This document shows positions 1-64,000 of a stretch of 64,000 nucleotides of DNA, one piece after another. This DNA is from Colwellia sp. (GTDB taxonomy: Bacteria; Pseudomonadota; Gammaproteobacteria; Enterobacterales; Alteromonadaceae), in the NCBI GenBank assembly GCA_013215465.1, contig JABSOW010000010.1, positions 84,930 through 148,929 on the forward strand, read 5' to 3'. Both the position numbers and the translations under genes were made by a program. The number at the start of each line of letters is the position of its first letter. Positions within the stretch are counted from its first letter, which is position 1. Under the pieces are notes generated by a model, which was not told the origin of the DNA, searched no databases, and saw only the letters and a program-made list of their open reading frames with translations.

Positions 1-1686
1 ATTTAGAATACTTAATAATTTGTAAAAAAAAGTAGATTTAGGAATCGCTTTGGTATGATCTCCAACTCTTTTAAATAAATGAGATTTTGACTTAGCTCGA
101 AAGATTTTCTCTATTTTATTGCGAGGCTCTGAAGTCAGGATAATAATTTGGTCATCCTGAAATTGAGCATATTGCTCTTTGATCTTTGAATAAAGCTCTA
201 ATCCCCAGTAATTTGTCTCATTTGTAAAGTTGTTTTTTTCCTTAAAATTAACATCTAATACAATGCGATCAATTTTATCTATATTTTCGTTAATAACATT
301 TTCAACGACAGACCAGTCATTTATTCCGCCTTTTTGCCCCGTGGAAAATATAAAATCTAAATATACGTCATTTTTTTTGCTTTGATTAAATTCATTCACT
401 CCATATTGTTCAAGAAATGCAGAGGGGCTTGCATCACTACTTTTTTCATTTGCCCATTCATCATCTATGAATAATACTGTTACCACTTCTTTGGAACAAA
501 CTTCATTTTTTAATTCGCTTATACTCGAATGTAATTTTCTTAATAAGAATAACAATTCAAATAGTTTTTCCTCCAAGTTAGGAGATGAAAACAAATTAAA
601 GTGAGAATTTCTAGAAATTAGTTGATTTAACGTATCTAACTTATTCGAGAAATATTTTTTCGTTTTACATAAATATAATTGTCGAACCGTTTCTTTTTGA
701 GATTCTTTTTCAACATTTAAACTTGAATCAAAAAAGCTTTCAACCCTGTCAGTTAACTCAATATATTCTTGATACACGTTACTACTTTCAAGAGTAGCTT
801 TATTTATAGAACAGTTTGAGATACTCAACATTGCTCTAAATTTATGAGGTAAATTACCAATATCATGTAATACAAGTTCCAATTCATCAGGTATTAATGC
901 ACTCTCACCTTTGGATTCTAGATAATTTTTTATGCAATTTGAGTCTATCTTACCCTCCCATAAACTTTCTGATAATTTCCTTAGGGTCAGAACGTTGCTT
1001 TTAGACCACTCTTTAATACTTTCTGTGGCTAATCGTTCATACCACCACTCTATAACTTCAGGCTCGTATTTTTCGGTATTTTCTATATCTGGAAGTTCTG
1101 TTAGCCCATACCTCTTGGTTAGCCAGTTTTTTCTTCGATTTTGATATTCAGTCCAATATAGATAGGTAATACATGATTCTACTAATACTAATTCTGAACT
1201 ATTATTCGTCATAGGAACTTCAATTTGATTATTATCAAAATCACTGGAGATCCAGTCACTCCAAGTCATTTCAATTGTTCTAAGAAGGGTATCTTTACAT
1301 TTTCTGCTAACTTTCTTTAAGTTTTTGTTGTTGTAAAAATCTCTACCTACTAAGTCAGGACGTTTAGACAAAGACGAATAACAAACTAGTGGATATCTAT
1401 TTTTAATTTTAGATGCTAAATGTCTAAAAGGCACAGATTTACCACTTGAATCGGCAGCAGAATTGTCCAATAGTAAGTCTGACACTATTATATTCTTACT
1501 ATGAAAATAATTTAAAGATGATTCACAGTCGAAGTCGAGATCTAAAGCTTCTTCAAAGTCATCAAAATTACTTTTAACAATGGCTTTTGCCTTATAACCA
1601 CTTTCTATGAAAAATTGACAAAGTGTATCTGCTTCACCCTGATCATCATCCCAAACAATAATATTAGGTTTTTGTATTTTAGACAT
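1..1686 (-). CDS. Twin receiver-domain protein, C terminus beyond window edge
   Basis: I read an open frame from the ATG at 1684-1686 to the left edge, 562 codons without a stop, so the 3' end is missing. Two response-regulator receiver folds are visible. The first spans about residues 8-110, with the acidic cluster VWDDD (11-15), the probable phospho-acceptor Asp70 in NIIVSD and a Ser in YSS near 104. The second spans about 402-545, with FIDDE (407-410), acceptor Asp478 in IVLDV, LTSE (517-520) and the Lys of FKR (539). The 290 residues between them are helical and unassigned. No kinase or DNA-binding domain is seen in the visible part. It is the last visible gene of the importer operon, 5 bases after the 952-aa gene. 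A role as a phosphorylation-responsive or inactive signalling partner is inferred. Confidence 0.75.
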   Translation of the reverse strand, partial: MSKIQKPNIIVWDDDQGEADTLCQFFIESGYKAKAIVKSNFDDFEEALDLDFDCESSLNYFHSKNIIVSDLLLDNSAADSSGKSVPFRHLASKIKNRYPLVCYSSLSKRPDLVGRDFYNNKNLKKVSRKCKDTLLRTIEMTWSDWISSDFDNNQIEVPMTNNSSELVLVESCITYLYWTEYQNRRKNWLTKRYGLTELPDIENTEKYEPEVIEWWYERLATESIKEWSKSNVLTLRKLSESLWEGKIDSNCIKNYLESKGESALIPDELELVLHDIGNLPHKFRAMLSISNCSINKATLESSNVYQEYIELTDRVESFFDSSLNVEKESQKETVRQLYLCKTKKYFSNKLDTLNQLISRNSHFNLFSSPNLEEKLFELLFLLRKLHSSISELKNEVCSKEVVTVLFIDDEWANEKSSDASPSAFLEQYGVNEFNQSKKNDVYLDFIFSTGQKGGINDWSVVENVINENIDKIDRIVLDVNFKEKNNFTNETNYWGLELYSKIKEQYAQFQDDQIIILTSEPRNKIEKIFRAKSKSHLFKRVGDHTKAIPKSTFFYKLLSILN

Positions 1687-1691
1687 TTGTT

Positions 1692-4550
1692 CTAGCTCCT
1701 GTGTTCAATCCATACAACAAGATCAACCAAATCTTTACGTACATTCCACCAAATAGAGATACCTTGCTCACTCTTTGCTATTTCACCATATTCAATCAAT
1801 TTTTCATTAGTGCAATCATTGTAGTTAATACCGTTTTCTCTATAACAGCCCAAACGCTCTCTAAGAGATAAGATTTCCTTTATGTGACCTTGCCAATCAC
1901 CATAACCTAAGTCCCCCCGAATTATTGCACAAACAATTGTCCAAAAATTCTGAATGGATTCCTCTCCACCTTTGCTTTGGTGCCTAATCATAATTGTCGA
2001 TGATGTTTTCTTAGTATCAAAATCGAGTTCAACAATCCAGCCTGAATCTTCTAACCACTGTATATAGCTTTTCAAACATTTTTGTATATCCCAAAAAATG
2101 TATTTTATGGATGATTTAGCACGTATTTCCCATGGGTTTTCTGAAGAGGTTGATTCACTAACATTCTTTTCATTACATTCAATTTTGTAAAATAAATCTA
2201 TAGGAACGAATGAACCTTTATGTCTTGATAAGCAAGCTTTAAGTTTATGTTTATAAAAAGAACATTCTTCACCAAGCTCAATATCTATATTTTTAAAATA
2301 CCCCCTAATATAGCTATGGTCAGATGTTGATTTCCTTATTACCTCCATGTTAGCCAACGACTTGTCATTGTTGGCGCTATGAGTAGGACTCAAACCATCG
2401 ATTTTCATTCCATCAATTGTTTTAGATATGTGTCCGTTAAAAGAACTCAAATCTTCTAGTGGATATACTGCTGAATAAAATTCATCTATAAACTTGTCGC
2501 TTAATTGTCGGTATTTAACATCGACAGAATTTCCTAGGTTCACTCTATATTGCTCTACTTCATCAGGAGTCAACACAGCTTGTTTTTCATTAAGATATAA
2601 ATACTGAAATTGCAGTTGTGTCATCCTCAAAATTGCGGATAAAAATTGACTAATACCTGATGAGACATTAGAGGAAAAGGTATCATCATCATATGTATAA
2701 AAGACGATTCCTATTCCTGCATGCTCATTACAGTCATTTAATGAATCTAACTGTGGAGTCCTTTTAAATACAGTCTGTGGGAGAGCCACATAATCTATCG
2801 ATTTCCAAGGGGATTTATTATCCTTGTTAACTTCAGTGATTTGAGTTAACAATGTACATAAGCTTTTTAATTTTACTGATTCATATGGGTAACCATATTT
2901 TCTTAGTTGCTCTATAAATAGCCCTAATAACTCTTCCTTTAACTCATTATTCAACAAGTTTATATCGTGATTACAGTTACCAGATTTAAACGTGTCAATG
3001 AGAGTTTCAGAATGCTCAATCCAACTACGTTGTGATGAACCTTGAGGAGGTATGTTGTCGGATTTTACCCCTTTTATATTAATTTCTAAAATATCATTAG
3101 TTTGATTAGAGCGCCATTTAGCTTTCCCATCTTCCATATGAGGTGAGAACCGATTCTTCTTTACATTGATAGATGTATTCTTGCAATTAAAATTAATTTT
3201 CCAATTACCTACCCATGGAAACAGTTCCATAACAAATAATCCTATCCATGGTGGAGAACTTTCAGTTTCATTTTTACTTAGTAAAATTTGTCTCCATTGC
3301 GAATAAGCTTTTTTGTGAGCATTACCCCATTCTTTATCACCTTGAACAACCATAGGTAATTTTTCTATATATGATCTATCTGAATCACTCATCGAGTAAA
3401 ACTCAGACATACTTTTATATTTGACAAATACAAATTCACACGCAGCTCTAGCGCAATTTCTTACAAAGTGGCTGTATAGAATGTGAAGCATATTATATAA
3501 AACTCTTTGCATATGCCCCCGATTGTCGTCTTCAGAGAAACCAGGCATCATTACCGGTAGAGCTAGCTTTCCTTGTAAACTAACTGCACTGCAAGCCAAT
3601 GCATTAATAGTTTTTTCAAAAAAAACTTCATCATTATTAGGTTGATATTTTGTACGCTTCTTGAGAAAAAAGAGGTCTGCTTTTTCAGAATGTTTGCGAG
3701 GGGAACAATTACAATTTTTTATGAAATCCAGAGATTTATCTTGTAATTTTGGTATTGACGTTTTAAGTGGATAAAATACTACAGAGTTATCGACTATATC
3801 TATGATATCATTATAATTCAAATCGTTATCTGGATAGTTTATTTCTATAAACTCACACTTATCAACTTTAACTAATCCAAAGTTATCATTAAGAATATCA
3901 CCAATTACAGAGAGGTTAGAGGCACTTATTTCAGGAAGCCACCCATTACCACTATGGATTCTAGTATCGTGATAATTTCTCCAACTTGATCGACATGAAC
4001 AATTAGTCTCTAGCCCAATATTTGTAGCTCCATCTATCCAAGCTCGATATCCGCGTTCCACGGAAAAACTAAAAAGTCCTTCAAATTTAACCTTTTTACT
4101 TAAAGCAAGTAAAAACCTTGGCCACCTAGGAATTAAATGAAGAGAAAAATATGCGGTTACTAAGTCAAATTCATCTAACTCAACCTCATCTAGAGAATTA
4201 TATTCTACATAATCGATATAAGGTGACTTGATTCTAGGCCTTTGATTTAATGGTCCATAATCACTTTCACTTTCCTTAGTGTCAACTAGATAAATAGTAG
4301 CTTTACGATCACTATTACTTGAGTTAGTTTGAGAAAAAACATCAATTGCCTTCAGTATACTATGCTCTGTAAGCCCCCAGCCATAGCCAAAAAACAAAAC
4401 TGTTAATTGGTTATTTTTCCATGTACTTTGTAATAGCTGAATTAATTTCTGTACTGCTTTTTCACTATCAAATTTTCCATCCGGATTGAATGCTTTCCTG
4501 TACAAATTATTTTCTAACTCTGCCACAGATAAAGGAATAAAACTTTTCAT
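1692..4550 (-). CDS. Large protein with methyltransferase-like N-terminal domain, function unknown
   Basis: A 952-aa protein I cannot assign to a family. Residues about 45-170 look like a Rossmann-type class I methyltransferase: a glycine-rich first strand and loop (LFFGYGWGL), an acidic second strand end (YLVDTKES), and a later strand reading FDLVTAYFSLHL followed by a helix and FEGLFSFSVERG. The SAM loop is poorly conserved, so it may be inactive. A Cys-rich patch lies near 178-184 (NCSCR) and another near 280 (CNCS), possibly metal-binding. The remaining 600 residues are soluble, without repeats or membrane segments. The start lies 10 bases after the O-methyltransferase stop and the end lies 5 bases before the twin-receiver gene, so co-transcription is very likely. 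It could be a modifying enzyme or a signalling scaffold; neither is shown. Confidence 0.6.
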   Translation of the reverse strand: MKSFIPLSVAELENNLYRKAFNPDGKFDSEKAVQKLIQLLQSTWKNNQLTVLFFGYGWGLTEHSILKAIDVFSQTNSSNSDRKATIYLVDTKESESDYGPLNQRPRIKSPYIDYVEYNSLDEVELDEFDLVTAYFSLHLIPRWPRFLLALSKKVKFEGLFSFSVERGYRAWIDGATNIGLETNCSCRSSWRNYHDTRIHSGNGWLPEISASNLSVIGDILNDNFGLVKVDKCEFIEINYPDNDLNYNDIIDIVDNSVVFYPLKTSIPKLQDKSLDFIKNCNCSPRKHSEKADLFFLKKRTKYQPNNDEVFFEKTINALACSAVSLQGKLALPVMMPGFSEDDNRGHMQRVLYNMLHILYSHFVRNCARAACEFVFVKYKSMSEFYSMSDSDRSYIEKLPMVVQGDKEWGNAHKKAYSQWRQILLSKNETESSPPWIGLFVMELFPWVGNWKINFNCKNTSINVKKNRFSPHMEDGKAKWRSNQTNDILEINIKGVKSDNIPPQGSSQRSWIEHSETLIDTFKSGNCNHDINLLNNELKEELLGLFIEQLRKYGYPYESVKLKSLCTLLTQITEVNKDNKSPWKSIDYVALPQTVFKRTPQLDSLNDCNEHAGIGIVFYTYDDDTFSSNVSSGISQFLSAILRMTQLQFQYLYLNEKQAVLTPDEVEQYRVNLGNSVDVKYRQLSDKFIDEFYSAVYPLEDLSSFNGHISKTIDGMKIDGLSPTHSANNDKSLANMEVIRKSTSDHSYIRGYFKNIDIELGEECSFYKHKLKACLSRHKGSFVPIDLFYKIECNEKNVSESTSSENPWEIRAKSSIKYIFWDIQKCLKSYIQWLEDSGWIVELDFDTKKTSSTIMIRHQSKGGEESIQNFWTIVCAIIRGDLGYGDWQGHIKEILSLRERLGCYRENGINYNDCTNEKLIEYGEIAKSEQGISIWWNVRKDLVDLVVWIEHRS

Positions 4551-4560
4551 TAATATTTTC

Positions 4561-5220
4561 TTAGGATTTAGGGCACATCAAAAACAAACCATTATCTATG
4601 TTCAAAGTCATAGAGTCATAATCCTTCATTGAATGTGCTTTAGTTAAAAAATTCTGCATAAGGGGCCTATAATCTATGGCATTGTCAGCACATAAAATAA
4701 AATTTTCATCCATCTTTGAAATTAAGTTATTTAAGTATTGGATGTAATTCTCCTTATCAGCGTCGAGAAATAAAAAATCAATTTCATTACCCTCGTCCCA
4801 CTCTTTAGTTATATGCAGCGCTTCTCCTTTCAATAAGCTTATGGTGCTGCACAAGCTAGCATCATTAATATTTCTTTCCGCTATAACTTGTTTTTCAGGG
4901 CAAATATCTATTGTAAATACTCTTCCTCCATAACTAGCCGCAGCGGCTCCCATCCATATTGTAGAGTACGCTGCCGATGTACCTATTTCTAATATGACTT
5001 TTGGCTTTTTAGCTATAATCATATTATAAAGAAACAATCCTGTAGAAGCTGGAATACTCCAAAACCTTATTTCCTTTTCTCCTGGAATACGTCCATAGGT
5101 GTGATCATCTTTATAATTATTAATTACCCAATCTTTTTCTTCCTGCTCAATGCCCTTTAGAACCTTTTGGATTTTGGCATTCAGAGGAATTAGAATCGAA
5201 TCTTGATCATCACCTTTCAT
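4561..5220 (-). CDS. Class I SAM-dependent O-methyltransferase (CCoAOMT-like)
   Basis: At 219 aa this matches the length of the O-methyltransferase family 3 (caffeoyl-CoA/catechol type). Visible motifs are the SAM loop VILEIGTSAAYSTIWM (about 75-90), the acidic end of strand 2 (FTIDICPEK) and the family hallmark FLFLDADKENY (about 150-160), which in relatives binds a divalent metal. Such enzymes transfer methyl groups from SAM to hydroxyls of small aromatic substrates in the cytoplasm. Its ATG overlaps the end of the binding-protein gene by 11 bases, indicating translational coupling. A tyrosine decarboxylase upstream makes a phenolic amine or a derivative a tempting substrate, but the sequence does not show this. 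Confidence 0.82.
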   Translation of the reverse strand: MKGDDQDSILIPLNAKIQKVLKGIEQEEKDWVINNYKDDHTYGRIPGEKEIRFWSIPASTGLFLYNMIIAKKPKVILEIGTSAAYSTIWMGAAAASYGGRVFTIDICPEKQVIAERNINDASLCSTISLLKGEALHITKEWDEGNEIDFLFLDADKENYIQYLNNLISKMDENFILCADNAIDYRPLMQNFLTKAHSMKDYDSMTLNIDNGLFLMCPKS

Positions 5221-6355
5221 TTATATTACCCAATAACTTAATTTTATTTGATGCATACACAGCCCAGGACATTGATATTTCAACGTCACCATTGGTTAAA
5301 AAGGAAATATCCCCAGCGACTCCATTGTGTGTCTTTAGCCCTAATATTTCATTTCTAACATCCATAACCTCTCCGTTTGTTCTGGCTATAGCATTGGCTA
5401 ATACAGTAACAGCATCATAAGTAAACGCTCCATCATAAGGCATGTACTTTTCATCGAATTTTTCGCTATATCGTGCAGCTACAATATTGGATTGTTTGCT
5501 TATCAATCCCTCTATTGAAATAGATGGGGCAATGAATCTAACTTTACGATTGATATAGCTTGCGTGCTCCCAATCTGGAAACTCGGCAAATCCTATACCT
5601 CCAATAATTGAAATTTTTCCTTCAGGGTCTATTTCTGCTAATTGTTTAAGTATTTGTGGGAAGTCAGAACCATAGCCTAACATTACAATTTGGTTTACAT
5701 TTGCCTCTTTAAAAGAGTACAACTCATTACGAAAATCTTTTTGTCCTACTTGAAAGTCCTTTAGAAGATAACTTACCCCTCCACTCTCCAGCTTTGGAAT
5801 TATGTAATTGTCCACTTCAGCTGTTGAGGTCGCGTCTTTAGAAATCAAGAGACCTACTGTTGACTCTGTATCCTTGTCCACAACATTAGCAATCTGCGAT
5901 GCTTCTTGGGCAGCATTTAAACAAAACCTGATAGCATTGGTTGAATTATTCATAATTTCAGGGTGAATAGCTACAATCAATTGAAGCCCCCCGTCTTTTT
6001 CAATAAGAGGTTTTAGTGCTTGAGATACTCCAGTTAACGTAGTTATAAAGAAATTTGTGTTATATCTAGTTTTTGCCTCTGCATATCGAGTAACTGCAAT
6101 TTTCGGGCTTGCCATTGTATCAACAAACTTAACATCCAATTTTTGAGTATTGCCCGTGCTCTTTTGTAAGTCTTCTATGGCCATTTCGATTGCCCTTTTC
6201 CCTGGCACACCAAGAAAAGCTAAATCTCCTGTTAAAGGTAGGAATGCGACTATAGTTTCTCTTTTTTCTTCACGCGATTGTTGTGGTCGTTCACTTTCAC
6301 TGCAACCCAGAAAGAAAAAAACACTTAAAATTAATACACCGATTAGTTTTTTCAT
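5210..6355 (-). CDS. LIV-type ABC importer substrate-binding lipoprotein
   Basis: The N terminus is a lipoprotein signal: MKK, a hydrophobic run, then the lipobox FFLGC with Cys18 as lipidation site. The mature 360 residues follow the type I periplasmic-binding fold of the leucine/amide/urea family: IVAFLPLTGDLAFLG opens domain 1, then a long helix (AIEMAIEDL), and a late YDAVTVLANAI helix typical of LivJ/UrtA-like proteins. It would capture a substrate in the periplasm and deliver it to the two permeases encoded upstream in the same operon. LIV-family ligands are branched-chain or other amino acids, short amides or urea. Nothing here fixes the ligand. It starts 12 bases after the LivF-like gene, and its stop overlaps the methyltransferase start. 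Confidence 0.85.
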   Translation of the reverse strand: MKKLIGVLILSVFFFLGCSESERPQQSREEKRETIVAFLPLTGDLAFLGVPGKRAIEMAIEDLQKSTGNTQKLDVKFVDTMASPKIAVTRYAEAKTRYNTNFFITTLTGVSQALKPLIEKDGGLQLIVAIHPEIMNNSTNAIRFCLNAAQEASQIANVVDKDTESTVGLLISKDATSTAEVDNYIIPKLESGGVSYLLKDFQVGQKDFRNELYSFKEANVNQIVMLGYGSDFPQILKQLAEIDPEGKISIIGGIGFAEFPDWEHASYINRKVRFIAPSISIEGLISKQSNIVAARYSEKFDEKYMPYDGAFTYDAVTVLANAIARTNGEVMDVRNEILGLKTHNGVAGDISFLTNGDVEISMSWAVYASNKIKLLGNINER

Positions 6356-6367
6356 TTTTACTTCTCT

Positions 6368-6979
6368 CTATACTCTAGTATGCTCAATAAAAATTACAGT
6401 TGAGCGATTAAAATTAAAAAAATCTTCTTTGGCATCTGAACTCATTCCCGCCAAAGGTTCATCTAACAGATACAAATGTGATTCTTTGCAAACTATCATC
6501 CCAACAGCCAATTTTTGTTGTTGACCAATACTTAACGTATCAACTACAGTATCTGGCTTTAACTCCTTACTCCACCTAGGAAAACGTTGTTCAAAAAGGT
6601 GATACCCTTTATGTCCTAGCGCTAACCGTAAATTATTTTCAACTGTTGGTTCTCGAAAAACATTTTTCCATTGCATCAAATAAGACATACCTAATTTTGC
6701 TCTTTCATGAATTGCATGATTCGTTATATCTAAGCCATTAAAGGTTATTTCCCCATGTTCAATAGGATCAACTCCCATGATTGCATTTAACAGGGTGCTT
6801 TTTCCTGCACCATTAGAGCCATGAATCTTAACTTGGTCACCACGGAATATTTCCAAGTCTAGATTTTCAAATATCTGTCGAGTACCCAACCTCACACCTA
6901 ACCTTTTAATTTTAAGTAATGGTTGTTCATTATCTTCTCTTGGTCCTTTTTCTAGCCATTCAAAATTAAGCAACGTCAT
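6368..6979 (-). CDS. livF: LIV-type ABC importer ATPase, LivF-like
   Basis: ABC ATPase of 203 aa. Walker A is GSNGAGKST (about 54-62), the signature is LSIGQQQK (about 149-156) and Walker B is LYLLDEPLAG (about 169-178), followed by a switch His in IFIEHTRV at the very C terminus. It is 30-40 residues shorter than a usual LivF, ending just after the H-loop. It pairs with the LivG-like ATPase whose gene overlaps its start by 14 bases, giving the usual heterodimeric motor. The short C terminus may be natural. A late frameshift is possible, but I see no obvious continuation. Confidence 0.85.
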   Translation of the reverse strand: MTLLNFEWLEKGPREDNEQPLLKIKRLGVRLGTRQIFENLDLEIFRGDQVKIHGSNGAGKSTLLNAIMGVDPIEHGEITFNGLDITNHAIHERAKLGMSYLMQWKNVFREPTVENNLRLALGHKGYHLFEQRFPRWSKELKPDTVVDTLSIGQQQKLAVGMIVCKESHLYLLDEPLAGMSSDAKEDFFNFNRSTVIFIEHTRV

Positions 6980-7790
6980 CTCTATTCCTTAATTCAGTTG
7001 TATTAATAACACCATTAACCAGCTCATATTTATAATCTGCTATAGGAATAATGCTGTGCTGATTATGCTCGACTATAAGTAAAGCCTTCCCCGTTTCTTG
7101 TGCTAAAATCCCTAAGTCATTAACGAGCTGAAGTGATGCAGCTTGATCTAATCCGGCAAGAGGTTCATCTAATAGCAGAACTTCTGCCCCTGTTTGTAAT
7201 AATCTAGCGATAGCAACTCTCTTTGCCTGTCCGAGACTTAATTTATCACCTGAAGAGCCAGATCTTTCTTTCATACCCATTATATCGAGCCAATTTAAAG
7301 CCTTCTTAATAAGAATTTTTTCTTGCTGCCTCACTTTGATTGGTTGAAATATAGCCCTAAAAGGGTTTATGCCAATGCTCGGAGCAGCTGTTAACACATT
7401 TTCTAAGGCGGTCATAGTATGGAATAGCCGTATGTCCTGCCAAAGCCGAGCGATACCAAGGAGTGGTAATCCATCAGACTCTTCTTTCAATATATCAATA
7501 GTTTTTCCTTCTTTGATAAGGTGAGCTTGCCCTGCCTCAGGCTTTAAAAAACCAGAAAGCACATTTAAAAGCGTTGTTTTTCCAGAGCCATTTTCACCAG
7601 TTAATAACCCTACTTGTCCAGGTAAAAGCTCTAACCCTACATTTTTCAATACTTGCTTCCCACCAAATGACAAAGCAATATTTTCAACAACTAATTTAGA
7701 GAAGCCACTTTTTTTAATTACTGACTTAGCCGTTTGAGTCTTAGTTAACAAATTAGCGTCATTATTTACCACCATTTTAAATATGCCCAT
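6966..7790 (-). CDS. livG: LIV-type ABC importer ATPase, LivG-like
   Basis: ABC ATPase of 274 aa. Walker A is TGENGSGKTT (about 64-73), the signature is LSLGQAKRVAIAR (about 184-196) and Walker B is VLLLDEPLAGLD (about 203-214), with the H-loop in LLIVEHNQH. About 30 non-conserved residues precede the domain (start of homology VVENIALSFGG), so the true start could be internal. The gene lies 7 bases after the LivM-like permease and overlaps the LivF-like gene. It powers import through the two permeases at the inner membrane. Confidence 0.87.
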   Translation of the reverse strand: MGIFKMVVNNDANLLTKTQTAKSVIKKSGFSKLVVENIALSFGGKQVLKNVGLELLPGQVGLLTGENGSGKTTLLNVLSGFLKPEAGQAHLIKEGKTIDILKEESDGLPLLGIARLWQDIRLFHTMTALENVLTAAPSIGINPFRAIFQPIKVRQQEKILIKKALNWLDIMGMKERSGSSGDKLSLGQAKRVAIARLLQTGAEVLLLDEPLAGLDQAASLQLVNDLGILAQETGKALLIVEHNQHSIIPIADYKYELVNGVINTTELRNRDDVA

Positions 7791-7797
7791 GCTATTT

Positions 7798-8667
7798 TCA
7801 TTGATATCTATAATTACCAGCTAGACCTTGTGGTCTAACCAACATGAGAATAATAAGAAGAACCCCGTAGATTAGTAATCTAATATTTGCTGCAATTGCG
7901 TCAGGCAGCGCCACAAACCTTAAAGCTTCTGGAAGTGTTATTAGAATAAACGCACCTAACAACGGGCCGCGAATATTACCAACTCCTCCGATTACCACCA
8001 TAGAAAGCATCAAAATTGATTCGTTTAGATTAAAACTAGTTGGATCAATATATGATACATAAGCGGCATATAGCCCACCAGCACATCCTACTAACGCAGA
8101 TGCAATAGCAAAAACTTGCATTTTAAGTTTGTTAACTGGAATTCCAACAGATTTAGCTGCCAACTCATCATCCCGTATAGCCTGCAACGCTCGACCAAAA
8201 GGGGACGTTTTTAATAAAGATATGACCCCTATAAAGATCAATGCTATAAAACCATAAAGCAAAGTAACAGCGCCAGTAGAACTAAACTCTACCCCTAATA
8301 CTTCAGGTTTAGGTATACCAGATATACCAAATGGGCCGTTGGTAACGGAAGTCCAGTTATACAATACAGCATAAATCAGTGCTTGGACTGCAATGCTGAC
8401 CATAACAAAGTAATCACCTTTAAAGCGGCGAGCAGGAAGAGAGACTAAAAGGCTTAAAAATCCAGCGCAAACTCCAGCCAAGATAAGTCCCGGAATGAAA
8501 CCAAATCCAAAATGTACCCAAAGTAAGGTTGCCGAATACGCACCAATACCATAATAGCCTGCGTGTGCAATTTGGAGTAAACCACCATAACCCAACATAA
8601 GATTAAGACTTAGTGCAACTATCGCAAAAATCTCAAAATAAACCATCAGATGCATCAGATAATTCAT
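7798..8667 (-). CDS. livM: LIV-type ABC importer permease, LivM-like
   Basis: Permease of 289 aa with about eight hydrophobic segments and the family signature LSLNLMLGYGGLLQIAHAGYYGIGAY near residues 19-44. The conserved cytoplasmic loop for ATPase coupling reads FGRALQAIRDDELAAKSVGI (about 152-171), followed by a conserved Gly-rich IGGVGNIRGPLLGA segment. It forms the membrane channel with the LivH-like subunit. Its ATG overlaps the stop of the upstream permease gene by 4 bases. The protein lacks the long N-terminal extension of Escherichia coli LivM, as is common in this family. Confidence 0.88.
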   Translation of the reverse strand: MNYLMHLMVYFEIFAIVALSLNLMLGYGGLLQIAHAGYYGIGAYSATLLWVHFGFGFIPGLILAGVCAGFLSLLVSLPARRFKGDYFVMVSIAVQALIYAVLYNWTSVTNGPFGISGIPKPEVLGVEFSSTGAVTLLYGFIALIFIGVISLLKTSPFGRALQAIRDDELAAKSVGIPVNKLKMQVFAIASALVGCAGGLYAAYVSYIDPTSFNLNESILMLSMVVIGGVGNIRGPLLGAFILITLPEALRFVALPDAIAANIRLLIYGVLLIILMLVRPQGLAGNYRYQ

Positions 8668-9530
8668 AATGACTCCAGCCTTGTTTTACTGGCAAATATA
8701 CCTTGTGGCCTCAAGAATAAGAATAAAACTAATAGAATGAATGTAGCAGCCTCTTCCCAGCGAGCAGAGCCAAACCATACTACCTCAGCTCTTAATAGCC
8801 CGAGTAATAGGCCACCAGCCATGGGGGCCCAAATAAATCCTTTTCCTCCAATAATCGTTGCTACCATCCCCAAAAGAATAATATCTAACCCTGCATGTGG
8901 AGAAAAACCCAAGTCCCAAGCGACACCTATTGAAACAATAGATATCAATCCAGCACTGATACAAAATGCAGTTCCTCTTAAGGAGTTTATATTTCGCCCT
9001 AAAAGGGCCAGTAGCGTTGAATTATCTGACAATGCTCTAAGCTCTATACCTTTATTGCTGTGTTTAAGCCAAAAATGAATCACACCTATTGCTAAAATTA
9101 CACATAGAGGCCCCAATAATTGGAGTTGAGCAACAGACACATTACCTAAGCGCCATACTTGACTTACTTGCTGTTGAACAATTTGTGATTCATTCCCCCA
9201 AAAAATTTCAATAAGTTGAACTATGACAATATATGCCCCAAGAGATGCTATAAGGTTTACTTCAGGCGGCGCATCTTTTTTAAAAAGTGGTCGGTGAATT
9301 GTGAATTCAAGCGCAAAACCTAGAAAGGAAATGATTAACATTGATACAACCAATGAAAGCCAAATAGGAAACTGAAATGTAAGGAGCATCGTAAAAATAT
9401 AAGGCGATAAAGAATATAAGCCTCCTAAAGCAACGTGGAATACTTTAGTTGTACGATAAACCAACGCAAAAGCAACACCAACAGCACCGATCAATATACC
9501 TTGTAAAATTCCATTAATAATTATTTGCAT
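8664..9530 (-). CDS. livH: LIV-type ABC importer permease, LivH-like
   Basis: Permease of 288 aa opening with the LivH hallmark GILQGILIGAVGVAFALVYR. It has about eight membrane segments and a conserved coupling loop GIELRALSDNSTLLALLGRN near 175-194. This is the first gene of the importer operon, and 220 bases separate it from the end of tyrS, including a terminator. No convincing Shine-Dalgarno sequence precedes the ATG (ACCACTTT), so translation may be weak or the start internal. Together with the LivM-like subunit it makes the inner-membrane pore. Confidence 0.87.
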   Translation of the reverse strand: MQIIINGILQGILIGAVGVAFALVYRTTKVFHVALGGLYSLSPYIFTMLLTFQFPIWLSLVVSMLIISFLGFALEFTIHRPLFKKDAPPEVNLIASLGAYIVIVQLIEIFWGNESQIVQQQVSQVWRLGNVSVAQLQLLGPLCVILAIGVIHFWLKHSNKGIELRALSDNSTLLALLGRNINSLRGTAFCISAGLISIVSIGVAWDLGFSPHAGLDIILLGMVATIIGGKGFIWAPMAGGLLLGLLRAEVVWFGSARWEEAATFILLVLFLFLRPQGIFASKTRLESL

Positions 9531-9601
9531 AAAGTGGTTTATCTTTATTAAAAATTCATTCGAATAGTTTACTGCAATTTGTAATCCAACTTACTAAAAT
9601 G

Positions 9602-9613
9602 AAGGTTAACCTT
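9602..9613. promoter_or_regulatory. 12-bp palindrome upstream of importer operon, possible operator
   Basis: AAGGTTAACCTT is a perfect palindrome about 70 bases upstream of the livH-like start, in the only gap where the importer promoter can lie. A position near the core promoter suits a repressor site. No regulator is identified and no clear -35/-10 pair stands out around it. Confidence 0.3.
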
Positions 9614-9690
9614 TTGTATTTTTAAAATTATTTCGTTTTCTTAACAAAACTTCTAGAAACGAGAGTCTCACTAAAATATCGAATTCGCAA

Positions 9691-9732
9691 TAAAAAAATG
9701 CGAATTCGCTAGCTTTTTTAACGAATTCGCAT
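9691..9732 (-). terminator. Rho-independent terminator after tyrS
   Basis: On the minus strand a perfect 11-bp stem (ATGCGAATTCG pairing with CGAATTCGCAT, 9722-9732 with 9698-9708) and a 13-base loop are followed by seven Ts (9697-9691). It starts 20 bases after the tyrS stop. It separates the decarboxylase-synthetase unit from the importer operon. A third CGAATTCGC lies just beyond at 9680-9688. Confidence 0.85.
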
Positions 9733-9751
9733 CTTTACTTAAAACAAGCCT

Positions 9752-11008
9752 CTATATGACTAAGGCAAATGACTTTTTCCCCTTACTAATTAAGCTATAT
9801 CTACCATACAAGTTATCTGTTAGCTGTAACTTGTAATCTTGGTCATTTATCTTGTTACCATTAAGGCTAATAGCGTTCGCTTTTATTAAATAACGAGCAT
9901 TAGTTGCGCTTTTTGCTAAACCCGATTCAACCAACAGTTTCGCTAAAGAAGTATTCATTTCATTCCTAGTTGTTTTGCTAATAGCTGAAGATTCTAATTG
10001 TTTAAAATCTTCCACTGTAAGCTCTGCCGCTTTACCATTAAAAAGTGTTTCGCTTAATTTAATTGCACTTTTCAGTGATTCATTGCCGTGAATAAACTTG
10101 GTTACTTGTTCTGCTAAAACCCTTTGTGCACCTCGCACATGTGGAGCTTTGTTATGTATTTTTACTAATTCAGATATTTCATCAAGTGATAAAAAAGTAT
10201 AAATTTTTAAAAAACGCTCTACATCGGCATCCTGTGTATTCAACCAAAACTGGTAAAAAGCGTAAGGTGATGTTTTATCAGAATCTAACCAGACAGTTCC
10301 TGTCTCGGTCTTACCAAATTTAGTACCGTCTTCCTTCAGCATAAGAGGCATTGTCATACCAAAAACTTCTTTCCCGTGTAATCTTTTGGTTAAATCAATA
10401 CCACTAATAATATTGCCCATTTGATCATTGCCACCAATTTGCAACAATACGCCTTGTTGACTCAAGTGAGCAAAGTCAAAGCCTTGTAGTAATGAGTAAG
10501 AAAACTCTGTATATGAAATACCTTTTTCCTCTCTATCCAGTCGTTGCTTAACACTTTTCTTTCGGATCATATTGTTAACCGAAAAGTATCGACCAATATC
10601 ACGTAAAAATACTTGTACCGACATATTGCCGAACCAGTCTTTATTGTTAACAAGTCGTGCTGCATTTTCCCCATCGAAAGAAATTATTTTCTTCATTTGT
10701 TTCGTTAATTTAGTTGCCCATGTATTAATCACATCCAAAGAAATCTTATCTCGCTCTTGTTCTTTAAATGATGGGTCCCCGCAAGAGGCCGTAAACTCAC
10801 CAATCAAAACCGTTGGTTTATGGCCTGCTCGTTGTAATCTAGCTAGCAACATAAAAGGACATAAATGCCCCACATGCCCACTACCTTCTGTAGGGTCAAT
10901 GCCACAGTAAACACCTATTGATTCATTTTCTAATAGCTCAGATAAAGCTATTTCGTTGGTAATCTCAGCAATCGCACCACGCAGTTTTAATTCTTCTAAA
11001 GTATTCAT
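9752..11008 (-). CDS. tyrS: Tyrosyl-tRNA synthetase
   Basis: Class I aminoacyl-tRNA synthetase that charges tRNA-Tyr. The ATP-binding HIGH motif appears as HVGH (45-48) after YCGIDPT (34-40), the KMSKS equivalent is KFGKT near 229-233, and a C-terminal S4-like RNA-binding segment (LAKSATNARYLIKANAISLNG) closes the 418-aa protein. I take the ATG at 11008 over the one at 11014 because GAGG sits 9 bases ahead of it and only about 3 ahead of the earlier one. The gene follows a tyrosine decarboxylase, an arrangement known from tyramine clusters of lactic acid bacteria, where the linked synthetase is tyrosine-regulated. Whether this is the only tyrS of the genome cannot be seen. Confidence 0.95.
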   Translation of the reverse strand: MNTLEELKLRGAIAEITNEIALSELLENESIGVYCGIDPTEGSGHVGHLCPFMLLARLQRAGHKPTVLIGEFTASCGDPSFKEQERDKISLDVINTWATKLTKQMKKIISFDGENAARLVNNKDWFGNMSVQVFLRDIGRYFSVNNMIRKKSVKQRLDREEKGISYTEFSYSLLQGFDFAHLSQQGVLLQIGGNDQMGNIISGIDLTKRLHGKEVFGMTMPLMLKEDGTKFGKTETGTVWLDSDKTSPYAFYQFWLNTQDADVERFLKIYTFLSLDEISELVKIHNKAPHVRGAQRVLAEQVTKFIHGNESLKSAIKLSETLFNGKAAELTVEDFKQLESSAISKTTRNEMNTSLAKLLVESGLAKSATNARYLIKANAISLNGNKINDQDYKLQLTDNLYGRYSLISKGKKSFALVI

Positions 11009-11025
11009 TCTCATATACCTCTATA

Positions 11026-11053
11026 GTTCGCCCTAGAAACTACTAGGGCGAAC
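11026..11053. promoter_or_regulatory. Perfect 11-bp hairpin between decarboxylase and tyrS
   Basis: GTTCGCCCTAG and CTAGGGCGAAC pair perfectly around a 6-base loop. On the minus strand, where both genes lie, no T-run follows, so it is not an ordinary terminator for them. It sits 10 bases after the decarboxylase stop and 18 before the tyrS start. It could stabilise the upstream message or tune read-through into tyrS. The plus-strand side does have GATTTTTAATTT after the stem, but no plus-strand gene ends here. Confidence 0.6.
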
Positions 11054-11063
11054 GATTTTTAAT

Positions 11064-12830
11064 TTAAGCGGCTTCTTCTATCGCTGCTTGATTCAAAATG
11101 TCTGCAACTACTTGTGTAATCTTTGACTTAAAATTAATCCAAAACTTTTCTAGAGCTTCTTCAGAAGCTAAGGCAGGATCCATCATAATTCCGCGTAACA
11201 CGTGCAAGTTAGGTTCACGCTCTAAGTCAGAAGTATCAAAACCACACTTTTCTACATAAGGTTTTAATGCTTTTGATAATGAAGAGATAGGCAAAGTTGT
11301 TGACGCCAAAAATAACTCAGGCTTACTTCCTACCCCCACATAATGACATTTTTCAAATATCTGTTGATTAAGGTTATTTGAGGCCTTTAAAGAACCATTG
11401 ATTTCATTGATAGCGAATAAAACAGCATTGAAGTCAATTTTATTGGTTACAGGAGTGATATTAAAATACCGACCATTTACAACAAAACTTCCATCTTCTA
11501 ACATTAAGCGAACTACATTTTGAGCAGGTTTGATGGTGCCGCTAATCAATTCCCCATAGCCAGAACAGTCCAGCGGGAGCAATTTATTGGCAGCAAAAAG
11601 AGCAGCAGCAACCGCTCCCGGACGACTTCCTTCAATACTTGAAACACCTAGGGATGGATTACTTTCATCATGATCAAAAACATAAGAAGCTTGTTTACTT
11701 AACACAGCTAAATGTTGCTTATATTTATAACAAAGAACACATGAACCATAAGGGACATAGCCCATTTTATGAGGGTCAATAACAACACTATCTGCTTCTT
11801 TCATAGATATCAGTGCTGCATATGTTGAGCTATCCATATCAATATCCAGCTCATCATAAGCTAATAAAGTACCATCCGGGTTTGTGATAACCGTCTTTAG
11901 ATAACCACCAAAAGCTGCATCTAAGTGTATATAAAAGGATGCTCCATAGTGTTCTTCCATTCTCGTACGGAAAGCCACAACTTCATGTAACGGATCAACA
12001 GCACCTTCTTCTGTTGTGCCCATTATGACAACAACAGCTATAATTGGAGTTCCTTCTTTAATACACTTTTCTACTTTTTCAAAAAGATTTTCAATGTCCA
12101 TTCTAAAGTTTTTATCCACTTTAATCTTTTCAATATCATCAAGAGGAATTGATGCCTTAACACAAGCATCTTGCACTGAATAATGTGCTGTTTCAGCCTT
12201 AAAAACTTTGCCTCGAAATTGAGTACATTCACTTTTCTTTGCAGAAATTAATATTTCTTCTAACATGTCTTGCTGATTTAATTTATCCATTAATACAGCA
12301 ACACCTTTAGTTGAAAGGTTAGCTCGTTCTTGACGACTAAAAGGCAGAAGATGACGGGTTTTAGGATTTAAATAGACAGCATGAGAAACTTGTTTTAATA
12401 ATTTAGCTGTTAATATGGCTTGAGTGTTACCTAATGTCCCGCCACTCATCATAAGACCTGAGGATTCAGAACCATATCCAATTAAGGCACAGAAGTTTTC
12501 GATATTCTGGTGTTCATAAAACGTAGTGGTCGGACTGCTTTGAGCTGTGACATTGTTTGGGTTGTATATGCTAACCGCAGCCTGAACTGCCACCGCAATA
12601 GGCAATACAGCATAGTTCATATGACCAAAGTACTTCTGACTATCTTCCCAAGGAATATGATTTTTATCTACCTCCTGAAGTATGTCAGTGAAAATGCGTT
12701 TTTGGCGTTTATACATATTACGATCTTCTTCTGACCACTCCTCAGAAGCACTTTCAGCGTTTTCACGAACTTTTGAAATATCACTAAACATGTGTAGATA
12801 TGAACTTTCATTAAATAGTTGCTTACTCAT
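11064..12830 (-). CDS. tyrDC: PLP-dependent tyrosine decarboxylase
   Basis: Group II pyridoxal-phosphate decarboxylase of 588 aa, the size of bacterial tyrosine decarboxylases (about 600-625). The Schiff-base lysine lies in VVIDPHKMGYVPYGS (Lys355). Other conserved pieces are SGGTLGNTQAI (cofactor phosphate binding), AHYSVQDA (ring-stacking His) and IHLDAAFGGY (Asp-Ala-Ala contact to the pyridine nitrogen). It would convert tyrosine, and possibly DOPA or phenylalanine, to the amine and CO2 in the cytoplasm. I start at the ATG at 12830 because AGGAG lies 7 bases upstream; the frame could extend 10 codons further without support. It is followed by tyrS, as in known tyramine operons, but no tyrosine/tyramine antiporter (tyrP) is next to it. 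Substrate choice is from family resemblance. Confidence 0.88.
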   Translation of the reverse strand: MSKQLFNESSYLHMFSDISKVRENAESASEEWSEEDRNMYKRQKRIFTDILQEVDKNHIPWEDSQKYFGHMNYAVLPIAVAVQAAVSIYNPNNVTAQSSPTTTFYEHQNIENFCALIGYGSESSGLMMSGGTLGNTQAILTAKLLKQVSHAVYLNPKTRHLLPFSRQERANLSTKGVAVLMDKLNQQDMLEEILISAKKSECTQFRGKVFKAETAHYSVQDACVKASIPLDDIEKIKVDKNFRMDIENLFEKVEKCIKEGTPIIAVVVIMGTTEEGAVDPLHEVVAFRTRMEEHYGASFYIHLDAAFGGYLKTVITNPDGTLLAYDELDIDMDSSTYAALISMKEADSVVIDPHKMGYVPYGSCVLCYKYKQHLAVLSKQASYVFDHDESNPSLGVSSIEGSRPGAVAAALFAANKLLPLDCSGYGELISGTIKPAQNVVRLMLEDGSFVVNGRYFNITPVTNKIDFNAVLFAINEINGSLKASNNLNQQIFEKCHYVGVGSKPELFLASTTLPISSLSKALKPYVEKCGFDTSDLEREPNLHVLRGIMMDPALASEEALEKFWINFKSKITQVVADILNQAAIEEAA

Positions 12831-13471
12831 TGTTATTCTCCTAGTAATGATAATTAACACTGACTGTAAATAAATTTTCGATCCTAGAACATTTATTTAC
12901 TACTAACGGTAATATCAACAAGTGTGCCAACCATTAACCAACTGTTTTTTATGGATTATATTAAATGCGCATCATCTAAACCAAGGCGAATTGGATGTTT
13001 TACAAAGTGAATTCGAGGAAGGTTTATGCGAATTAAAGTACTTTCCTTGTAAGCGGGAATAAATTTTCTTCACAAAAGTGGGCATTATCATTTGAAAGGT
13101 GATTTGAAATGGTTTGCCTTCACTGAAGATGGCTAATAACAAAGTAAGTTAATACTCTTTTCAATACTAGTATAAGTGAATTATACAAGCCCTATTCCCG
13201 CAACTCAGGGCCAACCTCAAGATTATGCTTTCGTTGGGGATAAAACCGTGTTGTAAAAAATGATATGGAAGTTGCCAGGGATGGCGTCGTTTTCCTGGCT
13301 ACAATTTACTAGATCATCGACTATAGAAGAAATATTATTTATTAAGATAAATTGTATTTTTGAATTACAGCGTTCAACCTAAATGTGTAATAATTAGTAT
13401 TCTGAAATGTGGTTAATGCATTCAAAGACTCTACAAGGCCTTTCTTAGCGAGCGTACATTCCTTTTTACGG
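12831..13471. other. Non-coding gap upstream of decarboxylase
   Basis: No gene recognised in about 640 bases. The decarboxylase promoter should lie at the left end, with a possible TTTACA box about 40 bases before its start on the minus strand. A small inverted repeat GCCAGG/CCTGGC is at 13274-13299. Short open stretches near 12990-13060 look like decayed coding sequence but match nothing I know. Confidence 0.4.
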
Positions 13472-14077
13472 TTATTTCTTACATAAAACCGGCCATCCGT
13501 AAAGTGTACGCCAAGCAGATTCAACAGCACAACGGCCACTCTCTGACTCCAACAAAGTTTTAATATAAAGTTTTTGCGACTCTTTAATACCAGGAATATC
13601 ATCAATCATATTAATGTGAAAAAGGTACGCAGACCATTTATGCCTTGATAAGTTGTAATTTTTGATACCCAATGCACCTGTGCCATCAGAAGTAAAAAAA
13701 TGAGCCCTCAATCTAGACATGACTTTGCTCCTATGTCCGTTGTAGATTACATAAATGCCGTTGTCTGCGCAGAGGTTTCCGCTAAGAATACTAACGTTTT
13801 TTGTCGATTGAACGCCGAAGTCACAGCCTGAACTAGGTAAATTTTCAGGCCGAGCTAAACTTGTTAACTGCTCGCAAGTAATATCGCATGAAATCCAATA
13901 AAGGCCTTCTTTATTGCACCACAGCCCTTGAGTGTTTTGTTCAACCCAATCTTTTAGAAAAGCGTTATCCTCCCATGCGGCTCTAGAGCCAAAATTGAGC
14001 TCAGCTTTGTGTTCCCAGACTAATTTTGTAATTTCAGTTAAATTCAATGATCTATTCCTAGTTCCTACCACCAGCAT
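13472..14077 (-). CDS. Hypothetical protein with GIY-YIG-like nuclease segment
   Basis: A 201-aa protein. The C-terminal half has a GIY-YIG-like layout: GIYVIYNG (about 107-114) as the signature strand, an Arg-containing helix (VMSRLRAHF), then TGALGIKNYNLS, a central W, and a C-terminal ESAWRTLYGWPVL. These match the signature strand, the Arg helix and the closing strand of uncharacterised GIY-YIG proteins found in mobile and defence regions. The N-terminal half is unassigned. Membership rests on pattern recognition only; the canonical Glu-metal ligand may be the E of KESQKLYI. The gene stands alone, 44 bases downstream of another hypothetical gene on the same strand. Confidence 0.55.
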   Translation of the reverse strand: MLVVGTRNRSLNLTEITKLVWEHKAELNFGSRAAWEDNAFLKDWVEQNTQGLWCNKEGLYWISCDITCEQLTSLARPENLPSSGCDFGVQSTKNVSILSGNLCADNGIYVIYNGHRSKVMSRLRAHFFTSDGTGALGIKNYNLSRHKWSAYLFHINMIDDIPGIKESQKLYIKTLLESESGRCAVESAWRTLYGWPVLCKK

Positions 14078-14121
14078 ATACTACGCTAGCTATCTGCTAA
14101 TATTGGCTTAAGAGCTCTCAG

Positions 14122-14655
14122 TTACACATTTGCTAAAGAAATCCATTGATCTCCAGATAAAATCTGGATTTTATCAAAAGGAATTCCGCTATTGCTTAGT
14201 TCATCATCATTTCGCTCTACCAACCAATACAATGATGCAGGATCCTCAATACCATTTTTTTTTGCTAAATCATCAATACTATGATTAAAACCTTCTAGTT
14301 CAATATTCTCGTCTGTAAAGCGTAAAACATTATATTTAGTTGGCCCAGCTACATTATTGTATTGACCAGCTTCATCGATGGCTACACGTTCATATCGCCA
14401 TGCACATACCCTAAATATACTAACCAAGTTAGCGTCGGGCCCGTTTAATAAATTTTCATCGATATTAATAAACAATCTATGGGGGTACTTTATTTTTACC
14501 TTAATGTCACGCCAACCTTTGCTCCAATTAAAACCTTTTAACTTCTTATCTTTTATGATGTCATTAATTTTCTTGTCTGTGGTTACATGGTACAAGTACA
14601 TAAAACCTTCGCTCACTTCTATCTGTTGTATATCGAAAAATTCGCCATGTTCCAC
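14122..14655 (-). CDS. Hypothetical protein
   Basis: A 177-aa frame opening with GTG. A better start may be the internal ATG at 14601 (MYLYHVTTDKKINDII), which has AAGG 4 bases ahead. The YLYHVT...I...KKLKG opening recalls small ADP-ribosyltransferase-fold or RNA 2'-phosphotransferase-like proteins, but no catalytic set is recognisable, so I do not assign that function. The rest contains charged loops and two Trp-rich patches (WSKGWRDI, CAWRYERV). It probably shares transcription with the GIY-YIG-like gene downstream. Confidence 0.5.
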   Translation of the reverse strand: MEHGEFFDIQQIEVSEGFMYLYHVTTDKKINDIIKDKKLKGFNWSKGWRDIKVKIKYPHRLFINIDENLLNGPDANLVSIFRVCAWRYERVAIDEAGQYNNVAGPTKYNVLRFTDENIELEGFNHSIDDLAKKNGIEDPASLYWLVERNDDELSNSGIPFDKIQILSGDQWISLANV

Positions 14656-14922
14656 AATCTTAAAGTTATGCTATATATCTTGCGACTTCATTATTAAATC
14701 GTTTAACTAGCTATTTGTTTTTACTAATACCCCCTATGGTGAGGTACTAGATTAATATCAAAACAAATAATACCTCAACTGTAATTTAAGCGAAATAATT
14801 GTTTGTATTTATTAGTAATAACCTATTATTACGTCACCTCTAATGAAGTTAATCTAGTTGTTTCTATCTAAGTAAAATTACTTGTTTTGTCATGCACAAT
14901 TATCCACCTCACCTTACGACAT

Positions 14923-14979
14923 AAATCCAATTTACACTTACCAACTGCGAATCAAAAACAGCAAAATCCAATTTACACT
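14923..14979. repeat. 16-base direct repeat, two copies 41 bases apart
   Basis: AAATCCAATTTACACT occurs at 14923-14938 and again at 14964-14979. Each copy is followed by a GCGAA within about 20 bases, so the similarity extends loosely beyond the core. It may be a protein-binding site pair of the mobilisation region. Confidence 0.6.
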
Positions 14980-15188
14980 GCTTGTTTGCGAAATAGACAA
15001 ATTACTGCTCTTGAACCTTGCGAAATGAAAAATTGTCGCACTTACCCACTACGACAGAGAAAAGAAATGCTGGCCTCACTTTTAGTAGCGTAGCTGCTGC
15101 CCAAAACGAAAAAAGCATAGTAATTACCAATAAAGTCATTTGTGTTGTCATACAAGACATAAGTGATGTCAGGAATGGCAACGAAATT

Positions 15189-15211
15189 AGGTTTTAACGC
15201 ACTTAAAACCT
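15189..15211. repeat. Inverted repeat, candidate oriT
   Basis: AGGTTTTAA and TTAAAACCT pair perfectly around CGCAC. Read on the minus strand the centre is TTAAGTGCG, which contains TAAGTGCG, the core of the nic region of IncQ-type oriT sites. It lies 365 bases upstream of mobC and the relaxase. No cleavage data are possible from sequence. Confidence 0.4.
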
Positions 15212-15499
15212 CACTAGATTAATCACGGCCATTTGACAAGAAATTACTTTCCGTTATACAAGCACTTAGCAATAGAAAACAACATTAAATAAGAGGATAA
15301 TATAAATAAGAGCTACAGATTTTAGTGCAAAAAAAAGATCAAATCTGACAAAATATTTATTTTTAATATAGTTAGCCAGCAATGTTTTAACTCACTAATT
15401 ACAGGTGCACTACGTGACCTTCCATTAGCTCATACAACGTATTGGTACTCATGCCGGAGGCATTGCGTTAAAAAATAAAGGCATTCGTGTCGAAATAAA

Positions 15500-15559
15500 C
15501 AAAATAATAAAGACAAAAATAATAAAGACAAAAATAATAAAGACAAAAATAATAATAAC
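15500..15559. repeat. 15-base AT-rich tandem repeat ahead of mobC
   Basis: The unit AAAAATAATAAAGAC is present about four times, the first copy a base short and the last diverged. The array ends 16 bases before the mobC ATG and abuts its AAAGGAG ribosome-binding site at 15563-15569. Copy-number change would alter promoter or leader spacing. Confidence 0.8.
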
Positions 15560-15575
15560 AATAAAGGAGTTTGTC

Positions 15576-16001
15576 ATGATTACATCAACTAACAAAAATA
15601 AAGGCGGAGCACCTAAAAAAGCGGTGCTCAAGAACAAGGAAATTAAATTTAGCTGCACAGAAGAGGTTTATGATTTCTTTGTTGAGCAATCTCAAGTCGC
15701 CGGATACGCAACAAAAAAACGCAGTAATGTTTCCAAGTTCCTTCACGACTTTACTCTGACAATGATTCACGAGGGCTATTACCAATCAGTACAAGCACCC
15801 GCAGTATCACGCGACCTTCTCATTGAACTTGTACCTGTCGCCAACAATTTAAACCAAGCAATGCATATTTGTAATACCGCTGTTACTGATTTAAATTTAG
15901 TGGATTTAGGTAAGAAAATTGAAGCTATTAGGCGAGTAATGATGGCGCTCACAACGACTATTTTAGCGCCTAAGGTGAACATAATTAAACAAGGAGAGTA
16001 A
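15576..16001 (+). CDS. mobC: MobC-like relaxosome accessory protein
   Basis: A 141-aa protein of the MobC mobilisation family. It has a basic N-terminal leader, a ribbon-helix-helix-like segment (KEIKFSCTEEVYDFFVEQSQ) and the family signature around VANNLNQAMHICN (about 89-101), matching the NLNQ core of MobC proteins. MobC proteins bind oriT and help the relaxase open DNA for conjugal mobilisation. The start is set by AAGGAG with good spacing. It ends 2 bases before the relaxase gene, a standard mobCA pair. No type IV secretion genes are visible, so transfer would depend on a helper element. Confidence 0.8.
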   Translation: MITSTNKNKGGAPKKAVLKNKEIKFSCTEEVYDFFVEQSQVAGYATKKRSNVSKFLHDFTLTMIHEGYYQSVQAPAVSRDLLIELVPVANNLNQAMHICNTAVTDLNLVDLGKKIEAIRRVMMALTTTILAPKVNIIKQGE

Positions 16002-16003
16002 CT

Positions 16004-17344
16004 ATGTCTACCGCAAACCCAAAAGAATCAAGACCTAGTGTAGGTCCAACCACTATTTATGTTTACAGAGGCGAAGGTCATGAGCACCCTGTTAACGCTA
16101 ACAATGTTATCCATTTAGGCGGTAATATATTAAGTAATCCCTTAATAGTTAACGATGATGGCTCCAAGCATTTTGAGTTAGATGAAATGATTGAAGAGAT
16201 GGAAATGTGGGGAAACTTAAACAAAACCGCAGAGAAAAAATTTAAACACTATATTATTTCAATTGCACCAGAGGATACTGGCAAGGTAAGCACCTCCGAT
16301 TGGATGACCTTGATTAACGAATATATGGGAACAATAGGTTATGGGCCTGATACTAAGTGGACATCAGCATTGCACAATGACACCACTATTGGCCATGCTA
16401 GTAATGAAAAAGGCAAAAATGGGGGGCAACATGCACATATAATTTCCTGTTTAGTCCAAGCATCCAAGGGTAACACGCTGGTTAAAACGTCATTGGATTA
16501 TGAAAAAGGATGGCCAGTTATGCGAGCTTTTGAGAAGCGACATAACCTACGCATTGTCGCAACGCCTGGTTCTGAAGATGACTTTGGCTTTAACTTTACA
16601 AAAGGCCAGATGAAAGGCCACGGCTCACGCCAAGCATGCTTGGATAACGACTGGGGAGCCATTATCAGGGCAAGAATTAAAAACCTTTATGAAACTGACG
16701 GTAAGCCAAAAACCATCAAGGAATTCGCTTTGGGACTCGCTAAGCGCAATATTTCTTTGCAAGCAGTTAATAATGAAGATGGCAGTATCAGAGGGGTTAA
16801 CTACCAGGTTCTTGGCTTCAAAAAGGATGGAAAGGTAATAGACTCTCCATTGATTAGCGGGTCCAACGTAAAAGGTACTCGGTTTACTTGGAACAAGCTC
16901 CAGAAGAATGAAGGCATGAATTACAATTCCAAACGCGATGACAAGTTCATAGGGCTGTCTCCTGCTCCACAAAAATTGATTGCATCAATCAAGATCAATA
17001 AGTCTCAAATGCGTGCAATTAAAATGATGGGTACAAAGTTTAAAGCAGGAAGAACCAGTGGTGGTCACATAGACTTATCGTTTTGTCGTACTAAACATGA
17101 AAGAACTATGGCGCTATTAGTTAAAGCCATTATGGATTTACTTAGCGAATTATTTACTGGGTATGATGTTGAGATTTTTGAGTATACAATCTATGAAAGT
17201 ATCGGACAAAACATAGAATATGACCTTACTGCTGATTCAATAGAAACTGAAAATAAAATCCGTCAATACACTCAGTTTGATGTCTGGAAAGATATTAAAG
17301 ATGACGACAATACACATGACGCCACATTTGATCTAGCCGCATAA
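16004..17344 (+). CDS. Relaxase, MOBP/VirD2-like
   Basis: A 446-aa mobilisation nuclease. The metal-binding histidines appear as SALHND (His124) and GGQHAHIISCL (His143, His145), the motif III layout of the MobA/VirD2 relaxase family. The nicking Tyr is probably one of the early tyrosines (VYRGEG region), not certain. The C-terminal part lacks a primase or helicase domain, in line with its modest length. The start has AAGGAG 6 bases upstream. It would nick oriT and pilot the strand into a recipient together with MobC. Confidence 0.78.
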   Translation: MSTANPKESRPSVGPTTIYVYRGEGHEHPVNANNVIHLGGNILSNPLIVNDDGSKHFELDEMIEEMEMWGNLNKTAEKKFKHYIISIAPEDTGKVSTSDWMTLINEYMGTIGYGPDTKWTSALHNDTTIGHASNEKGKNGGQHAHIISCLVQASKGNTLVKTSLDYEKGWPVMRAFEKRHNLRIVATPGSEDDFGFNFTKGQMKGHGSRQACLDNDWGAIIRARIKNLYETDGKPKTIKEFALGLAKRNISLQAVNNEDGSIRGVNYQVLGFKKDGKVIDSPLISGSNVKGTRFTWNKLQKNEGMNYNSKRDDKFIGLSPAPQKLIASIKINKSQMRAIKMMGTKFKAGRTSGGHIDLSFCRTKHERTMALLVKAIMDLLSELFTGYDVEIFEYTIYESIGQNIEYDLTADSIETENKIRQYTQFDVWKDIKDDDNTHDATFDLAA

Positions 17345-17361
17345 TAAAATTCTTTATATCA

Positions 17362-17382
17362 GCCTAAATTTTTTATTTAGGC
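17362..17382 (+). terminator. Stem-loop after relaxase, weak terminator
   Basis: GCCTAAA and TTTAGGC form a 7-bp stem with a T-rich loop 18 bases after the relaxase stop. No strong T-run follows, so termination efficiency is doubtful. Confidence 0.5.
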
Positions 17383-17396
17383 AATTGCTACTATTT

Positions 17397-17430
17397 GTTT
17401 ACAAACTGCTTTGCAGTTTTGATTGTAAAC
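17397..17430. repeat. Nested inverted repeat after relaxase
   Basis: GTTTACA/TGTAAAC (outer) and AACTGC/GCAGTT (inner) form a two-part hairpin. Function unknown; it could be a recombination or protein-binding site at the edge of the mobilisation module. Confidence 0.5.
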
Positions 17431-17848
17431 TAATAATTGTTGTTGGCCTGCCTTACTCGCTTCGGCTCGTTCGTCAGAATAAAGAACCAGAATTGTTCTA
17501 CAAATATTGTGGATGATTTGATAAATTAATCATATATTTTTGAATATATCTCAGTGTAGAGATCCTAATAAACTATTTTATTTGATTTCAATATATATAG
17601 GAGGACCCTTTTTTAAAAAGTGACAGTAAAAAAGTTAAAATAATTTAGAAATAGTGTTCGTTCGTTTATTAATTACACAAATATAAGTGCTGATTAATAA
17701 TTTATCAAAGAAAGTCACCATTCGACTTAACGCTAATTGTGGTTTAATTTCGAACGAAGTTCGGCCCGGTGTCCAGTTACAATTAATTGATTAGTCGCCC
17801 GATAATTTTCGTAAAATAATGATTTAATTGTTGTTGCATGCTTCAGCC

Positions 17849-18029
17849 TGAACCGATCACCCATTTCGGTATTATCCGATCCTAGGTTTCGGGATTAGCC
17901 ATAAAATTGATCTTGATGGAGAATCTCAAAGAAAAAATAATTTGACTCCATCCGATCACTAGGTATAAATATTAGCTATGAAAAAGAGAGTGAAAAAGGA
18001 GATCGGTTCAAACCGAAATAACTGATCGG
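17849..18029. repeat. Cluster of five CCGATC motifs, both orientations
   Basis: CCGATC is at 17853, 17876 and 17952, and its complement GATCGG at 18001 and 18024. The outer parts extend to a perfect 10-bp inverted repeat, TGAACCGATC (17849-17858) with GATCGGTTCA (18001-18010). CCGATC(A)CTAGG is repeated directly at 17876 and 17952. The rest of the 640-base gap from 17431 holds no gene. This looks like an operator or replication/partition site cluster. Confidence 0.55.
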
Positions 18030-18073
18030 CTCACCCGAAATACGCAAGCTTTCCATTATCTATAATAGAATGA

Positions 18074-18374
18074 TTATACGAGTTTATTTACTCCCGCTTT
18101 TTCAAGCAGGTCACTATATGTAGCCACCATATTAAATTTAACCTTTTCCCCCTCACCTTCACCATTAACTTCTTGCTCTAAACGCTCAAAGTATTTTCTG
18201 GCACATTCAATTTTTGCTTCTTCAATTTTCTTCAGTTGCATTGTCGACATTGAGCCTTTGGTTTCTGCGACAAATAGAATATGCTTTACAGAGCCGTCTT
18301 TAAAAGCGATAGCCCAATCAGGGTTACCGTTAGTAAACGAAAATGTGTACTCAACATGAACCCTTTCAGAATAG
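18074..18374 (-). pseudogene. Type III restriction enzyme (Res) C-terminal relic
   Basis: About 97 codons read as the end of a type III Res subunit: [16 protein letters not shown], the nuclease core FVAETKGS, then [14 protein letters not shown] and [13 protein letters not shown] before a TAA. This is the PD-(D/E)XK cleavage domain, with the PD, E and K residues still present. The helicase part and a Mod subunit are absent. The upstream frame meets stops at 18375, exactly where a repeated sequence begins, so a rearrangement cut the gene. No start codon or ribosome-binding site is available, so it should be non-functional. Confidence 0.8.
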
Positions 18375-18398
18375 TGTTAAATTGCATCCAAAAGTGAT
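18375..18398. repeat. 24-base direct repeat, copy 1
   Basis: TGTTAAATTGCATCCAAAAG plus TGAT is identical to 20664-20687, with looser similarity (ATATTGATGCAA...ACATTTG) continuing downstream in both. It marks the break in the type III Res relic and may be a junction left by recombination or insertion. Confidence 0.8.
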
Positions 18399-18581
18399 TC
18401 ACTGGATAAAATATTGATGCAATTTTACATTTGTTAGTGCATTGGTACTGGGCTTAGCATTAGATGCGTTTAAAACCCTGTAATAACTTTTGTATTTGCC
18501 CAAGTATTGCTGGGAAAATTGCAAACCTGAATGACACAAGCCTTGTTCGACCAATTGCTGGTAAATTTGCTGTAGTTCCAT
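18399..18581 (-). CDS. Small conserved-type protein, DUF6626-like
   Basis: A 60-aa protein (MELQQIYQQLVEQGLCHSG..., then FSQQYLGKYKSYYRVLNASN). The pattern of an N-terminal helix, a Q/L-rich segment and an FS..YLG...SYY.VL motif resembles small proteins found beside restriction and mobile genes (DUF6626-type); this is a recollection, not a search. The start is well supported: AAGGAAGG sits 5 bases upstream. A helix-turn-helix role is plausible. Its 3' end adjoins the 24-base repeat. Confidence 0.6.
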   Translation of the reverse strand: MELQQIYQQLVEQGLCHSGLQFSQQYLGKYKSYYRVLNASNAKPSTNALTNVKLHQYFIQ

Positions 18582-18848
18582 TACACCTTCCTTGGGTTAA
18601 ATCATTTATGTTATTTATCATCGACACCTGACAATACCATTTAATTTTCGTATCTGTAATCTTACCTAAATACGTTCAACTAATTGGCTGATATTAATAA
18701 GTTAGCCTGACCTAGTTATTCTATTTTGCTATTAATTTGATGAAATTCGCTCTTGATATTCAATTTTGGTAACGGTGTGAAGAACTTTATATTCGATGGA
18801 TAGAGTATGTAGTTGATGAGGATGCATAATAAAGTATGGTAATAATAT

Positions 18849-19952
18849 CTACTCATAATCCTCATGAATCTTTTTCGCTAGTGAAGAAATAGTCCCATCG
18901 GTTTTAACTTGAAGAAAAGGCTTATCGCAAGTGTTAGTTAAAATAAAGTCAGGTACCTTAGAATGTATAGCCCCCTTCCCAACACCAAGAGACAATCTTC
19001 TATTCCATAATGAGCATAGGGACTTATATGATTGACCATCAACATTATTAGGCCATCCAACCTGTATATCTTGATGATTGACATCAATTCCGTTCATTAG
19101 ATCAATAATTATGTTAACTTCCTTAAGCGTTTCGTTGAGTGCATTTATATAGTGTTTGTTCGTATCAAAAATTAACTGAGAGAATCCTTCACGACCTAAA
19201 CCTTCTAACTTTTCATTGAACGCTTTTGTAAATATTCCTTTGGACTTAAAAAGTGATATTTTCTCTGAATAATAATCAACTAAAGCCGGTAAGTTATTAT
19301 ATTTGTCAGATAAAAATTGCATGTATGGAATAGACTCATTAGCCATATAACATTCGTAAATTCTTGTAACATCTGACCAGTCTGTTGAGTTTGATAAATA
19401 CTCATAAAGTTTATATGGTGGAATTAAATTTTTGTTTGCTTGATACTTAAAATTAGTTGTTTCCTCTAAAATATCAATAACTAATTTAGAGCAATAAGTT
19501 GACTCACTTTCAGTGAAAAAAAATGTTCTTGCTATTGAATATTTAATTCCATTTCTTTTAAATAATTCTCCAGAATAAAGAACACTTCTTATAGCGCTAT
19601 TTAAAGACTTTGAATCAAAATCTTTATTCAAGTTCACTCCTGAGTTAGTTTCAATAGCCGTGTTTCTTAGCACCTTATACTGAGAAGATTCTGCGACAAC
19701 GTTATAAAATAAATCAAGAAAAACGCCCTTATCTGGAATTGCATGAATAATACTGAACAATCCAGAAACCATAGCGACATGTGATATATTAGTTTGTGAG
19801 GACTTGAATTTTTTGGGTGATGTTAGTTTTTGGTAATACGATATTAACTTTGAATTCTTAGTTTCTCCCCATAGAAATACTATGTCACCAGGCATAGGGT
19901 TGAACCAAAGTGGACCATGTCGGTTATCGCTTGATCGTTGGCTAGAATGCAT
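18849..19952 (-). CDS. Permuted papain-like (YiiX/NlpC-P60 type) protein
   Basis: A 367-aa protein. The first 160 residues resemble circularly permuted papain-fold enzymes: NPMPGDIVFLWGE (18-30), the catalytic His in ISHVAMVSG (His58), an IHAIPDKGVFLD strand, and the nucleophile in TYCSKLVIDIL (Cys154). His before Cys is the permuted order of YiiX/LRAT-like amidases and acyltransferases. The last 200 residues are helical and unassigned. GGAGGA 5 bases before the ATG fixes the start. No signal peptide is seen, so action in the cytoplasm is likely. It stands alone among mobile relics; an effector or toxin-like role is inferred only from context. Confidence 0.65.
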   Translation of the reverse strand: MHSSQRSSDNRHGPLWFNPMPGDIVFLWGETKNSKLISYYQKLTSPKKFKSSQTNISHVAMVSGLFSIIHAIPDKGVFLDLFYNVVAESSQYKVLRNTAIETNSGVNLNKDFDSKSLNSAIRSVLYSGELFKRNGIKYSIARTFFFTESESTYCSKLVIDILEETTNFKYQANKNLIPPYKLYEYLSNSTDWSDVTRIYECYMANESIPYMQFLSDKYNNLPALVDYYSEKISLFKSKGIFTKAFNEKLEGLGREGFSQLIFDTNKHYINALNETLKEVNIIIDLMNGIDVNHQDIQVGWPNNVDGQSYKSLCSLWNRRLSLGVGKGAIHSKVPDFILTNTCDKPFLQVKTDGTISSLAKKIHEDYE

Positions 19953-20428
19953 AACTATCCTCCATGATTTTATTAATTTTATAATTTAATCTTATAGTCA
20001 AGATTAAAAAACATCATTTGTAAATGATACCTCAATAGTTTTTCTCTGTTCCTACATTTAACTATGATCTTCTAGTTTCTTTTATACAGAAAAACACGCT
20101 GTTTTATATAGTTTTTAAGGGAGTTATTTAGCAAGTTAACTAAATACAAAAGTGCTAAAAAATTAGCATCAAGTGAATAAAAAAGGAATTTTTATTCACT
20201 CACTATAATGGAAAATACGAACCAAGAAACAAATATTATCAGGCTGTAAGTCAAAACCAAATGGTTTGCAATTAGTGCAATGGTTGACTTCTTTCAGGCC
20301 GCGCCTGTAAGCTGGGCTTACGCTTTTACGGGTACTTTTGTTAAACCTATTAAGCAAAAATATAAAGTTTAAGGCCATTGCCGAGAATTTAATAATTGCC
20401 TGAATAGTCGTTGTGGTTTTTTAACTAG
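19953..20428. other. Gap without recognised gene
   Basis: About 475 bases, no gene I can support. A perfect 12-bp hairpin (AGTGAATAAAAA / TTTTTATTCACT, 5-base loop) lies at 20172-20200. The part from 20200 to 20400 may be decayed coding sequence related to the Rep-like relic that follows. Confidence 0.4.
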
Positions 20429-20686
20429 CGCAGAAAACATAAACATGATCCTACTGAACGTTTGCCAATGCTATCAGTGATAGAGGGTGACGGTAACTTT
20501 GTTCATTACCATTGTCATTTCCTGCTGGCGCTACCACCTGATATGAACAAGTTTATTTTTGCATCAAACGTACTAGCGGCATGGAAAGGCTTCAAAGGAA
20601 ACGCAATATTATCTAACGATTTACAGCCCATATATAACTTAAAGGGTTGGGTGGAATACATAATGTTAAATTGCATCCAAAAGTGA
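20429..20686 (+). pseudogene. Replication-protein-like relic
   Basis: Eighty-five codons without a proper start, reading RRKHKHDPTERLPMLSVIEG, then VHYHCHFLLALPP, AWKGF and GWVEYIML. The EGD...HYH.H.L...P and late GW..YI pattern recalls rolling-circle or phage Gp2-type replication proteins, whose HUH-like HxH lies in such a strand. A TAG lies directly upstream in frame, and the end runs into copy 2 of the 24-base repeat. It is a fragment. The family assignment is tentative. Confidence 0.45.
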
Positions 20687-20687
20687 T
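20664..20687. repeat. 24-base direct repeat, copy 2
   Basis: Identical to 18375-18398 and in the same orientation. Together the two copies flank a 2.27-kb block containing the small DUF6626-like gene, the permuted papain-like gene and the Rep-like relic. Confidence 0.8.
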
Positions 20688-20754
20688 CTACTTAGACCAA
20701 TTTATTACAGTGAATATTGATGCAAATGAACATTTGGCTTCAAAAGCAGCCAAC

Positions 20755-20776
20755 AAAAAGCCCCTCGCTGGGCTTT
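20755..20776 (-). terminator. Terminator for the ParB-like gene
   Basis: On the minus strand AAAGCCC, a 6-base loop and GGGCTTT are followed by further Ts (GGGCTTTTTG). It lies about 180 bases after the stop of the 173-aa gene. Confidence 0.6.
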
Positions 20777-20900
20777 GGATTCAAAGTGAGTATGCAATAC
20801 GCATGTTTTGCACACTGCTGATAATCACTTTTGCCACTTAGAACTAAATAATCGGTTGAAATCATCCTGTTTTATGTTCATTTTGGATACGAAAGCAGAC

Positions 20901-20950
20901 GATAACGCCACCAACAGGTTGCAGAGTCAGATTGCTTTGCCTCGTTAGGC
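20901..20950 (-). other. attC-like site C, shortened
   Basis: On the minus strand this 50-base stretch begins GCCTAAC 7 bases after the stop of the 173-aa gene and ends GTTGGTGGCGTTATC. An R''-type box (GCCTAAC), a short unpaired middle and an R'-type GGCGTTA are the layout of an integron attC site, here abbreviated. Confidence 0.4.
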
Positions 20951-20957
20951 GTCTTAA

Positions 20958-21479
20958 CTATTTGTAGCATCCTAACCAGATGGTATGATTACTATCTGGA
21001 TCAATAATTTTAGAATCAACAAACCCAGTTAAAGAACCAAGCCTAGTATGCCCTTCAACCAATCTTAATTCAGATTTTGATGAAATAATATGCCCGCATA
21101 TAAAAACAGGAGGCCTACACCAAGTCATATTTTCTTTCCAGTGGCTTACAATTTCATCACTATATCGGTAATTTTCTAATTCTTTCGACTTAACCCAGCT
21201 AGCTTTAGTTTTTACAGTATTGAAATAATGCAAACAATCACTGTTTATACTTGCCAAACATAACTTGTCAGCAGAAATAGAAACTTTCTCCCATGATAAG
21301 TTTGATATTTCAATGTTCCCATAATCGTTTTGATATGACTCCTCTTTACCATGATCTGAAAAAAATTGTTCAATAACATCTAATGGAGTGTGAGGTAACA
21401 TTGTTTGTAGAGAGGAACAGTCAATGATGCGATCTGAATCACTTACATATGGTAAATCTAGGAGTTCTTTAAACTTCAT
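20958..21479 (-). CDS. Hypothetical protein with ParB-like C-terminal motif
   Basis: A 173-aa protein of unknown function. The end reads PPVFICGHII...LRLVEGHTRLGSL, which resembles the ParB/sulfiredoxin-fold box (an R/H-rich LVEGHTRL loop) used for nucleotide or phosphoryl binding. The N-terminal 110 residues are unassigned. The ribosome-binding site is weak. An attC-like sequence directly follows its stop and another precedes its start, so it looks like a gene cassette. It lies downstream of the KAP gene on the same strand. Confidence 0.55.
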   Translation of the reverse strand: MKFKELLDLPYVSDSDRIIDCSSLQTMLPHTPLDVIEQFFSDHGKEESYQNDYGNIEISNLSWEKVSISADKLCLASINSDCLHYFNTVKTKASWVKSKELENYRYSDEIVSHWKENMTWCRPPVFICGHIISSKSELRLVEGHTRLGSLTGFVDSKIIDPDSNHTIWLGCYK

Positions 21480-21517
21480 AATTTGTAATTTATTAACTCA
21501 AAATGATACATGACAGA

Positions 21518-21618
21518 GCCTAACGCTTTGCTAAGCAGCAACAAAATAGTTGAATAAAATTAGCGAGGAAAGATCAAAAGCCAACTGTTTTTTTGTCCAT
21601 TTAAGCAACTTAGATTCG
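21518..21618 (-). other. attC-like site B after KAP gene
   Basis: On the minus strand, the 100 bases after the KAP stop contain TTAAATGGACAAAAAAACAG, TTGGCTTTTG, TCAACTATTTTGTTGCTGCT and end in AGCAAAGCGTTAGGC. The terminal GTTAGGC fits the R' box of integron attC sites, and AGTTG/CAACT pair in the middle. The sequence aligns over its length with site A. Confidence 0.55.
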
Positions 21619-23880
21619 TTACCACTCTTCTTCTATACCTTTTTCTCTTCGCTCTAAAGCATCATTGAAAGCCTCAATCGCCTCTTGGCCTTTTGAGTCA
21701 TATTCAGTTTTAGTGGCACTTATTATGTCTGAAATAGGTTCCACAGGAAGAAAATTTTCAATGTTTTCTAATTTAATACTACTCGTGATCTTAGTTATAC
21801 AAGATCCCATTGTTTGCGAAGAAGACTTACTAACAAAGCCTTTAAGTAAATTAACGCAACCTTCTGCACTTTCGGTTTGAGATTTTAGCCAATCAATAAC
21901 TTTAGCTTCGTCTCCCCAACGCTTCCACCTATACAAAAATGAGACCAAATGTTCATGAGTTATTAACTTGTCGGGAGTATTTTCTGCCATTGAGTCCAAT
22001 TTCGATACAAACTCAGCCTTGATTTGCTCGAACTCATGATCCAGCAAAACAATGTCCGTTTCATCTTTCTCTCTTCTGCTTTCATCTGTATGTAATATAT
22101 ATTCAACGATAGAAATTCCTTGTGAATCTTGAAAGCACTTTAATAGTAACTCGCCTCTTTTTTTACTATCTTCAATTCTTCGAAGGAACCAAACAACAAG
22201 TCTCATTGCATGGGTGTTAGAGCTGAACATGGTAAAACCCACTGCTTCATGGTCAATTTTATCACCTATATCAAGAAGAGCCTTAATATAGGTGTAAGCA
22301 TTTTCCATCGGAATATCGTCTGTAAATGATTCAAACTGAGATAGTGCGTTCTTTAGTATGTCACGTTCCATTAGTGACATTATAAATTCCGAAAACTTTG
22401 TTGAATCAGCTGTCAGTGATAGCATTTCTTTAAGATCTGAATTAGAAAGTTCACCTTTAGGGATTTTAAACTGGAAGTATTTATCAAAGTTTGAAGGGTG
22501 ACATATCCGCATATCACGTAACCAGCCTTTACTAAAACCACCATCATACTGCGGCCCTCCAAGAGTCCACTCAATTGTAGGAAATAGTTGCCTTACAATT
22601 CCCTCAACATTGTCTCTTTTACCCTCGCTAGCTTTATCTAGAATTCCGTTTACTAGAGCAGTAGCCGTTTCTTGTCTGTCTCCACCATTCTTTGTAAATA
22701 TATCTTTAGAACGCGCAATCTCGCCATAAATTTCAGGTTCAAATATTCTTAAACACTCTATTGCTATTAAGTCTACAGGATTAACTTCAAATGCTGATTT
22801 CCCCTTCAATAATGAAAAATGAAACGAGAGAGTTGATGTATAACGATAAACATTTCTCAAGGTATCAAAGTAAGCATATAGCGCTCCATGAAAAACATTA
22901 CCCCAGCGGTCTGTTTCAAACATTTCTACCACTGACTTATCTTGCTCGATTATCTGATCAAGCTTACTAAACAGCAAATCATGTATGCGTGTAACTTCAA
23001 TCTTCGGAATATCGAAAGGAACTTGAATGATTTTTTCTAAATAATCACGGCCAGATTGCTTACCGTCAGTTAACTTTTCTTCTACTAATTCACGCTGAAA
23101 AAGAAGTAAAAATACAACTTTAGGAAATTCAAGATTTGCCTTAATAAGTTGAAATACCATTCTTAATTGAGCTGATGTAAGGCGATCTAAGTCATCCATA
23201 ACCACAATGAGTGAGGAAGAGCGCTCTGATAATAATGAAGTTAACTCTTGTCTAATAGCACTTAAGCTTTGTTCTTTTTCTATAGCTGTAGCTTCAGCAT
23301 TCCCACTGAGCCTATTTAGTAGCCCTTTCCCCCATTTTAATGCCGCAGCCCAAGTTGCCAATACCCCCAAAATAACTGTACTAGTCGTTTGAACCCATGT
23401 TTCATCAGAAAAGTTCCCACCTATCCCAACTATTGTTGCTAAAATAAAAAGCGTGGGTAGAGCAGCCGAAAGCCCAGTGAGAATAGATTCCCCAGTATTT
23501 AAATAGCGCCCATATCTTTTAAGTGTTGCGGAAAGTTTTTTACCTGCTTTACTTTTATCAATTTGGCCTATCGATTTTGATATTTCCTGAAAAAATGACG
23601 CTGTTATTTTGTCTTGTGCTGCCCATTCCCAAGGTGAAAACTCTACAATATCAGGCTTATTTTCTTTCAAGTTATTCAACTTTGATATAGCCATATTTTT
23701 TATTGATGATTTTCCTGCGCCCCAATCTCCATGTAAAGCTACGACAAGACTGTCATTTCCATGCCAACTAGAAATAGCATCAGCTAAATCTTCAGAAAAT
23801 CCTGATCTGCCAAGCAGATCTTCTTCAATGTTTTGAATAGGCCTATCTGATGCAAATCCATGCAAATCTTTTGAGTTCAT
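21619..23880 (-). CDS. KAP-family P-loop NTPase with membrane segments
   Basis: A 753-aa KAP NTPase. Walker A is HGDWGAGKSS (50-59). The family-typical hydrophobic insert between Walker A and B shows two membrane segments (about 135-180: GLSAALPTLFILATIVGIGG and VILGVLATWAAALKW). Walker B is IVVMDDLDRL (about 225-234). KAP NTPases are membrane-tethered ATPases, several of them linked to phage exclusion and plasmid or phage-borne conflict. The C-terminal 400 residues are helical, probably the effector or sensor part. I start at the ATG at 23880: AGGA is 6 bases upstream, whereas an 18-codon extension has no support. The gene is monocistronic, flanked by attC-like sites A and B. Confidence 0.85.
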   Translation of the reverse strand: MNSKDLHGFASDRPIQNIEEDLLGRSGFSEDLADAISSWHGNDSLVVALHGDWGAGKSSIKNMAISKLNNLKENKPDIVEFSPWEWAAQDKITASFFQEISKSIGQIDKSKAGKKLSATLKRYGRYLNTGESILTGLSAALPTLFILATIVGIGGNFSDETWVQTTSTVILGVLATWAAALKWGKGLLNRLSGNAEATAIEKEQSLSAIRQELTSLLSERSSSLIVVMDDLDRLTSAQLRMVFQLIKANLEFPKVVFLLLFQRELVEEKLTDGKQSGRDYLEKIIQVPFDIPKIEVTRIHDLLFSKLDQIIEQDKSVVEMFETDRWGNVFHGALYAYFDTLRNVYRYTSTLSFHFSLLKGKSAFEVNPVDLIAIECLRIFEPEIYGEIARSKDIFTKNGGDRQETATALVNGILDKASEGKRDNVEGIVRQLFPTIEWTLGGPQYDGGFSKGWLRDMRICHPSNFDKYFQFKIPKGELSNSDLKEMLSLTADSTKFSEFIMSLMERDILKNALSQFESFTDDIPMENAYTYIKALLDIGDKIDHEAVGFTMFSSNTHAMRLVVWFLRRIEDSKKRGELLLKCFQDSQGISIVEYILHTDESRREKDETDIVLLDHEFEQIKAEFVSKLDSMAENTPDKLITHEHLVSFLYRWKRWGDEAKVIDWLKSQTESAEGCVNLLKGFVSKSSSQTMGSCITKITSSIKLENIENFLPVEPISDIISATKTEYDSKGQEAIEAFNDALERREKGIEEEW

Positions 23881-24128
23881 TCGGTATCCTAGAGAATCTA
23901 ACAGTTTATTATTATTTAAACCAATATATAGCAATTAAAATCAACAGGTTAATTATTATTACCCATTTCATGTAGACACTATGTAGTCTAAATAAACAAA
24001 TAAGATTTAACTTTTGATAGTATTATCTATTTTACATAAAAACGATTTCAATGACAGTAGCTGCCACATTATAGACATTAGCTATTACAGCTAATCGACC
24101 AAATTAGATTAGATTTTGTATCGATAAT

Positions 24129-24220
24129 CCTACACTAAGCTGTCAAAAATAGTTGACTATGATGGATAAGCGAAGCGGAACAAAGTCAACTGTTATTGTT
24201 CCGTTTAATTGTTGTTAGGC
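24129..24220 (-). other. attC-like site A after DUF4365 gene
   Basis: On the minus strand the DUF4365 stop codon lies inside GCCTAAC (24214-24220), a perfect R'' box. TTAAACGGAACAATAACAG, TTGACTTTGTTCCGCTTCGC and AGTCAACTATTTTTGACAGC follow; AGTTGACT/AGTCAACT pair as an inner stem. The far end (GTGTAGG) is a poor R' box, so the site is decayed. Strong alignment with site B supports the call. Confidence 0.55.
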
Positions 24221-25216
24221 ATTTTCTTGTCTAGAATTTAAGTATTCATTTTTTACTTGGTTTATTAGAGCAATACGATTTATTTCACTATGAGTAAATA
24301 CTACTTGTACAAAAGACTCTTGAGCGACATGTAAGTGCCCAGTTTCCTCAATCTTACCTTCGGATTTCAATTTCCACTCTAGCTCCTTGATAAGTTTAAC
24401 TAGAGTTTTCCCTCTCGAAGTCAAAGGAGCCATAAATGAAGGTTGCATTTGACGATCGTACCAATCAATCATGCAGTCTGAAAAATCTATGTCTGCAATA
24501 TTTTGATGAACGAGGAATTTTACATAATCAAAAAGAAAAATATGCTCAGAATCTCCAACACCCATTCCAAATTCAGAATCTTGATTAGCCAGAGTTTGTT
24601 CAGCAACTGTCGCAGCTACATCCATTCCAAAATATAATGAACGACATATATTTGTTAAACCAGAACAAAAAAGATTAAAGTATGAAACTGGAAATGACGC
24701 ATTACTACTTTCACTTTTTATCAAAAAGTCTAATATATCTTCTGGCGACATTAAGTGTTGCTCTGATACTGCAAAACCTTCAAAAAGAGTTCCTGAGTCT
24801 GTTGTTTGTAGAATATTGTCTTTGGGTATTTTTATCCCTTTAGGGGCGGATGCGCTCGCAGTGCGAATGGACTGGCGTGCATCAACCCAATAGCTTAAGT
24901 TTGTATCAGGATTATGAATAATTATCAGAACAGGTAAAGGATACCGTTCCCAATAAAATCTATGCTTTTCTTCAGGATAAAATACCCAGTCTCCCTCACT
25001 TTCTTTAAAAAAAGAGAGGCCTGACTTTATTTGAACAGCAATCATTTTCCCTGTCGCAAATCCTTCAGCACTCACAAATTCAATTTGTCCATCAATCCCT
25101 ACATCTGCAATAGGAGTTTCACGCCATATTTGTCCAAGTCTTGCAATTGCTTCGGCTACAGCATTTACACCAAACCTTTCTTGAGAATTTGTTGGATTAT
25201 ATTTTGGGAGACTCAT
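24215..25216 (-). CDS. DUF4365 nuclease-like protein
   Basis: A 333-aa protein whose first 150 residues match DUF4365, a domain with restriction-endonuclease-like core residues: ERFGVNAVAEA (helix with Glu13), VGIDGQIE (Asp42, Glu46) and IAVQIKSG (Gln62, Lys64), the PD-(D/E)XK arrangement. The following strand segment FYWERYPLPVLIIIHNPD is also typical. The C-terminal half is unassigned and helical. Its start lies 15 bases after the NACHT gene, so the two are co-transcribed. It is probably the DNA- or RNA-cleaving effector of that pair, which is an inference from context. Confidence 0.75.
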   Translation of the reverse strand: MSLPKYNPTNSQERFGVNAVAEAIARLGQIWRETPIADVGIDGQIEFVSAEGFATGKMIAVQIKSGLSFFKESEGDWVFYPEEKHRFYWERYPLPVLIIIHNPDTNLSYWVDARQSIRTASASAPKGIKIPKDNILQTTDSGTLFEGFAVSEQHLMSPEDILDFLIKSESSNASFPVSYFNLFCSGLTNICRSLYFGMDVAATVAEQTLANQDSEFGMGVGDSEHIFLFDYVKFLVHQNIADIDFSDCMIDWYDRQMQPSFMAPLTSRGKTLVKLIKELEWKLKSEGKIEETGHLHVAQESFVQVVFTHSEINRIALINQVKNEYLNSRQENA

Positions 25217-25231
25217 AACTTCCTTAAATGC

Positions 25232-28200
25232 TTAAATGCTTATAGGCCACGGGACACCACTTTCTAGGCAGGGGTGACGTGGTTCGTTTTCCGGTCGTCC
25301 ATGCTCATCCCTAAGTTCATCTATGGATGCTAAAACATGTCTAGCGGCTTCGTTCCTTTCTGGATCATTTACAGACATTTCTAAAAGTTTTTTTCTAATC
25401 TCAATAGCAGAAGATGGAACTATGCTAAACATATTGCTGCTCTCATCTATTGGCTCCCTACGTGTAACATAATCTTCTATCCCATAAGGCATAATCCCGC
25501 CGTTCCTTAACAACAGAAAAGAAGCTTGCATAATTTCCTCATCATCGTCTAATCGTTGGACAATCAAGCCAATGATTCGCGAAAGTTGGTGCGCTAAAAG
25601 TGTCTCAAGTTTATCTATGAAATCTCTTCTAAAGTCAGGGTTGGCTCTTATAATTTTTTCAATAATGTTAACAAAGGGATCATGAGACCATCTTGTGGGG
25701 TTAGCAAAGTGTTGAGCTTTATTAGGATCCCACAGAATTTCATAAAAGAATTCATGCGATTCTTCGGTTAATTGGTCATGCATCGCTTTGAGCCAATCGC
25801 CATTTTTTTCTAGCTCTGGGAAAGCTTCAGCAAGGGCTAGTAATGTTTTTTCTGCATCCTCTGATGGGCTATAGCGTAATCCATTCAATATCCTGTCAAA
25901 AGTACGTTCTTGCGGCATATGCTCTGGTAAATCTTTAATCAAATCCATAACCTGCATAGGATCATCAGAGAGTACAAGAAGCTCAAGCCATTCTCCTACC
26001 CTGTACCAGTCGTCTGTTTTTTTCCAGTGTTCCTCTTCCCACTTTTGGCGGATTGTTTCGCAACATGGCCTTATTATAGCAGCACTTATTTTCTCACCTT
26101 TTTGGATAAGCTTTATAAGGCAAGCGTATTTTCCAAGCCCTTCAAGACTAATGACTCTTTCGAGAATATTTACTCTGTTACCGTACTCTGTATCAGCAAT
26201 AGCAGCAGATAAATCAAAAATCATACCTCTTACTTTTTTGTCTTCTTGCTGAGGTAAAAGCTCTTCTATGCGATTTAAAACATTTTCTGCATATGGGTGA
26301 GGATCGGCCCTTTCTTGATTTTCCAGTTTTTTCATATTTTCAGAAACTTTTGAAAAATCTGAATTATTAGACCAATTTGTATCACGGCTTAGTAAACCAT
26401 TCTCGACAAACCAAGCATGCCTAATTATATATGCAGCTTCTTTGAAAAATTCAAAATCATTAAGGTAGGGAGTAACTTCTTCCACTACTTTCCTATGAGG
26501 CATAGCTTCAAAAGCTCTGCGGTATAAATTAGTGAAGCTCATGGACAAACCATTAGGACGCGGCCCATACATTCCATTCCTTTCCCACTCTTGCAGTAAG
26601 TTTTTCCTATAACTTAGGTCATATTGCAAAAGGTCATTGATAAGGCTTATATCATCTTCATTCCCAATCCGCCCGAGAACCATAGATATTTCTGATAATT
26701 CATGTCGGTGGCCAAATCCATTATCACTGTTCCTTAGAATATCAGTCCAATTTCTTAGAACACTCCTGAAGGAATCTGATAATTCATCTGGCAATTCCAA
26801 CCTGTGACTATCAGGCTGATCTCCTTGTCTATTTTCTGGCCAAGCCAGTATGCCTGACAATTGAGCTATATGGTTGACCTTTAAAAGAGTGGAGTTATTT
26901 TCGTTATTGCCTGTAAATAATGAACGACAGAAACCTTTAATCTGGACAAAAGCTATTTCCCATCTTGAACCATTTAATTGAATAAGAGCCTCAACGAAAC
27001 TCTGTTCATGTGTGTTTTTTAAGACACCTTCAAGATACCTTTTTCTCTCTATAAGTTTTTTAGGAACATTATTTCTAGGCAATGGATAAATTTCATTATA
27101 AATAACCAACAGCTTTTTAAGGATCAAGAAGATTTCTTCCTTCTGAAAAAGCCCACTTACTTGTAACCTATCTCGAAAAACACTGTTCTTATCAAGAAAA
27201 TACCTAACTAGCTTCTGCCTGTGCTCTTTATCTGCATAACTTGTGAATTCCTCAGCCTGACGGCTAAGCTGCCCCCTTTGAGTAGCACGATTAATCAGAA
27301 CATTTGCTGTTCGCGTTTTATCTATTTTTGAGACCTGTTCTATAAGTTCATAGAAACCCCATCCTGGGTTCATCTCTTCTTCTAAATGCTCAAGTATTTC
27401 AAACAGTTCATTCTTTATCTCTTCGACTCCTAATTTCCATAGTTTTAGATATATACTTAGGCGGTTAATATTTTTGGTCGTTGAATCAAGATCTTCTCGC
27501 ACAAAAACTATTGCTTGTGCTTTGGTTTGTTCGTTCATCTCCTCTGGAATTAACAGTTGGTGATAGTACCTACGAACTTCAGGGGAAGCATTCTCGATAA
27601 TGCGCTGTAGGTGTGTAGGAGAATTTCTAAAATAAGCTTCTTCAAGAACGCTTTTTTTTACTTTAGCCGAAGGATCTTCAATGGCAGCCTCTGTAGCAAT
27701 ATCTAAGCCCTCTATTCCGCCATAATGGGCGATTTGCGAAAGAATATCATCGCGTATACCTTCAGAGTATCCCTCTAGTTTTTTCTGCCACATATCTCCA
27801 AGGCAGTTAAATCGAAATGGCTTATAAACACTTAGTGCATGCAACCTATCTTGATGGTTTTCGTGTGTTATTAGAGGCCATAATTTATCGGCAAATTCTG
27901 GTCTACCCGAAGCAATCATGAATGTAAGAGAGCGATCAATTTTCTCTGGCTTATGCCACTTATTAACGTATTCGAGAACAGTATCTTTGACCTGAGACCA
28001 AACCGCTTTGTCTGACAGGGCTATTATTTCTGCTGATAGTAAGGGGTCAACCTCTAGAGCATTGATAACAACCATCGCAAGCTTGTCTTGTTGCCCTTCT
28101 TGTCCGGCAAGCCTTTCAATCGAAAAAAATAGGGCTTCTTCCCAACGAGGCATGTTTAAAACTTCTTCTCTAAGCTCTTTTAGGCTGTCCGCACTACCAC

Positions 28201-29734
28201 CTGAAGCCAAAGTGATCAGCTCTTCTACCCAACGAGAGGCATACCATTCTTGGAATTGCTGGTGTTGAAATTGCCATGACTTGCCGCCGTTACGATTTAT
28301 CAGAAGATGATATTTTGCCAAAAAATCTAGTATCTTTGGTGGATCTGGGGGAGAAGTAAATTTACCAGCGTTTATTAGGTTTTGAGATGTTGAAGCGATA
28401 GTCTGACAGGCAGAGTCATTTCCTAATCTAGTTGTACCTACTCTAAACATTTCGACGCTCAAAGCCGTCATGTAATTATGATGACATCCATTAAGCTCTT
28501 CTATCAATTCTTCTTTATCATCATTTATATGGGTGCATTTACTTAACAACGCCTCTTTAGTTTCTGGAAGGGAACCGTCACCTTGGTAAACAGAGAGCAG
28601 TATATCAAGATAGAAAGGTGTTTGAGCTATCTGCCTTAGTGCAGTTTTATCATCTATAAGTGCAATGAGTTCATCAGCTTTTTTATCGCCAATAGCATTA
28701 CGTATAATTTCATTCCGTTTATACCTATCCAATCTGTTGAGCGTTACATTCAAGCTCATGTTTAGTTTAGGAGGCAAAGAAACGGATCGTGTAGCTATAA
28801 GAATACCAGAATTAGGGTATTCTTTTTGAAGGTTGCTAATATTGACTCTAGCTTTCCCTAGTTTTTCTCCTGAAAGCTCATTCCATCCATCTATAAAGAA
28901 AGCTAAGTGTCCGTGTCGTGCAAGAGAGCGGATATTTTCTAGGCTAAGATGTTGCTCACTGAATGCATCTGTCTGAGCGATAAACTCAAGAAAATCTTTA
29001 TTATCTGACCAATCGGGAAGAGATAACAAAACGGGAAAAACAGTTTCATCTTTAATCAACATGGAGTTTGCTAACTGGAATAGCGTGGTGGATTTACCAG
29101 CTCCAGGCTCTGCTTCTAATATGATATTATGACCATTTTCCAGAAACTCAATTACGTCTTTATTTGATATAGATCGCTTATTATCAGAGGTTAAGTAGGA
29201 GCCTAGCTCTATAATTGTCCTTGGAATGCCAAGAGCAGGGATTAATTGACCTAGACATTTTCTAGATGCTATCCGAGTTCTTGTATCTATTTCAGAAATT
29301 GTCTGGGGGTAAGAAGCTTTTTCTAAGGTAAAAAGTAAGCGAATTTGTTCAATAGATCTGAGATCGGGTTGTCGTACAATTTCTTCTCTTATAATCTCAA
29401 ATAGCCTGTTCAAGCATTTTTGAAGCTCTCTATTTGGAACAGTAGATAACCCTTCCCCCATATTAGCTAACTTTTCCATGTTGGGCTGGCTGTTCGGGTC
29501 TAAAAAGCTATATAGTTCCTTTTCGAGAGCATCCTTGAACAATTTACTCTTAAATAACTCAGCAAAAGGAACAGGGTACTCCCTTTTAAACTTATCAAGA
29601 GAAAAGCTAATGGCTTTTTTAAAAGCTCTTTTTTCTTTATGCCCTAATCCCCAATGAGGAAATTTTTGCAAAACTCCATCACAGAGCTTACCAATAATCC
29701 AAATAATTAAAATTTCGCCTATCACGATAGCCAT
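25232..29734 (-). CDS. NACHT-domain STAND NTPase
   Basis: A 1500-aa bacterial NLR-like protein. A hydrophobic N-terminal segment (residues 1-16) and a helical region precede the NACHT domain: Walker A EAEPGAGKSTT (207-217), Walker B LAFFIDGWNEL (277-287), a sensor ATRSVSLP (about 315) and the winged-helix region. From about residue 530 on, roughly 900 residues form a helical HEAT/ARM-like superstructure typical of STAND sensors. Proteins of this class detect phage products and then oligomerise to trigger a toxic effector. No effector domain is fused, so the DUF4365 protein encoded directly downstream is the likely effector. The first residues may anchor the protein in the membrane. Confidence 0.82.
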   Translation of the reverse strand: MAIVIGEILIIWIIGKLCDGVLQKFPHWGLGHKEKRAFKKAISFSLDKFKREYPVPFAELFKSKLFKDALEKELYSFLDPNSQPNMEKLANMGEGLSTVPNRELQKCLNRLFEIIREEIVRQPDLRSIEQIRLLFTLEKASYPQTISEIDTRTRIASRKCLGQLIPALGIPRTIIELGSYLTSDNKRSISNKDVIEFLENGHNIILEAEPGAGKSTTLFQLANSMLIKDETVFPVLLSLPDWSDNKDFLEFIAQTDAFSEQHLSLENIRSLARHGHLAFFIDGWNELSGEKLGKARVNISNLQKEYPNSGILIATRSVSLPPKLNMSLNVTLNRLDRYKRNEIIRNAIGDKKADELIALIDDKTALRQIAQTPFYLDILLSVYQGDGSLPETKEALLSKCTHINDDKEELIEELNGCHHNYMTALSVEMFRVGTTRLGNDSACQTIASTSQNLINAGKFTSPPDPPKILDFLAKYHLLINRNGGKSWQFQHQQFQEWYASRWVEELITLASGGSADSLKELREEVLNMPRWEEALFFSIERLAGQEGQQDKLAMVVINALEVDPLLSAEIIALSDKAVWSQVKDTVLEYVNKWHKPEKIDRSLTFMIASGRPEFADKLWPLITHENHQDRLHALSVYKPFRFNCLGDMWQKKLEGYSEGIRDDILSQIAHYGGIEGLDIATEAAIEDPSAKVKKSVLEEAYFRNSPTHLQRIIENASPEVRRYYHQLLIPEEMNEQTKAQAIVFVREDLDSTTKNINRLSIYLKLWKLGVEEIKNELFEILEHLEEEMNPGWGFYELIEQVSKIDKTRTANVLINRATQRGQLSRQAEEFTSYADKEHRQKLVRYFLDKNSVFRDRLQVSGLFQKEEIFLILKKLLVIYNEIYPLPRNNVPKKLIERKRYLEGVLKNTHEQSFVEALIQLNGSRWEIAFVQIKGFCRSLFTGNNENNSTLLKVNHIAQLSGILAWPENRQGDQPDSHRLELPDELSDSFRSVLRNWTDILRNSDNGFGHRHELSEISMVLGRIGNEDDISLINDLLQYDLSYRKNLLQEWERNGMYGPRPNGLSMSFTNLYRRAFEAMPHRKVVEEVTPYLNDFEFFKEAAYIIRHAWFVENGLLSRDTNWSNNSDFSKVSENMKKLENQERADPHPYAENVLNRIEELLPQQEDKKVRGMIFDLSAAIADTEYGNRVNILERVISLEGLGKYACLIKLIQKGEKISAAIIRPCCETIRQKWEEEHWKKTDDWYRVGEWLELLVLSDDPMQVMDLIKDLPEHMPQERTFDRILNGLRYSPSEDAEKTLLALAEAFPELEKNGDWLKAMHDQLTEESHEFFYEILWDPNKAQHFANPTRWSHDPFVNIIEKIIRANPDFRRDFIDKLETLLAHQLSRIIGLIVQRLDDDEEIMQASFLLLRNGGIMPYGIEDYVTRREPIDESSNMFSIVPSSAIEIRKKLLEMSVNDPERNEAARHVLASIDELRDEHGRPENEPRHPCLESGVPWPISI

Positions 29735-29899
29735 ATTTTTATTTTCTTTAAGTTAATTGTTAACGGGCAATATATTTAATATCTTGGCAGCTTAACCTAT
29801 CTTTAGTAACGACCGTTCGTAGCTCTCAAGGATATACCAATATTTTCAGTTGGTTATGTAAAGTATGCTTACAAAGTGATTACAACAAATAGCAGAGCT

Positions 29900-32122
29900 T
29901 CAATCATTGTTCGATTCACAGATGTGTGGAATCTTCAGTTTAAGCCAATTCTGAGTTGCATCAATATCAAACGCTCGACACCCATAACCAACATTAAGTA
30001 GCTCTTCAGGTAAAAACTCATCATATTTTTCTATTTTCTTTTCAACAACCAATTTTGCCAACTCTGTGTTGGACGAAAGACCTTGCTGAGTCAGTTCGTA
30101 TAAACAAGCGACTACGCTTTCCGCATTTGATTTTTCTACTTCAATTACACCAGCATAAGCTCCGGCTGAAAATCCTTTTTGTGTGAGTAAGGCAACAAGA
30201 GTATTAACCACTTTATCGCCCATCCATGTAAAGATACATGTGCTATTTCCATTCTGGATGATTGATGTGCTCTTTAAATTTGCATGATTAAAATAATCTA
30301 TTGCTTCACTAAATAATTCTTTCGCCTTAGTATCAATAAAGTCTACTTTTTGATTTCCAATTGATATTCGATAATCACCTTCCCTTAAAATATTGAACAT
30401 TTCTTGTCTTACTTTGTCATGAATAGACATCCCTTCACCGCCAAATTTTGGAGGCTTACCACCTTTTGTTTTTTCAACACGAATAACTTTTTTATCGGAA
30501 TCAACATCAATAACTTTCCACCTACGACCACTGAAAATTATATGCTGTCCTTCCATAATTAGTGAGTCTATTGGTAAAGTTCCCAATGATTTATTTCCCA
30601 CTAAAACTCGATATTCTTCAGGTGTTTTAAATACAGCATAAAAAGAATAGTGACCTACCAAGCGTTCTCCTAAAACACCTAACACCAACTCTCCACTAGA
30701 AAGCTGAGTTAAAAGTTCCGATTTACCCATATGGCTCAACAATATTTTAAAATGTTTAATCGATGTATGTTGAAATGGTCCATTCTTACAGAGTAATTCA
30801 AAAATTTGATCTGCTCTTACTCCTCCCCATTGAGCAATGGTTGCAAGAACTTGATGAAGTAATGTTGAAAAGTGCATTAAACTGTCGTCTGCTGGCTCAA
30901 ACCATTTACTTTCAATTAATAGCCTGATCATCGCTAACGATTGAATTAACTCTAGACGCAAGCAATCAACTATATTGGATTTTTCACTTAGCTCATTTTC
31001 TGCGATTAACATTCGTAGAATAGCAGGAGAACCTCTTCTTCCTGACCGCCCCATTCGCTGACGTAAGCTAGAAACAGAGTGCGGAGCCGTAACTTGTACA
31101 ACAGAATTTACCTTTCCTATATCAATACCTAACTCAAGTGTCATGGTACACACCGCTGTTGTGGGTAGCGTTTCTTTTTGAAGACGAGCTTCTAGCTCTT
31201 CTCTTATTTCCTTAGATAACGAGCCATGATGAGGATAAAATTCATTAGGCACAATATTCTGTTCACAAAAATCAGTAAGCTGCGCGGCAATACTTTCTGT
31301 TCTTTTTCTACTATTCGCAAAGACTAAATGGGAGTCTCCTCGACACAAATCATATACCTTTTGACATATCTGATATTCGGCAGTATCTCGTTCATCATCA
31401 GCTTTAAGGTCAAGTGGTTCAACATATCCTTGAACTTGTACCTTAAACGTAGATTGACTTTTAGTACTAGTGATAATTTCGCAAGACAATGTTTGATTAG
31501 GGCGAAGTAGATGTGGCACTTTATCTAATTCTCCTAATGTTGCGCTCAAAGCAACACGGGGAATTGGACTATAAAACTTTCCCAATAAGTGTTCTATCCT
31601 ATTAAGAATAGAAAGAAGGTGATGCCCACGTTCTGAACCTATAAAAGCATGGAATTCATCAATAACAATATATCTTAAATTCGAAAATGCCTGCTTAGTC
31701 CACCCAGCCTCTCGTACCAATAACGATTCAAGAGACTCAGGTGTTATAAGCAATATTCCTGACGGCTTCTTCTTCGCTTTCGATTTCTTAGATTGAGGGC
31801 TATCACCATGCCAAGGGGTAACCTCCATATCTAACATGTCACAGAGACTTTCTAAACGCCTATATTGATCGTTAATTAATGCTTTTAAAGGACTTATGTA
31901 AAGAATACCGAAACCATCATCTAAGTCGGCTATAGCACTACAGGCTGGTAAAAAAAAAGCCTCAGTCTTCCCTGATGCTGTTGAAGCACTGATTAATACA
32001 TCTTTCTTACCTTCTAAAATAGGAAGAATGGCTTTTTTCTGAATTTCTCTTAAGTCTGGCCAACCTTGTTTAAAAAGCCATTTCTGTACTCTAGTATCCA
32101 GATGTTTATATGCATCCATCAT
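29900..32122 (-). CDS. brxHI: Lhr-type DEAD/DEAH helicase, BrxHI-like
   Basis: A 740-aa superfamily 2 helicase. Motif I is SASTASGKTEA (45-55), motif II is DEFH (155-158), motif III is ALSATLGE and motif VI is RQRMGRSGRRGS. The DEFH box, the GSERGHHLL continuation and the domain order place it with Lhr-like helicases, the BrxHI type seen beside BrxD in BREX type 2 and related loci. It is last in a four-gene operon and overlaps the brxD gene by 4 bases (ATGA). The other BREX genes (pglX, pglZ, brxC) are absent here, so this is not a complete BREX system. Confidence 0.82.
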   Translation of the reverse strand: MMDAYKHLDTRVQKWLFKQGWPDLREIQKKAILPILEGKKDVLISASTASGKTEAFFLPACSAIADLDDGFGILYISPLKALINDQYRRLESLCDMLDMEVTPWHGDSPQSKKSKAKKKPSGILLITPESLESLLVREAGWTKQAFSNLRYIVIDEFHAFIGSERGHHLLSILNRIEHLLGKFYSPIPRVALSATLGELDKVPHLLRPNQTLSCEIITSTKSQSTFKVQVQGYVEPLDLKADDERDTAEYQICQKVYDLCRGDSHLVFANSRKRTESIAAQLTDFCEQNIVPNEFYPHHGSLSKEIREELEARLQKETLPTTAVCTMTLELGIDIGKVNSVVQVTAPHSVSSLRQRMGRSGRRGSPAILRMLIAENELSEKSNIVDCLRLELIQSLAMIRLLIESKWFEPADDSLMHFSTLLHQVLATIAQWGGVRADQIFELLCKNGPFQHTSIKHFKILLSHMGKSELLTQLSSGELVLGVLGERLVGHYSFYAVFKTPEEYRVLVGNKSLGTLPIDSLIMEGQHIIFSGRRWKVIDVDSDKKVIRVEKTKGGKPPKFGGEGMSIHDKVRQEMFNILREGDYRISIGNQKVDFIDTKAKELFSEAIDYFNHANLKSTSIIQNGNSTCIFTWMGDKVVNTLVALLTQKGFSAGAYAGVIEVEKSNAESVVACLYELTQQGLSSNTELAKLVVEKKIEKYDEFLPEELLNVGYGCRAFDIDATQNWLKLKIPHICESNND

Positions 32123-33438
32123 AGAGAAAAGTTTGCCAACCCGTCAGGACTCTCTTCAGTTTCACTTTCGACATCAAGTGTCATATCACTGGGTTTTTCT
32201 TCTTCAACAGTCAATTTTTTAATCAATTCAGACCACTGAATAGAAGGATTTTGTTCGAGTACAGCTAACATATCCAGAAAGGTTTTTATCGTATTTCTTG
32301 GCGTTCTGAAATAAGCTTCCCCGATCGTCTGGCTACAGTGGTGTAAAAAAGATTTTAGTGCATCATCAGGAATGAGGTAATTGGCGCTATCACCACCTGC
32401 AAAGACATGCCGTAAGTTCTTTAACAGTATGTATAGTTCTTCTGGTGTCAAACTGGCTAGGTGGAGTGCCGGAGAAGAATAATCAATTACTCCAGCCCTT
32501 TGAGCAAAGGTATTTTCTGCAAGTCGAGTTTGAAGTGCTTCATAGCTATATAACCCTTTTCTTGGATCTAATAAAAACTCTGGCGTTCCCCCTAGTAAGA
32601 ACCCTATATATTCAGCACTTCCTTGTAAGCAATCATTTAAAATTCTAAGAATTTGTTCATAATTTGAAGTGCGAGCTTGTGTGCTATTTAGCTTATATAA
32701 ATTAACCATCTCATCAAGATTAACAAGAAGCCCTTGATAACCTGCTTGACGTACAAATAGACTCATCAATTTCAAAGCATCATAAAAAGAAGAATCAGAA
32801 ATGATGGTTCTCACACCGAGGTCTTTTCGTGCATCTGTTTTAGTTGCATATTCGGCACGTAACCAGCGTATGGCATTGGACTTTAACAATTCATCACCTT
32901 GCTCATGTCCATTCCAATATGCTTCAATCACTTTAGCAAAATCATAACCACCAACTAGCTCAGATAATAGCGACAACCTTTCATGGATAATGTCTGTTAC
33001 GCTCTCGTTTTTTGCATCTGCCTCTTTACAAGCTTCAGTAATAAAGCGTTCAACTACACTTGTAAGGGCGTTACCATCGGGTTTGTTACGAGTTGATAAA
33101 TTTCTCATCAGCTCTGAATATAGATTTCTAGCTTGCCCTGATGATGCATGGATTCGTCGATCAGGTGCCAAATCAGCGTTTACAGTCACAAGTTTTTTTT
33201 CTAACGCAATAGATCGCACAACACTTAAAAAGAAAGTTTTCCCTGAGCCATATTCGCCAATAATCAATCTAAATGCTGAGCCACCATCACAAATTTTTTC
33301 GATGTCTTTATAAAGTGCCTCAAGTTCCTTCGAGCGTCCAACTTGAATATGTTGAATTCCTATTTTAGGAGTTACGCCAGACTTCAAAGATTGAATGATC
33401 GCATCTTTTTCTTTTGCTCTAATACGCTTTTGAGACAT
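32119..33438 (-). CDS. brxD: BrxD-like ATP-binding protein (DUF2791)
   Basis: A 439-aa P-loop ATPase of the BREX BrxD/DUF2791 family. It opens with a conserved segment (IIQSLKSGVTP...GIQHIQVGR), has Walker A GEYGSGKTFF (61-70) and a Walker B-like LLVNLDEMVNLYK strand. Sensor residues follow in FLLGGTPEFL. Such proteins are AAA-type ATPases that work with the neighbouring helicase on DNA. The start is 7 bases after the TerB-type gene, and its end overlaps the helicase start, so the three products are made in coupled fashion. Confidence 0.85.
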   Translation of the reverse strand: MSQKRIRAKEKDAIIQSLKSGVTPKIGIQHIQVGRSKELEALYKDIEKICDGGSAFRLIIGEYGSGKTFFLSVVRSIALEKKLVTVNADLAPDRRIHASSGQARNLYSELMRNLSTRNKPDGNALTSVVERFITEACKEADAKNESVTDIIHERLSLLSELVGGYDFAKVIEAYWNGHEQGDELLKSNAIRWLRAEYATKTDARKDLGVRTIISDSSFYDALKLMSLFVRQAGYQGLLVNLDEMVNLYKLNSTQARTSNYEQILRILNDCLQGSAEYIGFLLGGTPEFLLDPRKGLYSYEALQTRLAENTFAQRAGVIDYSSPALHLASLTPEELYILLKNLRHVFAGGDSANYLIPDDALKSFLHHCSQTIGEAYFRTPRNTIKTFLDMLAVLEQNPSIQWSELIKKLTVEEEKPSDMTLDVESETEESPDGLANFSL

Positions 33439-33445
33439 AACTAAC

Positions 33446-35713
33446 TTATCCTTTTAATTCTTCAACAATTTCAATATCTACATAAATATCATCGTCATCT
33501 TCAAGCACTGGTGCATCAACAACATCAAACGACCAATCGTTAATTGTTTCAATTGCTCCATCGACCATTAACCCCAACTTCTGACAAAGTTCCAGCACTT
33601 CTTTTCTGGCCCACTGATCTTTAACTATAAGCTCTTGATACAGAGTGTTATGCGAAGTGTCTAGCATACTGGCAGCCTGGTTAGACGTTGTTAATATTTG
33701 TTCTTCTTTCTGAGGTGGCTCTTCGTCAACAAATATAGATCCAAGCATACTTTGAACCTCAGATGTTTCTGATTCATGTAAGGCCAATAGCTCCTCATCT
33801 AAAGTAAATCCTGTTTTATCTGCTGTTCTTGACACCTCTTTTGGTACTAAAGTTGACGATTTACTTGAAGAAACATTATGAATGTCACTAGTCACAAGTG
33901 ATTTGTCTAAACCTAAAGCTACATATAACTTTTCTAATTGTTTAATTTCTGAGGGATCTATTTTTCCATCCGCTAATGCTACAGTTAGTAAAATGTGGCT
34001 AACAACTGATTTTGCTTTGGTATCCAACTTCCCTAATCGTGCTTTCAAACCATTCATATTGGCAGGCGAATTTAACCTCCATGTTAGGTATGCATGTAGT
34101 GATTTTTTCTCTGTTGGTGATATTTTGATATCATGATTGATAAGTTGATGGAGTACATTCAATTCATCTTCATCTAAGTGAGAATCAATATTTGCGACCA
34201 TTGCCCCTAGACGAAGTGCCATTCCAATTTCATTAAAAGCTTTAGATGGTTCGAAATACTCGCCATGACCTTCAGTAAATAGTACCAATTTACCGTCAAG
34301 TGAAGGCTTTGCATTGTGATATCTTGAATCAGGCGCTATTCCAAACCCTGCTTTTGTAGAGAGATTTTGAATTAACTCTAGTTCTTTCTTATTTATTTTT
34401 TCAGGTAGAGATATTCCCATTTGTGCCCAAAAATCTGAAACTGAAACTAAACCAGCATCATTTTGAATAGCAGCATTAGCCCACATTTTAAAATTACTTA
34501 TAAACGAAGATGAATTCTCGTTAATTAATTCATCAGGCAGTAATAAAATTGCAGCAACATCTTTGCTAGAAGTGCCTTTCTTACCTAGGTAACGACTATA
34601 TGGCTCTAATTCATCAGTACATGCATCAGCAATTGCAATTAGCTTTTTAGTTGGCCCTTTAAGCATACTAGGATCTGGAAGTTCTTTTTGATCTATTGTA
34701 ACGCCTCTAATAGTGTTGCTAGCAGGCCAATATTGGATATCTAGTTTTGTTTTATTAGGTTTGACTACAAAGCCTTCAACATATTTTTTTACATATTTAG
34801 ATTTAAACAACTGAGCAAACTTATCATTACATCGACGGGCTGGTGTTCTCAATGAATATTCGGGGTAGTAATGAGTCCACGCTAGAGCGATCTCTGGAGA
34901 GATAGGCTCTCCCTTAGAAACAGAGGTAGAAAGGTTGAATTTGAACAATAGTGAATTATTGTTTAACGAATAGTCTTCAGGAGATAGATATACAATTTCT
35001 GGTCTAACTAAGCACATTAATTCAAGCAAGCGACTAGCATAGTTTGAGAAGGAGCGACTATCCCCATAAATACTCTTTAACCTTAAAACTTCATTGAATA
35101 TCGCTTTATATTCAATATCATCTACTTTACCTTGTGCTGCATCGACCGTGACTCGTCTTTCAATACCATAAAAATAAATAAACACATAGCCAATAGATGT
35201 AGAAGGATCATTTCTGCTACTGAATAACCAGTCAATATAAGCCCCTCTAGCCTTTGGTGATAAGGTTATATATTTTGGCCAATACCCTAAACTGTCATCA
35301 GTGAATAAGTAATTTGTAACTTCAACTTGAAGAGTATCATCAACTAGTGAAGCTTCAGTTTCTTGGTTACTAAAGTAGCTAGAATCGGTATCTAGAGCTT
35401 TTAATATACCGCCATAATAGAAATTTCCTTTGGACAAAACTTTGCCATTTATTTCTACAGTCTCATTCTCATTAATCCATCTACCAGGTAATTTATTTTT
35501 ACTTTTTTCTTCTTCGTAACCATGAGAAATAGTAAATGTAGCTAAATTGTCATCATCTTCCATGTTTCTATTCGAGGAATAAACTTGAGGGGAGTTTTGT
35601 GTTACCACAGTTTTAGTCCTTGGCTTATTAGATTGAACTTTACCCTTAGGCTTTGAACTACTGAATATTTTATATATGACAAAACACACACCAATAAAAA
35701 ATAGTAACTCCAT
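33446..35713 (-). CDS. TerB-N/TerB/TerB-C protein with N-terminal membrane anchor
   Basis: A 755-aa protein. Residues 1-17 (MELLFFIGVCFVIYKIF) form a membrane anchor, followed by a basic linker. TerB-N-like sequence begins near WINENETVEINGKVLSKGNF (about 78-97). A TerB module with its metal-binding acidic motif lies near 555-605 (HILLTVALADGKIDPSEIKQ), and a TerB-C-like segment closes the protein. TerB domains are linked to tellurite resistance and to membrane-associated DNA-processing and stress systems, where TerB-N/TerB-C proteins have been noted near helicases and ATPases. Here it probably tethers the BrxD-helicase pair to the membrane. It starts 46 bases after the NYN gene. Confidence 0.78.
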   Translation of the reverse strand: MELLFFIGVCFVIYKIFSSSKPKGKVQSNKPRTKTVVTQNSPQVYSSNRNMEDDDNLATFTISHGYEEEKSKNKLPGRWINENETVEINGKVLSKGNFYYGGILKALDTDSSYFSNQETEASLVDDTLQVEVTNYLFTDDSLGYWPKYITLSPKARGAYIDWLFSSRNDPSTSIGYVFIYFYGIERRVTVDAAQGKVDDIEYKAIFNEVLRLKSIYGDSRSFSNYASRLLELMCLVRPEIVYLSPEDYSLNNNSLLFKFNLSTSVSKGEPISPEIALAWTHYYPEYSLRTPARRCNDKFAQLFKSKYVKKYVEGFVVKPNKTKLDIQYWPASNTIRGVTIDQKELPDPSMLKGPTKKLIAIADACTDELEPYSRYLGKKGTSSKDVAAILLLPDELINENSSSFISNFKMWANAAIQNDAGLVSVSDFWAQMGISLPEKINKKELELIQNLSTKAGFGIAPDSRYHNAKPSLDGKLVLFTEGHGEYFEPSKAFNEIGMALRLGAMVANIDSHLDEDELNVLHQLINHDIKISPTEKKSLHAYLTWRLNSPANMNGLKARLGKLDTKAKSVVSHILLTVALADGKIDPSEIKQLEKLYVALGLDKSLVTSDIHNVSSSKSSTLVPKEVSRTADKTGFTLDEELLALHESETSEVQSMLGSIFVDEEPPQKEEQILTTSNQAASMLDTSHNTLYQELIVKDQWARKEVLELCQKLGLMVDGAIETINDWSFDVVDAPVLEDDDDIYVDIEIVEELKG

Positions 35714-35759
35714 CTTTTCCCTCCCAAAAATACATTTATTTTATATTAGCATGTCATCA

Positions 35760-36482
35760 TTAAACTGTTCTATTTGGTTTAATGCGCTTCTTATCTCTTA
35801 CCCAGGTAACAGAGCCATTGGTTTGCTTCATTTCAAATAAATCTATTGAAGCAAATAGATCACTAAGCTTTTTAAACCCATAGTTTCTTTGGTCAAAAGA
35901 GGCGTGATTAGAAATGTGTTTTCCAATAGGTCCTAAATTAGCCCAGCCATCATCATCTTCGGATGATTCTACGGCTTGGCGGAGCATATTCATTAGCTTG
36001 GTATCACACTTGATGTGTGCTTCTGATTTTTGTTTGGACTTATCTTGATTGTGTATTTCATCTAAATACAAAAATTTTGAACAGCTATTAACAAATGCCA
36101 TTGGCGCTTTACGTTCACCAAAGCCTATAACAAATTTGCCGTCAGCTAATGCGCGAGTCACTAGTGGTGTGAAGTCGCAATCAGAAGAAACGAGACAGAT
36201 GGTATCAACATCTTTGGTATATAAAATATCCATTGCATCAATAACAAGCGCAATATCAGTGGCATTTTTGCCTTTGGTCAAATCAAACTGCTGGATTGGT
36301 TGAATGGCGTATTCGTGAAGCACATCTTCCCATGGCTTGATACATGGGCTTTTCCAGTTACCGTAGGCCTTACGAATATTGACAACGCCATAGCGTGCTA
36401 GCTCAGAAAGTATGATGTCTATTTTGGCGGCTGGCGCATTGTCTGCATCGATGAATAATGCGATTTTTTCCTTATCCTTCAA
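35760..36482 (-). CDS. NYN-domain RNase with OST-HTH/LOTUS domain
   Basis: A 240-aa protein. The NYN (PIN-like) nuclease domain shows the acidic set FIDADN (10-15), ATDIALVIDAMDI (about 75-87) and LVSSDCDF (about 98-105). The C-terminal 75 residues form an OST-HTH/LOTUS domain (GWANLGPIGKHISN...NYGFKKLSDLF...). LabA/DUF88-type proteins of this layout act on RNA in the cytoplasm. It is the first gene of the four-gene operon with TerB, BrxD and the helicase; the promoter must lie in the 230-base gap upstream. Whether it belongs functionally to the system or is a separate gene upstream of it is open. Confidence 0.85.
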   Translation of the reverse strand: MKDKEKIALFIDADNAPAAKIDIILSELARYGVVNIRKAYGNWKSPCIKPWEDVLHEYAIQPIQQFDLTKGKNATDIALVIDAMDILYTKDVDTICLVSSDCDFTPLVTRALADGKFVIGFGERKAPMAFVNSCSKFLYLDEIHNQDKSKQKSEAHIKCDTKLMNMLRQAVESSEDDDGWANLGPIGKHISNHASFDQRNYGFKKLSDLFASIDLFEMKQTNGSVTWVRDKKRIKPNRTV

Positions 36483-36715
36483 ACGTGACTCCTTTTCAAC
36501 GTTACGAACATTTCCTTAATAGTACATTTATGCCATATCAGTATGAAATAGCAACGTTTCTTTTGTAGAGATAGGATTATTAGTTGTTTTAAAACAAATT
36601 TCTGGGTCTATTAACAGCAAACTAACAGTTAGATGGTTGTATTTCACTTAATGATTATCACCGGATCTAAATTCTTCAGCTACATTTAATGTACGACCAA
36701 GACATAAGCTAAAAC

Positions 36716-36910
36716 ATGAAAAAACTAACGCCGGAACAATTAACTTTTGATGCACTAGATAGCCGTTGGGATCCCAATGGCAGAAATATTTATAGCAACA
36801 TGACGCTTGATGATTTGTTGTTAGTTGCTAAACGGTCTCATCAGTTGAAACAAAGAACCCACCGTCACTCAATGCATGATTCTTCAAAAGATGAGAATCA
36901 CGAGTCATAA
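36716..36910 (+). CDS. Small hypothetical protein
   Basis: A 64-aa frame (MKKLTPEQLTFDALDSRW...), acidic at the N-terminal side and His/Arg-rich at the end. It lacks a clear ribosome-binding site and overlaps an opposing open stretch that also reads as protein, so only one of the two is real. I see no family. Confidence 0.3.
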   Translation: MKKLTPEQLTFDALDSRWDPNGRNIYSNMTLDDLLLVAKRSHQLKQRTHRHSMHDSSKDENHES

Positions 36911-37103
36911 GGTCAAAAACCTTTTCTCTTTTATTACCTATTTTTTTAATCAACCGGTTATAACGATTACGGTACAAGTCTGGTCGATTTTCCTCTTTTT
37001 CCGCTTTGCTTTCTTGATATTCGTTTTGCATCTCAACAAACGTCTGACTATCTAGCCTAATCAAAACAGTCCAGTCTAAATCAAATTGACCTGGCTTAAT
37101 CCC
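36828..37103 (-). pseudogene. Possible decayed gene, unknown family
   Basis: About 90 codons reading GIKPGQFDLDWTVLIRLDSQ, then charged helical sequence ending SDGGFFVSTDETV. There is a stop directly upstream and no start, so it looks like the 3' part of a lost gene. The composition is protein-like, but I recognise no family. Confidence 0.3.
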
Positions 37104-37189
37104 CTATTTTTCCGAGCCTGGATAGGCATGGTGGTTGTTATGCCAGCTTTCACCTTAACTTAACCTAACCTCTCCTTTCTTAATATTGG

Positions 37190-37222
37190 AAAAAAAAAGG
37201 CGAATCAATTACGATTCGCCTT
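37190..37222 (-). terminator. Strong rho-independent terminator
   Basis: On the minus strand a perfect 10-bp stem (AAGGCGAATC / GATTCGCCTT) with a 6-base loop is followed by nine Ts. No intact minus-strand gene ends just before it; it may belong to a gene lost when this segment decayed. Confidence 0.8.
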
Positions 37223-37284
37223 CCAATAACCCTCAGCAAGAGGTTTCAACTAGATCGATTGTGCTCAGCTTTTACTATTTTTAC

Positions 37285-37331
37285 TTTCAAACTCTATTAA
37301 AGTTTCAAACTTGTTTTCGGAGTTTCAAACT
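37285..37331. repeat. Three TTTCAAACT repeats, 18-20 base spacing
   Basis: Copies start at 37285, 37303 and 37323; the last two share the longer AGTTTCAAACTT. The helical-turn spacing suggests a binding-site array. Confidence 0.55.
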
Positions 37332-37352
37332 TTATTCGAATTTGACATTTAT

Positions 37353-37421
37353 ATCGCCACTGACATAAGTTTTATATCGATACTGACATAAGATTTATAT
37401 CACCACTGACATAAGATTTAT
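37353..37421. repeat. 23-base tandem repeat, three units
   Basis: Units ATC(GCC/GAT/ACC)ACTGACATAAG(T/A)TTTAT-like run head to tail at 37353, 37376 and 37399, with ACTGACATAAG constant. A fourth unit starts (ATCGGC) and breaks off. The surrounding 36911-37769 has no gene apart from the listed items. Iteron or operator array are possibilities. Confidence 0.75.
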
Positions 37422-37769
37422 ATCGGCAAATGGCTACTTATTTCTAACTTATTCAAATCCCTTGCAAAGAACCAAATCATCTAAAAAAACAGTTAATGTA
37501 ATATTTTGCTATATAAGATTTACAAAAGTGAGCATTGAGCCATTAGAGTTATATATCAATAATTGTATTTGATTTACAAAACAATCCTCACCAAATAAGT
37601 AATCCAGGAAATAATCACGAAAAATTCAGCAGAACAATAATATAACTGTAGGTATATTTATTAACAAACACCAATAAATTATATAAAAATCAGTATTATG
37701 AAAGATTTTCCGCCAATGGTAGCATGTAATTGAACTTGCCAATAGAGGCATAAATCAAAAGGAAAAATA

Positions 37770-37823
37770 ATGGCTAATTTATTAGTAAAAGAAAAAAAAG
37801 GTAGAACGTTCCGATTACTCGAT
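37770..37823 (+). pseudogene. 5' end of a short gene cut by IS insertion
   Basis: MANLLVKEKKGRTFRLLD starts at an ATG preceded by AAAGGA and is interrupted after 18 codons by the IS3 element. Joining to the other side of the IS would give only four more codons before a stop. Real gene status is uncertain. Confidence 0.3.
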
Positions 37824-37831
37824 TGAAGTGG

Positions 37832-39021
<1,190 letters not shown>

Positions 39022-39216
39022 TTGTATCACCTAATGTTTGATGAGATGCATAATAACATCTCTAAGTAGGTGGCCAAATTAACTATGCCACTTCAAACAG
39101 AGCCAACTAATAACACCATAGATTTTGTAGCATCCAAAGGTGGGGGGGTGGTTAATAACTTAATATTCACTTCCACAACCCGCTAACGACACCTGCCTCT
39201 AGCTCTTGATCTCATA

Positions 39217-39529
39217 TATACCCATGATACTTCAAGATGCGAGTTTCAGGATGCTTGAGCGATTCATGATCAAGACACATCTTTTTATTAATGGCGCTCC
39301 CTTAAGAAAAGATGTAACGAAGAACATGGTTTGCTCAAACATCCCCGTGGGCTGGTTTAGAAACGCTTTATGCCACGTTATTGATTTCGACAAGGACGCT
39401 ACATGGATGTAGCTTATTAGAGAATGCAGGAGCATATTCTCCTGAACAACCATTCTCTTCAATCAATGCCTTGTCTAAAAACATTTCTAATTCCAGCTGA
39501 ATCCTGCATCTTGAGGTAACATGGGTATA
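39217..39529. mobile_element. MITE-like repeat, intact copy
   Basis: A 313-bp non-coding element whose ends are inverted: TATACCCATGATACTTCAAG at the left, and the reverse complement TATACCCATGTTACCTCAAG at the right, each continuing ATGC. Much of the interior (TGGTTTAGAAACGCTTTATG, CCATTCTCTTCAATCAATGC, TTTCTAATTCCAGCTGAATC) recurs at 46730-46919. Open frames inside are chance products. Confidence 0.75.
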
Positions 39530-39561
39530 CATTATCTCCTTACTTAATTTAGGAGATAAAC

Positions 39562-39668
39562 ATGAGGATTTCGCGTAGCCAAGAACAATGGCAAACCATC
39601 ATTGAAGATCAACAAACCTGTGGTTTAACCATCCTTAATTATTGCCAAAAACAGCAATTATCAATCTC
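39562..39668 (+). pseudogene. IS66-type TnpA fragment
   Basis: MRISRSQEQWQTIIEDQQTC...NYCQKQQLSIS is the N terminus of the IS66-family accessory protein TnpA. After about 36 codons the homology stops and the frame runs into the end of the helicase gene. A ribosome-binding site (TAGGAGATAAAC) is retained. TnpB and TnpC are absent, so this is a scrap of an IS66 element. Confidence 0.7.
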
Positions 39669-39716
39669 TGTGACTTACCTAAGCCTATTATTACGTGAGC
39701 TAATTTATGCCTATCC

Positions 39717-40925
39717 TTATTTGTTTTTTGTTCTTGTTCTATTTGTTTTTTTAACCTTTTTCTTGACTTGTTTAGGCGCTTTTGAAAACTCTTTATGGAA
39801 AGGCTGTTCGGTAACCACAGGAATAACTTGCCCTATGCTATTTTCAATATTAGTTAATTGCCTTATATCATTTTCTACCGCAAATGAAATGGCCATGCCA
39901 CTTTTCCCGGCACGAGCAGTTCGCCCAATACGGTGTATGTAGTTTCTTGGATCTTCAGGCAGGTTATAGTTAATGACTAAACTAATATTATCAACATCAA
40001 TGCCACGAGCAGCAACATCAGTTGCCACTAATACTCTTAGATTCGAATCTTTAAAGTTTTGTAACGCTTCTTCCCTAACGGCTTGTGTTTTACCACTGTG
40101 AAGGCTAGCGGCAGTTATTGATGCTTTTTCTAGTGCTTTAACAATGATGTCGGCGCCATACTTTGTTTTACAAAAGATGAGCACTTTGTCATAGTCGGAA
40201 TTTGTTAGGATATTAAATAGCAAAGGTACTTTATTCGATTTATCAAGATGGTATACACTTTGATTAACCAAGTCGATAGTAACGGTTTCAGCAGTAATTT
40301 GAATTTTTGTTGGATCCGTTAATATTGCTGTCGCTAGTATCTCTATTTCAGCAGGCATAGTAGCTGAAAACAATAGTGTTTGTCGGTTCTTTGGCAGTTT
40401 AGATATGATAGTTTGAACATCCTTAAAGAACCCCATATCAAGCATTGTATCTGCTTCATCTAACACAAATACTTCTAACGCCTTAAAATTTATATCGCCC
40501 GTTTCAATTAAATCTAATAACCTTCCAGGGGTGGCCACTAAAACATCAAGTCCAAGTGCGATAGAGTCAACTTGATCTTGTCTTCCTACACCACCATAAA
40601 CAACCTTAGTTTTAAGCCCTAAACCATCAGAGTAGTCATCAATGTTTTGCATTATTTGCGAGGCAAGCTCTCTCGTAGGCGTTAGTATAAGCGAACGCGT
40701 GCTCTTCGCTTTGATATCTATTTTATTTCGTCCAAAATTATTGATAATAGGCAATGAAAAGGCTGCAGTTTTTCCTGTTCCCGTTTGCGCTATACCAAGA
40801 AGATCTTTGCCATTAATAAGCGCGGGGATACATTCTTTTTGGATCGGTGTGGGCTGTTTATAGCCTTTAAGACTCACGCGGTCAATAATTGACTCTAAAA
40901 GTGAAAATGCTTTAAATTCTGACAT
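39717..40925 (-). CDS. DEAD-box RNA helicase, RhlE-like
   Basis: A 402-aa ATP-dependent RNA helicase. Q motif GYKQPTPIQ, motif I AQTGTGKT, Ia PTRELASQI, Ib TPGR, motif II DEAD, motif III SAT and motif VI HRIGRTARAG are all intact. A short basic tail (KQVKKKVKKTNRTRTKNK) ends the protein, as in RhlE/DbpA relatives that act on ribosomal or cold-stabilised RNA. I start at MSEFK (40925), with GAGA ahead; the upstream TTG adds 8 codons without support. An IS66 scrap and a MITE abut its 3' end. Confidence 0.93.
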   Translation of the reverse strand: MSEFKAFSLLESIIDRVSLKGYKQPTPIQKECIPALINGKDLLGIAQTGTGKTAAFSLPIINNFGRNKIDIKAKSTRSLILTPTRELASQIMQNIDDYSDGLGLKTKVVYGGVGRQDQVDSIALGLDVLVATPGRLLDLIETGDINFKALEVFVLDEADTMLDMGFFKDVQTIISKLPKNRQTLLFSATMPAEIEILATAILTDPTKIQITAETVTIDLVNQSVYHLDKSNKVPLLFNILTNSDYDKVLIFCKTKYGADIIVKALEKASITAASLHSGKTQAVREEALQNFKDSNLRVLVATDVAARGIDVDNISLVINYNLPEDPRNYIHRIGRTARAGKSGMAISFAVENDIRQLTNIENSIGQVIPVVTEQPFHKEFSKAPKQVKKKVKKTNRTRTKNK

Positions 40926-41126
40926 ACTATCTCGGTATTCTTTAATCAATAGCCTATTATTCTAACAGAATGCTTTAACATATTTAAGACGTATTCAAGG
41001 TGACTATTTCTGACATGGGGTGATGACGAATTTCCACAAAATAGTTCACAAAAAAATAGTTCAGTAATCAAGTGTTCTGACCCCTTGATTTTACTAATGT
41101 AAATGATTCAGGTGATTTTTAGTGCG

Positions 41127-41264
41127 CGGATTATAAGGAAACTGGCGGGGATGTCTTTAGTGTTTGGACTGGCTAAAGAAGTTGAAATTATGAACAGCTT
41201 AAAATATTAGATAACTTAGGTTGTGATGCAGTACAAGGATATTATATTGATAAATATTTGCTAA
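41127..41264 (+). pseudogene. EAL-domain C-terminal relic
   Basis: [20 protein letters not shown] in one frame, and after a shift [22 protein letters not shown] in the next, together match the end of a c-di-GMP phosphodiesterase EAL domain (the 'VAEGVET..QL..L...GCD..QGY' region). Frameshifts and lack of the catalytic part make it a relic. It runs in frame into the sequence before the chemoreceptor, so that gene should not be started here. The rest of 40950-41398 shows nothing else. Confidence 0.75.
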
Positions 41265-41398
41265 AAGAATGTTTTACTCGAAATAAAACACTAAAAAACC
41301 TTAACAATCAACGTGTTAGGATTTTATGGCTATACAGGCTTCACTTAATTACTTATACTTGGCAACAGTTTAATCTTTTCTATTTTAGGTTCTTAAAT

Positions 41399-43258
41399 AT
41401 GCTCATCAAACACAAATTAATTGCTAATACCGCAATTCTAACATTTTCTATGATAATGATGTTGGCGTTATTAACTTACGCTATCTCATCGTTGCAAAAT
41501 GATATAGCTATAGCGGGTTATATTGGTAAAGTGGAAAGTTCAGTGCTGCAATTAAGACGTAATGAAAAGGATTTTATTGCTCGCAAAGATCTCAAGTATT
41601 TTGAAAAATTCAATCAAAATATGCAGGGATTACATCAACAAGTTTTAGTATTAAAAAAGGCTTTTGCTATTTCAGGACTAAATTCAACTGAATTTGCTAA
41701 TATGCAGTCTATTTTAACTGAGTATAATCAGCATTTTAAAGAATTTGTTGCTATGCAGCAGCGCATAGGTTTACATTCGAAAGATGCTTTATATGGTGAG
41801 TTAAGAAGTGCTGTGCATGATGTTGAAGAGCTAATAGGTGATGAAAACTTTCAACTACTCAGTGACATGTTACAGCTTAGACGTAATGAAAAAGATTTTA
41901 TGTTGCGTCTTGATGATAAATATGTCGAACGTTTACAAAAAAATGTTAGTAAACTTATAACCGATGTTGCTAGCAGTAATTTTTCAACAGATAAAAAACA
42001 ACAGGTAAGTAATTTATTAACAAACTATGAAAATACTTTTATTAGCTTAGTTAAAGCTCAAAAAAAATTAGGCTACCACGCAAAAGATGGTTTGTTAGGC
42101 GTTATGCGTAATACCGTTCATCAAGTCGATGATATATTGATGAAATTGGTAAAAAGCAGCCAACAAGCGGTAGCCGATGATAGTCAATTTATCCATACTT
42201 TAGCCTATAGCTTGTTTTTTAGTGTTTTGATAGTAGGTTTGTTTTTTGCTTGGATAATTAGCAAGAGTATATTAACCCCCATTACTGAATTGAAAAGTGT
42301 GATGGAATATATTGCTAAAACAAATGATTTAACTAAGGAAGTTAAAGTAACAGGTGGTGACGAATTATCTGATATGGCCAAGGTGTTTCGCCAGATGTTG
42401 AGCAGTTTTCGTCATTTAATTATTGAAGTTAATAATTCGGTAGCAACCTTAAACTCGGCGACAGGTAGTTTGGCTGAAAATATTTATAATGCCAATGAGG
42501 GAGTTGAAAGCCAAATGCAGCAAACGGATCTTGTCGCCACAGCGGTTACTGAAATGGTGGCTACGGTTACTGAAATTGCTAATAATACCAGCGAAGCAGC
42601 CGATAAAGCCGAAGCAACTAACACAAATGCTAATAAGGGTAAGCGCGGGGTTGAGCAAACTATCAGCCAAATATCGAATTTATCAGAAAAATTATTAGCA
42701 TCTGAAAATGTGGTTAAAGAATTAGAAAAAGAAAGTATCACTATTGCCTCCGTGCTTGGTGTTATACGTGGTATAGCAGACCAAACTAACTTATTGGCAT
42801 TGAATGCCGCTATTGAAGCAGCACGTGCTGGAGAGCAAGGTCGAGGCTTTGCAGTTGTTGCTGATGAGGTTCGGACCTTGGCTAGTAGAACACAAGAGTC
42901 AACCCAAGAAATTGAGACCATTATTGATTTATTGCAAACACGCACACAAGAAATCGTTAAATTAATGGCAACTTGTCGAGATCAAGGTCAAGAGAGTGTC
43001 GAACAAGCGAGTTCAGCTGGTGCGATGTTAGAGGAAATCACGCAAGATGTTGCTTTAATAATGGATATGAATGGTGCCATTGCTCTCGCGATTCAAGAAC
43101 AAAGCACAGTAGCATCAGAATTGAATCAGCATGTAGTAATGATCAGAGATGTGACTGAACAATCAGCCGCAGCCGCTAAGCAAAATGAACAGATGAGTGA
43201 GGAGTTAACACAACAAGCACAAGTATTACATAACGAAGTAAGTCGATTTACGGTATAA
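41399..43258 (+). CDS. Methyl-accepting chemotaxis protein with HBM-type sensor
   Basis: A 619-aa chemoreceptor. One membrane helix lies at about 10-32 and a second near 265-290 ([17 protein letters not shown]). Between them the periplasmic sensor holds two similar helical-bundle halves, each with an [10 protein letters not shown] motif, characteristic of the HBM (helical bimodular) domain, which binds small organic acids or amines in known cases. A HAMP region and the conserved signalling hairpin ([20 protein letters not shown]...[15 protein letters not shown]) follow. No C-terminal CheR pentapeptide is present. I place the start at the ATG before [10 protein letters not shown], since sequence further upstream is the EAL relic. 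Confidence 0.9.
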
Positions 43259-43359
43259 AGTCTTTGTCTTACTATTTGGATTGATTAACTTGAGATCTGC
43301 TTAAGCACCGAGTTTTTCTACATAGCTATCAATCCAAATTCACTCGGTGATAGTCTATA

Positions 43360-43391
43360 CGTGGCTTCTGTTTTTTAAACAATAAGCCACG
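43360..43391. terminator. Stem-loop after chemoreceptor
   Basis: CGTGGCTT and AAGCCACG form an 8-bp stem with a T-rich 16-base loop about 100 bases after the chemoreceptor stop, in a convergent gap. Likely a weak terminator for one or both flanking genes. Confidence 0.4.
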
Positions 43392-43490
43392 ACCCCTGAA
43401 ATCACCTTCAGCATGAATCCTGTCTCGCTACGATGTCGACCACAGAAAATAAAGGGACACCCCTAAATTTGATCTTCTAAACGTTCCTCA

Positions 43491-43946
43491 CTAATTATTA
43501 ATGCCTTCTCTATCGATAACAGACATGATAGTTCCGGTCATTGTCGCTATTAGCTTTTTCTGTTCTCCCGTGAATGCAAACAACTCGCCTTCAGCTACGG
43601 TTATTGTTCTTCCTGATTTTTTTACTGTACCTATTGCTATAAATTTATCTCCTTTTGCAGGGGATAATAAATTTACTTTAAATTCAATAGTTAATACCTC
43701 TGAGTCTTTTGCCATTAATGAAAAGGCTGCATAACCACAAGCACTATCTAATACTGTTGAAACGATGCCCGCATGAATAAAACCATGTTGCTGAGTTAAA
43801 CTTGGCAAATGTATGAACTCAAGTTCAACTTGACCCGGTTTTACAGAGATAATTGAAGCATTCACAGTTTTCATAACTTCTTGACGGTTAAAGCTGTCTC
43901 TAACTTTACTTTCAAAAGCATTATCTCTTGGTATAAATTTGTCCAT
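43491..43946 (-). CDS. PaaI-like hotdog thioesterase
   Basis: A 151-aa single hotdog-domain protein. The segment QQHGFIHAGIVSTVLDSACGYAAF matches the active-site helix of the PaaI/YbgC-type acyl-CoA thioesterases (HGG.. variant HAG, with Asp in the helix). Strands LTIEFKVNLLSPAKGDKFIAIG and AEGELFAF follow as expected. The substrate is unknown; relatives hydrolyse phenylacetyl- or other acyl-CoA in the cytoplasm. AAGGTG 6 bases ahead supports the ATG at 43946. Monocistronic. Confidence 0.85.
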   Translation of the reverse strand: MDKFIPRDNAFESKVRDSFNRQEVMKTVNASIISVKPGQVELEFIHLPSLTQQHGFIHAGIVSTVLDSACGYAAFSLMAKDSEVLTIEFKVNLLSPAKGDKFIAIGTVKKSGRTITVAEGELFAFTGEQKKLIATMTGTIMSVIDREGINN

Positions 43947-44125
43947 GGAATTCACCTTAAATAGTTTTAATTATTAAAATAGATATAATTATCAGTGAAA
44001 TACAACTATATTACTTTCTGATAACATACTTAATCGCCTTAAATTCAAACATTAAATTTTATTAAAAAATAATGATACTCTTTGGATCCTTTAATTAACT
44101 TTTTTCGATAAAATTAACCGTGTGA

Positions 44126-45103
44126 TTAACTTAACCGTTTTAGCGCTTGCTGATAGCCACTAGCTAATTGATCAATCAACTGCGCGATAGTTAATTGTTC
44201 GGTGATCGCACTAATACCATGGCCAGCAGACCAAATGTCCTTCCAAGGTTTTGCGGTTACTTCACCCTCTTTGACATGATCATCTAGACTGGTTTCGGTA
44301 CCAATATCAAAAACATCGGGCTTGGGTAAATTATTAAGATCATACCCTGCGTTTTCGACACTTTGTTTAAGGAAGCTTGCCGGAACACCTGAGATAGCAT
44401 CGGTGTAGACGATATCGGCGGCGGAGCTGTCGATAATCATCTGCTTGTAATCAGGATTAACCGGGCATTCGCTGGTGGCTAAAAAACGCGTCCCCATCGA
44501 GACCAAGTCAGCGCCTAAACAGCGCACTGCGGCAATTTCTTCACCGGTAGAAATACCGCCAGCCAAAATAATCGTTTTATCAAAGAAGCTACGTAGTTCT
44601 TGCACTAGTGCAAACGGATGCATAGTACCAGCATGCCCGCCAGCGCCAGCGCAAACACCAATTAATCCATCTACGCCAGCTTGCATGGCTTTTTTACCAT
44701 GCTTGGCATTGGTCACATCATGAAATACTACGCCACCGTATGAGTGTACCGCGTCAACCACCGACGCGACCGCACCTAAGGAGGTAATTAACAATGGCAC
44801 CTGATGTTTCACTAAAATAGCTAAATCAGCTTCAACCCGTGGGTTAGTTTTGTGAATAATAATATTCACTCCAAAAGGAGCAGGTTGTTTACCGCTGCTT
44901 GCTTCAAAATCGCTCAAAGCCTGCTTAATTTCAACAACCCATTGTTCAAAACCTTCGGTAGTGCGCTGATTCGCTGCAGGAAAAGTACCGATAATACCTG
45001 CCTTACAGTTTTCTATGACCATTTGCGGGTTAGAGGCCAAAAACATTGGTGCAGAAATAACAGGCAATGATAATCGCCCGATAAATTGTGGTGGTAATGC
45101 CAT
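44126..45103 (-). CDS. Nitronate monooxygenase-family FMN enzyme
   Basis: A 325-aa TIM-barrel flavoprotein of the NMO/2-nitropropane dioxygenase family. It opens LSLPVISAPMFLASNP, and has the FMN phosphate segments VDGLIGVCAGAGGHAGTMHP (about 145-164, with the catalytic His) and ILAGGISTGEEIAAVRCLGADLVSMGTRF (about 190-220). It oxidises nitronates such as propionate-3-nitronate with FMN and oxygen, or acts as an NADH:quinone reductase in some relatives. AAGGA upstream suits the second ATG (45103). It is divergent from a GlxA-type regulator 94 bases away, which may control it. Confidence 0.88.
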   Translation of the reverse strand: MALPPQFIGRLSLPVISAPMFLASNPQMVIENCKAGIIGTFPAANQRTTEGFEQWVVEIKQALSDFEASSGKQPAPFGVNIIIHKTNPRVEADLAILVKHQVPLLITSLGAVASVVDAVHSYGGVVFHDVTNAKHGKKAMQAGVDGLIGVCAGAGGHAGTMHPFALVQELRSFFDKTIILAGGISTGEEIAAVRCLGADLVSMGTRFLATSECPVNPDYKQMIIDSSAADIVYTDAISGVPASFLKQSVENAGYDLNNLPKPDVFDIGTETSLDDHVKEGEVTAKPWKDIWSAGHGISAITEQLTIAQLIDQLASGYQQALKRLS

Positions 45104-45196
45104 CATTAATTCCTTTGATAAGTGCCGTGCTATTTTTCGATATCACCATTGTAGAGAACTGCGTAACAAGATAATATTGGCTAAAATGACAATTTA

Positions 45197-46213
45197 ATGG
45201 GGATAACAGACATAATGACAACATCAGTGGTAAATTGTGCCGTGGTAGCGCTAGATGGCTGTTATGGTTCCAGCCTTCATGGCTTAGTCGACGTGTTTGT
45301 AGTGGCCAATGCCCATTTAAAAAAGGAGCTTGGCCATAAGCATAAATTGTTTCAGTGGCAGTTTTTTACCAGCGGACAACAAACAATTGAAACGAGTAAT
45401 GGCTTGCCGATGACACATACACTAGCAGAAAAGAGCGAACAGCATTTTGATGTGATTTACATACCAGGGTTTTGGTATCAAAACGCGATACACTTTAATC
45501 AAAAACTGAATAGTCTCAGCCCATTATATCAATGGCTAATAAAGCAACATGCTCAAGGTGCGATCATCTGCGCCAATTGCACCGCTACTTTTTTGTTAGC
45601 CCAAACAGGACTATTAAATAACAAAGCAAGCACCACAGTATGGTGGATTGAACACTTATTTAAGCAGCGTTATCCAAGCATAGATCTTAAGATGCGCGAA
45701 CTCATTGTTGAACAAAACAACCTAATTAGCGCCAGCGCAGCGACCTCTCATTTTCAACTTGGTTTGCACTTAATCACCAAATTCGTGCCGAAAACGATCA
45801 TGCAACAAGTCGCCAAAACCATGCTTATTGATACACGAAAAACGAATATGTCGATGGAGTTAATGCTCAACCTAGTGACAGAGCATGATGATCCTATGGT
45901 ACAACAGGCACAAAACTGGATTAATAAGAACCTCTCTAACCCCTTTAGCATCACAACCCTAGCGAGTGAGTTGGCGGTTAGTGAGCGTACCTTAACTCGG
46001 CATTTTAAAGACGCACTGGCGATCTCACCAATTAAATTTGTGCAACTTCAGCGGATCAACACGGCTAAATACCTGCTTGAAACTAGTGACCTAAGCCTAG
46101 ATGAGATTATCGATAATATTGGTTACAAAGACAAAAGTACCTTTTCAACGCTATTCAATGCCCAAACGGGCATACCGCCGATGAGTTACCGACGCCAATT
46201 TAGACAGCAATAA
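45197..46213 (+). CDS. GlxA-type AraC-family transcriptional regulator
   Basis: A 338-aa regulator. Residues about 12-190 form a DJ-1/PfpI-like domain (VIYIPGFW, then the elbow GAIICANCTATFLLAQTGLL with Cys), and the last 100 residues are the AraC double helix-turn-helix (ITTLASELAVSERTLTRHFK and LDEIIDNIGYKDKSTFSTLF). The start could also be the ATG at 45215; neither has a strong ribosome-binding site. Divergent orientation to the nitronate monooxygenase gene suggests it controls that gene and itself from the shared 94-base gap. Confidence 0.9.
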   Translation: MGITDIMTTSVVNCAVVALDGCYGSSLHGLVDVFVVANAHLKKELGHKHKLFQWQFFTSGQQTIETSNGLPMTHTLAEKSEQHFDVIYIPGFWYQNAIHFNQKLNSLSPLYQWLIKQHAQGAIICANCTATFLLAQTGLLNNKASTTVWWIEHLFKQRYPSIDLKMRELIVEQNNLISASAATSHFQLGLHLITKFVPKTIMQQVAKTMLIDTRKTNMSMELMLNLVTEHDDPMVQQAQNWINKNLSNPFSITTLASELAVSERTLTRHFKDALAISPIKFVQLQRINTAKYLLETSDLSLDEIIDNIGYKDKSTFSTLFNAQTGIPPMSYRRQFRQQ

Positions 46214-46433
46214 GCAGACCGTTTTAGCGAGTTCGATAAAATGTCTAAACCTAAATTACTTGCTCCTCCTGTAATAAAGACTCTTTATATTTTTTACTTC
46301 TAATCACCACTTCCCCATGACATGCTGGTGTGTTTTTAACGCCACCGACATGAAAATATATATCTATTTTAATTTTCATATATCAGGATTTTTGAAAGAT
46401 TAAGAAAATAAACTTATTCCAGATAATTCGTAG

Positions 46434-46589
46434 TTAGTTGTCGAGAACCTTGACCGTTTATCCCGTGAAACTATTTTAAGTGTACTACGACTGTTTATGA
46501 AGCGGCTAGAGCTAGGCATAACGGTTATTACAGGTATGGATAAAAAATTTACGACAAGTAGTCTCCTCACAGAATGTGTAATTTTCTGA
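46434..46589 (+). pseudogene. Serine recombinase relic
   Basis: Fifty-one codons reading LVVENLDRLSRETILSVLRL...LELGITVITGMDKKFTTSSL match the resolvase catalytic-domain segment 'vE.lDRLSR......l..l...Gi.v.t..D' of (large) serine recombinases. The catalytic Ser region and the rest are missing, a TAG lies directly upstream and a TGA ends the frame. It is the only relic I see in 46214-46730. Confidence 0.75.
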
Positions 46590-46729
46590 TATTCTTTGAA
46601 TGACACCTTAAATAATTCAAAATTGTGCTTGAATTGATGGAGATGAACGTCTGTATTTGTTGATATAGTAGACATTTATGCCATATCAGGTTAATAATAT
46701 GATTATGATATATTTGCTGACTGCGCATC

Positions 46730-46919
46730 GAATGCTCTGCCGTAAATGCAATGTAACGCAGAGTATGGTTTACTCAGCCTTCCCCAAGGGCTGGTTTAGA
46801 AACGCTTTATGCTTCGTTATTGATTTTGAGAAGGGAGAACCATTCTCTTCAATCAATGCCTTGCCTAAAGTTGTTTCTAATTCCAGCTGAATCATGCATC
46901 TTCAAGTGGAATGGGTATA
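46730..46919. mobile_element. MITE-like repeat, truncated copy
   Basis: Shares TGGTTTAGAAACGCTTTATG, CCATTCTCTTCAATCAATGC and TTTCTAATTCCAGCTGAATC with 39217-39529 and ends in the same TIR (GCATCTTCAAGTGGAATGGG plus TATA). The middle part and the left TIR are lost. It ends 29 bases before the diguanylate cyclase start, so it may supply promoter sequence. Confidence 0.75.
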
Positions 46920-46948
46920 GACCCCTTACTAAGAGTAAAAGGTTTAAA

Positions 46949-48748
46949 ATGATTAAATGGTTATTAACATTACTATTACCTTTGGTTGCAGCCTCACATA
47001 TTTTAGCGAGTGAAGTTAATGTTGACTCGTTAAAAGCAACATTAATAGAGCTTTCCCTAAATGATGCGGCGCGAATAGAGCCATTAGTTGAATTAGCAAA
47101 CTTTTATCTTTATCTCAACCCAAAAAAAACAGTACATTATGCGACACAGGCATTAGCCCTTTCTAAACGTCATAATAATATTTTCAATAAAGCAAAAACA
47201 TTACGTTTACTTGGACAAGCTGAAATGTATCAAGGCTTAAACCAAGAAGCTTTTGCTCATTTGAACCAAGCAATTGAAAGCGCAAATGCTAGCGAAAACT
47301 TTCATTTAATATCTGTTGCAAATAGAGCCATGGGCGTATTTTACGAACTTCTTATTGATCATGAAAATGCAATAAAATACTACATTGAAGCATTAAAATT
47401 TGCTAAGTTAGGCGATAAAAAAGAAGATTTAGCGATGGTTTTTAATAACCTAGGGAATGTGTTGAATTCTCAAAATGACCATATAAATGCTGCTAAATAT
47501 TTTGAACAATCAATAGACATTAATACAGAACTCAATGACATTGAAATGAAAATGAATGCTTCTGTTGGCTTAAGTGTATCCTTCTTAAAATCAGGAAAAT
47601 TGCTCAAAGCACAAAGTTTACTAGAAAAAGTTATAAGTAAACCGTCTCTTATCAGTGACTTTACCTTTAGTGAAGCATCGGTCAATTTGGCTCATGTGTA
47701 TAAGCTGTCAAAAGAGTTTTCCTCAGCTAAGTCCCTCTATAAATTTGTTATCAACGATGAAAAGGGCAGCGCTTATCCACCTGCTGTTGCCGCTGCATAT
47801 TTAGGCTTAGGTGAAATTTTGATTCAAACGAACCAAATAAAAGAAGCCGTTGATATATACCAAAAGGGTATCATTGAAGTGAAAGATAAAATATCAGTGG
47901 AAAGTGAAATGGCACTGTATGAGAATTTAGCTAAATTAGAGTTAAGCCAGGGAAATTTTGAAGCAGCTGCAACAATTCAATCAGAATACATTGAGAGAAG
48001 AAATCAAATTCAACCTTTAATGCAAGAAGGTATTGTTCAAAAATTAGAAAACCAATTACAAATGGAACGAGATTACATAAAACTGCAAAATCAATTACTT
48101 ATTAGTGAACGAGAATCTCGACACTCTTCCTTATACTTATTTGCTGTTATTGTTTTTTCACTGATCAGTTTAGTTTTATTCCTCATATTGATGCTAAGAA
48201 AACAAGTGATCTCTCGTTTAGAAGCCACCAACATAACATTAAAAAAAGCCTCTGAAACCGATCCTTTAACTGGTATTGGAAATCGACGTTTTCTTGAAAA
48301 TAAAATCAACTCATTTAAAGGGAAAGATATTCAAATGGCTTTCTTATTGCTCGATATCGACCACTTTAAAGATATTAATGACAATTTTGGTCACGATGCC
48401 GGTGATGTGATCCTAGTAGCAATTGCAGATACGATTAAAAGACTCTGTCGCAAGGATGACCTACTTGCCCGTATAGGTGGAGAAGAATTTGTTATTTTGA
48501 ATATGAACAGCAATGAAGAGTCTGCTTATTTATTTGCTGAAAGAGTAAGAGTTTGTGTTGAAGGTCTGGCAAGATCCTTTGAAGCAACAGTCACAACAAG
48601 TATCGGTGTAGCTTTAGGCAATATGAAAAAAGCTAGTTATGATGATCTGTACAAACAAGCTGATATTGCACTTTACTCAGCTAAAGACCAAGGACGTAAT
48701 AAAGTACTATTGTACTCAAAACAAAATGCCCTCAGAATGATTAAATAA
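46949..48748 (+). CDS. TPR-repeat diguanylate cyclase (GGDEF)
   Basis: A 599-aa sensor enzyme. A signal peptide (MIKWLLTLLLPLVAASHILA) exports a TPR array of about 370 residues (repeats such as ALALSKRHNN, AIKYYIEALKFAKLGD, AAKYFEQSIDIN). A coiled coil and one membrane helix (about 393-415, SLYLFAVIVFSLISLVLFLI) lead to a cytoplasmic GGDEF domain with the active motif GGEEF and an upstream RKDD matching the RxxD inhibitory site. It should make c-di-GMP in response to periplasmic signals. AAAAGG 6 bases ahead fixes the start; a 43-codon upstream extension lies in the MITE and is spurious. Confidence 0.9.
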   Translation: MIKWLLTLLLPLVAASHILASEVNVDSLKATLIELSLNDAARIEPLVELANFYLYLNPKKTVHYATQALALSKRHNNIFNKAKTLRLLGQAEMYQGLNQEAFAHLNQAIESANASENFHLISVANRAMGVFYELLIDHENAIKYYIEALKFAKLGDKKEDLAMVFNNLGNVLNSQNDHINAAKYFEQSIDINTELNDIEMKMNASVGLSVSFLKSGKLLKAQSLLEKVISKPSLISDFTFSEASVNLAHVYKLSKEFSSAKSLYKFVINDEKGSAYPPAVAAAYLGLGEILIQTNQIKEAVDIYQKGIIEVKDKISVESEMALYENLAKLELSQGNFEAAATIQSEYIERRNQIQPLMQEGIVQKLENQLQMERDYIKLQNQLLISERESRHSSLYLFAVIVFSLISLVLFLILMLRKQVISRLEATNITLKKASETDPLTGIGNRRFLENKINSFKGKDIQMAFLLLDIDHFKDINDNFGHDAGDVILVAIADTIKRLCRKDDLLARIGGEEFVILNMNSNEESAYLFAERVRVCVEGLARSFEATVTTSIGVALGNMKKASYDDLYKQADIALYSAKDQGRNKVLLYSKQNALRMIK

Positions 48749-48774
48749 TTTTTTTTTGGAGCTCCCGCTTTTAA

Positions 48775-49119
48775 ATAAAGATAAAACTGCGCAATGATTT
48801 ACTATCATCTCAAATAAAACATCAATGTGATGATATTGAGCAAGCGCTAGCTAAATTAAAAACAAAACCAATAGACGCGGTAATTTTTGTCGGTACTTAT
48901 CAACCTTTCAGTCATTTAATTAACTTGGCTTACCAACAAGGCATCAGACCTCTATTTACCAGCTTATCCTTCATTGGTAGCCAAAGTGCTTTTACACACT
49001 TAAAGTACCCAAGTAAAGTCATGATAAGTGAAGTTATGCCTGATCCAAACTTATGCGAATGGCAACTTTGTCAAAATTTCTTAATTGATATAAATAAAGC
49101 GGGTATATTTTTCATTTAG
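48775..49119 (+). pseudogene. Periplasmic binding-protein (Peripla_BP_6-like) relic
   Basis: About 114 codons reading LLSSQIKHQCDDIEQALAKL...PIDAVIFVGTYQPFSHLINL, then AYQQGIRPLFTSLSFIGSQS match the second lobe of an LIV-type binding domain, as found in extracellular sensors. There is a stop upstream and no start, and the frame ends in IFFI. It is a fragment left between the cyclase and the serine hydrolase gene. It is unrelated in position to the importer operon on the left. Confidence 0.65.
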
Positions 49120-49231
49120 TGATGTAGCAACAAATGAAATACAACAACCTATAAGCCTGTCTACTATCGCAATGAATCGGATCATATTTAATACTCTAGT
49201 CATTACTAGCATATACCAAGGAAATGAAATT

Positions 49232-50425
49232 GTGAAAAAAACAATAAAATCAATAGGTAAGTCGATAGGAAAATTGAGCGTTGTGCTTTTAAGCATGGGG
49301 TTATTCGCTTGTGGTAACACCGAACAACCGCAAGTTGATTTAACAAAATTACCAGAGGATATCGGCCAAACAGGCGATGGTCTGCTTAAGGATAATTTAG
49401 AAGCCATTAGACGTGCTTACAATCTTCCCGCGGTGTCAGCAATGATAATCAAAGGCAATGAAGTACTTGAAATGGATATTGCCGGATTTAGAGATGCAAA
49501 CCAACTTGATGAAATAACGATTGATGATCGATGGCATATAGGATCATTAACAAAATCAATGACAGCAACAATAGCGGCTAGGTTAGTTGAACAAGGCTTA
49601 ATATCCTTTCAATCAACCGTTAGCGAAATATTTCCAGAATTAGTTGGTGACATCAAGCCCATCTATGAGGAAGTGACGTTAGCTGAACTGCTGTCTAGCA
49701 CATCAGGATTAAGACGAGATCTACCTGGTAGTTGGGGCAACGAGTGGAAAAACAGAGCAGACTCCTTGATTGAGCAACGTCAGCAATGGACACGTAAAAT
49801 GCTTAACACTCGCCCTGAAACTGAACGCGGCAAGCATTTATATAGCAACGGTGGCTACACTATTGCTGGCCATATGCTTGAAAAAGTAACCGGTGTTGCT
49901 TGGGAAACACTGGTTCAAGATGAGTTGTTTTCACCATTGAATATGAATAATACCGGATTTGGTCCACCAAATTTCGACCAATCTGCTGCTCAAATTAGTG
50001 GACACTATTATAGCAATGGTAGTTGGCATGCTCGTAAACCTTCAGACGGCGTATATGTTCCGTTTGTTATGGGTCCAGCGGGAACGATTAATGCCGATTT
50101 AACTTCATTAGCGAAGTATTTAATGGCACACCTTAGCGGAGCAAGAGGTAATAACAACATTATTTCAGCAAACTCATATCAAATACTACATGAGGCGGTA
50201 GATGCTGATTATGCAATGGGCTGGGGAGCCTTTAATGTTGAATGGACAAGTGGAAAAGTACTGACTCATGGGGGTTCAAATAGTTTTTGGTTAGCAGAGT
50301 GGCTAATTGTTCCTGAAGAGAATTTTGCTGTGATGGTAATTTTCAATGCTGCTGGAGAAAATGTTTCTCAAGCCCAAGGAAAAGTAATGGGTATGATGAT
50401 CGACCGTTACGGAGCTACTCTGTAA
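49232..50425 (+). CDS. Class C beta-lactamase-fold serine hydrolase lipoprotein
   Basis: A 397-aa protein. I start at GTG 49232 (AAGGA 9 bases ahead), which gives a lipoprotein signal ending in MGLFACGN. The catalytic set of the beta-lactamase/DD-peptidase/esterase fold is present: SLTK (Ser-x-x-Lys) after RWHIG, YSNGGY (Tyr-x-Asn) and THGGS (the K/H-x-G box). Family members are esterases, D-aminopeptidases or carboxypeptidase-like enzymes; true beta-lactamase activity is not implied. A lipid-anchored, periplasmic position is expected. Alone in its transcription unit. Confidence 0.88.
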   Translation: MKKTIKSIGKSIGKLSVVLLSMGLFACGNTEQPQVDLTKLPEDIGQTGDGLLKDNLEAIRRAYNLPAVSAMIIKGNEVLEMDIAGFRDANQLDEITIDDRWHIGSLTKSMTATIAARLVEQGLISFQSTVSEIFPELVGDIKPIYEEVTLAELLSSTSGLRRDLPGSWGNEWKNRADSLIEQRQQWTRKMLNTRPETERGKHLYSNGGYTIAGHMLEKVTGVAWETLVQDELFSPLNMNNTGFGPPNFDQSAAQISGHYYSNGSWHARKPSDGVYVPFVMGPAGTINADLTSLAKYLMAHLSGARGNNNIISANSYQILHEAVDADYAMGWGAFNVEWTSGKVLTHGGSNSFWLAEWLIVPEENFAVMVIFNAAGENVSQAQGKVMGMMIDRYGATL

Positions 50426-50474
50426 TATTACCCTGCATTATGGTCTTTGCAAGCGCGGCAAACACCACGAGAAT

Positions 50475-52241
50475 TTAAGCGGCATTGCTGTTATTTTTTT
50501 CTGAATAAATAAACGAATTATCAATATTACTTCTACGGCAAATAAATAAGCTATTGCCGTTAAGTTTTTTAGCTTCAGATTTCGCTTTTGAGGCAAGATC
50601 AGCAATTTGATGATATGAATGATTACTAGCTTTATCGAGTTTAATTACCCCAATAGCTAAGCTTACTAAGGGGTTAAAAACTTTTTCGCCACTGCGGTTG
50701 ATGGCATAATAGCCTAGCTGTTGTTGATGCTCTTTACTGATAAAGGATAAACTCTGCTCCGCAAACTCCTTTAAAATAGCATGACATATTTGTTCAAAAT
50801 TATTTTTCTTGAACATCACAATAAAATCATCCCCCCCTATATGGCCCACAAAACAATTTTTATTATTGGTATTGAGCATTACACAATTTGCCAAGGTTTT
50901 TAATAATAGATCGCCATTGGCGTAACCATAAATGTCATTAAAGGGTTTAAAATGGTTTAGATCAAGGTAGGCCAAGTAAAAACTTTGCTGTTTACTGAGC
51001 ATATCGTCTATTTCTTTTTCAATCAGCACATTGCCCGGCAAGCCCGTTAATGGGTTTGCATAACGTGCCTGCTCTAATTTTGAATCAGTAATGCTTTTTA
51101 ACAAATCTCGTGGCGAAACAATGCCTAAATACTTGCCCCCTTCCACAACAATAGAGGCTTGGGTGAATTCTGAATTTTCGCGGGCGGTAAGTAAGGCACT
51201 CACTTGCTCTAATGGCATCAAGTGTTCAATAATCATTGGCTGGTTTGACATAATATCGCACGCTGATTTTTTAGAAAATAAGGCTCGGCCATAAATATCA
51301 GAATACGACTCCATAAGCTCATTTCGATAAACCATACCGATAGGCTTAACGCCATCGAGTACAGGTATCGCATCGACTTTTGGGTTATTACTAAAAATAT
51401 AGTAAGCATCATCGGCATTTTGAGTAAAATCTATTGTTACTGTTTTTTCAGCCAATAAAGCGATAGTGCCTAGCCTATAATCTTCTTCAGGTTTTGCGCT
51501 AATATCTAGTTTCGGGTAATCACTTCGAGGAATTTCTGTTGGACGAGCAAGAAAATAGCCTTGTGCGTACACCATGCCTAATTCACGTAGCAGCTCAAAC
51601 TCAGCTCTGGTTTCTATTCCCTCGGCAATTACTTGGGCATTTGAAATGCGACCTAACTCAAAGAGTATTTTTAGAAATTCTCGTTTCATCATATCTTGAT
51701 CACATTGGTCAATAAAATAGCGATCAATCTTAACAATCTCTGGCCGCAATGAGCTCCACTGCTTTAGCCCTGAATAACCGACCCCCAAATCATCGATGGC
51801 AATATCAAAACCAAATTGTCGGTATTTATTAAGCGCCGTTTGTAAAGAATTATTATTGGGAAAGGGTGACTTTTCACTTATTTCTAACACCACTTGTTGC
51901 GGAGATAAACCTGATTTTTTAACCAGTTTAATGGTTTCATCATAGGGGTGATCTTTATCTAGCATCACCTTAAGACAAATGTTGATAAATAATTTACCCG
52001 AGAGCTTTAGTTCAACAAATCGAGTAATGGCTTTTTCACGACATAGTAGGTCTAATTCAGCCAGTAAATTGTGTTGTTCCGCGGCTTTAAATAATGCTTC
52101 AGGTGAATATAAGTCGCTATTTTTTTTGCCGCGAGTTAATGCTTCGTAACCAATAATAGTTTCGCGCTCAATATCGAAAATAGGTTGAAATACTGTCGTT
52201 ATAAGCTTGTTAGATATTATAAATTGGATAGTAGCTTTCAT
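50475..52241 (-). CDS. EAL-CBS-GGDEF c-di-GMP turnover protein
   Basis: A 588-aa soluble protein. The N-terminal EAL domain has GYEALTRG, LFINIC, LEISEK, DDLGVGYSGL and AEGIET, so the phosphodiesterase residues look mostly intact. A central CBS-like pair spans about 255-385 (IPVLDGVKPIGMVYRNELME and ASIVVEGGKYLGIVSPRDLL). The C-terminal GGDEF domain has GHIGGDDFIVMF, a GGDDF variant that may be weak or inactive. This EAL-first order with CBS is a known marine and Pseudomonas layout. It probably degrades c-di-GMP in response to nucleotide binding at CBS. Confidence 0.9.
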   Translation of the reverse strand: MKATIQFIISNKLITTVFQPIFDIERETIIGYEALTRGKKNSDLYSPEALFKAAEQHNLLAELDLLCREKAITRFVELKLSGKLFINICLKVMLDKDHPYDETIKLVKKSGLSPQQVVLEISEKSPFPNNNSLQTALNKYRQFGFDIAIDDLGVGYSGLKQWSSLRPEIVKIDRYFIDQCDQDMMKREFLKILFELGRISNAQVIAEGIETRAEFELLRELGMVYAQGYFLARPTEIPRSDYPKLDISAKPEEDYRLGTIALLAEKTVTIDFTQNADDAYYIFSNNPKVDAIPVLDGVKPIGMVYRNELMESYSDIYGRALFSKKSACDIMSNQPMIIEHLMPLEQVSALLTARENSEFTQASIVVEGGKYLGIVSPRDLLKSITDSKLEQARYANPLTGLPGNVLIEKEIDDMLSKQQSFYLAYLDLNHFKPFNDIYGYANGDLLLKTLANCVMLNTNNKNCFVGHIGGDDFIVMFKKNNFEQICHAILKEFAEQSLSFISKEHQQQLGYYAINRSGEKVFNPLVSLAIGVIKLDKASNHSYHQIADLASKAKSEAKKLNGNSLFICRRSNIDNSFIYSEKNNSNAA

Positions 52242-52308
52242 AAAGTTATCTTATTATTCATTATGAAACAACTTTAATGCTTTAATGTGATAGTTTTATG
52301 AAAAAAGG

Positions 52309-52340
52309 CTGCTAATGATTATTATCATTTACATTAGCAG
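52309..52340. promoter_or_regulatory. 9-bp inverted repeat with Fur-box-like core
   Basis: CTGCTAATG and CATTAGCAG pair around ATTATTATCATTTA; the centre AATGATTATTATCATTT resembles a Fur box. It lies 68 bases upstream of the EAL-CBS-GGDEF start and 266 upstream of the kinase gene. On the minus strand a CCTTTTTTC follows, so a terminator is an alternative. The rest of 52242-52605 shows no gene. Confidence 0.35.
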
Positions 52341-52605
52341 TAAAAAAGACTAGCGGCGAAGGTCGCTAATACTTGACTAAAGACAGATGGAATAAAGATC
52401 ATCAATGCCAATTTATCGGGTGCTTGGCCAAGCCTATATTAGTGAGTGCATAGTACTTCAAAAAAAACGCCTTTATCTGGTATTATTTTATTGGTAATAT
52501 TCATTTTTGTTAAAGCATGCAGCTCTTAAGTTTAACTACTTATATTTTAAACACTTAAATTATAAAAATAATCAATAACAACCAACAGCCACTAACGAAT
52601 AGACA

Positions 52606-54399
52606 ATGAAAATAAAACGTAAAACTCTTTTTTGGAAGTTATATCCTTCCTTTTTAATTATTTCATTTATTTCATTACTTGCCATTGTAATGATTGCCCT
52701 TTGGTCATTTAAATCGTTCTATTATCAAGAACGTGCTATCGACTTAGAAATAAGAGCAAAAATATTAACGCCGGTGTTTTCTCGGCTTATTCAAGCGCGA
52801 GATTATCAAGAAATTCAACAAGCATCTCAACAGCTCGGTGATGAATCATTAACACGAATTACCATTATTTTACCTTCAGGGAGAATTATTGGTGATAATA
52901 AAAAAGATCCCGCCACCATGGACAATCATAAAAACCGCCCTGAAGTTGCCCAAGCAACACTGAACGGTAAAGGGTTGTCAATAAGGTATGGTCATACACT
53001 CGCGATAGACTCAATGTATTTTGCTATGCCAATAATTGCCCAAGGCAAAATTATTGGCATAATGAGAACATCAACCCCTTTGTATACGCTGCAAAATGCC
53101 TTATGGAGTATTTATTACAAGGTATCGTTAGGGTTTTTTATCCTGATTATAATTACCGCAGTTGCTAGCTGGTGGTTGTCTAAAGCATTAGTTAGGCCGT
53201 TGGAAATAATAAAAGTACAAGCACAACGATTAGCCCAAGGGGATTTTTCTAGCCGGGTGCAGTTAAGTTCAAACGACTCCCTTGAATCGGAACAATTAGG
53301 CCAAGCATTTAACGAAATTGCCATTCAGTTAAACCAACGTATTGAAACTATTATTAACCAAAGAAACGAACAAGAAGCGGTGTTTTCAAGCATGGTTGAA
53401 GGGGTAATTGCCGTTGACAGCAACGAAAAAATTATTCGTATTAACCAAGCAGCCTATAATATTTTAAAAATTTCAGAAAAAAATATTGAAGGCGTTAAGT
53501 TAAAAAATGTGATAGAAAATACTGAATTGCACAACCTTATTTTATTTGCTCTACAGCAAAATACGCCTGTGGGACAAGAAATTATTATTCATAATGACGC
53601 AGAACATGAACAAGTGTTATTTGCCCAATCAGCGCCTTTACTTGACATACATAAAAACAAATGTGGCACCCTGGTAGTTTTCAATGACATAACCAAATTG
53701 AAAGAGTTTGAATTACAAAGAAAAGAATTTGTTGCCAATGTATCGCACGAGCTTAGAACTCCGCTTACAGCGATTCAAGGCTTGTCTGAAACGCTAATAG
53801 AATTTCCAGATTTAGTTCAAGATAAAAGAGCTTATTTTATTGGTGTCATACACACCCATTCTATTCGTTTAGAAAGTATTATTGAAAACTTATTAACCTT
53901 ATCTAAAATAGAAAAAGAAACAGAGATTGATGAAATTAACCTAGTAGATGAGTCGATTACTTTAGCATTAAGCAACGCTATATTTCTTTGTAAAGACAAG
54001 GCGTTAAAAAGAAACATCGACATTATATTAAACAACGCCGAAGACATAATATTTAAGCATAACTCGTCATTAATAGAACAAGCAATTATTAACCTGCTAA
54101 ACAACGCGATTAAATACAGTGATGGTAACAGTGCAATAAATATTACCGTTGTTAAGCAAAATCATGATATTAAAATAAGCGTTGCAGATAAAGGCAGTGG
54201 TATTCCCGAAGAACATTTATCACGATTATTTGAACGTTTTTATCGTGTAGACAAAGCCCGCAGCAGACAATTAGGTGGTACGGGATTAGGTTTATCTATT
54301 GTTAAACATATTGCCTTAGCTCACAAAGGTACGGTAACCGTGAGCAGTGAAATAAATAAAGGCAGTATTTTTTCATTGATTTTACCGTTAGAAAATTAA
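52606..54399 (+). CDS. PhoR-like sensor histidine kinase
   Basis: A 597-aa membrane kinase. A membrane helix at about 12-35, a periplasmic region of about 130 residues, a second helix near 172-192 (GFFILIIITAVASWWL), then HAMP (KALVRPLEIIKVQAQRLAQG), PAS (FSSMVEGVIAVDSNEKIIRI) and HisKA (FVANVSHELRTPLTAIQ, with the phospho-His). The ATPase domain shows an N box (LLNNAIKY), ADKGSGIPEEH and GGTGLGLSIVKH. The HAMP-PAS-HisKA order matches PhoR, but no phoB-like regulator is adjacent, so it is an orphan here and its signal is unknown. The start is not backed by a clear ribosome-binding site. Confidence 0.87.
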   Translation: MKIKRKTLFWKLYPSFLIISFISLLAIVMIALWSFKSFYYQERAIDLEIRAKILTPVFSRLIQARDYQEIQQASQQLGDESLTRITIILPSGRIIGDNKKDPATMDNHKNRPEVAQATLNGKGLSIRYGHTLAIDSMYFAMPIIAQGKIIGIMRTSTPLYTLQNALWSIYYKVSLGFFILIIITAVASWWLSKALVRPLEIIKVQAQRLAQGDFSSRVQLSSNDSLESEQLGQAFNEIAIQLNQRIETIINQRNEQEAVFSSMVEGVIAVDSNEKIIRINQAAYNILKISEKNIEGVKLKNVIENTELHNLILFALQQNTPVGQEIIIHNDAEHEQVLFAQSAPLLDIHKNKCGTLVVFNDITKLKEFELQRKEFVANVSHELRTPLTAIQGLSETLIEFPDLVQDKRAYFIGVIHTHSIRLESIIENLLTLSKIEKETEIDEINLVDESITLALSNAIFLCKDKALKRNIDIILNNAEDIIFKHNSSLIEQAIINLLNNAIKYSDGNSAINITVVKQNHDIKISVADKGSGIPEEHLSRLFERFYRVDKARSRQLGGTGLGLSIVKHIALAHKGTVTVSSEINKGSIFSLILPLEN

Positions 54400-54415
54400 G
54401 TTAACGTTAACTTAA
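54396..54415. promoter_or_regulatory. 20-bp perfect palindrome at kinase 3' end
   Basis: TTAAGTTAACGTTAACTTAA overlaps the kinase stop codon and lies 53 bases before the carbonic anhydrase gene. With no loop it is more likely a protein-binding site than a terminator. Confidence 0.35.
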
Positions 54416-54467
54416 GCTAGATTAAACTAAATACATTAACTCAATATAAATATTAAGGTGCAAACAT

Positions 54468-54989
54468 ATGATCTATCAGTTAGGTAAACTTATTCCAACT
54501 ATTTCACCAAGTAGTTTTATCGCACCCAATGCCAGCGTTATTGGCAATGTAGAGGTATGTGACCATGCCAGTATTTGGTTTAATGTGGTGATCAGAGCCG
54601 ATTTAGCACAAGTTAAAATAGGAAAAAACTCAAATGTTCAAGATGGCTCTATTTTGCATGTTGATGAGGGCTTTCCCATTATCATTGCTGAAAATGTCAC
54701 TATTGGTCATAAAGTGATGTTACACGGCTGCACTATAGATGAAGGCAGTTTAATTGGCATGAATGCCGTGGTGTTAAATGGTGCCAAAATTGGTAAAAAC
54801 TGTTTAGTGGGTGCTAATGCTTTAGTGACAGAAAACATGATCATTCCTGATGGGAGTTTAGTATTAGGCTCACCAGCAAAAGTGGTGAAACAACTCGATG
54901 ACAAAGCCAAGGTAATGCTCGCTAGAGGTGCCGCTCATTATATTCATAGCAGTAATCAATATAAGACCGAGCTAAAACAAATTGGCTAA
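54468..54989 (+). CDS. Gamma-carbonic anhydrase family protein
   Basis: A 173-aa left-handed beta-helix protein with hexapeptide repeats (e.g. VIGNVEVCDHASIW, IGKNSNVQDGSILHVD). The zinc-binding histidines lie in SILHVD (His-x), ENVTIGHKVMLHGC (two His), and the Arg-Asp pair in VIRADLAQVKIG. This is the YrdA/PaaY group; some members hydrate CO2, others act on thioesters. AAGGTG 8 bases upstream supports the start. Cytoplasmic, probably trimeric. Confidence 0.9.
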   Translation: MIYQLGKLIPTISPSSFIAPNASVIGNVEVCDHASIWFNVVIRADLAQVKIGKNSNVQDGSILHVDEGFPIIIAENVTIGHKVMLHGCTIDEGSLIGMNAVVLNGAKIGKNCLVGANALVTENMIIPDGSLVLGSPAKVVKQLDDKAKVMLARGAAHYIHSSNQYKTELKQIG

Positions 54990-55029
54990 TAAATTACTCG
55001 TTACTATAGACGTACTTAATTGAAAGGGA

Positions 55030-55074
55030 TTACACGCTATAGAGTAGGAACGTCCCCTGCTCTATAGCGTGTAA
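55030..55074. terminator. Bidirectional terminator between convergent genes
   Basis: A perfect 15-bp stem (TTACACGCTATAGAG / CTCTATAGCGTGTAA) with a 15-base loop lies between the 3' ends of the carbonic anhydrase gene and the 105-aa gene. T-runs are short on both sides. Confidence 0.65.
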
Positions 55075-55078
55075 ATAA

Positions 55079-55396
55079 CTATCGACTAACTAATCTCTTG
55101 ATAGCAGGTATCTCAAATATGCTATCTTCATTGCCATTTTTTACTGCCTTCTTTAGTGCGGAAATAGCGGCCTTACGTACCTTGCGCTGCTCATTAGTTA
55201 CACCAAAAACAGACAAGTGAGCATCATCCATTAACTGGATCGCTTCCGCTCTGGTGATAACCTGTAAAAATTCACCCGCATTAATAAAGCCCTGCACTCT
55301 ATGCTTAAGCCCAGTATCAAGTTTGTTTTTGTGCAATAACTGAAAGTAGCCAGTTAACTGTTGAGAACATTCATGCTTAAAATTTTCTTTGTTCAA
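55079..55396 (-). CDS. Small hypothetical protein
   Basis: A 105-aa basic helical protein (MNKENFKHECSQQLTGYFQL...). The start codon is TTG with AAGGA 9 bases upstream. The region ITRAEAIQLMDDAHLSVFGV followed by a basic helix (RKVRKAAISALKKAVKNG) suggests nucleic-acid contact, but I recognise no family. Monocistronic. The 290 bases upstream hold no gene. Confidence 0.55.
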   Translation of the reverse strand: MNKENFKHECSQQLTGYFQLLHKNKLDTGLKHRVQGFINAGEFLQVITRAEAIQLMDDAHLSVFGVTNEQRKVRKAAISALKKAVKNGNEDSIFEIPAIKRLVSR

Positions 55397-55685
55397 AGTA
55401 TAATATCCTTATTATTTACCTACCAGAAAAAATAAAAGAAATTGTCTCTTACATTATTTAATTAAATATCCTTGATGAAACAAAGCAACTAATCCGTATT
55501 TACCATAATTATCCATATTTTCTCCATTTCAGCTTAATAAGTAATGATAACCTCAAAACTATGAGGTATATTTTGATTAGCAAAACGATAGCATGATAAT
55601 TCTAAAAGTAAAACTTAACCCGTTAACTTAAAAGCATTTTAAAGGAATAAAAAGGGCAGTTTTTGATAATGATGACCGATCACAC

Positions 55686-56222
55686 TTAACTTGGGTTAAT
55701 ATCTTTTCCGAAGCCAGTTTTACAAAAAATGACTACATTAAAGTTATCAGCATCATTACTATCACTTTGTACGCCTGTATCAGCAATAAAATTTGTTGAA
55801 AAAATATTACTGGTTGCTACATACTCTAGCGCCGCGGCATTAAAATGCACCCTAAAAGATAAGCCTGTTAATAACATGCGGTCATCAGTAGCTGAATAGT
55901 TTAAGTAAGTATAAACTCGCGACCTGCCTGCACTAATATATTTGTTGAGTCGCTGTGATTTGTTGATGTTCACTGGTACTTGATGAGGAATCATTGATAT
56001 CGGTTGCCGCTAAATACTCAACTAAATTAGAGTGACCATCACCATCTAGATCTAAAGTGGCGTCACTGGCATCTTTAGAATTTAAACCATGGGAAAATTC
56101 ATAATCATCAGGAATACCATCATTATCGTTACCGGCAATATCACCAATGCCATCGCCGTCTGTATCGGCTAAATAAATATCAGTACCTAACTCAAATTCA
56201 GCTATATTAGTTAAACCGAAAG
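55686..56222 (-). pseudogene. Thrombospondin type 3 repeat surface protein relic
   Basis: Two frames joined by a shift. First come calcium-binding repeats (LADTDGDGIGDIAGNDNDGI, DDYEFSHGLNS, DLDGDGHSNLVEY), then after a stop near 55955 a beta-rich segment (MLLTGLSFRVHFNAAALEYV) to a stop at 55686. Such proteins are large secreted or surface adhesins. Only the C-terminal 180 codons remain, frameshifted and without a start. Confidence 0.75.
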
Positions 56223-56390
56223 CGCACTTTAAGTATGCGACTTTGAAGCAACTAATGTTAATAACAACAATATCACTGCTTACTTTTTTTCATTTTAAAT
56301 TTGTTATTCCTGATAAAATAGTGTAATTATTAGACAATACACTTATAAATAAAATTAATTTTAAAGTATCAAAGCACAAGGAACTATGTG

Positions 56391-56768
56391 ATGGAAATCA
56401 ATATTAATAGCTTATTACTTACCAATGATGAGTTGTCTGATCTAGTGAATGAAATGAAATATTTCATTGAAGATGAAACAGATGCCACTGTTAATTTTCT
56501 TAAGCCATCTGATGCTCAACTCATTAACTCATCTGATAAAAATAAAACAAAAGGTGAACCTATAACCCTAGGAGCCTTAACGATAACATTTATTTCTAGC
56601 GGTGCTATGGTCGCATTTTTTGAAATTTTTAAGACCTATTTTGCTCGTGAGCCTTCGCTAGAGATTGAAATTACAAAAAACGATGGAACCAAAATAAAAT
56701 TAAATGCGAAGAATGTAGATGACACTCAAATTAAAGAAGCATTCAAATTTATTAACGAAAATCAATAG
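56391..56768 (+). CDS. EACC1-type effector-associated adaptor
   Basis: A 125-aa protein that matches the effector-associated constant component EACC1: a helical N-terminal part, a hydrophobic segment LGALTITFISSGAMVAFFEI (about 65-84), then FAREPSLEIEITKNDGTKIK, the beta hairpin that typifies this family. EACC1 proteins are constant partners of variable effectors (often peptidases) in bacterial conflict systems, thought to relay an invasion signal. AAGGA 8 bases ahead favours this ATG over the GTG one codon earlier. It ends 8 bases before the caspase gene, forming a two-gene operon. Confidence 0.8.
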   Translation: MEININSLLLTNDELSDLVNEMKYFIEDETDATVNFLKPSDAQLINSSDKNKTKGEPITLGALTITFISSGAMVAFFEIFKTYFAREPSLEIEITKNDGTKIKLNAKNVDDTQIKEAFKFINENQ

Positions 56769-56776
56769 GTATATAT

Positions 56777-59029
56777 ATGACTGTTCAAGGAAGAAAAGTT
56801 GCTGTACTGATTGGGAATATGAACTTCAAAGATGGGGGTCTACACGATTTATCTTGCCCAGAAAATGATGTCCAACAACTTAAAACAACATTGGAAGATG
56901 CAGATACCTGTAATTTTTCTGATGTTGTCACTTTAATAAATCAAAAATCGAGTGAAATATTAGAAGTAACGCATAAGCTCCTAAATACACTTACTAAAAA
57001 TGACACTTTACTGATCTATTACTCTGGGCATGGAAAAACAAGTGGTAGAACCGGAGAATTATACTTAGCCACTAATAACACTGATCTTGAAATATTAGAA
57101 ACCACCGCAATAGCCATTAGCAACCTTCAAAACATAGCTCAGAACTCTAGAAGCAATAAAATCATACTAATATTAGATTGTTGCTACAGTGGTGCTGCGG
57201 GCAAGTCATTAACAAAAGGTTGTTTAGATGACAATTTTCAGTCTTTAGAGGGCACAGGCACAGTTTTAATAACAGCATCTACTGGTATTCAAGTAGCATT
57301 AGAAGGTGAAAATGGCTTAAGCGTATTAACTGATTATATTATTCAAGGTTTAAGTACTGGCGATGCAGATAAAGATAAAGATGGTTATGTTTCTGTATCG
57401 GACTTATATTCCTATGTGCATGAACAAATAAAGAAAAATTATAATCAAGAACCAACTTTTTGGAATAAAGACACGCGCGGTAAAATTAGAATTGCAAAAA
57501 GTAACGTTCAATTAAGACCTGATAGAGCAAAGCGCATTAGCTTATTTTTGTCAAAACTGTATAACGAGCATCAATTAAACTCGGAAGTTTACTTAGACTG
57601 TATACGCATTCTTGCTATAGATGAAAATACACTACAAGGGAATGAAAAAGAAATAGACATGTTGATCAGCAACCTTTTTGTCGATCAAATAAAAATACCT
57701 GACTTTTTATTTCGATGGAAAGAATTAAGTGAGCCACAACCCAAAGCTAATGAATTTAATAAAACAGAGAATTTCCCCCCCGACATTATTACAGCTGTTC
57801 CCCCTTTATCTGCCGGTAATAGCATAGTTAAACCAGAAAAAAAACGTAACTCTGTTATGGGTAAAATAATTAAGAAGTTATATTGGTTTTTCCCTGTACT
57901 AAACGTTGAATTTTTTCTAACCGATTACATTTGGTTCAACGGAAACATGTTAATTCCTCTTATGTTAGTCTCATTTTATTTTAGCATGTCAAATAAAACT
58001 CCACTTAAACTATTGTATTTTATGCCATTAACGATATTTACCTTAGAATTAAGTTATAATTTTAAAATTGGAGGTGGCTTTTCTATTTATTTATTATCAT
58101 TTTTAGCAATTATCACCTTTCATTACTTTGCCAATATTCAAAGGTTCATTTATTCTAAATATGGTTTAGCTACAGCGTTATTAATTCTCTTACTTTTACC
58201 CATATCACTTTATGCAGAACACCCCTTTACCGATGTTCTTGGACTTAACATTTATGTAAGTATCGCCTCTATATTTTTCGTCATTATTGGCGCTTTATCT
58301 ATGCAAACTAAACCTGCATTTTGGCACCGACTCATATTTTTTCTCTGTTTAAGCTCTTTACCTTTTATATATGCTCTTTACCCTGCATTGGAACACTATA
58401 GTTTTTTTGGTGATTTTGAGATTGGGTTAAACAATTATCAATACGATCTCAATTTAATTGTATGGTCGTTAATATCAATATGGTTTGCTAGGGTATATGT
58501 GCAGATAAATCATTCAAAAGTAGTGGTGAGCACGTTGATTGCTGCCTTAACCTGTATGTACTTACAGGCAACTCAAGGACAAATACTATACCGTGCAGCT
58601 GAACCAATTAATGAATACTTAGAGGTATTAAAAGATGATAGCAACAAGAGCTCTATAGATAAAAATCAATCAACAGTAAATAATGCCATTGAATTGATAA
58701 AGATTACAGGTTATCGCTCATCTGAGAAAGTATTGTCGTCGCAATTCTCAATAGTTTTCACCATGATAGCGTTCGCAATTTGGGGGGCAAGGTTAAATCA
58801 ATTTAATAAAAAAGAAGCGCTTAAATGTTTAGGGTATATTACTTTCTTGTACTTAATTCCAGTGTATGGCACTAGGCTATGGTTAGATAATTCGGAGGGT
58901 TTTTGGGTTTTTTTACTGTACGAAATAGAGTATCTATTTATATTGTCAAATATAATAATTGCATATTTTTTTCATTACATTGCGAAAAAAACACTGCGGT
59001 TTGACAACGAGATGAACGCAGAAAAATGA
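56777..59029 (+). CDS. Caspase-like peptidase fused to multi-pass membrane domain
   Basis: A 750-aa protein. Residues about 5-240 form a caspase/metacaspase (C14) domain: IGNMNF, catalytic His85 in LLIYYSGHGK, catalytic Cys136 in ILILDCCYSG, and the late strand TVLITAST. A DADKDKDGYVSVSDLYSYV segment (about 195-213) resembles a calcium-binding loop common in these peptidases. A Pro-rich linker near 340 leads to about ten membrane helices (about 370-745). It is paired with EACC1 directly upstream. The likely role is a death effector in which proteolysis, membrane damage, or both, follow signal relay by EACC1. The membrane part has no family I recognise. Confidence 0.83.
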   Translation: MTVQGRKVAVLIGNMNFKDGGLHDLSCPENDVQQLKTTLEDADTCNFSDVVTLINQKSSEILEVTHKLLNTLTKNDTLLIYYSGHGKTSGRTGELYLATNNTDLEILETTAIAISNLQNIAQNSRSNKIILILDCCYSGAAGKSLTKGCLDDNFQSLEGTGTVLITASTGIQVALEGENGLSVLTDYIIQGLSTGDADKDKDGYVSVSDLYSYVHEQIKKNYNQEPTFWNKDTRGKIRIAKSNVQLRPDRAKRISLFLSKLYNEHQLNSEVYLDCIRILAIDENTLQGNEKEIDMLISNLFVDQIKIPDFLFRWKELSEPQPKANEFNKTENFPPDIITAVPPLSAGNSIVKPEKKRNSVMGKIIKKLYWFFPVLNVEFFLTDYIWFNGNMLIPLMLVSFYFSMSNKTPLKLLYFMPLTIFTLELSYNFKIGGGFSIYLLSFLAIITFHYFANIQRFIYSKYGLATALLILLLLPISLYAEHPFTDVLGLNIYVSIASIFFVIIGALSMQTKPAFWHRLIFFLCLSSLPFIYALYPALEHYSFFGDFEIGLNNYQYDLNLIVWSLISIWFARVYVQINHSKVVVSTLIAALTCMYLQATQGQILYRAAEPINEYLEVLKDDSNKSSIDKNQSTVNNAIELIKITGYRSSEKVLSSQFSIVFTMIAFAIWGARLNQFNKKEALKCLGYITFLYLIPVYGTRLWLDNSEGFWVFLLYEIEYLFILSNIIIAYFFHYIAKKTLRFDNEMNAEK

Positions 59030-59205
59030 TAAATATTTAATAATCATTCGTTTTTCAATTTACCACCATCAGTATTGACTATAGTAAGCTCAGTATCCCA
59101 ACACGTATCTAGGCATTCATAGAATGGGCACAAGCAAACAGCATAAGGCAGCAAGCCCATTAAAAACTGCCGTATTTGTAAACCTCCAACAGAGCCCTAA
59201 ACAGC

Positions 59206-59322
59206 ATGAAAGATCCTCAAGACAATCGCTCTTGGCTAACCAGTACAGAAACACAAAAGTTGTTGAAAATTTCGGTCTGTGAATTAATGCACCTTAGAGT
59301 CAGTGGTAAGTTAAAACTCTAA
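59206..59322 (+). pseudogene. Short helix-turn-helix fragment
   Basis: MKDPQDNRSWLTSTETQKLL...ELMHLRVSGKLK resembles the first 37 residues of excisionase/MerR-type DNA-binding proteins ('W.T..E.A..L..S..EL..LR..GKLKF'), then a stop. A shifted frame continues KYDDFNKTPALLTERIKS. It is probably a frameshifted remnant. The surrounding 59030-59483 has nothing else. Confidence 0.45.
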
Positions 59323-59483
59323 AATATGATGATTTTAATAAAACCCCTGCTCTACTTACCGAGCGTATAAAATCCGTGCGCATGATTTAGACATGGATTT
59401 TTTCTTTTATAACAATGAGTTCCTGTACCCAACGCTATATTAAAAATCAATATACTTAGCGACAAAAAGCAGTTTTATGTCTG

Positions 59484-62400
59484 TTACAAAACCGCTTTCA
59501 ATCGAGCAAAAGTATTCATTTGCTCATTTGCCAATATATCCACGTAATTGGTATTGTTGGCAACAAGTAAATACTGACCATTAGCTTGTTTTTTAACGAC
59601 TCTTAGTAAGTATTGCTCACCGCCATCTTCATCATGCATCTCTATAGCCATAGTTAAACCAGAAATAGAACCGGCATTACTTGGTGTGATCAATTCAAGT
59701 AATAACAAATCACCATCTTCTATGGCATTTTTACCACCATTCATTGAATTACCCGATGCTGTAGCAATAAAATGCATTTCAGGGTTTAATTTCCCATAAC
59801 TGTGACGACTATCAGAAACAAAGTAGCTTTCAATTTCATCATGCTGACTAGTTTTAAAGTGACCACAAGCTATTTTAAGATTTGAATAAAATGGCAGTTC
59901 TATACCTGACTCTACTTCTACTACTTTTTGTATTAACTCATCATTAGCAGCAGATTCTATAGGCTGTATAAATTCAGATGCTTGGCTATTTTCTGAATGG
60001 CCTAGTAACACTTTGAAGTCATCACTAGTTAACTCAATTTTAAATTTTTTAAAGTATTTAATGCCATCACCAATCATCTGATCAGTTATCTTTGTTAAAT
60101 CTGCTAGGTTTAACTTTTCCCATAACACCGGATCAAACGAAATAATATTGAGATCTTTGCATTGATAAAAGAAACGTTTACGTTCAAATTTTTCGAAAGG
60201 ATTTTCTCGTATACTTTTTTTAAGGTAATTAACATCAGTTAAATTTTTAGTATTATTTAGTGGGTTGTTAGGCTTTTCCGCTTTACCGAACTTATTTGAT
60301 AATCCTTGATAAAAACCTCGGTACCTTTTAACTAAATCATCCAGCGATTGTTCTCCACGATCATTACAATGATTAACCATTGCCAATAAAAAAATAATTT
60401 TATATGAAAATGTATAATCTCTTTTTTCTAAAAACTCATAAAAATCTAACTTACGGGTTTGCTCTGTTCTGCTTTTTATTTTCTTATCTTTTTTAATCGT
60501 TTCAACTTGTTGCTCAGAGAAGTAATTAAGTGTTTTTTTTCCAAAAGGCAATGTTCGGTGAGCGCTAATGTCTCCTTTTTTTAGCCATGACTTTATCGTA
60601 CCCGTTGAGACAAAAAGCTCTCTGGCTAATTGCTCTTCATTTAATAAATCGCCAAACTCTTGTTCAAAGTTAAAAATATTAATAGGCTCTAAACGGCGCT
60701 CTACCTCCCATAAGCCATCTAAAACAACTAACTCTTGATTAGGAACACCTTCAACATTGTTTACTAAATCTGAAAACGGTTGATACAGTCCAAAATTAAA
60801 TAAGCCATGAACAGACCAAGGTTGTAACGCCGAACTGTAGCTATCAACCACATCAATAACATAAAGTGCTTCTTTACCTGGATAATTACGCGTGCCTCTG
60901 CCAAGTTGCTGGGTATATAACACCTTAGACATAGTTGGCCTTGCCATGACAATCACAGAAGTTTGAGGGGAATCCCAGCCTTCATTAAGAAGATCACAGG
61001 CGCATAAAAATTGAATAGCCCCTTGTCTATATTCGTCTAATGCACCTCTATCGGTACCGTGTACCGCCGCAGCTTTAATACCTTGTTTATTTAACAATAC
61101 TGACATTCGTTTGGCGTGCTTTATATCAACACAAAAAATAACACCTTGTTTATTCAGTAGACGTTTATTTGAGCTGTTAGTATTTGTTTTTTCTGTAAAA
61201 TATTTTACTAACAAATCGACAACTAATAGATCTCGAGATGGTACTTGCACTGTTTTTTGTAAATCACTTTTTACAAACTCTTTTCCGTTAAAGCGCACAT
61301 TTGAAAGATCAATATTGGAAAGTAATCTAAACGCTCTTATTTGAGGAACTAGCTTTTGTTTTATCGCATCTTCCAAAGATAAGTTTATGTGGTAACTACC
61401 AAAAATATCTTCTAACTTTTGTTGATCTAAACGTTGGTCAGTTGCAGTTAATCCTAAAAGACTCCGTGGATTATAATACTCCAATACGTTTCTAAGACCG
61501 TGAGCCGCCGCACGGTGAGTTTCATCAACTAAAATATAATCAAAATACTCGGAAGATACATTTCTAAAATGTCTTAAAACATAGGCACTGGTTTGCACAA
61601 TGACATCAAGTTTTAAACCATAAAAATCATCACCTACGCGAATCTCAGGCAATTGAGATTCTACGCGGTTAATTAGCTGCTTTTTTAACTCTGTACTTGG
61701 TACTATAGCCAGTGCTCTTTTAATATTACCTTGAGCAAACTCTTGTCTAAAGTCTTCAATAAAAACCTCAGTTTTTCCTGTCCCCGTAGGTAATACAATT
61801 AGGAACGTTTGTTCACCCTGAGCTCTTTTTTCTTGCAGTGACTTAATCGCCTTTTGTTGATGATCGTAAAGTGAAAAATCTACCTTTCGAATAGAACGGT
61901 ATAACGGGGCTGATTGAAAATATTGGCTATTACCAAAATACTCTTTAATTTGGTCTTCAAATTTAAATTCGTCTTGCATCCCTCTATTTGACCAACGAAA
62001 AACATGATAACCATCATTAACCAGAGAGTTTTGTTTAAATAATTGCGATCGATATTTTTTTTCAGAAACTATTGCCGAAAGAGGATGATGATATTGCTCA
62101 CCATTTAATTCAATTGCGATAGGTTGTGAATTTCGGTGTAAAACATAGTCGATATAGCGTCGATGGCCTTGGCGATCAACATAGGGAGCTTCTGCTTGTA
62201 AGGCGTGAATATGTTTTGCGCCAAATACTTGTTCAAATGAAAGAGCAAAATTAAACTCTGGTGGTGTAGGATCTATATGGCTCTCACTACGATCTGCACC
62301 GTAATTTTTGAGATCAAGTTCCTCAATACTATTTGACAAAAACAATGCTAACTCTGTACTTAAAAGTGTCATGTTGGTTGCTAAAAAACGATATAAACCA

Positions 62401-62600
62401 TTAAACTGGTGCATTATTCTATTTTGATAGCTTGTGTAATCAACGTATTGAAAACTTGAAAGAGATAAATTATAGAGTGTTGAATCAATTAAAATGGCGG
62501 GCTTATTTTTATCACTTAAATAAAGACGACCAACAGGAACTATTTCTGATAATGAGTAATTATAGTCAGCTAATAGGCTATCTATTTTATTTAGAGTCAT
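59484..62600 (-). CDS. Nuclease - SF2 helicase - HTH - S24 peptidase fusion
   Basis: A 1038-aa protein with four recognisable parts. Residues about 110-215 are a DUF559/Vsr-like nuclease (RRYIDYVLHR, IAIELNGEQYHH, then GYHVFRWS). About 245-585 is an SF2 helicase: motif I LPTGTGKTEVF (270-280), DEXH box VDETHRAAA (358-366), motif III LTAT, motif VI QQLGRGTRN. About 654-700 is a helix-turn-helix (EEQLARELFVSTGTIKSWLK). About 900-1038 is an S24/LexA-like peptidase fold (TASGNSMN with Ser952, and LLRVVKK with the Lys). It starts 9 bases after a methyltransferase gene on the same strand. The S24 part suggests self-cleavage or damage-type sensing that controls a restriction-like nuclease-helicase. 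A phage-restriction role is inferred. Confidence 0.8.
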   Translation of the reverse strand: MTLNKIDSLLADYNYSLSEIVPVGRLYLSDKNKPAILIDSTLYNLSLSSFQYVDYTSYQNRIMHQFNGLYRFLATNMTLLSTELALFLSNSIEELDLKNYGADRSESHIDPTPPEFNFALSFEQVFGAKHIHALQAEAPYVDRQGHRRYIDYVLHRNSQPIAIELNGEQYHHPLSAIVSEKKYRSQLFKQNSLVNDGYHVFRWSNRGMQDEFKFEDQIKEYFGNSQYFQSAPLYRSIRKVDFSLYDHQQKAIKSLQEKRAQGEQTFLIVLPTGTGKTEVFIEDFRQEFAQGNIKRALAIVPSTELKKQLINRVESQLPEIRVGDDFYGLKLDVIVQTSAYVLRHFRNVSSEYFDYILVDETHRAAAHGLRNVLEYYNPRSLLGLTATDQRLDQQKLEDIFGSYHINLSLEDAIKQKLVPQIRAFRLLSNIDLSNVRFNGKEFVKSDLQKTVQVPSRDLLVVDLLVKYFTEKTNTNSSNKRLLNKQGVIFCVDIKHAKRMSVLLNKQGIKAAAVHGTDRGALDEYRQGAIQFLCACDLLNEGWDSPQTSVIVMARPTMSKVLYTQQLGRGTRNYPGKEALYVIDVVDSYSSALQPWSVHGLFNFGLYQPFSDLVNNVEGVPNQELVVLDGLWEVERRLEPINIFNFEQEFGDLLNEEQLARELFVSTGTIKSWLKKGDISAHRTLPFGKKTLNYFSEQQVETIKKDKKIKSRTEQTRKLDFYEFLEKRDYTFSYKIIFLLAMVNHCNDRGEQSLDDLVKRYRGFYQGLSNKFGKAEKPNNPLNNTKNLTDVNYLKKSIRENPFEKFERKRFFYQCKDLNIISFDPVLWEKLNLADLTKITDQMIGDGIKYFKKFKIELTSDDFKVLLGHSENSQASEFIQPIESAANDELIQKVVEVESGIELPFYSNLKIACGHFKTSQHDEIESYFVSDSRHSYGKLNPEMHFIATASGNSMNGGKNAIEDGDLLLLELITPSNAGSISGLTMAIEMHDEDGGEQYLLRVVKKQANGQYLLVANNTNYVDILANEQMNTFARLKAVL

Positions 62601-62609
62601 GAATAATCT

Positions 62610-63197
62610 CTACACTTTTATTAAAATAGCATTAAGCCATTTTTCATTGTGCCGATCAGGACGCACATCGTCAGTGATCCAAGTTTTATCAATCACCAAG
62701 CCTGTATTTTTAATAAAAATTGATAGCCGTTCTTCATCTGCATTGGTAAAGTTTCGACCATTACGACTGGTATCATTATTGCCGTATTTAAAAGAACAAT
62801 AAAAGATCCCTCCTCCCTTTAACTGTTTAGCAAGATTAGTAAAAGAAGCAGATATTTTGTTGCTTGGCACATGGAGTAAAGAAGCACATGCCCAAATAGC
62901 ATCAAACAAAGGTTGTAGAGATTGATTTTGAAAATTTTCAAACGTATTTAATGAAACGTTTATTCCTGTGTATTCACTTGCTTTTGCAACAAGTGCTTCA
63001 CTGGCATCGAATGCAGTAACTTGAAAACCTTGTTTGATAAAAAAATAAGTATCCCGACCTGAGCCACAACCAGCATCAAGAATATGAGAGTCACTTATAA
63101 GTAATGGTAAGAACTGCTGATAAATAGCAGACAGATCAGCATTTACAGTATCGTTAAAGAAACAATTAGCATTTTCATTATAAAAATCATTCGACAT
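62610..63197 (-). CDS. Class I SAM-dependent methyltransferase (TehB-like)
   Basis: A 195-aa methyltransferase. Motif I is HILDAGCGSGRDTYFF (about 39-54), motif II VTAFDASEALV, and the motif IV region FDAIWACASLLHVP. The later YGNNDTSRNGRNFTNADEE block is typical of a small group found next to helicase-nuclease genes. No DNA-methylase catalytic motif (NPPY, DPPY, PC) is present, so it more likely modifies a small molecule, RNA or protein than DNA. It is directly upstream of, and co-transcribed with, the nuclease-helicase fusion. Confidence 0.82.
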   Translation of the reverse strand: MSNDFYNENANCFFNDTVNADLSAIYQQFLPLLISDSHILDAGCGSGRDTYFFIKQGFQVTAFDASEALVAKASEYTGINVSLNTFENFQNQSLQPLFDAIWACASLLHVPSNKISASFTNLAKQLKGGGIFYCSFKYGNNDTSRNGRNFTNADEERLSIFIKNTGLVIDKTWITDDVRPDRHNEKWLNAILIKV

Positions 63198-63255
63198 TTA
63201 AAAGCCTATTTATCACTACTTTTAGAAGAGGAGTTAATGTAAGTGTTTTTCATTA

Positions 63256-63378
63256 TTAATCAGTAAGTAAATTAAATAAATGATTATTTAAAGTAGATAC
63301 TAAATGATGTGTTTTTATTGCTGGAAGCTTACGATCTAAAAACTCTTTATTTAACAATGACACTATCAACTCATACAT
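63256..63378 (-). CDS. Possible small protein
   Basis: A 40-aa frame (MYELIVSLLNKEFLDRKLPA...) without a ribosome-binding site, in the gap upstream of the methyltransferase. Could be the end of a decayed gene or chance. Confidence 0.2.
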   Translation of the reverse strand: MYELIVSLLNKEFLDRKLPAIKTHHLVSTLNNHLFNLLTD

Positions 63379-63396
63379 TCTAATACTGAGTTTATT

Positions 63397-63621
63397 TTAT
63401 TTTTTGTAATCACTAAACCTTACCACATTGTCTGGTAACACTACTGCTGATTTAAGCTCAGGCATTTCATTACCCGTTAATGCAGTAATTTGTTGGCAAT
63501 ACTCAAAAAGCCTCGCTAAAGGTACAAACTTTTCTTTGCGCTGTTTAATACGCTTAACTTGACCATTAAGGTATGTGGCTAAATCTTCTGCCAGTGCTAA
63601 TGGCATCGGTAATATGGCCAT
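63397..63621 (-). CDS. Hypothetical protein, possibly the 3' part of a split gene
   Basis: A 74-aa frame (MAILPMPLALAEDLATYLNG..., basic KRIKQRKEKF, ending VVLPDNVVRFSDYKK). A stop lies just upstream in frame, and the first 56 bases overlap the 104-aa frame. Unknown family; the two frames could be one gene broken by a shift, or two overlapping genes. Confidence 0.4.
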   Translation of the reverse strand: MAILPMPLALAEDLATYLNGQVKRIKQRKEKFVPLARLFEYCQQITALTGNEMPELKSAVVLPDNVVRFSDYKK

Positions 63622-63880
63622 TAATGCTTAAGTCGGTATTTTTAGCCCAACGAATATCAAATTGCAGCTCATCTAACTGACTTAACAATAAAACAGCGTC
63701 ACTATTGGCTAACAGTTGCTGGGCTATGATCATCTCGATTAACATCGCTTGCCATTGCATTGATAGCTGTTGATGTAATTCAGCTAACGTAAGTGGCATA
63801 AGTACCGGTAAAAAGCAGGTAAAGCGGCTATGGGCTTCGGTTGTCAATAATATGTAGCTGCCAACTAAAGGTATTGGCAT
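63566..63880 (-). CDS. Hypothetical protein, possibly the 5' part of a split gene
   Basis: A 104-aa frame (MPIPLVGSYILLTTEAHSRF..., helical AELHQQLSMQWQAMLIEMII). A third frame upstream opens with a better initiation context: AGGTGG before an ATG at about 63911 giving MVEIFHTSDANTFSWQLHII, then a stop. The three pieces may be one gene with two shifts. I recognise no family. Confidence 0.35.
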   Translation of the reverse strand: MPIPLVGSYILLTTEAHSRFTCFLPVLMPLTLAELHQQLSMQWQAMLIEMIIAQQLLANSDAVLLLSQLDELQFDIRWAKNTDLSINGHITDAISTGRRFSHIP

Positions 63881-64000
63881 CAGATGTATGGAAAATCTCT
63901 ACCATCAGTGCCACCTAATTACATTTCATATGTAGGTACATAAGCCTGTTTTTTGAACAGCACTCAAATATCCACCAGTGAAATCACCCCAAATTGATAG

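What the first reader, a model, noticed from the sequence alone, without database searches (positions are those of the whole stretch)
59484..63197. Methyltransferase plus a nuclease-helicase-HTH-S24 fusion
One 1038-aa chain joins a DUF559/Vsr-like nuclease, an SF2 helicase, a helix-turn-helix and a LexA-like S24 peptidase domain with Ser952 and a Lys after LLRVV, in operon with a TehB-like methyltransferase. S24 domains normally sit on repressors or UmuD. Their fusion to a restriction-like machine suggests activity released or removed by RecA-type or other damage signals.
Basis: partly seen in the sequence, partly recalled or inferred. Interest (0 to 1): 0.75.

Follow-up and report, generated by a model that had tools for sequence, protein, structure and literature searches.

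The report
Nuclease with uncleavable LexA-like tail
This marine bacterium carries a two-gene cassette, a methyltransferase next to one long protein that joins a predicted nuclease and a helicase-type motor to a LexA-like tail in which the catalytic lysine is replaced by arginine; because relatives keep the methyltransferase and the tail but swap the predicted nuclease between them, the tail is likely a non-cutting dock, predicted to bring interchangeable DNA-cutting enzymes to RecA-coated DNA during phage attack.

Summary
The 1038-aa chain is real and intact: predicted PD-(D/E)XK-like nuclease, SF2 helicase, weak HTH, helical part, and a C-terminal domain with a predicted LexA/CI/UmuD fold. 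It lies 9 bases after a TehB-like methyltransferase. Ser952 and a UmuD-like Cys912-Gly913 bond are conserved, but the general-base lysine is Arg1000: of 217 copies of this S24 subfamily (redundant), 217 keep the serine, 216 have Arg (one ends before it), none Lys. A published LexA with this very change (K156R) is described as uncleavable, so release by self-cleavage is not the best reading. The subfamily is a portable module: it ends PD-(D/E)XK-helicases, PLD-helicases with or without the DUF3427 reader, and HNH nucleases; 52 of 58 loci have the same methyltransferase just upstream or fused. In one genus, in shared chromosomal surroundings, DNA similarity within the cassette is confined to the methyltransferase gene and the last ~410 bases (the S24 domain), while the core is unrelated. 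Best reading: a restriction-like cassette with constant ends and a swappable nuclease, the tail being a natural non-cleaving LexA-type domain, probably docking on RecA filaments (inferred, untested).

The parts
62610..63197 (-). TehB-like class I SAM methyltransferase, 195 aa, first gene of the cassette
   Evidence: same methyltransferase family just upstream or fused in 52 of 58 S24-A loci; 0 of 51 carry DNA-methyltransferase motif IV
59484..62600 (-). 1038-aa effector: predicted nuclease + SF2 helicase + HTH + helical part + S24-A domain
61926..62303 (-). predicted PD-(D/E)XK-like nuclease, residues about 100-225 (D151, E164, N166, H171, H172, K189 invariant in 13 aligned)
   Evidence: profile match below cut-off
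60831..61877 (-). SF2 helicase, residues 242-590; Walker Lys276, DETH 359-362
   Evidence: Foldseek best SauUSI 7clg_B, then RadD
60483..60653 (-). HTH (MerR/excisionase-like), residues 650-706, weak by profile
60006..60482 (-). conserved helical region of unknown role, residues 707-865; S24-less relatives end about here
59487..59906 (-). S24-A domain, residues 899-1038: LexA/CI/UmuD-type C-terminal domain with Ser952 and Arg1000
59862..59867 (-). Cys912-Gly913, aligned with the UmuD cleavage bond
   Evidence: alignment (weak, E 0.013); C 216 of 217, G 217 of 217
59745..59747 (-). Ser952 codon, nucleophile position
   Evidence: Ser in 217 of 217
59601..59603 (-). Arg1000 codon, at the general-base Lys position of LexA/UmuD
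   Evidence: Arg in 216 of 217, one gap, no Lys; alignments

Best explanation
This is a two-gene, restriction-like cassette made of a methyltransferase, a swappable core (here a predicted PD-(D/E)XK-like nuclease plus an SF2 helicase) and a constant C-terminal LexA-type domain whose catalytic lysine is replaced by arginine; that domain is likely non-cleaving and predicted to dock the nuclease on RecA-ssDNA filaments. Shown by sequence: the gene order, the fusion, the Arg, the conserved Ser and Cys-Gly, and the exchange of cores between constant ends. Inferred: that the chain cuts DNA, that the tail does not cleave itself, that it binds RecA filaments (as LexA, CI and UmuD do), that docking aims or arms the nuclease at ssDNA of invading or damaged DNA, that the methyltransferase restrains or tunes the enzyme (it has no DNA-methyltransferase signature), and that the purpose is defence against phages or plasmids.
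Against: No RecA contact was modelled or measured. Invariant Ser952 and Cys-Gly could equally mean that self-cleavage persists with Arg as an odd base. K-type S24 domains sit at the same place of 26 related nuclease-helicases, 25 with Lys and one ending before that position, so cleavage may matter in that branch. 57 of 121 aligned chains (query included; some may be fragments) have no S24, and some S24-less loci keep the methyltransferase (L024-L027), so the tail is not needed for the core to be kept. One of seven profile pairings that reach the column is shifted by one residue, though it offers no Lys either. The full model is only moderately confident between domains (pTM 0.46). No LexA box upstream. 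The 58 loci are not independent (many from one family), and the methyltransferase-S24 correlation shares species ancestry.
Confidence: 0.4

Rival explanations
1. The S24-A domain is an active self-cleaving switch: a Ser-Arg pair cuts Cys912-Gly913 slowly or only when RecA* or another partner forces it, and this frees or inactivates the nuclease.
For: Ser 217/217, Gly 217/217, Cys 216/217; Cys-Gly aligns with the UmuD cut; the model resembles hyper-cleavable forms of CI and LexA; a sister branch has Ser and Lys (25 of 26).
Against: Arg in 216 of 217; LexA K156R reported uncleavable; cleavage at 912 would leave a 912-aa chain with nuclease and helicase, and S24-less relatives show that such a chain is kept by evolution, so loss of the tail need not switch it off.
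Confidence: 0.25
2. The S24-A domain is only a dimerisation or structural clamp (LexA, CI and UmuD domains all dimerise) that pairs two nucleases and perhaps binds the methyltransferase; RecA plays no part.
For: The constant partner of the domain is the methyltransferase (52 of 58), and their identities correlate even between different cores (r 0.35, 783 pairs, 0 of 2000 permutations as high); SauUSI requires two sites (PMC3874153 passage).
Against: A plain clamp would not obviously need the cleavage-site segment IACGHF and the nucleophile loop to be among the most conserved parts; shared species history explains part of the correlation.
Confidence: 0.22
3. An ordinary type IV restriction enzyme of the SauUSI kind with a decayed, functionally neutral LexA appendage.
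For: Best whole-chain fold match SauUSI 7clg_B; PADLOC best hit mREase_IV over the helicase; S24-less relatives exist.
Against: The window chain has no PLD or DUF3427 match by Pfam; strong conservation across four core types and 15 aligned loci is not decay.
Confidence: 0.08

Closest known systems
LexA / lambda CI / UmuD C-terminal (S24) domains
   Same: Fold with cleavage-site region, GxSM serine, Cys-Gly bond as in UmuD; RecA-filament complexes are among the nearest solved structures
   Different: Catalytic Lys is Arg; sits on nucleases instead of a DNA-binding repressor or polymerase subunit
SauUSI-type IV restriction enzymes (PLD-helicase-DUF3427; mREase_IV)
   Same: SF2 helicase and best whole-chain fold match; sister S24-A proteins are PLD-helicases, eight of 58 loci with DUF3427 after the S24
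   Different: Here the nuclease is PD-(D/E)XK-like and no reader is found; S24-A and a coupled methyltransferase are added
RadD / EcoAI HsdR-type SF2 helicases
   Same: Helicase core
   Different: NCBIfam equivalog scores listed are far below cut-off (best 90 of 550 bits)
K-type ('IAAG') S24 fused to the same nuclease-helicase family (26 of 120 relatives, e.g. P0114)
   Same: Same chain plan, S24 at the C-terminus, 44-49% identity
   Different: Ser-Lys pair intact, shorter nucleophile loop; gene context could not be fetched

Membership tests
S24/LexA-like peptidase family | Profile match over curated cut-off | tested here: met
   PF00717 31.6 bits, cut-off 23.3
S24/LexA-like peptidase family | LexA-type fold with cleavage-site region | tested here: met
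S24/LexA-like peptidase family | Serine nucleophile in GxSM | tested here: met
   217 of 217
S24/LexA-like peptidase family | General-base lysine (LexA Lys156) | tested here: not met
   Arg in 216 of 217, 1 gap; MAFFT and six of seven profile pairings place it on the Lys, the seventh one residue off with no Lys there
S24/LexA-like peptidase family | Self-cleavage activity | not testable with these tools
   Needs protein
SauUSI-type IV restriction enzyme | SF2 helicase of this clade | tested here: met
   mREase_IV E 1.9e-33 over 245-588; 7clg_B best fold match
SauUSI-type IV restriction enzyme | N-terminal PLD nuclease | tested here: not met
   No PLDc_2 match in the window chain; present in sister chains
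SauUSI-type IV restriction enzyme | DUF3427 reader domain | tested here: not met
   No PF11907 match in the window chain
SauUSI-type IV restriction enzyme | Cleavage that depends on DNA modification | not testable with these tools
   Needs protein
Classical restriction-modification pair | Partner is a DNA methyltransferase | tested here: not met
   0 of 51 partner methyltransferases carry [DNS]PP[YFW] or PC[QNS]
PD-(D/E)XK nuclease (DUF559/MTES_1575-like) | Profile match and catalytic core | tested here: inconclusive
   Best E 0.054, below cut-off, 4 of 13 members; a PDB profile search found nothing below E 0.2; secondary-structure order and conserved residues fit
LexA-regulated (SOS) gene | CTGT-N8-ACAG box upstream | tested here: not met
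   1 of 49 upstream regions, none for the window cassette; host lexA and umuD-like loci positive
RecA-filament-binding protein | Binding to RecA-ssDNA | not testable with these tools
   Inferred from fold only

The most novel reading that the evidence does not exclude
A naturally uncleavable LexA-type domain has become a portable targeting tag: bacteria attach it to interchangeable nucleases (PD-(D/E)XK-helicase, PLD-helicase, HNH) and pair it with one methyltransferase, so that RecA filaments on incoming or broken DNA, instead of triggering self-cleavage, become the landing platform that aims a restriction enzyme; the constant-ends, swappable-core layout would make it a new modular defence type.
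Probability: 0.35. Interest if true: 0.87.

Novelty: new variant of a known kind. Interest (0 to 1): 0.72.

Why it matters
LexA, CI and UmuD domains are textbook self-cleaving switches. A conserved family that keeps the fold, the serine and the cleavage bond but replaces the base by arginine, and that rides on exchangeable nucleases, would show the fold used as a dock rather than a fuse. It would link restriction to the recombination state of the DNA, gives a natural counterpart of laboratory LexA K156R, and its K-type cousins on the same nuclease-helicase allow a direct comparison of forms with and without the Ser-Lys pair.

Tried and rejected
Protease-release model as the main reading: lowered by Lys-to-Arg. 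SOS transcription: not supported for lack of boxes (in the window 13 matches with one mismatch against 16.4 expected, the only exact one inside the neighbouring caspase gene). Classical R-M pair: rejected, partner has no DNA-methyltransferase motif. S24 as a simple replacement of the DUF3427 reader: rejected, 8 of 58 loci carry both. A phage attachment site inside the S24 gene: suspected because G123 has the domain split 38 kb apart; the insert carries ORFs that look like MuA and MuB (by eye, not searched) and the compared ends share no repeat longer than 11 bases, so a Mu-like insertion fits. Context of the K-type branch: viral contigs, plasmids (325 records, none covering 80% of the query), 303 class and 299 phylum genomes at E <= 1e-120 gave no K-type locus. 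Promoter/terminator scan: at shuffle level, uninformative. Literature: searches listed no paper on an S24-nuclease/helicase fusion or an S24-methyltransferase cassette (for 66 I saw 15 of 19 titles and abstract starts; for 100 the one paper is about Mu-like phage repressors, passages seen). DUF3427 is in 2 papers, of which I saw passages; the find counted no S24 or LexA in either. This covers the held open-access library only. That LexA K156R may cleave at high pH is recall, not from a call. The C-terminal-domain dimers of LexA, CI and UmuD named in a rival are recall too.

Limits of counts: dropped before counts were duplicate loci L037 and L040 and broken or partial S24 copies (G592, G676, G736, G823, G186, a second partial copy in G073). 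L028 is counted as a miss although its methyltransferase lies before the first piece of its broken gene. Two contig-end copies (L100, L105) were classed as PLD-helicase by their helicase alone. Gene starts are mechanical (first start codon), so overlaps of up to 78 bases may be start-site artefacts. The 217 copies overlap between protein and genome sources. The 77 flanking and 80 control proteins come from 20 of the 58 loci; the tool lists 25 of the 52 families hit and not the number of different proteins behind them, and many of the 52 are overlapping DNA-methyltransferase models, so that contrast is weak. S24-less Alteromonas relatives have only a distant methyltransferase (26-29%: L029, L031, L032) or none (L030) upstream.
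Full report
What is there. Window 59484-62600 (-) is one open frame of 1038 aa and 62610-63197 (-) a 195-aa methyltransferase directly before it, 9 bases apart. Pfam finds ResIII and Helicase_C (242-571) and Peptidase_S24 (904-1026) over their cut-offs, an HTH below cut-off, and a methyltransferase of the Methyltransf_25/TehB group. The host genome is a 4.7 Mb assembly and the window ends exactly at the end of its contig. An AF2 model of the whole chain has mean pLDDT 79 and pTM 0.46; its best Foldseek match is the type IV restriction enzyme SauUSI, followed by RadD. The N-terminal domain is probably a PD-(D/E)XK nuclease, but only a below-cut-off Pfam match (MTES_1575, 4 of 13 relatives), element order and conserved residues speak for it; a profile search of the PDB gave nothing below E 0.2.

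S24-A is a portable module. A second protein search, with an HNH relative as query, found the same module on HNH nucleases, on PLD-helicases with DUF3427 and on PLD chains without a helicase (120 of 264 hits listed). Profile searches of whole genomes found it in 45 of 395 genomes of the host's family (41 strong), 8 of 369 of the class (7 strong) and 8 of 398 of the phylum (6 strong full-length ones; the others are the prophage-broken G123 and a fragment) (the samples overlap). In the class sample, seven matches have E below 1e-56 and the only other is 8e-4, so the subfamily stands apart from ordinary S24 proteins.

The methyltransferase is the fixed partner. In 58 distinct S24-A loci it lies upstream on the same strand (49; 48 with start-to-end offsets of -78 to +34 bases, one of 333) or is fused to the N-terminus (3): 52 of 58. 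The six others are two contig ends, one broken helicase gene, one truncated methyltransferase and two loci with a methyltransferase about 4 kb away on the other side. By core: HNH 19 of 19, PD-(D/E)XK-helicase 8 of 9, PLD-helicase 19 of 22, PLD-helicase-DUF3427 6 of 8. Of eight S24-less relatives of the window protein, three have it upstream (L025-L027), one beside it on the other strand (L024), three only a distant one (26-29%) and one none. None of 51 partners has a DNA-methyltransferase motif.

Constant ends, swappable core. A tree of 57 S24-A domains needs 14 changes of core type where 3 is the least possible. In seven loci of one genus the domains lie close together, 92-99% identical in the cross-core pairs listed, yet the cores are HNH, PLD-helicase or PD-(D/E)XK-helicase. 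Pairwise DNA comparison (six pairs, one of them with the same core as a control, which aligns throughout) shows, for L123 against L120, 79% identity from -756 to -34 (the methyltransferase), 86% over the last 410 bases (the S24 domain), nothing between, and flanks of 93% and 90%. L128 against L123 and L122 against L128 give the same picture with upstream flanks of 91% and 87%; L128 against L114 and L109 against L113 show the two constant ends without alignable far flanks. Across pairs with different cores, S24 and methyltransferase identities correlate (r 0.35; 0 of 2000 permutations as high; species ancestry not removed).

Context. Of 77 proteins flanking 20 of the cassettes, a few hit PADLOC models at E <= 1e-20 (52 families in all, 25 listed: DNA methyltransferases, a type II restriction enzyme, AbiEii, a candidate system; no family in more than 2 proteins); of 80 control proteins from the same genomes, one did. 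This is suggestive only. Of seven annotated plasmid stretches looked at, three lie beside defence genes: an S24-A cassette beside an ABC-three-component system (56), a methyltransferase-HNH pair without S24 beside CRISPR genes (59), and an HNH gene without S24 beside McrC and a type I methylase (62). In the window the neighbour is a caspase-EACC1 pair, a two-gene conflict system described by Kaur et al. (PMC7159879, passages seen).

Mechanism. The arginine is the same change as LexA K156R, which a paper calls uncleavable (PMC5760743, one passage). In another study the C-terminal domain of LexA(K156A) was the only form with stable RecA-filament binding (PMC3834820, passages). There is precedent for the superfamily losing its dyad and keeping a binding role (SipA of S. 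pyogenes, PMC12984324, passages). I therefore think that S24-A is a dock, not a fuse: it keeps the cleft, serine and cleavage segment because these are needed for the RecA-bound conformation, but it does not cut. The methyltransferase probably tunes or restrains the enzyme. The functional claims of this paragraph are inference; the rivals are a slow Ser-Arg self-cleavage and a plain dimer clamp.

Novelty. No name for this cassette came from Pfam, NCBIfam, PADLOC or PHROGs, nor from the paper searches (open-access library only). All parts are known kinds; the combination, the arginine and the constant-end layout appear to be new.

Noticed in passing
56388-59029 (+): EACC1-like protein (126 aa, below Pfam cut-off) followed by a caspase-domain protein (750 aa, NCBIfam caspase_w_EACC1 over cut-off): a neighbouring conflict system of a described kind.
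   Followed up: partly
L049:4432-8310: One 1292-aa chain joins Nudix (PADLOC candidate PDC-S07), methyltransferase, PLD nuclease, helicase and S24-A: the cassette in one protein.
   Followed up: partly
L146-L148 (G123:C1:3103500-3150000): A Mu-like prophage (MuA-, MuB- and virion-looking ORFs by eye only) of about 38 kb interrupts the S24 coding region of a cassette.
   Followed up: partly
L140:4678-6050; L142:3580-5047: In two betaproteobacterial plasmids an HNH relative without S24 is preceded by a HIT-family protein instead of the methyltransferase; in one a SOS-response-associated peptidase gene follows.
   Followed up: no
L138, L139, L143: In Pseudoalteromonas secondary replicons a methyltransferase-HNH pair or a methyltransferase-helicase-S24 cassette lies within 4 kb of an ABC-F ATPase gene: a possible hotspot.
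   Followed up: no
L028 / L040: The Colwellia maritima copy of the window gene is broken into three open frames while its methyltransferase is intact.
   Followed up: no
L039:13103-13327: A second, partial S24-A copy (last 75 residues) lies 4 kb downstream of an intact cassette.
   Followed up: no
P0094, P0095, P0097-P0120: A sister branch of the same nuclease-helicase (26 proteins) carries a different S24 type with an intact Ser-Lys pair in 25; the 26th (P0109) ends before the Lys.
   Followed up: partly
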